In this document: one piece after another, positions 1 through 32,178 of the stretch
Position numbering within the stretch: the stretch's first letter is position 1
How the letters are laid out: each line of letters starts with the position of its first letter
NCBI GenBank assembly: GCA_003217895.1
Contig: QHMS01000259.1
Span: 1-32,178, forward strand
Reading direction: 5' to 3'
Length of the DNA stretch: 32,178 nt
From: Verrucomicrobiota bacterium
GTDB taxonomy: Bacteria; Verrucomicrobiota; Verrucomicrobiia; Chthoniobacterales; UBA10450
Position numbers and translations under genes: made by a program
The notes under the pieces: generated by a model
What the model was told of the DNA's origin: nothing
Databases searched by the model: none
What the model saw: only the letters and a program-made list of their open reading frames with translations

Positions 1-1
1 T

Positions 2-133
2 TCAAAGGCGAAAAAAATTCTTGGCTGGGAACCAAAAGTCCGGTTCCATCAACTTGTGCGAATCATGGTGGACGCGGACATGGATTTGCTCTCGCGGCAA
101 ACGCCGAGAGAACATCTCGGCAAATTGCCGTAG
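2..133 (+). CDS. gmd: GDP-mannose 4,6-dehydratase, C-terminal fragment (truncated by window edge)
   Basis: Frame 2 reads [43 protein letters not shown], matching the C-terminal KAK..LGWxPKV.F..LV.MMVDAD pattern of GDP-mannose dehydratases. Confidence 0.75.
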
Positions 134-172
134 GTAGCGACGGTGCGCTGCACCGCAGAGCGATCTCCCTAC
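130..172. repeat. Inverted-repeat element (class C), GTAGG...CCTAC with internal CGGTGCGCTGCACCG hairpin
   Basis: Direct reading: outer arms GTAGG/CCTAC; inner GGTGC-GCT-GCACC hairpin. Confidence 0.6.
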
Positions 173-792
173 CGGATCGCGAGCGTGCCGCGAGCAACAT
201 AGCCCGGGGTAGCCGACGCCAACCCCTTGTCAATAATGGTTACCCCCGCCCCGATTCCTACGATGTCGTATAAATTTATGATGTCTCTCGAGCGCATTCG
301 AATGCATCCATAACTGGCAGGCGTGCCGATCAGCCGCTCCTCCGGTGTGCCGTGGATGTAGATATCCCGGGTGAACGCGTTGGCATTTTGCGGCTCGAGT
401 CCGCGCAACCAGAGAATGCGCGTCACGATCGGATCCCGGCCCGGCGAATCCGGGAGGACAATTTCACCAGTGCGCCGCCGATCTTTGAAGACCGTGCCCG
501 GTGGCGCATTATCGCCAATTTTTTCCGCGATCTGCAATTGACCCAATGGCGTGTACCTGCTGCCTCGCCAATCGCCGAGACCGAACTTGGACGTGGAGAC
601 AGGATAAATGGCCATCAGATTGCCGCGGTCGAGGAGGGCTAACTTTTGCTCGCGTGTGCTGATCACGATTTGATGCCGCGTGTCGGGCGCTGCGCACGAT
701 GCGATGAAGAGCGCGAGAAGCAATGTGGCACACGCTTCCAGCGCATATCTCGTTGGCAGGATGCCGATGCCGCGTGGTTCATTGATTTTCAT
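169..792 (-). CDS. L,D-transpeptidase (YkuD family), probable lipoprotein
   Basis: MKINEPRG...LLLALFIASCAAP lipobox; IHGTPEERLIGTPASYGCIRMRSRDI YkuD motif; start overlaps tatD stop (ATGA). Confidence 0.85.
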   Translation of the reverse strand: MKINEPRGIGILPTRYALEACATLLLALFIASCAAPDTRHQIVISTREQKLALLDRGNLMAIYPVSTSKFGLGDWRGSRYTPLGQLQIAEKIGDNAPPGTVFKDRRRTGEIVLPDSPGRDPIVTRILWLRGLEPQNANAFTRDIYIHGTPEERLIGTPASYGCIRMRSRDIINLYDIVGIGAGVTIIDKGLASATPGYVARGTLAIR

Positions 793-1652
793 TTGCGATT
801 GAACCTGAAAAAGTTCTCTGCGGTTTCGGTTGTTGCTTCGGCAATTTCTTCTAACGGAACCTGCCGTGCTGCAGCGATCGCTTCCGCTACGAGGCGGGTA
901 TGCGCAGGTTCGCAGCGTTTTCCGCGAAAAGGGACAGGCGCCAGATATGGACAATCGGTTTCCACCATGAATTTCCAGAGCGGGATTTGTGCCGAGACTT
1001 CTCGCACGGCCGCACCGTTTTTAAAAGTTACGATTCCGGTAAACGAAACGAGGTGGTCAAGATCGAGAACTTCGTTTGCCTCATCCAGCGTGCCTCCGAA
1101 ACAATGAAAAACGCCGCGCAATTTCCCCGTGTATGGCTGCACCATTTTCAACGTGTCCTCCCACGCGTCGCGTTGATGGATCACTGCGTTGAGCCCCAGC
1201 TCAACGGCGAGGTCGAGTTGTTGTTGAAACAGGCTCGCTTGTTTCGATTTGTAAGCGCCGTCGCGAATTTGCGCTTCGATTTCTTCGTCGGTCTCAGTGC
1301 GCAGCGCGGTCATGACCTGGACCTGCTTTTCCTTTGCCACTTCTTCGCTCGGCAGACGATGATAATCGAGTCCCGTCTCGCCGATCGCCACAACGCGCGG
1401 GTGCTTTGCCAGCTCGCGCAGCGGCGTAAAAACATCTTCCTCCGCTTCTTCAACGTAAGCGGGATGAACTCCAATGACCGCGTAGACGGCCGGATATTTC
1501 TCCGCAAGATTGATTGCTTGCCGGCTGCTCTCGATCGACGTGCCGATCGTTACGATGCGTGTTACTCCCGCTTCTGCCGCGCGACGAAGCACGTCCTCGA
1601 GATCATTGGCAAAATCAGGGTAATCAAGATGCGCGTGCGTTTCGATGAGCAT
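789..1652 (-). CDS. tatD: TatD family metal-dependent hydrolase
   Basis: MLIETHAHLDYPDF, GETGLDYHR, VIHQRDA, FHCFGG, VETDCPYLAPVPFRGKRCEP: TatD/YcfH motifs. Confidence 0.92.
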   Translation of the reverse strand: MLIETHAHLDYPDFANDLEDVLRRAAEAGVTRIVTIGTSIESSRQAINLAEKYPAVYAVIGVHPAYVEEAEEDVFTPLRELAKHPRVVAIGETGLDYHRLPSEEVAKEKQVQVMTALRTETDEEIEAQIRDGAYKSKQASLFQQQLDLAVELGLNAVIHQRDAWEDTLKMVQPYTGKLRGVFHCFGGTLDEANEVLDLDHLVSFTGIVTFKNGAAVREVSAQIPLWKFMVETDCPYLAPVPFRGKRCEPAHTRLVAEAIAAARQVPLEEIAEATTETAENFFRFNRK

Positions 1653-1659
1653 TTATTGA

Positions 1660-1721
1660 TTGTAGGGCGTTTCGGTGAAACACCAACTCGGGCGGCGTCC
1701 GCCGCGGCGGACGCGCTACAG
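1660..1721. repeat. Inverted-repeat element (class C) with perfect 20-nt palindrome GCGTCCGCCGCGGCGGACGC
   Basis: TTGTAGGGCGTTTCGGTGAAACACC...GGCGTCCGCCGCGGCGGACGCGCTACAG between tatD start and fabH stop. Confidence 0.7.
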
Positions 1722-1723
1722 TT

Positions 1724-2746
1724 TCACCATTCGAGTATCGTGCTCGCCCAGGTGAGTCCGCCCCCGAAAACAACCATTAGAACATAGTCGCCGCGCTTGA
1801 TCCGACCGGTGCGATTGGCTTCGTCGAGCGCGATCGCTACGGCCGCAGCGGACGTATTGCCGTAGCGATCCAGATTCACAAACATCTTGTCGCGCGAAAT
1901 GCCGAGCCGATCGGCAATGGCATCAATGATGCGCAGATTTGCTTGGTGCGGAATGAAGCAGGCAATGTCTTCGATTGAAAGCCCGGCTTGATCGAGGGCT
2001 TTTTTCGCTGCGTTAAGCATGGCGATGACGGCTTGTTTGTACACTTCCTTTCCGGTCATGTGGATTGTTGCTAAATGCATGCCCGCATTTTCCCGCGTGA
2101 TAGGGCACCGCGAACCGCCGCCCGGCATGAACAAAATGTCAGTGTACTGGGCGTCGCTGCCGATATGGGTGGCAATTACGCCATGAGCGCTCCCCCGGTG
2201 GCGCAAAATCGCTGCGCCGGCGCCGTCTCCAAAAAGAACGCAGGTGTTGCGATCGGTCCAATTGGTGATCGATGTCAATTTCTCAGCCCCGATCACAAGG
2301 ACGGTGTCGTGCGTGTGTGAGGTAATGAATTGCTGTGCGATTTCCAAGCCAAAGAGAAAGCCTGCACATGCTGCCGCTATATCGAGGCAAGCGGCATTGG
2401 TCGCTCCGATCTTCTTCTGAACGAAGCAGGCCGTGGCTGGGAAAAGCATATCGGGAGTTGCCGTTGCCACGATAATGAGATCGATTTCCTTCGGCGAAAT
2501 CTTGGCTTGCTCCATTGCCTTGAGCGCGGCCTTGGTTGCCATATCGCTGGTGTTTTCATCCTTTGCGGCGATGCGGCGCTCCTTGATGCCGGTGCGCGTA
2601 GTGATCCAGTCGTCGCTGGTATCGACCATGCGCGAGAGGTCCTCATTGGTCAGAACCTTTTCGGGCACATAACTTCCTGTGCCGATGATTGAGACCGTGC
2701 GCAGCGTTTTACTGGAGCGCGGGCTCGAGCGGGGCTGTCGTTTCAT
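1724..2746 (-). CDS. fabH: 3-oxoacyl-ACP synthase III
   Basis: SIIGTGSYVPEKVLTNEDL, DWITTRTGIKERRIA, ACAGFLFGL, PHQANLRIIDAIADRLG, GNTSAAAVAIAL; FabH family with C-H-N residues. Confidence 0.95.
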   Translation of the reverse strand: MKRQPRSSPRSSKTLRTVSIIGTGSYVPEKVLTNEDLSRMVDTSDDWITTRTGIKERRIAAKDENTSDMATKAALKAMEQAKISPKEIDLIIVATATPDMLFPATACFVQKKIGATNAACLDIAAACAGFLFGLEIAQQFITSHTHDTVLVIGAEKLTSITNWTDRNTCVLFGDGAGAAILRHRGSAHGVIATHIGSDAQYTDILFMPGGGSRCPITRENAGMHLATIHMTGKEVYKQAVIAMLNAAKKALDQAGLSIEDIACFIPHQANLRIIDAIADRLGISRDKMFVNLDRYGNTSAAAVAIALDEANRTGRIKRGDYVLMVVFGGGLTWASTILEW

Positions 2747-3740
2747 GATAACGGCGAATCTCCTCGACGATATGCGGGTTCACCTGCTGTTCAATGGACT
2801 CGGCCGCCACTCGTAGCGCATTTTTGATCGCCAACGGCGTGCTCGCACCGTGCGCGATGATGCAAATGCCATTCACACCAAGCAGCGGCATGCCGCCGTA
2901 CTCTTCATAATTCGTTTTGTCTTTGATTACGCGAAATGCCTTCCGCGCCAGATAGGCCGCAACCATGTGAATTTTAGAGCGCGTCAATTCCTGTTTAAGC
3001 CATTTGAAAATCGCCACTGAAATCGATTCGCACGTTTTCAAAATCACGTTGCCGACAAAACCGTCACATACAACCACTTCCACCGGGTCTTCAAACAAAT
3101 GCCGGCCTTCGATGTTGCCCCGAAAATTCAGCGAGCTCTTCTTCAACATTTTGAAGGCCTCTTTTGTCAGGTCGTTGCCTTTGACATCTTCTTCGCCTAA
3201 CGAAATCAAACCGACCCGCGGGTTTTTATAGCGGAGAACGTGGCTGGAATAGACCGAGCCCATGATGGCGTATTGCAAAAGGTGTTCCGGGCGCGCGTCG
3301 ATATTTGCGCCGGCGTCGATCAAAACAAAAACATTAAACTGCGTAGGCAAGACCGCCGCGATGCCGGGCCGGTCGATCCCCTGAAGCGTGCGTAATTTAA
3401 TCATGCTCGCAGCGACGGCCGCGCCTGTGTGCCCGGCGCTCACCACCGCGTCCGCATCACCGCGCTTCACCACATCGACAGCGCGACTGATTGATGAATC
3501 TTTTTTTCGACGAACGGCTGTCCAGGCGCGATCGCTCATCTCGACGACTTGAGTGGAATGCACAATGTCGACGCGCGAATCGTTGCACTGATGTTTGCGC
3601 AACTCGTTTACTATCTCGGCGGAGTCTCCGACGAGATAAAGCTTCTTAATCTGCTGGTACTCGCGCAACGCCATCACGGCGCCAGCAACGAGGTTAGGCG
3701 GGCCAAAGTCACCGCCCATCGCATCGAGGGCGATCTTCAT
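2709..3740 (-). CDS. plsX: Phosphate acyltransferase PlsX
   Basis: MKIALDAMGGDFGPPNLVAGAV, SAGHTGAAVAASMIKLRTLQGIDRPGIAAVLP, LLGVNGICIIAHGAS; adjacent to fabH and rpmF. Confidence 0.95.
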   Translation of the reverse strand: MKIALDAMGGDFGPPNLVAGAVMALREYQQIKKLYLVGDSAEIVNELRKHQCNDSRVDIVHSTQVVEMSDRAWTAVRRKKDSSISRAVDVVKRGDADAVVSAGHTGAAVAASMIKLRTLQGIDRPGIAAVLPTQFNVFVLIDAGANIDARPEHLLQYAIMGSVYSSHVLRYKNPRVGLISLGEEDVKGNDLTKEAFKMLKKSSLNFRGNIEGRHLFEDPVEVVVCDGFVGNVILKTCESISVAIFKWLKQELTRSKIHMVAAYLARKAFRVIKDKTNYEEYGGMPLLGVNGICIIAHGASTPLAIKNALRVAAESIEQQVNPHIVEEIRRYHETTAPLEPALQ

Positions 3741-3797
3741 TAGTCCGAAACTTTGCAAACTTTAGTCGCCGAATGCAAAGTGAAAATTAGAGCGGCC

Positions 3798-3850
3798 TTA
3801 AAGCGTTGTAGCTTTGTCTTTTATCACTTTAATGGTTCAACGCTTCTACG
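3798..3850. repeat. Inverted repeat with TTAAAGCGTTG...CAACGCTTCTACG arms (class B word element)
   Basis: AAGCGTTG / CAACGCTT arms in plsX-rpmF gap. Confidence 0.55.
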
Positions 3851-3860
3851 AGTTTACGTG

Positions 3861-4043
3861 TTACTTGCTTTCGAGCGTCAACACCTGTCGACTGCGGTAA
3901 TAGCCGCACGATGGGCAGGCGATGTGCGAGGGGACGCTGCTTCCGCACTGAGAGCACTTGTTCAGATGCGCAGCGTGCCAACGGTTCGCTGCTTTGCGCA
4001 TGCGTAAGCGCATCTTGGATGTTTTGCGTTTTGGGACTCCCAT
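3861..4043 (-). CDS. rpmF: 50S ribosomal protein L32
   Basis: MGVPKRKTSKMRLRMRKAANRWHAAHLNKCSQCGSSVPSHIACPSCGYYRSRQVL; C-x2-C...C-x2-C zinc motif. Confidence 0.95.
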   Translation of the reverse strand: MGVPKRKTSKMRLRMRKAANRWHAAHLNKCSQCGSSVPSHIACPSCGYYRSRQVLTLESK

Positions 4044-4099
4044 AGCAGGCGGTTACAGAAGCATCATTCGTCGGAATTACAACCACCACCTGGGTGATT

Positions 4100-4170
4100 C
4101 GTTTAACCGTTAAAGCGTTAAATCGGGGCCGCTTCAATCCTCCAACGGTTCCACGCTTCAACGTTTTAGC
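4100..4170. repeat. Tandem 8-mer word element in inverted arms (AACCGTTA AAGCGTTA AATCGG ... CCAACGGTTCCACGCTTCAACG)
   Basis: Direct reading; right arm overlaps the stop codon of the DUF177 ORF. Confidence 0.6.
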
Positions 4171-4604
4171 TTCAATTGATCCAGCGCGCTCCAATCCGAC
4201 TTCCGCTTCATCCGCTGCTCTGTAGTCTTGACCTGTTTCGCCTTGCAAACTCGATTGCCATCCCTGTCGCAATGCGGATGCGCTGGGAGATTTAGTAAAA
4301 TTTCCTCGCGAATAGAGGGGGTAAGATCGACCGTCTCAGGCCCGTGGAGCTCCATGTGTACGGCGAATGCCGGCACGCGGATCTCGTACACGAATTTTTC
4401 CAGACATGACACGCAAAACAGCTCAACTGGCTGGGACAGCGAGCCATTCGCCCAAAGCGCGAGTCCTGCCACGCCAAGGTCGAGATCGTAATGCAAACGC
4501 CCAACGCAACGGATTCCCTCCGATTCCAGTTCCTGGATCGGGCAATCCTCTTCTCCTTCCAGATGCAGACCCTGAGCTGGAATTTGTTTCAGATGCACTT
4601 TCAT
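4158..4604 (-). CDS. YceD/DUF177 family protein
   Basis: MKVHLKQIPAQGLHLEGEE...CVSCLEKFVYEIRV...D.TPSIREEILLNLPAHPHC; synteny with rpmF-plsX-fabH. Confidence 0.85.
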   Translation of the reverse strand: MKVHLKQIPAQGLHLEGEEDCPIQELESEGIRCVGRLHYDLDLGVAGLALWANGSLSQPVELFCVSCLEKFVYEIRVPAFAVHMELHGPETVDLTPSIREEILLNLPAHPHCDRDGNRVCKAKQVKTTEQRMKRKSDWSALDQLKLKR

Positions 4605-4626
4605 GAGCCGATCCCTTTCGCATGTG

Positions 4627-5103
4627 TTAACTACATTTCCTACCCAGCGCTTTCGCCACACATGCTGGAACAAACCTCGAGACATCCCCGCCGAGGCGCG
4701 CGATTTCTTTCACGATGCGGGAGCTGAGATACGTGTATTCCTCCTTTGGCATTAAGAAAATCGTTTCTACCGCGGCAGCCAGTTTTCGATTCATCAGCGC
4801 CATTTGAAATTCGAACTCGAAATCGGATACCGCCCGCAAACCGCGGATTACCGCTCCCGCGCTCTCTGCCCTGGCAAACTCGACAAGTAGTCCGCTGAAT
4901 TCAGCGATTCGCACACCGCCGATCGTGCCGGCGGTCTCTCGCAGCAAATCGAGTCGTTCCTTTAACGAGAAAAGCGGTTGTTTCTCGTCATTGTGCGCGA
5001 CAGCCACCACGACTTCGTCGAACAGTTTTCGCGCACGCTCAATCACATCCAAATGACCGTTTGTCACCGGATCGAAGCTGCCGGGATAAATCGCGCGTCG
5101 CAT
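4627..5103 (-). CDS. coaD: Phosphopantetheine adenylyltransferase
   Basis: MRRAIYPGSFDPVTNGHLDVIERARKLFDEVVVAVAHN; IRGLRAVSDFEFEFQMALMNRKL; YTYLSSRIVKEIARLGGDVSRFVP. Confidence 0.97.
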   Translation of the reverse strand: MRRAIYPGSFDPVTNGHLDVIERARKLFDEVVVAVAHNDEKQPLFSLKERLDLLRETAGTIGGVRIAEFSGLLVEFARAESAGAVIRGLRAVSDFEFEFQMALMNRKLAAAVETIFLMPKEEYTYLSSRIVKEIARLGGDVSRFVPACVAKALGRKCS

Positions 5104-5163
5104 TTGCGAAAATTCGCAGAGGAAATGGAAAATGGAAAGCGGATTGAGATACAATCCCGAAGC

Positions 5164-5243
5164 ACGAATGACGAATGAAGCCCGAAAGTCCGAATGACGA
5201 AGAAGCCCTATCATGATGGTTCGTCATTCGGATTTCGTCATTC
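5164..5243. repeat. Word element ACGAATG-ACGAATG... with 13-bp hairpin TCCGAATGACGAA/TTCGTCATTCGGA
   Basis: Perfect arms 5189-5201 and 5220-5232, plus additional GAATGACGAATGA / TTTCGTCATTC copies outside. Confidence 0.75.
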
Positions 5244-5294
5244 TTTCCCTGAGTTGCCTAATGCTCACGAGACACGAAGTTGACGTTCACTTCG

Positions 5295-6122
5295 ATGCGC
5301 GATCCATCGTCTTACAAAACCATTGCCGTAGCGACGGCGTTTTCGCCGCGCTTCAAGCAGGTTTTTGCCGAAGCAAAGCGAATCCGAGAACGTTTTTCCG
5401 CCGATCTTCATCTGATCTACGCCGGCAAGCCAAATGAAGAAACGGCAAAGAAGTTTCACGATGCGCTCACAGAGCTGCAGCTTCCTACCGATTCAACGAT
5501 TCATTATGAAGAAGGAGACCCGGCTGATGCTATTTTGCGCATACTCGCTCGTGAGAAGATCGACATGGTAGTAGCGGGCGCTCTGGAGAAGGAAGTGGTG
5601 TTGCATCCGTTTCTGGGCAACGTCGCGCGCCGGCTTGTGCGAGAAGCGCCCTGCTCGGTAATGCTTTTCACCAAACCGCTCGTGAACCCTAGACCGCTGA
5701 GCAGGATCGTTTTTATTGCTAATTATAGCGACCACGGACTACAAGCCTTGATAAGCACGCTGCCGCTCGCTGCGGCGGAATCATGCGAAAGGCTTTATGT
5801 TATCCGTGTCATTACCACTTTCGATGAAGCCCGCGCATCGATTCGCGCCGATGCAGGAAGACATGAAAATCTCAGACGGGACGATGATGAAGAAGAGGCG
5901 CTGGAAAAATTTGTTTTATCAGCTGGCGCAACCGAAGTGCCGATCGAAGCCCGCTGCATCCGCGGGAATACTGGATTGATTGCTTCGGATTTTGTTCAAT
6001 CGGTGAACGCCGATTTGCTTGTGGTGCCGCTGCAGAAAAAGGGCGAAACCAGCCAGCCGCTGCCTAGTAACATCGCTTGGATCACCGACGTCATTCCGTG
6101 CAGTCTCTGGGTGATCCGCTGA
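5295..6122 (+). CDS. Universal stress protein, two UspA-like domains
   Basis: YKTIAVATAFSPRFKQVFAEAKRI...HYEEGDPADAILRILAREKIDMVVAGAL...NVARRLVREAPCSVMLF, then a second degenerate domain ending SLWVIR. Confidence 0.8.
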   Translation: MRDPSSYKTIAVATAFSPRFKQVFAEAKRIRERFSADLHLIYAGKPNEETAKKFHDALTELQLPTDSTIHYEEGDPADAILRILAREKIDMVVAGALEKEVVLHPFLGNVARRLVREAPCSVMLFTKPLVNPRPLSRIVFIANYSDHGLQALISTLPLAAAESCERLYVIRVITTFDEARASIRADAGRHENLRRDDDEEEALEKFVLSAGATEVPIEARCIRGNTGLIASDFVQSVNADLLVVPLQKKGETSQPLPSNIAWITDVIPCSLWVIR

Positions 6123-6149
6123 ATTAAGTTGCATCGATCACGCATGATT

Positions 6150-6215
6150 TTGTAGAGGCGCTTGTGTCAAGCGCCTTCCTTTTAAAGTCGGCGGTTGACA
6201 CAACCGACGGTACAA
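6150..6215. repeat. Inverted-repeat element (class C) with two hairpins GGCGCTTGTGTCAAGCGCC and GGTTGACACAACC
   Basis: Outer TTGTAGAGG...GGTACAA ends; two internal perfect stems. Confidence 0.75.
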
Positions 6216-6221
6216 CGACGC

Positions 6222-6956
6222 ATGGAACCTGAATTTCAACCCTACGGTCTGCCGCATCTCACGGTCATCTTTCTCACGATCGTGCTGCCGTTCGCGCTTG
6301 CCGCCATCGTGCGGCGCGCAAAATCACAGCGAGTTGAAAACGTGATTATCGCTGTCCTCTCGGCCGTGCTCGTCTTGAACTACGTCGTCTATTTGGTTTT
6401 TATCCGCAGCCATGGCGTTGCGAATTGGCAGGAAATGTTGCCGATGCAGATGTGCGACTGGGGCATGGTCGTTGTGATCGTGGCGATGTGCACCGGAAAT
6501 CAGCGTTGGTTCGAAGTGGCATATTTCTGGGGGATTGGCGGCACGTTGCAGGCTGTGCTCACGCCAAACCTGCGCTTTGGCTTTCCAGATTGGCGGTTTA
6601 TCAGTTTTTTCACCTCGCACTGCGGTATCATCATTGGCGTGATTTTCCTGATGTTAACCCGCCGATACCGGCCGTATCCGATGTCGATCGTGCGCGTGTG
6701 GCTGTGGTCGGAGTTTTATTTTGTGGTCACGTTTATCGCCGACGAACTAACTGGCTTCAACTACGGCTTTTTGCTGCATAAACCCGAGGCGTTTTCCATT
6801 TTGAGTTTTCTTTCCGATTCGCGCCCGCTGTACCTTCTGCAAATGCACGGAGTCGCACTGGTCTTTTTTCTCGGGTTGTATGCTCCATTCGCAATTTACG
6901 ATCTTTGGAAGGGAAAATCTCTAAAGAACGCAGGAAAACAGGAAGCAGCCCTTTAA
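6222..6956 (+). CDS. TIGR02206-like (YwaF-type) integral membrane protein
   Basis: Multiple hydrophobic helices; MLPMQMCDWGMVVVIVAM, YFWGIGGTLQAVLTPNL, FFTSHCGIIIGVIFLM, FNYGFLLHKP. Confidence 0.7.
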   Translation: MEPEFQPYGLPHLTVIFLTIVLPFALAAIVRRAKSQRVENVIIAVLSAVLVLNYVVYLVFIRSHGVANWQEMLPMQMCDWGMVVVIVAMCTGNQRWFEVAYFWGIGGTLQAVLTPNLRFGFPDWRFISFFTSHCGIIIGVIFLMLTRRYRPYPMSIVRVWLWSEFYFVVTFIADELTGFNYGFLLHKPEAFSILSFLSDSRPLYLLQMHGVALVFFLGLYAPFAIYDLWKGKSLKNAGKQEAAL

Positions 6957-6987
6957 ATTTCCTACGTTCCTGCTTTCCTTAGAGATT
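6916..6987. repeat. Inverted repeat AATCTCTAAAGAACGCAGGAAAACAGGAAG...TTTCCTACGTTCCTGCTTTCCTTAGAGATT
   Basis: Imperfect long arms; the left arm encodes the C-terminus of the TIGR02206-like protein and the right arm ends 1 nt before the kdsA ATG. Confidence 0.7.
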
Positions 6988-6988
6988 C

Positions 6989-7810
6989 ATGGCCAAATCA
7001 AAACCATTGCAGATCGGGAAGATCAGTATTGGCGGCAAACGCCCAGCGTTTATTCTCGGGCCGTGTGTGATGGAGTCGGAGAAGTTTGTCTGGCGCATGG
7101 CCAAAAGGATCGCCGAGATTTGCGCCACCGCAGACGTTGATTTCATTTTTAAGGCCTCGTACGACAAGGCAAATCGAACTTCAGTCCGTTCGTTTCGCGG
7201 AATCGGCGTACGGGAAGGCTGCGACATTCTTTCGGCCATTGGGCGTGACCTGAAAATGCCAGTCACGACCGACGTTCATTCTCCGAAGGAAGCGGAGCTC
7301 GCTGGCGAATGGATCAATATGTTGCAAATCCCGGCGTTTCTGTGCCGGCAAACGGATCTGCTGCGCGCTGCGGCGGAAACAGGTCGCGCGATCAATGTGA
7401 AAAAGGGTCAGTTCCTCGCGCCATGGGACGTGCGAAACATTGCCGAAAAACTGATCGCCTTCGGCAACTCAAAGTTTTGTTTCACGGAGCGCGGTACGAC
7501 GTTTGGCTATAACAATCTCGTCGCCGACATGCGCTCGCTCTATTGGATGCGCGAAGCGGGATATCGCGTGATCTTTGACGCGACGCATTCTGTGCAGCGG
7601 CCAGGTGGGGCAGGGGACTCGACATCGGGTGACGGCGTCCTCGCCCCGGCGCTGGCCCGGGCCGCCATGGCCACAGGCTGCGATGGGATCTTTATGGAGG
7701 TGCACGAAAATCCGGTGCGCGCATTGTCGGATGGGCCGAATCAGATTCCGCTAAAGGATTTGCCGAAGCATCTGCGCATGTTAAAGGCTATTCATGCTGC
7801 CGTTTCGTAG
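6989..7810 (+). CDS. kdsA: 3-deoxy-8-phosphooctulonate synthase
   Basis: FILGPCVMESEKF, FKASYDKANRTSVRSFRGIGVREG, TDVHSPKEAELAGEWINMLQIPAFLCRQTDLL, NVKKGQFLAPWD, FDATHSVQRPGG. Confidence 0.96.
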   Translation: MAKSKPLQIGKISIGGKRPAFILGPCVMESEKFVWRMAKRIAEICATADVDFIFKASYDKANRTSVRSFRGIGVREGCDILSAIGRDLKMPVTTDVHSPKEAELAGEWINMLQIPAFLCRQTDLLRAAAETGRAINVKKGQFLAPWDVRNIAEKLIAFGNSKFCFTERGTTFGYNNLVADMRSLYWMREAGYRVIFDATHSVQRPGGAGDSTSGDGVLAPALARAAMATGCDGIFMEVHENPVRALSDGPNQIPLKDLPKHLRMLKAIHAAVS

Positions 7811-8357
7811 CGGTCGCTCTGCATATCGGGGTTGGCTTGTGTGGTTGTTATCGGTCGCGTTGTCCGTTTTAATCTCGGCGCCTCACCTGGCCGGCCAGTC
7901 AAAGGGCCGTAGAAAGAAGGCTCGCGCGACAGCGACGCCGAGCGCCTCTCTCGGCGAACAGAACTTAACAAACATCCCCCTGCCAATCGGCCATGAAGCC
8001 AAGGGCCTTGTGTTGCCGGATTTCGATGGCGAAGGCCATCTGCGGGGAAGATTTGAAGCAGGAACAGCGCACCGGATTGATCAGGAACATATAGGATTTG
8101 AACGCCTCAAAATTACGACCTATACCCCGGGGAATCAGCCCGATCTGCAAATCGACATGCACACGTCGGTACTGGATTTAAAAACCCGGGTCCTCAGTTC
8201 GCAGGAACGCACGACGATCCACCGCGCGGATTTCAACATTGCTGGCGATTCAGTGTATTTCGATACGAACACCCGGACCGGGCGATTGATCGGGAATGTG
8301 AAAATGGTGATCACTGATCAATCGCATTTGACTGCCAAACCGAACAGCGGCGAATGA
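7794..8357 (+). CDS. lptC: LPS export ABC transporter periplasmic protein LptC-like
   Basis: N-terminal hydrophobic anchor; OstA/LptC-like beta repeats (DLKTRVLSSQERTTIHRADFNIAGDSVYFDTNTRTGRLIGNVKM); position between kdsA and lptA-lptB. Confidence 0.6.
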   Translation: MLPFRSGRSAYRGWLVWLLSVALSVLISAPHLAGQSKGRRKKARATATPSASLGEQNLTNIPLPIGHEAKGLVLPDFDGEGHLRGRFEAGTAHRIDQEHIGFERLKITTYTPGNQPDLQIDMHTSVLDLKTRVLSSQERTTIHRADFNIAGDSVYFDTNTRTGRLIGNVKMVITDQSHLTAKPNSGE

Positions 8358-9061
8358 AGAAACTGGCGGTGTTCATCATATTTGTCGCCTGTGTGACTGG
8401 GGCCCGGGTCCAAGGACAGACTGCTGCGGAGTCCCCGGAAGCTTCCCGCGTTGCGCCCCAGAAGAACGCGAAGAAAGCGGCGGCCAAAAAAGAAAATATC
8501 TCGCCTGCCACGAAATTATTTGGCCAGCCTTCTACTGGCTTGCAGTCGAACGCACCGACCGTAACCGACATCTACGCCGATGAAGCCTTCTTTGATTCAA
8601 CAAAGAACACGGGCATCTTCACCGGCCGGGTGAAGGTAACCGATCCGCGTTTCAATCTTCAATGTGACAAACTAACAGTGTTCATTACCAAAGGACAAAA
8701 TCAGGGTTTGGAGAAAGCCGTTGCCGAAGGGAATGTTGGGCTGGTGCGCGAGCGACCTGATCCCAATGGCGGGCAACCAACGCGCGCCGTTGGCCGGGCG
8801 GATAGAGCCACTTATACGGCAGCAACCGGCGATGTTGAATTGAAAGGAACCCCGCGCGTGCAGGAGGGATTAAACATGCACGTGGCGACCAGTCCTGATA
8901 CAGTTATGGTCATTAATCAAAACAGCCAATTGACTACTCACGGACCAAGCCGCACGGAGATTCGTCAACAGCCGAATGAGGAAAAGAAGGCCGGAGCAAC
9001 TCCTTCTCAGAGTCCACCGACGTCGCAGATCTCGCCTGCCCCGTCTTTGCCGAAACCATGA
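8354..9061 (+). CDS. lptA: LptA/OstA-like LPS transport protein
   Basis: ADEAFFDSTKNTGIFTGRVKVTDPRFNLQCDKLTVFITK...AVGRADRATYTAATGDVELKGTPRVQEG; signal peptide; overlaps lptB start. Confidence 0.7.
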   Translation: MKKLAVFIIFVACVTGARVQGQTAAESPEASRVAPQKNAKKAAAKKENISPATKLFGQPSTGLQSNAPTVTDIYADEAFFDSTKNTGIFTGRVKVTDPRFNLQCDKLTVFITKGQNQGLEKAVAEGNVGLVRERPDPNGGQPTRAVGRADRATYTAATGDVELKGTPRVQEGLNMHVATSPDTVMVINQNSQLTTHGPSRTEIRQQPNEEKKAGATPSQSPPTSQISPAPSLPKP

Positions 9062-9843
9062 TTAGCCAGACTGCGCCAGTTTCAGCTGCCAAGATTCATC
9101 CGCCCGTCACAACGAAAGCGGAAACTGTTCTGACCACCGAGGAACTGGTCAAGATTTATGGCGGTCGCGCCGTCGTGGACGGTATGAACATGCATGTTCG
9201 CGCGGGCGAGATCGTCGGACTCCTCGGGCCGAATGGCGCCGGCAAGACCACGAGTTTTTACATGATCGTTGGTTTGGTGAGGCCAAACAGCGGCCGCGTG
9301 ATTTTTTCGAGCACCGATGTCACAGACTACCCCATGTACAAACGGGCCCGGCTCGGGATGGGTTATTTGCCGCAGGAGGAATCGATCTTTCGGAAGATGA
9401 CGGTGGAACAAAATATTCTTGCGATTTTGGAAACACTTCCGCTGAACAAGGCCGAGCGGCGGAACCGTTGCGATCAACTGCTTCACCAGTTTGGGATCGA
9501 GCGGATTGCAAAAAACACAGCACTAACCTTGAGCGGCGGCGAGAAGCGACGCTTAACCATTGCGCGTTCGCTGGTCACACAACCGAAGTTGTTAATGCTG
9601 GACGAGCCGTTCAGCGGTGTCGATCCCATTGCGGTATATGACGTGCAACAGATCATCGTAAACCTGCGCAAGTCGGGGCTCGCCATCATGATCACCGACC
9701 ACAACGTGCGTGAGACCCTCTCAATCGTGGACCGCGCCTATCTGATTTACGATGGCCGGGTAGAGAGCGAAGGCACAAAAGATTTTCTGATCAACGATCC
9801 CATCAGCCGCCAACTGTATCTCGGCGAACGCTTCAAGATGTGA
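9058..9843 (+). CDS. lptB: LPS export ABC transporter ATP-binding protein
   Basis: GLLGPNGAGKTTSFYMIVGLVRP (Walker A), LSGGEKRRLTIARSL, LLMLDEPFSGVDPIAV, MITDHNVRETL. Confidence 0.95.
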   Translation: MISQTAPVSAAKIHPPVTTKAETVLTTEELVKIYGGRAVVDGMNMHVRAGEIVGLLGPNGAGKTTSFYMIVGLVRPNSGRVIFSSTDVTDYPMYKRARLGMGYLPQEESIFRKMTVEQNILAILETLPLNKAERRNRCDQLLHQFGIERIAKNTALTLSGGEKRRLTIARSLVTQPKLLMLDEPFSGVDPIAVYDVQQIIVNLRKSGLAIMITDHNVRETLSIVDRAYLIYDGRVESEGTKDFLINDPISRQLYLGERFKM

Positions 9844-9858
9844 CGGCGCCTCAGCGTC

Positions 9859-9939
9859 GTCATTCCGAACAAAGTCGACGAATCCCGTGGCAGCACCCTC
9901 ATGGTGCAACGGCAAATCTCCACTTCGCTCGACATGACA
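9859..9939. repeat. Class A element GTCATTCCGAAC...CTCGACATGACA
   Basis: Terminal GTCATTCCGA.../...ATGACA inverted ends with internal GCACC-ctcat-GGTGC hairpin. Confidence 0.7.
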
Positions 9940-9960
9940 AAGGGAGTGTTGTAGAGTGTG

Positions 9961-10028
9961 GGTAAGGCAATGGAGTTTGCCTTCCCCCGCCGGTGCGGGA
10001 GAAAACCGCGTGAGCTAATGACTCCTTC
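9961..10028 (+). ncRNA. Fluoride riboswitch (crcB motif) aptamer
   Basis: GGCAA-TGGAGT-TTGCC stem-loop (9966-9981), AACCGC (10004-10009), GCTAATGACTCCTTC (10014-10028). Loop GGAGT (9972-9976) can form the pseudoknot with ACTCC (10021-10025). Matches the crcB consensus from recall; no covariance search run. Confidence 0.9.
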
Positions 10029-10049
10029 CAAGAAAGAAGGAGTTTTTTT
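10021..10049 (+). terminator. Riboswitch expression platform: intrinsic terminator that also contains the SD
   Basis: ACTCCTTC (10021-10028) and GAAGGAGT (10036-10043) form a perfect 8-bp stem with loop CAAGAAA, followed by a T7 run; the antiporter ATG starts at 10050. Confidence 0.9.
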
Positions 10050-11275
10050 ATGCTCGAAAATATCTGGTTGATCGCTGCGGTTTGGATGGGATTAGCGCTC
10101 ATCGGTAGCTTAGTCTCGATTCGGACGGGAATCTCGGTTGCACTGGTTGAAATTCTGGTGGGCATTGTTGCCGGCAATCTTGCCGTCGGTTTGGAGGGCG
10201 GCACGTTGCATATCGGGATTGCTGCTCCGGGCGCTGGCACGGGACATCTGCATCACGTACTGCAATCAACGGAGTGGACCAACTTTCTCGCCCTGCTTGG
10301 CAGTGGCGTGCTCACCTTTCTCGCTGGAGCAGAAATCGATCCAGTTTCGTTGAAGGCCAATTGGCGGGTGAGCGTTCTGATCGGAGTGCTTTCTTTTGCT
10401 GTCCCATTCGGCTTCGTTTGGTTTGTTGCGCAATTCGTTTTTAGCTGGCCTCTGCACCAGGCGCAAATCGCAGGAATCGCGCTTTCGACAACATCGGTCG
10501 CGGTCGTTTACGCCGTCATGATCGAGGGCGGATTCAGCGATACTGCCATGGGCAAAATGATTCTTGCTGCGTGTTTCATTACTGATTTCGGGACGGTGCT
10601 CGCGCTGGGCATGTTGTTTGCGAACTATAATGTCTGGCTCCTGCTGTTTGTGATCGTGACGTTGATCGTCCTCTGGTTCATGCCGCGCTGGACACAAGCG
10701 ATTATCACGCGCCTCGGCGCAACGCAGGTGAGTGAACCCGAGGTCAAATTCATCTTTTTCGTTCTTTTCTTTCTCGGCGGCCTGGCTACAACAGCCAAAA
10801 GCGAGGCGGTGCTGCCAGCGTATCTTCTTGGTCTTGTTCTTGCCGGCGTATTTCTCCGCGACAAAACGCTGGTCCGGCGCATGCGCAGCATCGCCTTTAC
10901 GGTGTTCACGCCTTTTTACTTTATCAAGGCTGGTCTGTACGTCTCGCTGCCGGCGCTGTGGACGGGACTGCTAGTGATCAGCGTGTTTCTAACGTTGAAA
11001 ATCGTGACTAAAATCGCGGGCGTGTTTCCGCTTGCCCGTTTGCATTACATGAGGATCAAGGAAGCGAGCTACACCACGCTGCTCATGGCCACCGGCCTGA
11101 CATTTTAGTTATCCTGAGTGCGTTTGTGCCCACGCTGATCGCCCAGAAGTTCTTCCAACCCACGGTGGAGATGATGCACGCGTGGGGCCGCCTCTACCGC
11201 AAACGTATGCGGGTGTTGAGCGTGGAAGACATGGTAGACAACGGCGAATTGGAAATTGGTCGTTCTTCACGCTAG
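10050..11275 (+). pseudogene. Cation/proton antiporter (CPA/KefB-like) with internal frameshift/deletion
   Basis: Frame 1: MLENIWLIAAVWMGLALIGSLVSI...SYTTLLMATGLTF* stops at 11106-11108. Homologous reading resumes in another frame from 11108: VILSAFVPTLIAQKFFQPTVEMMHAWGRLYRKRMRVLSVEDMV...* to 11275. Confidence 0.75.
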
Positions 11276-11287
11276 AAGTTAATCCTC

Positions 11288-12289
11288 ATGGCGGAACAAC
11301 GCGGGACTCAGACGATTACTTCTACGAGCGATCAGCAGAAAAGCGTTCCGGTTGTCACCGTTGAGGGCTTTTACAATTCTCACGCCGATAAGCTACAGAT
11401 GAAACTGGAAGGCCCGCGGGTGGGATTCCATCGGAAAATTCGCGAGCCGACCATCAACCGCCCCGGCCTGGCTCTTTCGGGTTTCTACACGTATTTCGCC
11501 GAGAAACGGGTGCAGGTATTGGGCGCGGCGGAACATTCTTACCTCAAGAGCTTGTCCTCGACACTGCGCATCCGGCGATTCCGAAAGATGTGCGAGCACA
11601 AGATTCCATGCCTGGTGGTATCACGCGGATTTCATCTTGCGCCGGAGCTGGTGGCTGTGACCGGGGCCGCAAAAATCGCGGTGTTCCGCACCCCAATGAT
11701 CACAATGAAATTCATCAATGCTGCAACGATTGCACTGGAGATGGATTTTTCGCCGACGGTGACCGAATTTGGCAGCATGGTGGACATCTTGGGAGTCGGC
11801 GTTTTGGTTCGCGGGGCGAGCGGCATTGGAAAAAGCGAGTGCGTGCTGGGATTGATCGAACGCGGCTACAGCCTGGTGGCAGACGACGTTACGCGGATCA
11901 CCATGCTCGAAGGACGCGAGCTCATGGCGACGGCCCCCGAGCTCACGCGAAATCATATGGAAGTGCGCGGGATCGGCATTATCGATGTGGCGAAGATTTT
12001 TGGGATAGGCAGCATCCGAGTCGAAAAGCGCCTCGACCTCGTTGTCACACTGAAGGACTGGCAGGATGTAGAAGAAGTGGATCGCATCGGGCTCGACCGC
12101 GAATTTTACGAAATCCTCGGACTCAAAGTTCCGCATGTGACTATTCCCGTCAGGCCCGGCCGGGACATGGCGCGCTTGATCGAGGTCGCGGCCATGGATG
12201 AAAAATTGAAAGGACTGGGTCAAAGCGCCGCCCTTGATTTTAACGCGAAGCTGCTCCGTTTGATGGAGCAGAAAGGAGCAACGACGTAA
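11288..12289 (+). CDS. hprK: HPr kinase/phosphorylase
   Basis: GVGVLVRGASGIGKSECVLGLIERGYSLVADDV (Walker A), MEVRGIGIIDVAKIFGIGSIR signature. Confidence 0.96.
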   Translation: MAEQRGTQTITSTSDQQKSVPVVTVEGFYNSHADKLQMKLEGPRVGFHRKIREPTINRPGLALSGFYTYFAEKRVQVLGAAEHSYLKSLSSTLRIRRFRKMCEHKIPCLVVSRGFHLAPELVAVTGAAKIAVFRTPMITMKFINAATIALEMDFSPTVTEFGSMVDILGVGVLVRGASGIGKSECVLGLIERGYSLVADDVTRITMLEGRELMATAPELTRNHMEVRGIGIIDVAKIFGIGSIRVEKRLDLVVTLKDWQDVEEVDRIGLDREFYEILGLKVPHVTIPVRPGRDMARLIEVAAMDEKLKGLGQSAALDFNAKLLRLMEQKGATT

Positions 12290-12600
12290 TGGCCTTATTG
12301 TCCCGAAGAGCGACCCGCGCGGCAGCCGCGCTGAAGGTCGAGAAAGAAATTACAATTGTGAATCGACTCGGACTGCATGCCAGGCCGGCCGCAATGTTTG
12401 TGCGCATCGCCAGCCGTCACCGCTCGGAAATCTGGGTCTCGAAGGAAGGCGAGGAAGTAAACGGCAAAAGCATAATGGGCCTTATGATGCTCGCTGCCGG
12501 GCAGGGATCGAAACTGCGTATTCGTTGCGATGGACCGGACGCGGAAAAAGCAATGGAGGAACTCCAAGAACTGATCAACGCGCGCTTTAACGAAGATTGA
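12289..12600 (+). CDS. ptsH: Phosphocarrier protein HPr with N-terminal extension
   Basis: NRLGLHARPAAMFVRIASR (active His) and GKSIMGLMMLAAGQGS (regulatory Ser); TAATG overlap with hprK. Confidence 0.95.
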   Translation: MALLSRRATRAAAALKVEKEITIVNRLGLHARPAAMFVRIASRHRSEIWVSKEGEEVNGKSIMGLMMLAAGQGSKLRIRCDGPDAEKAMEELQELINARFNED

Positions 12601-12665
12601 GCGTCCGACCGGTTCCGACCTGTCCGACTCGCAATGTTTGACATCTGCCTTACTCTCCCAAGTGG

Positions 12666-14435
12666 ATGAGCGGCGACAACGCATCGAAGGAAATTCGGTT
12701 TGAAGGAGCTGGAGTGTCGCCTGGCATCGCCCGTGGCCAGGTCCATGTCGTCCGTGATGAATTGGATGAAGTTGTGCGTTATCGCGTCGCTTCTTCCCAG
12801 GTGACGGATGAAATTAGTCGTTTCGAAACGGCCCTCATCCAAACGCGCATGCAGATTCTGGAGATGCAGCAGCGTATTGCGGAATCGATCGGAGCAAAAG
12901 ATGCCGCGATTTTCGATGCTCATCTGCTGGTAGTCGAGGATCGCACTTTAATCGACGAAGTGCTCCGCAAGCTGGAGACCGATCTATGCAATGTAGAATG
13001 GATTTTCCAAGAGGTCGCCACGCGTTACGCCGAGACCCTGAACAAGATTGATGATCCCTATTTGCGAGAGCGCGCGCTGGATATTCAGGACGTAACAAAA
13101 CGGGTAATTCGCAACCTCCAGGGGAAGGCACCCAAGACATTTCTTGCCTTGACGGAGCCACACATTCTGGTTGCGCATAATCTCACCCCTTCGGACACCG
13201 CAAGCATGAACCGGGCGAAGGTGCTCGGAATCGCCACAGATCTCGGTAGTCGCACTTCGCATGCGGCGATCTTAGCGCGTTCCCTCAACATTCCGGCCGT
13301 GGTCGGCTTGCACGATATCACAGCAAAACTGGAGACCGGCCAGCATGTTCTCCTTGATGGAAATGATGGCTGTTTGATCGTCGATCCGACGCCGGAAACA
13401 CTTGCGCGCTACGTGGCGATCGAATCACGAAGAGCCAAAGTCACGGCGAAGCTGAAAGAACTGCGCGAGACAACGTCCACTACACGCGATGGGCGTCACA
13501 TTGTTTTATCGGCAAACATTGAACTCCCGGAAGACGTTGGCGCCGTGGCGGCCAACGGTGCCGAGGGCATCGGACTTTATCGCACCGAGTTCCTATATTT
13601 GAACCGAACTACGCTGCCGACAGAGGAGGAACAATATGAAACTTATCGAAGAGTCGCAGAGCGCGTCCGGCCAAATCCGTTGATTATTCGAACATTTGAT
13701 CTCGGCGGCGATAAATTGGCTCCGGGCACAGTAGATATTACCGACGAGCTGAACCCGTTCCTTGGCTGGCGCGCGATCCGTTTCTGTCTCGAGAATGTCG
13801 AAGTCTTCAAGACGCAGTTGCGGGCAATTCTGCGTGCGAGCGTCGTGGGCAACGTAAAGATCATGTTTCCTATGATCTCGGGGCTGGATGAATTGCGCCG
13901 CGCAATCACAATCCTCGGCGAGTGTAAAGAAGAGTTACGCAGCGCGAAAATCGACGCGTCCGAAAAAATCGAAGTTGGCGCGATGGTCGAAATCCCGAGC
14001 GCTGCCATCTGTGCAAGCGTGCTTGCACCGGAGGTCGATTTTTTCAGTATTGGTACAAACGATCTGATTCAATATGCGCTCGCGGTCGATCGCGTGAACG
14101 AGAAGATCGCGCATCTTTACCAGCCGACGCATCCGGCAGTGTTGCGTTTGCTTAAGATGATTGCCGATGCGGGCCACGCCAACAATATCTGGGTCGGCGT
14201 GTGTGGAGAAATGGCGGGAGATATCGCGCTCGTGCCACTTTTACTGGGTCTCGGGGTAGACGAGCTCAGTACGGCCGCGATCCTCGTTCCGAGAGTCAAG
14301 CGCGCGGTGCAAAGCCTGGAGATTCCTGAATGTCGCCGGTTGGTAGAGGAGGCATTCCACCTCAACACCGCCGCGGAAATTCTGGCGCGTTGCCTCGAAT
14401 TAGCCGAGAAACGCTACGGCGATTTACTGGGTTAG
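12666..14435 (+). CDS. ptsI: PEP-protein phosphotransferase (PTS enzyme I)
   Basis: GSRTSHAAILARSLNIPAVVG, GAEGIGLYRTEFLYLNR, RTFDLGGDK, FFSIGTNDLIQYALAVDR, GVCGEMAGD. Confidence 0.96.
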   Translation: MSGDNASKEIRFEGAGVSPGIARGQVHVVRDELDEVVRYRVASSQVTDEISRFETALIQTRMQILEMQQRIAESIGAKDAAIFDAHLLVVEDRTLIDEVLRKLETDLCNVEWIFQEVATRYAETLNKIDDPYLRERALDIQDVTKRVIRNLQGKAPKTFLALTEPHILVAHNLTPSDTASMNRAKVLGIATDLGSRTSHAAILARSLNIPAVVGLHDITAKLETGQHVLLDGNDGCLIVDPTPETLARYVAIESRRAKVTAKLKELRETTSTTRDGRHIVLSANIELPEDVGAVAANGAEGIGLYRTEFLYLNRTTLPTEEEQYETYRRVAERVRPNPLIIRTFDLGGDKLAPGTVDITDELNPFLGWRAIRFCLENVEVFKTQLRAILRASVVGNVKIMFPMISGLDELRRAITILGECKEELRSAKIDASEKIEVGAMVEIPSAAICASVLAPEVDFFSIGTNDLIQYALAVDRVNEKIAHLYQPTHPAVLRLLKMIADAGHANNIWVGVCGEMAGDIALVPLLLGLGVDELSTAAILVPRVKRAVQSLEIPECRRLVEEAFHLNTAAEILARCLELAEKRYGDLLG

Positions 14436-14441
14436 CGCCCG

Positions 14442-14514
14442 CGTTGAATCGTTAAACCGTTAAAGCGTCAAAGCGGGCTGTTCTCCGCGATTTCCAACCG
14501 CTTCAACGCTTACC
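14442..14514. repeat. Tandem 8-mer word element (CGTTGAAT CGTTAAAC CGTTAAAG CGTCAAAG CGG ... CCGCTTCAACGCTTACC)
   Basis: Direct reading; inverted arms between convergent ptsI and the BFN gene. Confidence 0.65.
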
Positions 14515-14534
14515 TAACTCGATCGAGCATCGCG

Positions 14535-15005
14535 CTATTCTTCCGTTTCTGATTCCGGCCTCAGTCCCTCTTCCTCCATCTTGCGCAAGACGTCGCTCAT
14601 ATCGTCCACTTCATCCCAGACGTCCTGACTGACATAAATGGGCGCCTTCTGCTGAGTAGCCATGGCAATGCAATCGCTCGGTCGCCCATCGAGCTCGATA
14701 ATCTTTTTCTGCTGCAACTCGTTTTGGACCCGGATGATGACCCGCGCGTAGTAGGTGGCATTTTTCAGATCATTGATAATGACTCGGTCAACCCTTGCGC
14801 CGAGAGCGGTCATCAAATGCGCTATCAGATCGTGAGTGAGCGGCCGCTCCTTGGTGATCTGACGCATGAACATGGTGATCGCGCTGCCCACCGTTTGATC
14901 GACGTAGATGATGAACACTTTCTCGTCATTGCCAATAAACACCGCGCACCCGCCGCTTGTCGGCAACACTGCCCGCACCTGCACCTCGATCACCGTTTTG
15001 TTCAC
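14535..15005 (-). CDS. Bifunctional nuclease (BFN/DUF151) domain protein
   Basis: CAVFIGNDEKVFIIYVDQTVGSAITMFM...RPLTHDLIAHLMTALGARVDRVIINDLKNATYYARVII...ELDGRPSDCIAMA. Confidence 0.88.
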   Translation of the reverse strand: MNKTVIEVQVRAVLPTSGGCAVFIGNDEKVFIIYVDQTVGSAITMFMRQITKERPLTHDLIAHLMTALGARVDRVIINDLKNATYYARVIIRVQNELQQKKIIELDGRPSDCIAMATQQKAPIYVSQDVWDEVDDMSDVLRKMEEEGLRPESETEE

Positions 15006-15174
15006 AAGCGAACGTTATCCGCAGCGAAATGAAAAACAAGCGGTGCACTTTATCCATCCCATAGGTCGCATAGGACAGTGAGTAATGTGAAAATTTTGGT
15101 GGCGCGGGCTTGAATGTTCGACGCGCTGATTGAATATGCGTTCTGTCGTTACCGCGGCCGCGTAACGAATTGAA

Positions 15175-17232
15175 ATGAAAACCGAGTGGGACCTTGAGTC
15201 CGCCATTGCCACATACAACGTGGACGGATGGAGCGGGGGTTATTTTACTGTCAATAGCTCCGGCAACGTCGAAGCAAGGCCGTTGCAAGATAACGGTGGC
15301 TCCATCGACATCCTGGCAGTGGTGAATGAGGCGCGCGAGAGAAACCTCGGTTTTCCATTGCTGATTCGGTTTCAGGATTTGCTTCGGCACCGCGTCGAAG
15401 CAATTAACCGCGCATTTCAAAGCGCGATATCTGAGTTTGGTTATCGCAATGAGTATCGAGGCGTTTTTCCGATCAAAGTCAACCAGCTGCGCGAGGTGAT
15501 AGAGGAAATCGTCGATGCAGGAGAACAATTTCATTTTGGCCTCGAAGCGGGCAGCAAACCGGAGCTGGTTGCTGCGCTTGCCATGCAGAAAGACCCTGAA
15601 AGTTTGATCATCTGCAACGGTTACAAAGATCCCGCTTTCATTCGCATCGCGCTGCTTGGTCGCAAACTTGGCAAAAGGGTCATCATCGTCGTCGAAAAGC
15701 TGGAAGAGCTGGAACAGATCATTCGCGCGTCAAAAGAAGTCGGCCTCGAGCCATACATTGGTATTCGCGCTCGCTTGTATAGCAAAGGCTCTGGGAAATG
15801 GTCCCCGAGCGGCGGCGAGAACGCGAAATTCGGCCTCGACACCACCAATCTCGTGGCTGCCAGTCAGATGTTGAAAGAAGCCGGTCTGACTCAGTGCCTA
15901 AAACTCCTTCATTTCCATGTCGGCTCGCAGGTGCCGGACATTTCAACGATCAAACGCGCTGTGCGCGAAGGGGCGCGCTATTACGCAAAGCTTTGCAAAC
16001 TCGGGCATCAACTCGGGTATCTCGATGTCGGCGGCGGTCTCGGCGTGGATTACGATGGATCGCGCAGTGATTTCGATAGCTCGACAAATTATTCTCTCCA
16101 GGAATACGCCAATGACGTGGTCTGGAATATCATGGACGTGTGCGATTCCGAAGGGGTCGCGCATCCCATCATTGTGAGCGAAAGCGGTCGCGCCATTGTC
16201 GCGCACCATTCGGTGCTCGTGTTGGAGGCATTTAGCGCCATCGAAAAAACTGCGCCGAAGCTCAAGGTCGAAGCCGGCGAAAAAGATCACAAACTGGTGG
16301 GCGACATCCTCGACGTAAAACAGCGCTTAAGGCGCGGAAATCGCCTCGAGAGTTTGCACGATATTCAACAGATAAAGGAAGAAGCGCAGCAAACGTTCGA
16401 TCTCGGCCTGCTCGATCTCGAATCGAAGGCGAAAATCGACACCGTTTACTGGCAAGTCGCGCATCAAATTGTAAACATGCATCGCGGCCTGCGTTATGTG
16501 CCCGACGAAGTCAAGAACCTCGAAGTTACCCTGGCCGATCAATTCATTTGCAACTTCTCTGTGTTCCAATCGCTGCTCGATCACTGGGCGCTCGGTCAAC
16601 TTTTCCCGATCATGCCGATCCATCGGCTCACTACGCCGCCAGACCGACACGGCACGATAGTGGACATCACATGCGACTCCGACGGCAAAGTTTCCAAATT
16701 CATTGATCTCCAGGACGTGAAGGAAACGTTGCCGCTCCATCGCATCCCGCCTGGCGAGATGTATTACATCGGCGTGTTCATGGTCGGGGCCTATCAGGAT
16801 ATCATGGGCGACCTCCACAATTTGTTCGGCCGCGTCACCGAGGTGCATGTCTTCCTCGATCCCGACGAAGAATCGGGCTGGTACATCGAGGAAGTGATCG
16901 AGGGCAGCACCATCGGCGAAGTGCTCGCCATGACGCAGTGGGACAAAGTCGAATTAATGCGGCTCCTCAAAGCCCAGGTCGATGCCGCCATCAAAACCGA
17001 TCGACTCAAACCAAACGATGCGATGAAGCTTCTTTCGGACTACGAGCGGTTCCTCCGTTCTGGAGTCGCTGACGTTTCCGGCGCGTGGGAAGCAAACGTT
17101 CCGTGGAACTTGTCATTCCGAGCGAAGTCGAGGAATGGAGCGAGTGGGACAAGCGACATAGACGGTTGCGCCGCGACGGTAGCGGCGAGAGAGTCGGGAG
17201 ACGAACGAGTCAATCTCTCGATGCCAAAATGA
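15175..17232 (+). CDS. speA: Biosynthetic arginine decarboxylase
   Basis: [93 protein letters not shown]. Confidence 0.94.
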
Positions 17233-17233
17233 C
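17112..17233. repeat. Class A GTCATTCCGAGCG element overlapping the speA 3' end and asnS start codon
   Basis: GTCATTCCGAGCGAAGTCGAGGAATGG at left; AATCTCTCGATGCCAAAATGAC at right. Confidence 0.6.
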
Positions 17234-18626
17234 GTATCTTTCTCCAACCCCCATAAAAGACGCATTGCGAAGTAATGCGCCGATCGATGCGGTTCGTCTG
17301 CAGGGCTGGGTGCGGACACGACGTGATTCCAAAGATTTTTCATTCATCGAGCTGAACGATGGCTCGTCATTGCGCAACCTTCAGATCATCGCGCGAAACA
17401 CGCTATCGAATTACGCGGACGTTCAACGGCTTACAACCGGCGCTTCAATTGCCGTGAGCGGCGCATTGGTTGCTTCGCAGGGCAAAGGACAAAAATGGGA
17501 ACTAGTTGCGGACAAAATCGAGGTCATCGGGACTGCGGAAGATTCCTACCCCCTTCAGAAAAAGGGGCACACGCCTGAATTTCTCCGCGAAATCGCTCAT
17601 CTCCGGCCCCGCTCAAATCTGTTTAGCAGCATTCTTCGTGTGCGCAGCCGGCTCGCGTTTGCCGTGCACGAGTTTTTTCAGGACCGCGGCTTCATTTATG
17701 TCCACACGCCCATTATCACCGGCAGCGATTGCGAGGGAGCAGGAGAATTGTTTCGCGTTACGACTCTCGATCCAGCGGCCGCCGAATCGCGAACGACGGA
17801 CGGCGAGATCGATTACAAGAAAGATTTTTTCGCCCGGCCGACTTACTTGACCGTGAGTGGTCAGCTCGAAGCGGAAGCCCTCGCTCTGGCCTTGTCGAAA
17901 GTCTATACGTTCGGCCCGACGTTTCGGGCCGAGAACTCAAACACGTCGCGACATGCGAGCGAATTCTGGATGATCGAGCCGGAGATGGCGTTTTGCGATT
18001 TGAACGGCAACATGACCCTCGCCGAAGAGTTTGTGAAATATCTGATTGCGGATGCCAGAAAGCATTGCCCCGACGAGATGGAACTCTTCGCAAAATTCGT
18101 GGACAAGGAGTTACTCGTGCGAATTGATTTCGTTGTTGAGCGGCCATTCCAACGGATTACCTACAGCGACGCTGTCGATCTTCTCAAGAAAAGCGGCGAG
18201 AAATTCGAGTTCCCGATTGATTACGGGTTAAACCTGCAATCGGAGCACGAGCGCTGGCTCACCGAAAAACATTTCAAATGTCCGGTCACGGTTTTCAATT
18301 TTCCGAAGGAGATTAAGCCGTTCTACATGCGTTTGAACGAGGATGGAAAAACGGTGGCGGCGATGGATTTGCTCGTGCCTGGGATCGGCGAAATCGTCGG
18401 CGGCAGTCAGCGCGAAGAGCGGCTCGAAGTGTTGCAAGAAAACATGCGCCGGCACGATATGGTTCCTGCGGATTACAAATGGTATCTCGATCTTCGCCGC
18501 TATGGCACGGCGCCACATTCCGGGTTCGGCCTCGGCTTCGAACGGATGTTGATGTTCATCACCGGCGTCCCGAATATCCGCGATGTGATCCCCTTCGCGC
18601 GCACGCCGGGCAGCGCTGAGTTCTGA
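17229..18626 (+). CDS. asnS: Asparaginyl-tRNA synthetase
   Basis: [129 protein letters not shown]. Confidence 0.95.
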
Positions 18627-18627
18627 T

Positions 18628-18685
18628 GTAGCGCAGGCGTCCGGCTTGCGGCAAATTTAGAGCGCAAGCCGGAGGCATGCGCTAC
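18628..18685. repeat. Class C-like long hairpin GTAGCGCA..TCCGGCTTGCG / CGCAAGCCGGA..TGCGCTAC
   Basis: Two matched arm blocks (8 + 11 bp) between convergent asnS and the lipoprotein gene. Confidence 0.75.
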
Positions 18686-18689
18686 TTCA

Positions 18690-19025
18690 TCACCGCCGCG
18701 TTTCTTTTATTCGGGTGAACTCGAGCTTGGAGCCGCCCGGCTCCTGCAGCAGCAGATGGTCGCCGGAGACACTTATCACATAAACTGTTGTAGCGAATGG
18801 CGTCTCAATCTTAATTCGATCCTGGTCGCCGAATTTGTACCTACCACTCGCGTCACCCAAAAGAATAGCACCATTTGATTTGAACTCCCAAACCGTTGCC
18901 TCGGAACCAGACATGCGCCATTTGCCAACGATGTTGCTATTCCCGCAGGCGGCTATCGCAAACGCCAAGAGCGCTGATGCGATGATTCTCAACGCAGACT
19001 TCGACTGAGAAAACCGGATTCGCAT
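18690..19025 (-). CDS. Small hypothetical lipoprotein
   Basis: Signal plus lipobox ALLAFAIAACGNSN; no family recognised. Confidence 0.65.
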   Translation of the reverse strand: MRIRFSQSKSALRIIASALLAFAIAACGNSNIVGKWRMSGSEATVWEFKSNGAILLGDASGRYKFGDQDRIKIETPFATTVYVISVSGDHLLLQEPGGSKLEFTRIKETRR

Positions 19026-19083
19026 GGAGCTCCGGCTTGATTTTGCTCAGAGTGTTTGTTGCGGGCGAGAAAAAAGTCGGCCC

Positions 19084-20820
19084 TTATTTTTTCTTGGACT
19101 CGCGCTTTGGTTCCTTTGAGTCCGTTGCTTCCTTGCGCGCTTTTCTCGATTCCCCGGGGCGATATTCTTCCTGCTCGGCGGCGGCGAAAGCTTTTTCCAG
19201 ACCGACCATGTCTTCGCCGGGCCGGAGCGTATCGAAGGACTCCACTTCTTTGCGCAGTTGCTCTTCAGAATAATTGGCGGCTTTGATGGACAGTCCGATT
19301 CGGCGCTCGATCTTGTCCACTTTGATGACGCGCGCTTCGACTTCCTGTCCCACCTTGAGGACATCTTTCACTTTCGTGACGTGATCTTCGCTCAATTGCG
19401 AGATGTGCACCAAGCCGTCGATATCATCCTGTAGTTGGACGAACGCGCCGAAGCTGGCGAGCTTGGTAACTTTACCTTTCACGAGATCGCCAATCTTGTA
19501 TTTCTCGTCAATGGTCTTCCACGGGTCTTCGGTCAGTTGTTTAATCCCAAGACTTATCCGCTGATTCACCTTGTCGATGTCGATAACCACGGCCTCGATT
19601 TCGTCGCCCTTCTTAAACATTTCGCTGGGATGATTGATCTTGCGGGTCCAGCTCAAATCGGACACGTGAATCATGCCGTCAATGCCTTCCTCCAGTTCCA
19701 CGAACGCGCCATAGGCGGTCATGTTGCGAATCTTACCTTTAACCTTGCTGCCGATGGTAAACTTCTTCTCGATTTCATCCCACGGATTGGGCTCGAGCTG
19801 GCGCAGGCCCAGTGAAATTTTCTGTTCCTCTTTGTTTACGCCGAGCACAGCGGCTTCCACTTCCTGGCCGACGCTTAGAATATCTGAAGGCCGCATAATC
19901 CGTTTCGTCCATGAAAGTTCGGAGACGTGGATGAGGCCTTCTACGCCTTCTTCAATCTCAACAAATGCGCCGTAGGGAACAAGATTGGTAATCCTGCCTC
20001 TAATGCGCTGACCGGCCGGAAAACGCTCCTCGATTTGGTCCCACGGATTTTTCTGGGTTTGCTTCAGTCCCAAGGAGACGCGCTCTTTTTCCTTGTTGAT
20101 GTCCAGCACGACGACTTCCAACTGCTGCCCGACCTTCAATAACTCGCTGGGATGCCCGAGCCGACCCCAAGTCATATCGGTGACGTGTAGCAAACCATCC
20201 ATGCCGTCGAGATCGATGAATGCGCCGAAGTCGGTAATGTTTTTCACGTTGCCGGTTACGCGGTCGCCTACGTTCACGCCTTCCATGAATTTTTGGCGTT
20301 TTTCGCTGCGCTCCTGCTCGATTACCTCGCGCCGGCTGAGCACCACGTTTTTGCGGTCGTCATTGACCTTGACGATTTTGAAGTCGTAGGCGTTGCCAAC
20401 GAATTGCTGCAAATCCTTTGGCGGAACGACGTCAATCTGCGACGCCGGCAAAAACGCCTCAACGCCGATGTTCACCATGAGGCCGCCTTTGACCACCGAT
20501 TTCACCTTGCCCTTGATCAGGCCGTCACCTTGGAAAACACTGACGATTTTGTTCCAGTTTTGGCGGTAGGCGGCTTTCTCCTTCGAAAGAACGACCATGC
20601 CTTCTTCGTTCTCCAGCCGCTCCAGGAGCACCTCCACCTCGTCGCCGACTTCTAGCGAATCGGCATCCTCAAATTCGGTCAACGGAATAACGCCCTCGGA
20701 TTTGTACTTGATATCGACCAGGACTTCGCGCGGGCGAATCTCCAAAATTGTTCCCTTGACGATGCTTCCTTCGCGGAAGTCCTTCATCGCCTTCGGCATC
20801 ACGTCCTGCATTTGCACCAT
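19084..20820 (-). CDS. rpsA: 30S ribosomal protein S1
   Basis: Six S1-type repeats (GSIVKGTILEIRPREVLVDIKYKSEGVIPLTEF; GNVKNITDFGAFIDLDGMDGLLHVTDMTWGR; GRITNLVPYGAFVEIEEGVEGLIHVSELSW ...). Confidence 0.96.
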   Translation of the reverse strand: MVQMQDVMPKAMKDFREGSIVKGTILEIRPREVLVDIKYKSEGVIPLTEFEDADSLEVGDEVEVLLERLENEEGMVVLSKEKAAYRQNWNKIVSVFQGDGLIKGKVKSVVKGGLMVNIGVEAFLPASQIDVVPPKDLQQFVGNAYDFKIVKVNDDRKNVVLSRREVIEQERSEKRQKFMEGVNVGDRVTGNVKNITDFGAFIDLDGMDGLLHVTDMTWGRLGHPSELLKVGQQLEVVVLDINKEKERVSLGLKQTQKNPWDQIEERFPAGQRIRGRITNLVPYGAFVEIEEGVEGLIHVSELSWTKRIMRPSDILSVGQEVEAAVLGVNKEEQKISLGLRQLEPNPWDEIEKKFTIGSKVKGKIRNMTAYGAFVELEEGIDGMIHVSDLSWTRKINHPSEMFKKGDEIEAVVIDIDKVNQRISLGIKQLTEDPWKTIDEKYKIGDLVKGKVTKLASFGAFVQLQDDIDGLVHISQLSEDHVTKVKDVLKVGQEVEARVIKVDKIERRIGLSIKAANYSEEQLRKEVESFDTLRPGEDMVGLEKAFAAAEQEEYRPGESRKARKEATDSKEPKRESKKK

Positions 20821-20847
20821 AATAAATAAGGCTCCTTGGGCCTTTAC

Positions 20848-20906
20848 GCTGTCGCGGCGATCTATGACCGCCGAAAATTCCGCGAAAAACGGAGTGCCAC
20901 AGTAGC
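20848..20906. repeat. Decayed class C element containing GGCGATCTATGACCGCC
   Basis: GCTGT...ACAGTAGC ends; GGCG(A)TC-TAT-GACCGCC hairpin. Confidence 0.5.
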
Positions 20907-20921
20907 CAGATTGACGGCTGA

Positions 20922-21359
20922 GGTCAAACGGTTGGTGATGGAATCTTGTACGGCGACGAATTGTCCATCGTGTCGATCATCGGGATCATTCTTCTCATCG
21001 GCATCGTGAAAAAGAATGCGATCATGATGGTCGATTTTGCGCTCGAGGCCGAGCGCCATCAAGGCCTCAGTCCTGAAGATTCAATTTATCAGGCATGCCT
21101 TGTTCGCTTTCGTCCGATCATGATGACGACAATTGCGGCGATGTTTGGCGCGTTGCCGCTCGCAATCGGAATGGGCGTTGGCAGTGAACTGCGGAAACCG
21201 CTTGGCGTCGCCATCGTCGGAGGGCTTATCGTTTCCCAAATCCTCACTCTGTACAGTACGCCGGTAATTTATCTCTGGCTCGACCAGCTCAGGCAGCGCC
21301 GAAAGCACAAACAGCGAGCGGGTTACCTGGCTGAAGTTCCATCGGCGGCTCCCGCGTAA
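20922..21359 (+). pseudogene. C-terminal remnant of an RND (HAE1/AcrB-like) efflux transporter
   Basis: [38 protein letters not shown]...[67 protein letters not shown]; only about 140 residues of a roughly 1000-residue family, preceded by an in-frame TGA. Confidence 0.85.
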
Positions 21360-21452
21360 GCGCCTGCGCTCAGGCAGTGTCCTAGTTTCCGAATCCGGAC
21401 ACTACCGCGTGCGTTACCGTGTTGCACGCTTGGCGTTGAGCGTTGAGCGTTT
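21357..21452. repeat. Cluster of three consecutive hairpins plus GCGTTGA word array
   Basis: GCCTG-cgct-CAGGC; AGTGTCC...GGACACT; GCGTGC...GCACGC; then GGCGTTGAGCGTTGAGCGTTT. Confidence 0.6.
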
Positions 21453-21475
21453 CCCCTTTATGCTTGGGAAACAAC

Positions 21476-21985
21476 ATGTGGAGAGTCCGATTCCCGATAT
21501 TCGTAGTACTACTCGCGGCAGCTTCACTGCGCGCCGAATCTCCGGCTGAACAAAAAGTCATCGGCGCGATCAAAACGCCGGACCTTACGGTCGTGCATTT
21601 GTGGGCGCCCTGGTGCTCGAACTGCCAGGCTGAACTTAAAAGCGGCGGGTGGACCAAAATCATTAACGAAAATCCGAATGTGAAATTTTATTTCGTTTCG
21701 GTTTGGGATGATGGCCAGGAGGGACGCGCGATGCTGAAAAAATTCGGCATTGCCGATCAGCCGAACGTGACAATCCTTGCGGACCCACGTCCGCGTCGTG
21801 GTGAGAACAAGATCAAACAATTCTCTGGTCTGCCGCTCTCGTGGATCCCGACAACTTGGATTTACAAGGGCGGCGATCTCCGTTACGCATTGAACTACGG
21901 CGAAGTTCGTTTCCCTGTGCTTCAACAATTTCTCGCAGACAGCGAGTCGGAATGGTCGCACAAAGGCGAACCCTCTACCGAGTAG
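21476..21985 (+). CDS. Secreted thioredoxin-like protein (CxxC = CSNC)
   Basis: Signal peptide MWRVRFPIFVVLLAAASLRA; VVHLWAPWCSNCQAELKSGGW; PLSWIPTTWIYKGG. Confidence 0.75.
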   Translation: MWRVRFPIFVVLLAAASLRAESPAEQKVIGAIKTPDLTVVHLWAPWCSNCQAELKSGGWTKIINENPNVKFYFVSVWDDGQEGRAMLKKFGIADQPNVTILADPRPRRGENKIKQFSGLPLSWIPTTWIYKGGDLRYALNYGEVRFPVLQQFLADSESEWSHKGEPSTE

Positions 21986-21991
21986 GCTTTC

Positions 21992-23434
21992 ATGGACGAT
22001 ACTTCTGCAGCGCCGTTGATTGAGCAGATTAAACCGCCCGCGATTCTGTCGCTCATTGGCGACACACCGCTGGTGGAGGTGACGCAATTCGACACGGGCT
22101 CGTGTCAGCTTTTTCTCAAACTTGAAAATCAAAACCCCGGCGGCTCGATCAAGGACCGCATCGCGCTCTCGATGATCGAAGCGGCGGAGGAGGAGGGGAA
22201 ATTGCAACCCGGTGGCACAGTTGTAGAGGCCACAGCAGGCAATACCGGCCTGGGGCTTGCGCTCGTTGCCGGCGCCAAAGGCTATCGCGTCCTGCTGGTG
22301 ATACCGGATAAGATGTCGCAGGAAAAAATCTCCCACGTAAGAGCGCTCGGAGCCGAAGTGCGGATCACACGATCTGATGTCACCCGCGGTCATCCGGAAT
22401 ATTACCAGGACGTGGCCGCGCGACTCGCCGAAGAAATTCCAGGCGCCTTTTACGTGAATCAGTTTGGCAATCCGGCGAATCCGCTGGCGCACGAGCGCAC
22501 AACGGGTCCCGAAATTTGGGAGCAAATGCGGCACGATGTTGATGCTGTTGTTGTGGGAGTTGGTTCGGGCGGAACGCTCACCGGGCTTGGGCGCTTCTTC
22601 AATCGTGTGAAGCCACGTCGCGGAATCGAAATGATCCTGGCCGACCCGACCGGCTCCGTTTTGTACGAGTACGTCAAGATGGGCAAGCTGGTCGAATCGG
22701 GAAGCTGGGCGGTGGAGGGCATTGGCGAAGATTTCATTCCGGAAATTGCCGACATGTCATTGGTCACAGATGCCTTTGAGATTGATGACGCAGAAAGTTT
22801 TGCAACCGCGCGTGACCTTTTGCACAAGGAAGGAATCTTCGGCGGTTCATCTACCGGAACGCTTGTCGCCGGTGCGCTGCGATATTGCCGGCAGCAAACA
22901 AAACCAAAACGTGTGGTCACCCTCGTTCCCGACACCGGCAATAAGTATCTCTCAAAAATGTACAACGACTTCTGGATGGCCGAGCAGGGATTTATTCACC
23001 GGCCGCCACACGGCGATTTGAGCGATTTGATTTCGCACCGATACGAAGCAGGCGAAGTGATCACGGTCGGGCCGGACGATTCGCTGCTCACAGCGTTCAA
23101 GCGGATGCGCGGGTCGGACGTCTCGCAGCTTCCGGTCGTCGATAAGAACGGACGCGCCATCGGCATTATCGACGAATCTGATCTCCTGGTCAGGGTGCAC
23201 CGCGACACATCGCACTTCAATGATCCGGTAGAAAAAGCGATGACCGACCGGTTAGAAACGTTGCCGCCGGACACGAAAATCAAAGACTTGCTGGATGTAT
23301 TTGACCGCGGGCGGGTCGCTATTGTGATGAATGACGACAAATTTCTCGGGCTGATTACGCGCACCGACTTGCTTTCTTACCTCCGGCTTCACATGCCGAA
23401 ATCGGCGACGCCCCTGGAACGAGAGTTTGTCTAG
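21992..23434 (+). CDS. Cystathionine beta-synthase (PLP domain plus C-terminal CBS pair)
   Basis: LIGDTPLVEVTQF, LKLENQNPGGSIKDRIALSMI, ATAGNTGLGLALVAG, VGSGGTLTGLGR, GGSSTGTLVAGALR; C-terminal CBS-type repeats. Confidence 0.88.
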   Translation: MDDTSAAPLIEQIKPPAILSLIGDTPLVEVTQFDTGSCQLFLKLENQNPGGSIKDRIALSMIEAAEEEGKLQPGGTVVEATAGNTGLGLALVAGAKGYRVLLVIPDKMSQEKISHVRALGAEVRITRSDVTRGHPEYYQDVAARLAEEIPGAFYVNQFGNPANPLAHERTTGPEIWEQMRHDVDAVVVGVGSGGTLTGLGRFFNRVKPRRGIEMILADPTGSVLYEYVKMGKLVESGSWAVEGIGEDFIPEIADMSLVTDAFEIDDAESFATARDLLHKEGIFGGSSTGTLVAGALRYCRQQTKPKRVVTLVPDTGNKYLSKMYNDFWMAEQGFIHRPPHGDLSDLISHRYEAGEVITVGPDDSLLTAFKRMRGSDVSQLPVVDKNGRAIGIIDESDLLVRVHRDTSHFNDPVEKAMTDRLETLPPDTKIKDLLDVFDRGRVAIVMNDDKFLGLITRTDLLSYLRLHMPKSATPLEREFV

Positions 23435-23445
23435 CGCATCCGAAC

Positions 23446-24606
23446 ATGAAAAAAGAACAGGGCTTTTCCACGCGCTCCATTCACGCCGGCCAACAACCGG
23501 ATCCAACTACAGGCGCGGTCATAACGCCGATCTATGCCACGTCAACGTACGTGCAGGAAAGCCCGGGAAAACACAGAGGCTACGATTACGCGCGCTCAAT
23601 CAATCCCACCCGGCTCGCCTACGAAAAGTGCATTGCCGATTTGGAAAGCGGCACGCGCGGATTCGCGTTTGCATCGGGGCTCGCTGGTATGGCGACCGTG
23701 CTGGAGCTGCTCGAAAGCGGTTCGCATATCGTCGCCAGTGACGATCTTTACGGCGGCACGTTCCGATTGTTCGATCGAGTGCGGCGACGCTCTGCGAATC
23801 TTGATTTTAGTTATGTCGATTTGACCGATCCCAAAGATCTCGAGCGCGCAATCAAACCAAATACGCGCATGGTTTGGATCGAAACTCCGAGCAATCCGCT
23901 GCTGAAGCTGATCGATCTGGAAGCGATCGCCAAAATCGCACGCAAGCGCAAAATCATTTCCGTGTCCGACAACACGTTTGCCACTCCCTGGATCCAGCGC
24001 CCAATCGAAACGGGCTTCGATATTGTCGTTCATTCCGCGACGAAATATTTGAATGGGCATTCGGATCTGGTGGGCGGCGTCGTTGTTGTTGGTGAAAACA
24101 AGGAACTCGCTGATCAAATTGCATTTTTGCAAAATTCGGTCGGCGCGATCGCCGGTGCGTTCGATAGTTTTCTTGTTTTACGCAGCTTGAAAACGCTGGC
24201 GCTTCGCATGGAGCGGCATTGCGCCAACGCGCTAGAAATTGCGCGCTGGCTTGAGGAACAGAGCGAAATCAAATCAGTCCATTATCCCGGACTGAAATCG
24301 CACCCACAACACGATCTCGCCCGGCAACAGATGCGCGGCTTTGGAGGAATGGTTACAATTGTTCTGAAAACCGACCTCGCTGGAACGCGGCGTTTTCTCG
24401 AGAACACAGAGTTGTTTGCGCTGGCGGAAAGCCTGGGCGGCGTGGAAAGCCTCGTCAATCATCCCGCGCTGATGACACATGCTTCCGTGCCCGAGGAAAA
24501 ACGCGAAAAACTCGGCGTTACCAATTCACTCGTCAGGTTATCAGTCGGCATCGAAGACGTGCGCGATTTAATCGACGACCTAAAGTTTGCCTTTGAGGCT
24601 ATTTGA
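23446..24606 (+). CDS. Cystathionine gamma-lyase/gamma-synthase family PLP enzyme
   Basis: GFSTRSIHAGQQPDPTTGAVITPIYATSTYVQ, YDYARSINPTR, FASGLAGMATVLELL, VHSATKYLNGHSDLVGG, ESLGGVESLVNHPALMTHASVP. Confidence 0.92.
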   Translation: MKKEQGFSTRSIHAGQQPDPTTGAVITPIYATSTYVQESPGKHRGYDYARSINPTRLAYEKCIADLESGTRGFAFASGLAGMATVLELLESGSHIVASDDLYGGTFRLFDRVRRRSANLDFSYVDLTDPKDLERAIKPNTRMVWIETPSNPLLKLIDLEAIAKIARKRKIISVSDNTFATPWIQRPIETGFDIVVHSATKYLNGHSDLVGGVVVVGENKELADQIAFLQNSVGAIAGAFDSFLVLRSLKTLALRMERHCANALEIARWLEEQSEIKSVHYPGLKSHPQHDLARQQMRGFGGMVTIVLKTDLAGTRRFLENTELFALAESLGGVESLVNHPALMTHASVPEEKREKLGVTNSLVRLSVGIEDVRDLIDDLKFAFEAI

Positions 24607-24607
24607 A

Positions 24608-24657
24608 TTGTAGGGCGGCTGTGCCAGCCGCCGGCGTTTGATACAAACGCCCTACAA
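24608..24657. repeat. Class C element: TTGTAGG / two hairpins / CCTACAA
   Basis: TTGTAGG-[GCGGCTGTGCCAGCCGC]-[CGGCGTTTGATACAAACGC]-CCTACAA: outer stem closing two perfect hairpins. Confidence 0.85.
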
Positions 24658-24691
24658 ATTTGGCGGTATCTCGTTTAATTTCCGACTAACC

Positions 24692-25783
24692 ATGTCCAAC
24701 ACATTCGGCCAGCTCTTTCGCGTCACCACGTTTGGTGAATCGCATGGCGGCGGCATCGGCGTAGTCATCGATGGTTGTCCGCCGAAGATCGACATCTCTG
24801 AAGTCGACATTCAACGAGAGCTGGATCGCCGTCGTCCGGGTCAAAGCAAAATCACGACACAGCGAAAAGAGGAAGACCGATGCGAGATCCTCTCTGGCGT
24901 TTTCGAAGGGAAAACGCTCGGCACTCCTATCGCGATTGTGGTGCGCAATAAAGATGTTCGCTCTGAGGATTACAGCGAGATTGCGCGGAAATTCCGGCCG
25001 TCACACGCCGATTTCACGTATGAGGCCAAATACGGAATTCGCAATTGGCAGGGCGGTGGTCGCGCATCTGCACGCGAAACGATTGGCCGCGTCGCCGCGG
25101 GCGCGATTGCGAAAAAAATATTATTAATGTTCGATCCGGATTTCGAAATCGTCGCCTACGTGACGCAGGTTCATGATATTGTCGCAAAGATTGATCGGGC
25201 GACCGTGAAGATGAAAGACGTGGAGAAAAATACTGTGCGCTGTCCCGACCCTTCGGCAGCTAAACAAATGGTATCGCTGATCCAGCGCGTTCGCGACGAA
25301 GGCGACTCGGTCGGCGGCGTGATTGGATGTGTTGCACGTGGCATCGCGCCCGGGCTCGGCGAGCCTGTTTTCGACAAGCTCGAAGCAGACCTGGCGAAAG
25401 CGATGCTGAGCATACCGGCAACGAAGGGTTTTGAGATCGGCTCCGGGTTTGCAGCGACGCGAATGCGAGGTTCGAAGCATAACGATCCATTTGAAATGCG
25501 CGCCGGGAAAATCCGGACACGGACAAACAATTCCGGCGGCGTGCAGGGCGGAATCAGCAACGGCGAAGATATTTATTTTCGAGTTGCGTTTAAGCCGCCT
25601 GCTACGATCGCGCTTCAGCAGAAAACCGTCACGAACTCAAAGCAGGAAAGCGAGCTCGCGGCGCGCGGACGTCATGATCCGTGCGTTCTTCCTCGAGCAG
25701 TGCCGATAGTGGAAGCAATGGCCGCGCTGGTGCTGTGCGACCACGCGCTTCGGCAAAGAGCGATCGCCATTGCGGAGCGTTGA
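24692..25783 (+). CDS. aroC: Chorismate synthase
   Basis: [107 protein letters not shown]. Confidence 0.96.
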
Positions 25784-25943
25784 AGCGTTGAAAGAGGAAC
25801 GCGTTGTTTGTCGTTCTGAGCGAAGCAAAGAATCTCTGATTATTTCTGTGCTCGCCCCAGCCACAAGCCGCCGTTCAGAGATGTTTCGCTCGGGTCAACA
25901 TGACAGAGGAGAAAGACGCTTTCACGCTTCAACGCTTCAACGG
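25776..25943. repeat. Nested composite: outer AGCGTTGAAGCGTTGAAAG/CTTTCACGCTTCAACGCTTCAACG word arms around an inner class A element (25810-25905)
   Basis: Direct reading; the inner element begins GTCGTTCTGAGCGAAGCAAAGAATCTCTG and ends CAGAGATGTTTCGCTCGGGTCAACATGACA. Confidence 0.75.
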
Positions 25944-25957
25944 ATGTTGCAGCCGGT

Positions 25958-27412
25958 ATGAATTACATCGCCACTATCGGCTTGGAAGTACACGTGCAGC
26001 TCAAGACACGCTCGAAGATGTTTTGCGATTCTCCCGTTGAATTTGGATCGGAGCCGAACACACACACTTGTCCAATTTGCCTCGGTCTGCCTGGAGCATT
26101 GCCAGTGATGAATCAGGAAGCGCTGCGCATGACCGTTCTAACCGGGCTCATGCTCGGATGCGACATCGCAACGGTCAGCAAGTTTGATCGCAAAAATTAT
26201 TTCTATCCGGACATGCCGAAGAATTATCAGATTTCACAATACGACATGCCGCTTTGCACGAACGGCAGCGTGCCATTACATGATCTAGCTTACCCGAAAG
26301 ATGCACAGAAAAACATCGCAACTCCCGATAAGGAAGTGCATCTCGTGCGGATTCATTTGGAGGAAGACGTAGCAAAAAGTCTTCATTTAGAAAACAGCAC
26401 AGGAATTGATTTCAATCGCGCGGGCACGCCATTGATGGAGATCGTGACGCAACCGGAAATCAATTCGCCAGAGGAGGCGTTCGCATTTCTAACCGCGTTA
26501 AAACAAATCCTGATCTATGGGGCAGTGAGCGACGTTGACATGGAAAAGGGGCAGCTCCGCTGTGATTGCAATGTTTCCGTGCGGCCTGAAAAGGAAACCG
26601 AACTCGGCGCAAAAATTGAGATCAAAAACATGAACTCGATCAGCGGCGTACGGCGGGCCCTCGCTTATGAGATTCGGCGTCAGATCAGTGTCCTTGAGAG
26701 CGGCGAACAACTCGAGCAGGAGACGCGCGGCTGGGACGATACCGCTGGCGAAACCTTTCTCATGCGCACAAAAGAATTCGCACACGACTACCGGTATTTC
26801 CCCGATCCCGATCTGGTGCCGGTGAAAACTGACGTTTTAGTAGCCGACGTGCGAGAACGCGTTCCCGAGTTACCAAAGGCAAAACGCGCCCGCTTCGTCG
26901 AACAATACCAAGTGAGCTCCTACGATGCCGCCGTGCTGGCAAACGATCTGGCGCTGGCAAAATATTTTGAGATGGCTGCCAAAGGCGCCAAGAAACCGAA
27001 AAATATTGCAAATTGGATTTTGAACGACTTGCAAAACGCGCTGAGCGCTGCTGGTAAAACTATCCACGATTGTCTGATTCCGCCCGAGGCGCTCGATGAA
27101 TTGGTTAGTCTGATCGAGGTCGGAAAAATCAGCGGCAAACAGGGCAAGGAAGTTTTCGCGGAAATGTTTGCGACTGGCCGAAATGCAGCCGCGATTGTGA
27201 AGGAGAAAGGGATCGAGCAACTGAGCGATTCGGGCTCCATTGAAACGCTCTGTGATGAAGTGATTAAGGCAAATCCAAAACCGGTTGCGGATTTCAAGGG
27301 AGGTAACGTCGCATCGCTGAATTTTCTTAAGGGGCAGGTGCTGAAATTGTCGAAAGGCAAAGCGAATCCACAGGTGGCAGGAGAGATCTTGGAACGTAAG
27401 CTGAAGGCCTGA
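25958..27412 (+). CDS. gatB: Asp/Glu-tRNA amidotransferase subunit B
   Basis: IGLEVHVQLKTRSKMFCDSP, HTCPICLGLPGALPVMN, FDRKNYFYPDMPKNYQISQYDMPL, NRAGTPLMEIVTQPEI, YRYFPDPDLVPV. Confidence 0.96.
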   Translation: MNYIATIGLEVHVQLKTRSKMFCDSPVEFGSEPNTHTCPICLGLPGALPVMNQEALRMTVLTGLMLGCDIATVSKFDRKNYFYPDMPKNYQISQYDMPLCTNGSVPLHDLAYPKDAQKNIATPDKEVHLVRIHLEEDVAKSLHLENSTGIDFNRAGTPLMEIVTQPEINSPEEAFAFLTALKQILIYGAVSDVDMEKGQLRCDCNVSVRPEKETELGAKIEIKNMNSISGVRRALAYEIRRQISVLESGEQLEQETRGWDDTAGETFLMRTKEFAHDYRYFPDPDLVPVKTDVLVADVRERVPELPKAKRARFVEQYQVSSYDAAVLANDLALAKYFEMAAKGAKKPKNIANWILNDLQNALSAAGKTIHDCLIPPEALDELVSLIEVGKISGKQGKEVFAEMFATGRNAAAIVKEKGIEQLSDSGSIETLCDEVIKANPKPVADFKGGNVASLNFLKGQVLKLSKGKANPQVAGEILERKLKA

Positions 27413-27417
27413 AGAAA

Positions 27418-27563
27418 ACGTCCAACGCTCAACGTCCCAACGTTCAATGCTCGGTCATTCCGAGCGGAGCGAGGAACCGCACACTCGAAGTAGCGGTCAC
27501 ACTAGCCACCTTGAGTGGTGCAGCGGCGAGCGGGTGAGATCCTTCGCTTCGCTCAGGATGACA
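27418..27563. repeat. Word array ACGTCCA-ACGCTCA-ACGTCCCA-ACGTTCA followed by class A element (27454-27563)
   Basis: GTCATTCCGAGCGGAGCGAGGAACC...GATCCTTCGCTTCGCTCAGGATGACA terminal inverted repeat. Confidence 0.8.
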
Positions 27564-27592
27564 AGTGCAGGGCACGCGATGAAATTGCTTTC

Positions 27593-28696
27593 GTGCGGAT
27601 TCTAATTGCCCCAGACAAATTCAAAGGCTCCCTCAACGCGCGCGAGGTGGCCCAAAACATCGCGAAAGGGCTGCGCGACGCGTCGCCGAATGCGAAGATC
27701 GAGATCGTCCCGATGGCCGATGGCGGCGAGGGAACGGCTGAAGCAATTGCCCAGGCGCGTGGCGGTTCTTGGTTGGAATGCAACGCACACGATCCGCTCG
27801 GCCGCGAGATCGACGTGCGTTACGCCTGGATTGAGTCCGGAAGAATCGCCGTGATGGAAATGAGCGAAGCCTCCGGAATGCGACGGCTACCGGAAAACGA
27901 GCGAGATCCGGATCACGCGAGTACGTTCGGTGTGGGTGAGATGACCTTGGATGCGACGAAGCACGGAGCGAAAGAAATCATCATTGGCCTGGGCGGCAGC
28001 GCAACGAATGACGGCGGATTCGGGATGGCGCGCGTTCTGGGTTTTCGATTCTTTGCCCAAAACCAAGACTTATGTGGCGCAGTTTCCGAGCTGGTTCGGC
28101 TCGAACGAATTGAGAGCCCAAAACATTTACTCTTGCCTGAGATTACTGCAGCAGTGGATGTGAAAAATCCATTACTGGGCAAAAATGGCGCGACGCGCGT
28201 GTTCGGTCCGCAGAAAGGCGCAAGTCAGAACGAGCTGGACATTTTGGAACGTGCGCTGACTCGGCTTGCCGACATTGTAACCAAAGAATTTGGTTTTGAC
28301 TATCGCGACGAACCAGGTGCTGGCGCCGCAGGCGGACTCGGCTTCGGCCTGATGAGCTTTTGCGGCGCAAAAGTTCGGCCGGGCTTCGATGTTGTCGCGG
28401 ACGCAGTCGGACTCGAAGCGAAAATCAAAGATGCTGATGTGGTCATTACAGGCGAGGGAAGTCTGGATCGACAGACCCTCGAGGGAAAAACACCGGCGGG
28501 CGTGGCACGGCTGGCACGAAAACTGGACAAACCCGTCTTCGCTTTTGTCGGCCGTGCATCTAGAGATCGAGAAGTGCGCGAGATGTTCGACGGCGTTTGC
28601 GAGAACGCGCAGCGGGGGATGAGTCAGGAAGAAAACATGAAGCGCGCAGGGGAATTTTTGCGTGAGAACGCGCGAGAATTAGTAAAAACATTGTAG
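27593..28696 (+). CDS. Glycerate kinase (GTG start preferred over the ORF-track start at 27515)
   Basis: RILIAPDKFKGSLNAREVAQNIAKGL, VPMADGGEGTAEAI, GLGGSATNDGGFGMARVLG, EPGAGAAGGLGFGLMSFCGA, ITGEGSLDRQTLEGKTPAGVARLA. The ORF N-terminus 27515-27592 is translated class A repeat. Confidence 0.9.
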   Translation: MRILIAPDKFKGSLNAREVAQNIAKGLRDASPNAKIEIVPMADGGEGTAEAIAQARGGSWLECNAHDPLGREIDVRYAWIESGRIAVMEMSEASGMRRLPENERDPDHASTFGVGEMTLDATKHGAKEIIIGLGGSATNDGGFGMARVLGFRFFAQNQDLCGAVSELVRLERIESPKHLLLPEITAAVDVKNPLLGKNGATRVFGPQKGASQNELDILERALTRLADIVTKEFGFDYRDEPGAGAAGGLGFGLMSFCGAKVRPGFDVVADAVGLEAKIKDADVVITGEGSLDRQTLEGKTPAGVARLARKLDKPVFAFVGRASRDREVREMFDGVCENAQRGMSQEENMKRAGEFLRENARELVKTL

Positions 28697-28787
28697 GGCA
28701 ACCGCTTCGGTTGCAGGTTGCCTGCCACTCGCAGGGCCCCCCCGGTTGGCCCCCCGCGCCCGGCGGCCGCGCCGTACTCCTAGCACA
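28691..28787. repeat. Class C element with hairpins CAACCG-CTT-CGGTTG and GCAGG-TTG-CCTGC and a G/C-only tract
   Basis: TTGTAGGG start overlaps the glycerate kinase stop codon; possible distal arm CTCCTAGCACAA. Confidence 0.65.
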
Positions 28788-29328
28788 AGTCGCGGAACTG
28801 CTTTGCTGTTTCGACGTAACTCCATGCCCAGCGCGCGACGTCTTTTTGTTCGTCGACGGTGAGTTGGCGGCGGATTTTCGCAGGCGATCCCAGCACGAGC
28901 GAGCCGGGCGGAATTTTCATCCCGACCGTGACCAGTGCGTTTGCGCCAATGATCGAGCGCGCGCCTACCTCAACGTCGTCGAGAATAATGGCGCTCATGC
29001 CAACGAGCACTTCACTGTCAATCCTGCACGCGTGGACGACGGCGTTGTGCCCGACGGTGACCAGCTCACCCATGGTTGTCGGATAGTTCGTATCGACGTG
29101 AACAACGGCATTATCCTGAATATTTGAGCGCGGCCCGATAATGATGCGATTGATGTCGCCGCGGAGTACCGCGCCGTACCACACGCTCGATTCTTCTTCG
29201 AGAACCACGTCGCCGAGTACCGTGGCGCCTGGGACGACCCATGCGCTGGAATGTATTGTAGGACCTTTTTTTAAACGCGCAGCGATACCTCCGTGTCCAG
29301 TCGGCAGTGTATCTGGCTCGATATGCAT
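28780..29328 (-). CDS. Gamma-carbonic anhydrase-like (left-handed beta-helix) protein
   Basis: SSVWYGAVLRGDINRIIIGPRSNIQDNAVVHVD...VGHNAVVHACRIDSEVLVGMSAIILDDVEVGARSIIGANALVT...GSPAKIRRQLT. Confidence 0.88.
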   Translation of the reverse strand: MHIEPDTLPTGHGGIAARLKKGPTIHSSAWVVPGATVLGDVVLEEESSVWYGAVLRGDINRIIIGPRSNIQDNAVVHVDTNYPTTMGELVTVGHNAVVHACRIDSEVLVGMSAIILDDVEVGARSIIGANALVTVGMKIPPGSLVLGSPAKIRRQLTVDEQKDVARWAWSYVETAKQFRDLC

Positions 29329-29363
29329 TCGACGTTTGATGTTCGATGTTTGATATTTGATTT
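29329..29363. repeat. Five-unit 7-bp tandem array (minus strand: ATCAAAT ATCAAAC ATCGAAC ATCAAAC GTCGAAT)
   Basis: Direct reading, immediately upstream of the gamma-CA start codon. Confidence 0.8.
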
Positions 29364-29490
29364 GCAACCTGTGTTGCACGGATGTGGAGCGCCTCGCCCT
29401 TGCAGGGAGAGGTGACGGTGAGGGTTTCTTTAACTCAACTGACAGAATCGGATTTTCTTATTTTTGCGATTAGACGATAATAAGCACCCC

Positions 29491-32178
29491 ATGTCTGGCT
29501 TTCCTCCAGAAGAAGTGACGCCATTCGTTTTCTCCGATCCCACCGGGAAGCGCTGGCCACGGCTACGCCTGGTTCTGCTTATCGGCGGCGTGCTCTTTTT
29601 TCTCGGGACGGTGCTGTTTGTTCAGACGCTTTTTGTCGCGCCGCACATGAACGTGCCGTTTTCCCTGCGGCAGTTAAAGGGCCAACTCAAAGCGTTGCAA
29701 AAGAAAAATCCGGCCGGCCAGTTATCTCCAGGTTCGCTGCTTTGGCAAAAATTTAGCGCAGCCCGGCTAGCGGCAAGAAACCTTGCCGCCCCAGCGCCAA
29801 CAACTTCGCCGCGGCCTCGCAAGAAACCGCCCGACAACGAAGTGCGACTTGCATTTTACATCAATGGCGATTCTGACAGCTACGCATCACTTCAGCAGCA
29901 CGCAGCGCAGATTACCCATGTTTGCCCGGAATGGATGACCGTGACCAATGGCATGGGCGACTTGCAAATCGATGGGGACACCCGGCTCTTGAAACTGGCC
30001 GCGACCAAAGGGATCGCCCTCATGCCGCTGCTTACGAACCTCGTCGGGGACGCCTGGCAGCCGGAAGCCATTGAGAATCTCGCACACGGACCACCAAGCC
30101 GGCAGGATAGGTTCATTCAAAGTGTTCTTGCGGTGTTGCGCAGCGCGAAAGCTGCCGGCGTGGTAATCGATTGGCAGCAAATCGACCCGGCCTACAAGAA
30201 GGACCTCACTAAATTTATCGACAAGTTCGCCGACGCTTTGCACGACGATAACAAGGAGCTATGGCTGTGCGTTCAGCCCGGGCAGGAGCTCGACTACATC
30301 GATTTCGATGTGCTCGCTGACAACATCGATCGTTTCGTGGCGATGCTGTTTGACGAGACCTCCGACACCGACCCGCCGGGACCGCTCGCGTCGCGATCGT
30401 GGTTCGAAGGCTGGTTACGCGTGCTGCTGCAAGATTCCAATACCAGGCAATGGATTATTGCAATCGGCAGTTATGGATATGACTGGACGATCGGCGGGAA
30501 GAAAGCGGAGACGATCAGTTTTTCGGAAGCAATGAGCCGCGCCAATGATGCGGAGATCAAGAGCGCGGAAGTGCAGGGGCCGAGTTTCAGCCCGTATTTT
30601 TATTTTCAGGATGAAGACAAGGAACACGCCGTCTGGTTTCTGGATGCCGTGACATTCCTCAACCAACTGCGCGAAGTGCGCGACCAAAAAGCAGGCGGCT
30701 TCGCGCTTTATCGGCTCGGCAGCGAAGATCCCGCAATCTGGGACGCGTTGAGCGTTTCGCGGGATTTCAAGTTCGCCACGGCGAATCCGTCCTCTGGCGG
30801 ATTAGACAATCAGACGCGACAGGCACTCGAACTGATAAAATCGACTGACACGATCACGGACGTCGGCGATGGCGAGATTGTGACTGTCGATGAGGATCGC
30901 AAAGACGGTGCGCGAAAGCTCACTGTGGACGCCGACGGTTATCTCACGGCGAAGTACGTGAAGTTTGCACAATTCCCGACGCTGTATCACCAAGGCGCTG
31001 GTCGCGAACATCAGGTCGCACTCACTTTTGACGACGGCCCTGATCCGCGGTGGACGCCAAAGATCCTGGACATTCTCAAAGCGGCGAACGTAAAAGCTGC
31101 GTTTTTCCTCGTGGGCGTGAACGCCGAGCGTTACCCGGGGCTTGTTCGTCGCATTGTCAACGAAGGACACGAGATCGGGAACCACACTTATTATCATCCG
31201 AACCTTTCGCTCTGCTGGCCGGAACACATTCGACTGGAGCTGAATGCGACCCAGCTCTTGCTCGAAACCATAACGGGTCGTGCGACCACATTGTTTCGCC
31301 CGCCGTACGCGGCGGATACGGGCCCGACACAACTCAGCGAATTGATTCCGCTGAAAATCGCGGAAGACCTCAATTATCTCGTGGTCTTGGAGAATATCGA
31401 TCCGCAAGATTGGGCGAAACCCGGGGCGGATATCATCCTCCAGCGGATTAAGCAACAGAGACACGATGGGAGTGTGATTTTGTTGCATGATGCGGGCGGC
31501 GACCGCTCCCAGACCGTCGAAGCGCTTCCCCGCATTTTGGATTGGCTGCACACGAGAGGTGACACCATTGTGCCTTTGAGCACGTTGCTGGGCACGACGC
31601 GCGACGCAGTGATGCCGTCCGTGCAAGGCAACGCACAATCACTCACCCGCCTGGTGAGCAGCACCGGATTTCGTGTTTACCACAGCATCGAACAGTTTCT
31701 CTGGGCATTCATGATCGTGGCGACGGCGCTGGTGGTCGTTCGCACGCTGATTGTCATTTGGCTCGCGTATCGGTTTCGGCGCGGACCGAAAACAGATTTT
31801 GCCGAACCGATCAGCGTGGTGATCGCTGCTTACAACGAAGAGAAAGTGATCGCGGAGACTTTGCGCACGCTTCTCGCCACAGACTACAAAGGCGAAATCG
31901 AAGTCGTCGTTGTGGACGACGGTTCGCGTGATCACACCGCCGCGGAAGTTGAGCGCGTCGCGTCCACTGAGGCGCGCGTGCGTTTGTTGCAGCAGGAAAA
32001 TCACGGGAAAGCGCGCGCGCTGCAACGCGGTCTCGCGGCGGCGCGCAACGGCATCGTTGTTTTCATTGACGCTGACACGCAATGTCAGCGCGATACGCTC
32101 CCGCGTTTGCTCGAGCCTTTCGCCGATGCGCGGATCGGCGCCGTCTCAGGCCATGCAAAGGTCGGGAATCTGCGAACG
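29491..32178 (+). CDS. Multidomain polysaccharide enzyme: N-terminal TM, GH18-like domain, NodB/CE4 deacetylase, TM, GT2 (open at right window edge)
   Basis: Open frame of 896 codons absent from the ORF track because no stop lies in the window. GH18-like ...GVVIDWQQID...; NodB motifs VALTFDDGPDPRWTP, GNHTYYHPNLS, FRPPYAAD, VILLHDAGG; GT2 motifs ISVVIAAYNEEKVI, VVVDDGSRDHT, VVFIDADTQ. Confidence 0.9.
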   Translation, partial: MSGFPPEEVTPFVFSDPTGKRWPRLRLVLLIGGVLFFLGTVLFVQTLFVAPHMNVPFSLRQLKGQLKALQKKNPAGQLSPGSLLWQKFSAARLAARNLAAPAPTTSPRPRKKPPDNEVRLAFYINGDSDSYASLQQHAAQITHVCPEWMTVTNGMGDLQIDGDTRLLKLAATKGIALMPLLTNLVGDAWQPEAIENLAHGPPSRQDRFIQSVLAVLRSAKAAGVVIDWQQIDPAYKKDLTKFIDKFADALHDDNKELWLCVQPGQELDYIDFDVLADNIDRFVAMLFDETSDTDPPGPLASRSWFEGWLRVLLQDSNTRQWIIAIGSYGYDWTIGGKKAETISFSEAMSRANDAEIKSAEVQGPSFSPYFYFQDEDKEHAVWFLDAVTFLNQLREVRDQKAGGFALYRLGSEDPAIWDALSVSRDFKFATANPSSGGLDNQTRQALELIKSTDTITDVGDGEIVTVDEDRKDGARKLTVDADGYLTAKYVKFAQFPTLYHQGAGREHQVALTFDDGPDPRWTPKILDILKAANVKAAFFLVGVNAERYPGLVRRIVNEGHEIGNHTYYHPNLSLCWPEHIRLELNATQLLLETITGRATTLFRPPYAADTGPTQLSELIPLKIAEDLNYLVVLENIDPQDWAKPGADIILQRIKQQRHDGSVILLHDAGGDRSQTVEALPRILDWLHTRGDTIVPLSTLLGTTRDAVMPSVQGNAQSLTRLVSSTGFRVYHSIEQFLWAFMIVATALVVVRTLIVIWLAYRFRRGPKTDFAEPISVVIAAYNEEKVIAETLRTLLATDYKGEIEVVVVDDGSRDHTAAEVERVASTEARVRLLQQENHGKARALQRGLAAARNGIVVFIDADTQCQRDTLPRLLEPFADARIGAVSGHAKVGNLRT

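Follow-up and report, generated by a model that had tools for sequence, protein, structure and literature searches.

Riboswitch expression platforms in which a terminator near the open reading frame carries the ribosome-binding site on the 3′ side of its hairpin, with no more than 10 nt between hairpin and start codon, were described as dual expression platforms by Barrick and Breaker in 2007 (PMC2258182). For other fluoride riboswitches, it is established that the 3′ strand of the aptamer swaps into the terminator stem (PMC11077080); in a large 2026 survey, the start codon of most terminating fluoride riboswitches lies 28 nt past the termination site, and the fluoride riboswitches of Pseudomonas syringae and Burkholderia pseudomallei served as translational controls (PMC13273304). 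Antiporters are the next-most common genes linked to these riboswitches after fluoride exporters, an association that has been attributed to pH homeostasis (PMC11139923).

The stretch of DNA analyzed here (the window, 32,178 nt) had been proposed in a preliminary description to carry a crcB-type aptamer directly ahead of a coding region. In a check set beforehand, a cmscan search against Rfam 15, this proposal was confirmed by a covariance match to RF01734 that is the only match in the window (E 5.9e-9, model positions 1–64 of 64, above the gathering threshold of 34 bits) and lies in the 5′ UTR, ending just ahead of a PF00999 antiporter gene (Table 1). No other fluoride riboswitch was found in the 2.74-Mb genome assembly, and all coordinates given in that description were correct when checked against the sequence. 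Both the sequence and the covariance-model alignment place the conserved GCTRATGACTCC and AACCGC in the leader, together with the loop-to-3′-strand pseudoknot GGAGT-ACTCC; the ACTCC-GGAGT pairing had been pointed out earlier and is present, but it is the standard pseudoknot of the aptamer. Folding of the entire leader gives −36.5 kcal/mol (z −3.7; none of 200 shuffles equal), and the structure contains both the aptamer stem and the hairpin of ACTCCTTC with GAAGGAGT.

Table 1. Features of the riboswitch locus, with positions in the window
Feature	Position	Strand	Evidence
Possible promoter, weak, TCGACA-17-TAGAGT	9929..9957	+	9 of 12 consensus positions match; chance expectation in region 0.8; just 5′ of aptamer
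Fluoride riboswitch aptamer RF01734	9957..10034	+	cmscan 43.2 bits
Aptamer stem-loop GGC..GCC, loop with GGAGT 9972-9976 (5′ pseudoknot strand)	9966..9981	+	Sequence, CM alignment
Extra hairpin inserted 5′ of AACCGC, core CCCGC-CGGT-GCGGG 9986-9999	9984..10001	+	−9.1 kcal/mol fold; comparison
Terminator/SD-sequestering hairpin (predicted)	10020..10044	+	−11.7 kcal/mol; terminator scan; score d = +23.8; co-variation among relatives
Switch strand ACTCCTTC, partner 9972-9976 (aptamer) or 10036-10043	10021..10028	+	Sequence, folding
Shine-Dalgarno AAGGAG within 3′ arm 10036-10043	10037..10042	+	Sequence; 7-nt spacer to ATG 10050
Seven T, both tail of the predicted terminator and spacer between SD and ATG	10043..10049	+	Sequence; GGAGTTTTTTNATG unique in genome
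Controlled gene, CPA2-type cation/proton antiporter (PF00999), shortened by 73-nt deletion and frameshift in assembly	10050..11108	+	Pfam E 3.5e-29; alignment

Sequence and folding agree with the earlier claim that the switch strand ACTCCTTC can alternatively pair with GAAGGAGT, so that the two pairings are mutually exclusive, and the 3′ arm GAAGGAGT is, as was also claimed, at once an arm of the predicted terminator and the only good Shine-Dalgarno (SD) sequence. The gap of 7 nt between the predicted intrinsic terminator and the start codon lies within the 10-nt limit of the dual-platform rule. The stem has 9 pairs, 4 of them G-C, and a 7-nt loop; folded alone, the hairpin is equaled by 5 of 200 shuffles, and the hairpins of close relatives are stronger (−14 to −16 kcal/mol). 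A terminator scan detects the hairpin with all 9 pairs, but since shuffled sequences also give matches (a scan total of 3 against 2.1 expected), the scan is weak by itself and is not used as proof. The U-tailed SD string GGAGTTTTTTNATG occurs once in the 2.74-Mb genome, at this site, and a chance origin of the hairpin is ruled out by this uniqueness, the RF01734 match, and the comparison of the leader fold with shuffles.

The locus is quite probably a fluoride ON riboswitch with predicted dual control, by termination and by hiding of the SD, ahead of an antiporter gene in a Candidatus Udaeobacter-like soil bacterium. Fluoride binding, termination at the U-run, and how much each layer of control contributes are here inferred from sequence and predicted structure. 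In the absence of fluoride, the 3′ strand ACTCCTTC would leave the aptamer and pair with GAAGGAGT; the seven U residues that follow the hairpin would cause part of the transcripts to end at the start codon, and transcripts that run on would keep the SD hidden in the same hairpin, with initiation blocked. When fluoride is present, ACTCC would be held by GGAGT in the pseudoknot, the hairpin would not form, and transcription and translation would proceed. Termination may be inefficient in the window, because the stem has few G-C pairs and a 7-nt loop and is weaker than the hairpins of close relatives, and the U-run of the window could be only a low-structure spacer. About 30 nt would double as aptamer, terminator, ribosome site, and spacer in a compact ON switch.

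The gene under this predicted control is flanked upstream by lptA-like and lptB genes (9058–9843 encodes an ABC ATPase) and downstream by an HPr kinase gene (11288). A profile of its relatives matches the structures of NapA (4bwz, E 4.8e-18) and KefC (8bxg, E 3e-11); a single-sequence search of solved structures with the antiporter gave no match, and an intact relative matches the CPA2 model TIGR00932 with 91 bits, below the cut-off of 238 bits. The ion-site motif is I-T/N-D (ITD or IND) in 10 of 10 aligned relatives, as opposed to IDD in NapA, and the second Asp (D179) is invariant. Each of the 36 relatives of the antiporter that were retrieved from public genomes (L059-L094) lies behind RF01734, in some cases with crcB and DUF190 between, and from this comparison they are taken to be a fluoride-linked antiporter subfamily in which T/N-D replaces the D-D of NapA. 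These 36 relatives extend down to 40% identity, and their records are labeled Verrucomicrobia, Bacillota, and Bacteroidetes, some being MAGs.

It should be noted that the antiporter frame of the window comprises 352 amino acids, as compared with 427 in intact relatives to which it was aligned: 73 nt are gone right after codon 352, and the remainder continues downstream in another frame (window 11040–11290). The loss may be either a real deletion or an assembly error, and because the gene is frameshifted in the assembly, this copy is perhaps past selection or the assembly is wrong. It is possible, although somewhat unlikely, that the locus is a decaying relic, in which an intact riboswitch stands before a pseudogene and now does little; such a state would fit the frameshift, and the assembly contains neither a second antiporter copy nor CrcB. 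Against decay, the leader and codons 1–352 are otherwise undamaged (87–92% protein identity to the nearest relatives), and metagenome assembly can itself lose 73 nt.

The preferred reading, that of a dual switch, is favored by comparison with relatives. The riboswitch is present in 51 of the 83 genomes of the family, and 55 leaders were read from aptamer to start codon, of which 51 (46 distinct) have a usable start. In every one of these 51, the predicted fold joins three or four of the CTCC bases in the aptamer strand to the SD region. The hairpin is trailed by a U-run in 35 of them, and this run is missing or broken in the other 16; in leaders without it, the spacers are sequences such as TCATT or ATCATT, and sequestration is kept. 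Since the SD is covered throughout and the U-run is found in only part of the leaders, sequestration looks like the invariant layer of control and termination like an optional one, which some relatives have and others lack. The stem itself co-varies: at position 6, where the base 3′ of CTCCT faces the one 5′ of AGGAG, 41 leaders have T-A in 16 cases, G-C in 11, A-T in 2, T-G in 1, and no pair in 11, and the total of 30 paired was reached in none of 10,000 permutations, a test that ignores relatedness. The 27 leaders that combine an AGGAG-type SD with a terminator predicted 4–8 nt from the start are paired at position 6 without exception. The coverage of the SD in all leaders, together with the U-run and the co-varying stem extension in most of them, supports both halves of the dual-control proposal in the preliminary description.

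The same comparison bears on whether the T run is just an unstructured spacer and the hairpin does no more than cover the SD, as in a fluoride riboswitch that acts on translation only. The universal sequestration and the 16 leaders with a missing or broken U-run are in keeping with this, as are the U-less relatives of the same genus, L005 and L100 (GGAGTCATTATG), which control the same gene. A run of six or seven T straight after the stem is, however, unique in the genome, the T run is kept in many leaders and ahead of two different genes, and stem pairing continues past the SD in 30 of the 35 leaders that have the U-run, as against 6 of the 16 that lack it, so that action on translation only is distinctly unlikely for the window. 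The relatives without a U-run do show, as far as their sequences can tell, that translational control alone may suffice, and because the relatives of the window leader as a whole form a natural series differing only in the U-run, termination and translation should be separable within one aptamer. That termination does everything and the position of the SD is incidental is highly improbable, since the SD is covered even in U-less leaders and read-through RNA would still have it within a stem whose energy is about −10 to −12 kcal/mol, although most fluoride riboswitches in the Bacillota sample have terminators well upstream of the start codon.

With regard to its distribution, 36 of the 55 family hits score positive for a terminator no more than 10 nt from a start codon (other SD forms and relic starts being counted by hand). 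The fused terminator/start design was found in 2 of 30 sampled Bacillota leaders (L154, L156) and in none of the 45 hits that the phylum sample gives outside the family. These counts indicate that the fused design is typical of the family and is rare but independently present elsewhere. The extra hairpin before AACCGC, which had been noted earlier as an addition to the aptamer, is modest alone and is upheld by comparison, but it is clade-wide: in nearly all members of the family a hairpin separates the first aptamer stem from AACCGC, and the inserted stems differ widely yet pair (TTCCC/GGGAA, TTCTGTCG/CGACAGAA, TTTCTTC/GAAGAAG, CGGTCGCG/CGCGACCA). Its presence in nearly all family members and in the Bacillota leader L140 rules it out as a peculiarity of this locus; many other members of the phylum are without it, and by this comparison the aptamer genuinely includes it as an optional element. 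Some other leaders in the collection are of separate interest. L026 (G067) and L112 (G065) represent a second fluoride riboswitch leader type; the frame behind L026, with a GTG start, encodes a 218-residue DUF6062 protein, and a comparable frame of 218 residues is present in L112. L110 (G073:C5:25302-25392) is a second fluoride riboswitch a few kilobases from the antiporter riboswitch, with no gene recognized behind it, and in L069 a c-di-AMP riboswitch (2633–2794, minus strand) adjoins the fluoride riboswitch in the opposite direction.

Within the Candidatus Udaeobacter-like genus (35 genomes), CrcB (PF02537) is found in 9 genomes, the antiporter in 20 (19 by search, plus G054, in which the riboswitch and the first antiporter codons lie at a contig end), both in none, and neither in 6. 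The chance of no overlap, given the margins, is 7e-5 in a calculation that ignores relatedness and incomplete genomes. In the leaders read from this genus, the gene found, crcB or antiporter, is always the gene behind the riboswitch. Other genera of the family (G021, G023, G039, G040, G042) have an operon of riboswitch-crcB-DUF190-antiporter; in the genus, the crcB loci are arranged as riboswitch-crcB-DUF190-hprK and the antiporter loci, including that of the window, as riboswitch-antiporter-hprK, with lptB on the other side. In several species of the genus, whichever cassette is present lies at this lptB-hprK site, and in some species it lies elsewhere; the either-or pattern draws on loci L001-L030 and L059-L116. 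Traces of crcB persist as decayed first codons ahead of the antiporter in G049 (L023), G061 (L095), and G081 (L015), and in genus g14 (L018, L019, L105, L109) the first crcB codons are fused in frame to the antiporter (MLNSIWVSFGS..FQNIWFVAA). In an lptB tree, crcB and antiporter states alternate with at least five changes, three of them forced by well-supported branches, as where G073 (antiporter) stands beside G064 (crcB) with support of 98/95; because lptB is a single gene adjoining the locus, local recombination may have inflated this count.

The pattern of replacement suggests that riboswitch-linked antiporters can suffice where CrcB is absent. The idea that antiporter genomes have a hidden partner in the form of a CLC-type fluoride exporter was considered and rejected: the only CLC of the window genome has the GREGP motif of chloride-type CLCs, its long C-terminal domains resemble CBS domains, and a CLC above the cut-off was found in just 3 of the 20 antiporter-type genomes of the genus. 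It is a speculative and rather unlikely extension that the CPA2 antiporter is a stand-in for CrcB, as a proton-coupled fluoride exporter or as a protein sufficient alone for tolerance, and that the genus has repeatedly swapped the two under one switch, whose hairpin, fused to the start codon, would work for either gene. The genomic context here outweighs the RNA device in interest, one switch being placed before either the exporter CrcB or an antiporter usually read as an aid to pH control; because the genus never has both behind the switch, protection against fluoride by the antiporter alone, or replacement of CrcB by it, becomes testable.

It is well supported that the riboswitch of the window, with its predicted dual transcription/translation platform, is a genuine fluoride riboswitch of a known design. 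The novelty of the dual design implied in the preliminary description does not hold, since platforms with the ribosome-binding site in the terminator were given a class name in 2007 (PMC2258182); the Bacillota leaders L154 and L156 likewise rule out the design as new. The window resembles the platforms of Barrick and Breaker in having the ribosome-binding site in the 3′ arm and a hairpin-to-start distance of 6–7 nt, but their survey covered other riboswitch classes, mostly OFF switches, whereas the window has the fluoride class with ON logic (PMC2258182). With RF01734 representatives such as that of Bacillus cereus crcB, it shares the aptamer core, the pseudoknot strand doubling in the terminator stem, and the ON logic (PMC11077080, PMC2864571); in the window the 3′ arm of the predicted terminator is also the SD and the U-run also the spacer to ATG, and it has the extra hairpin before AACCGC. 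As in other fluoride riboswitch-linked Na+/H+ antiporters, the PF00999 gene lies directly behind the riboswitch, but the genus here has the antiporter instead of CrcB rather than in addition to it. Control of translation, as predicted for the window, is also the mode of the riboswitches of P. syringae and B. pseudomallei, which act without termination, whereas the window adds a predicted terminator.

Follow-up and report, generated by a model that had tools for sequence, protein, structure and literature searches.

A REP doublet between metC and aroC

We found that a 50-bp segment at positions 24608-24657 of a 32,178-nt stretch of verrucomicrobial DNA (the window, meaning the whole stretch that was analysed) is a doublet (REPIN, called an HH dimer by Di Nocera et al.) of REPs from the known GTAG superfamily. 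Very probably, GTAG-REP REPINs of this kind are non-autonomous mobile repeats of a class that has expanded genus-wide, in which a RAYT (REP-associated tyrosine transposase, an HUH nuclease) reads the tag, the loop and the paired stem, and whose copies decay after insertion. The segment reads TTGTAGGGCGGCTGTGCCAGCCGCCGGCGTTTGATACAAACGCCCTACAA. Its left REP consists of GTAG and GGCGGCTG-TGC-CAGCCGCC (24610..24632, plus strand), and its right REP, in minus-strand reading, of GTAG and GGCGTTTG-TAT-CAAACGCC (24633..24655). Each unit has a perfect stem of 8 bp and a loop of 3 nt behind the tetranucleotide GTAG, and the two are mutually inverted with their tags outward and a spacer of 0 nt; the doublet as a whole has no strand. 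GTAG (or GT[A/G]G) 5' of a short palindrome, by which GTAG REPs are recognised, is thus present in these hairpins.

The doublet is extragenic and lies between co-directional genes. The stop codon of a metC-like gene (cystathionine metabolism, Cys_Met_Meta_PP, 23446-24606) is 2 nt upstream, and aroC (chorismate synthase, 24692-25783) starts 35 nt past its end. It is not a full-length IS200/IS605 element, since its 50 bp hold no transposase between the hairpins. Folded as DNA, the segment has a minimum free energy (MFE) of -20.9 kcal/mol, compared to -7.8 (sd 2.0) for shuffled sequences (z -6.6; 0/200 shuffles equally good). This fold is exactly the TTGTAGG-hairpin-hairpin-CCTACAA shape drawn in an initial annotation of the window. 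That annotation regarded the 'three-way junction' as a separate element class, whereas the shape arises when two inverted REPs with unlike stems fold. The shared outer 'TTGTAGGG/CCCTACAA ends' that it described do recur, because each inverted unit carries a (T/C)TGTAG tag.

All hairpins quoted in that annotation exist where it placed them (6157, 24614, 24633, 6193, 28699, 28713 and 142), one further stem being misquoted. The doublet at 6150..6215 (unstranded) contains GTAG-AGGCGCTTG-TGT-CAAGCGCCT (6152-6176, plus strand), a 13-nt spacer and, from our reading of the sequence, a decayed minus-strand partner with the tag GTAC (class GGCGGTTG-TGT). A further doublet, at 1660..1721, had been overlooked; its left unit (plus strand) is GTAG-GGCGTTTC-GGT-GAAACACC with one mismatch, and its right unit (1695-1719, minus strand) is GTAG-c-GCGTCCGCC-GC-GGCGGACGC. 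At 28691..28728 (unstranded), GTAG-g-GCAACCG-CTT-CGGTTGC (28693-28714, plus strand) stands with a truncated partner; the annotated site 28699-28725 is a decayed or partial member. The stem quoted for 20848-20906 was wrong: the actual letters are GGCGATCTATGACCGCC (20856), belonging to a decayed REP at 20851..20873 (plus strand; CGGCGATC-TAT-GACCGCCG, class CGGCGsTC) whose tag is GTCG, not GTAG. The segment at 130..172 (unstranded) is tentatively a decayed or partial member of the GGTAG-GGACssCGC-GCT class, judging from its likeness to REPs in two other loci (L025 and L231).

Several other features were seen in the window. The REP tag TTGTAG (28691-28696) provides the TAG stop codon (28694-28696) of a glycerate kinase gene, and in several relatives the same gene ends with TAG at the same place, followed by REP-like sequence. 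A different GTAG-ended element at 18624-18689 has 27-nt arms (89% complementary) and a 12-nt spacer (GTAGCGCAGGCGTCCGGCTTGCG...CGCAAGCCGGAGGCATGCGCTAC); sequences resembling it are found at the metC-aroC site of relatives. Several intergenic gaps, both here and in relatives, hold a further dispersed repeat (TTGTCATTCCGAGCGAAGTCGAGGAATC, also as its inverse); in the window it lies at 25808-25836, 27536-27564, 17108-17134 and 9859-9940. A fluoride riboswitch (RF01734, 43.2 bits) is located at 9957-10034 (plus strand), upstream of a gene starting at 10050.

Tag and copy number of the repeats

The source genome is a fragmented MAG (92% complete, 4.5% contamination) close to Ca. Udaeobacter. The nearest chorismate synthases in named records are those of Verrucomicrobia soil MAGs and Candidatus Udaeobacter, and identity to the chorismate synthases of nearly all genus mates is 80-90%. 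In 101 stretches of this genome (875 kb or 32% of the genome, a sample that may not be representative), a tag-blind collection of all perfect hairpins with a stem of at least 7 and a loop of 3-5 yielded 439 hairpins, while 211 are expected by a first-order model. GTAG was the most enriched of the 256 tetramers directly 5' of these hairpins (41 cases, 25-fold). Scanning the same 875 kb by tag first gave 131 GTAG+hairpin sites, as against 14-45 for eight control tetramers, and TT or CT stands directly 5' of the tag in 113 of the 131; CT is where a RAYT would be expected to cut a single-stranded REP.

The initial annotation had proposed a covariance-model search, a test of stem covariation and a search for RAYT genes. 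The covariance model found TGT-loop-class copies in all 35 genus genomes (at least 22-128 per genome; all counts by this model are lower bounds, with 131 candidates scored per genome). GTAG REPs typically occur in many, mostly extragenic copies per genome; the source genome has at least 128 copies of one loop class, and the copy at 24608-24657 is extragenic. For two sister genera within the family, the same model found at least 0 and at least 12 copies, and for each of 21 other genomes of the order at least 0-4.

Covariation between copies and decay of orthologs

To keep the covariation test from being circular, sites were taken by tag and loop only (YTGTAG-N8/9-TGY), ignoring pairing. The 132 sites thus collected form 5.48 arm pairs on average, compared to 2.79 with shuffled arms (maximum of 1000 shuffles, 3.16). 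All seven arm pairs are formed in 71 sites, while five control tags give 0, and exactly one mismatch in seven is found in 22. The 71 fully paired sites, all in one genome, carry 28 different 7-nt arms behind a common TGT/TGC loop. When sites were selected solely by their outer GGCG/CGCC (19 sites), the four inner pairs proved Watson-Crick in 76 of 76 cases with six different inner arms; 5000 shuffles of these sites never gave more than 65 inner pairs. Among 39 aligned copies, which were preselected as hairpins so that the counts lean towards pairing, the covariation score is 0.868 (0.242 shuffled), and both sides have changed in 121 cells (mean of the shuffles 39, with none of 500 reaching 121). 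Covariation is therefore far above that of shuffled sequences: the stems of paralogous copies differ yet remain paired, and stem variants stay complementary as is characteristic of GTAG REPs. The single mismatches of the near-paired copies are 8 A-C and 8 G-T (tag strand). A-C mismatches being as frequent as G-T, there is no hint of selection as RNA.

The metC-aroC gap of the relatives ranges from 7 nt (L132 of genome G007) to 178 nt. A doublet of the 24608-24657 type is found there in three loci (L111, L120 and L126) and, rearranged, in a fourth (L160), and the gaps of other relatives contain other GTAG or unlike hairpin elements, or almost nothing. A deletion might conceivably explain the nearly empty site, but several unlike elements are found at this position. 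Across the four orthologous copies that could be aligned, our own among them, there are 9 broken pair cells, one G-T cell and 0 compensated cells. The broken and uncompensated orthologs, the paired paralogs and the nearly empty site together indicate that pairing is imposed at movement and not maintained in place. The initial annotation had left open selection or a mobilisation constraint on shape; since orthologous copies decay without compensation, the mobilisation constraint is to be preferred over selection in place.

Alternatively, the hairpins might be functional RNA structures (attenuators, mRNA stabilisers or processing sites) selected in place, the covariation then reflecting RNA function. 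A doublet between co-directional genes, here 2 nt past a stop codon, would be transcribed, and an effect on mRNA stability has been hypothesised for REPs of other genomes (PMC3733652). We nevertheless consider this very unlikely, because the orthologous pairs are broken with none compensated, and because the same genes in other species are separated by 7 nt or by unlike elements. Moreover, equal numbers of A-C and G-T mismatches (8 and 8) are what DNA decay, rather than G-U-tolerant RNA selection, would be expected to leave. The segment at 24608-24657 has no Rfam family match, the only match in the window being the fluoride riboswitch at 9957-10034, and its last pair lies directly 5' of CCCTACAAATTT, without a U tract.

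A mutational mechanism that keeps the arms paired, namely template switching between hairpin arms during replication, is less likely still. Quasi-palindrome correction is an established process and would result in perfect stems of drifting sequence. However, the mismatches in the orthologs are left uncorrected, as is the single mismatch in 22 of the 132 tag-and-loop sites, and the conserved tag and loop and the association with RAYTs would have no explanation. Hairpins are common in any genome, and the 211 expected by the first-order model might invite an explanation by chance palindromes of a G+C-rich genome, or by intrinsic terminators. Such an origin can almost be dismissed, because the excess up to the 439 observed carries one tag, fully paired arms never came from the control tags and the copies are numerous genus-wide.

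Unlike partners in doublets

The tags point outward in 27/28 close pairs of the source genome, and in 50 of 54 pairs once relatives are added. Almost all close pairs are heterodimers (49/50), and certain partner sets recur, among them GCAGGCG:GCAGCCG, CCGGCATC:CCGGGATC and CGGCGCTC:CGGCGGTC. In a family-wise permutation of six families with 21 pairs, 1 homodimer was observed while 9.5 were expected (P 4.5e-5); a permutation with the families lumped by loop (1 observed, 2.6 expected) was without power. Homodimers constructed from these units fold to one long perfect hairpin in 50/50 cases, whereas the DNA MFE fold of the real doublets is a clover in 26/50 and an imperfect long hairpin in 24/50. 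The heterodimer rule thus speaks for the three-way junction (clover) and against a single long hairpin, and the three-way shape is the outcome of unlike partners. Only about half of the doublets (26 of 50), and not every one, prefer the clover. A comparison of the close heterodimers with distant, RAYT-flanking homodimers, based on 13 cases, supports the avoidance of palindromes.

RAYT genes and their flanking hairpins

RAYT (NF047646) matches are found in 33 of the 35 genus genomes, often several per genome. The source genome has four separate RAYT genes above the cut-off; a Y1_Tnp match on its contig C221 was rejected as a RAYT because it scores IS200-like and below the cut-off. Free-standing RAYTs usually have GTAG hairpins within about 150 nt at their flanks, with the tags outward. 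A GTAG hairpin lies at most 250 nt away from 39 of 76 RAYT domains (background 0.066), and 13 RAYTs have inverted GTAG hairpins on both sides within this distance, 8 of them with identical arms, the two hairpins being some 500 nt apart. In the source genome, the RAYTs on contigs C43 and C71 have inverted REPs of the same class at both flanks. A RAYT between two inverted same-class REPs, the arrangement that defines a REPtron, therefore occurs in this genus, and the RAYT search proposed by the initial annotation led to RAYT genes with class-matched inverted hairpins.

The RAYT clade predicts the hairpin class. When hairpin class and host gene were used as labels on the RAYT tree, 18 changes were counted (47.8 shuffled), a number that includes the host-gene labels of the RAYTs inside genes described below. 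Single RAYTs are often flanked by different stems of the same loop type, for example CGTCGCCC-TGT and CGCTTCGC-TGT on C71, and one enzyme thus probably accepts several stems. The stem class of 24608-24657 (GGCG[T/C]TTG) flanks a RAYT of a relative (L237 in G029) as GGCGTTTG and GGCGCTTG. In the source genome, the sole GGCGC-like case is a divergent RAYT-like gene on C32, with the ends TTGTAG-GGGCGC and TTGTAG-AGGCGC.

Two genomes, G002 (91% complete) and G005 (68% complete), have at least 51 and at least 62 TGT-loop REP copies, respectively, and no RAYT match at E <= 0.001. Either REPs persist there without a detectable RAYT, or the genomes are incomplete; the G002 copies suggest that persistence without a detectable RAYT can occur.

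RAYTs inside housekeeping genes

Many RAYT matches of the genus fall in very long open frames. Pfam places the RAYT domain within RecG, MetH (at two sites), AlaRS, CarB, Sua5 and an MgsA-type AAA protein. The copies are in recG (L025:1949-4714 on contig C291 of the source genome, L242, L247, L248, L272 and L285), metH (L245, L269-L271, L276 and L279), alaS (L275 and L280), carB (L277, L278, L281-L283, L286 and L288), sua5 (L273 and L274) and the mgsA-type AAA gene (L284). Of the in-gene copies, 23 form one clade (98/88) with the recG, metH and alaS members intermixed, and all 23 retain the HUH histidines and the catalytic tyrosine. The recG insert measures about 640 nt and keeps the reading frame; it occupies a single linker site, where other species have 3-39 nt, and ends with GTAG or GGAG hairpins in inverted orientation.

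Some recG genes carry remnants without the RAYT part, 171 nt in L303 (G027) and 99 nt in L309 (G008), which are in-frame, hairpin-only insertions. The unit of about 213 aa in the recG insert (query 383-601) was also detected, apparently beyond recG, as part of frames of 220-271 aa (G014:C113:8692-9330, G013:C114, G023:C141, G027:C178 and G029:C320), as expected of a mobile unit.

We lean slightly towards the reading that a RAYT-lineage unit, including its tagged hairpins, forms one open frame within recG, metH, alaS, carB and sua5, is catalytically intact and has moved between these hosts in an intein-like manner, and that, in connection with this, the heterodimer rule keeps doublets mobile by preventing a long perfect palindrome. 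Our literature search for RAYTs inside genes found nothing specific, which is not proof of absence; Di Nocera et al. described REPs, not RAYTs, inside genes (PMC3733652).

Discussion

We propose that in single-stranded DNA, for example on the lagging strand, every REP would fold to a short hairpin. A RAYT would then recognise the GTAG tag, the short loop and the mismatch-free stem, cut beside the REP and join the doublet to a new place, where the inserted copy would be under no strong constraint and would decay. If the stem must pair while its inner letters are largely free, mobilised copies would always be paired in many different sequences; because partners nearly always have different stems, no single long perfect palindrome arises. 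At 24608-24657, two separate hairpins closed by GTAG/CTAC are the favoured fold, the three-way junction of the initial annotation. The cutting, the single-stranded substrate and the role of RAYTs as movers of these copies we infer from the biochemistry of TnpAREP (PMC8266576).

The anatomy, the doublets, the RAYT association, the co-evolution and the complementary stem variants are already described for REPs elsewhere. The GTAG REPs of Di Nocera et al. (2013, PMC3733652), which include those of the verrucomicrobium O. terrae, share the tag; they have stems of 5-13 bp, many 2-3-nt loops and families with alternative complementary stem residues. HH dimers predominate among them, heterodimers are preferred in most families, and a possible protection from SbcCD was already noted for this preference. 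Our repeats differ in that they belong to another genus and show many stems behind a shared TGT/TGC loop in one genome. The Group 3 TnpAREP/REP of Stenotrophomonas maltophilia (REPSm, PMC8266576) has the same 23-nt GTAG + 8-bp perfect stem + 3-nt loop. Its loop is GCT, in contrast to TGT/TGC/TAT or others here, and it has been tested biochemically, while the present system is known from sequence. A stem mismatch lowers the activity of the Marinomonas TnpAREP, and likewise that of S. maltophilia; swapping the whole stem in Marinomonas affects cleavage only moderately, and the loop bases are critical for both enzymes (PMC8266576).

The REPINs of Bertels and Rainey (2011, PMC3116915) are the same inverted REP doublets as mobile units with a RAYT in trans. 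A figure legend in that work sets hairpin against 'clover' folds, with the clover drawn as the form that RAYTs would recognise, and our three-way junction matches this clover. However, our doublets have spacers of 0-67 nt and unlike stems, whereas the REPINs of SBW25 have conserved ends and a compensating spacer. Our repeats have in common with the REPtrons of Nunvar et al. (2010, PMC2817692) a RAYT with an inverted REP on either side, a co-evolution of RAYT and REP class over long times, and REP variants that keep complementarity. Unlike those REPtrons, they are found in a verrucomicrobial genus whose genomes each have several RAYT clades, and in which one RAYT lineage lies in-frame in housekeeping genes. 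A literature search for REPs of Udaeobacter found nothing specific, which again does not prove absence. New here are the host genus, the breadth of stems found with a single tag and loop, and the distinction drawn between covariation of paralogs and decay of orthologs.

In vitro tests of how RAYTs choose their repeats have so far covered three systems. As a natural mutagenesis experiment, this genus combines a single tag and loop with dozens of stems and has several RAYT clades, each with its matching class; its orthologous sites make it possible to tell the demands of mobilisation from what is preserved by the host. We predict that pairing and the loop are read while the inner stem letters are free. 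These findings extend RAYT biology to an abundant, uncultured soil group.
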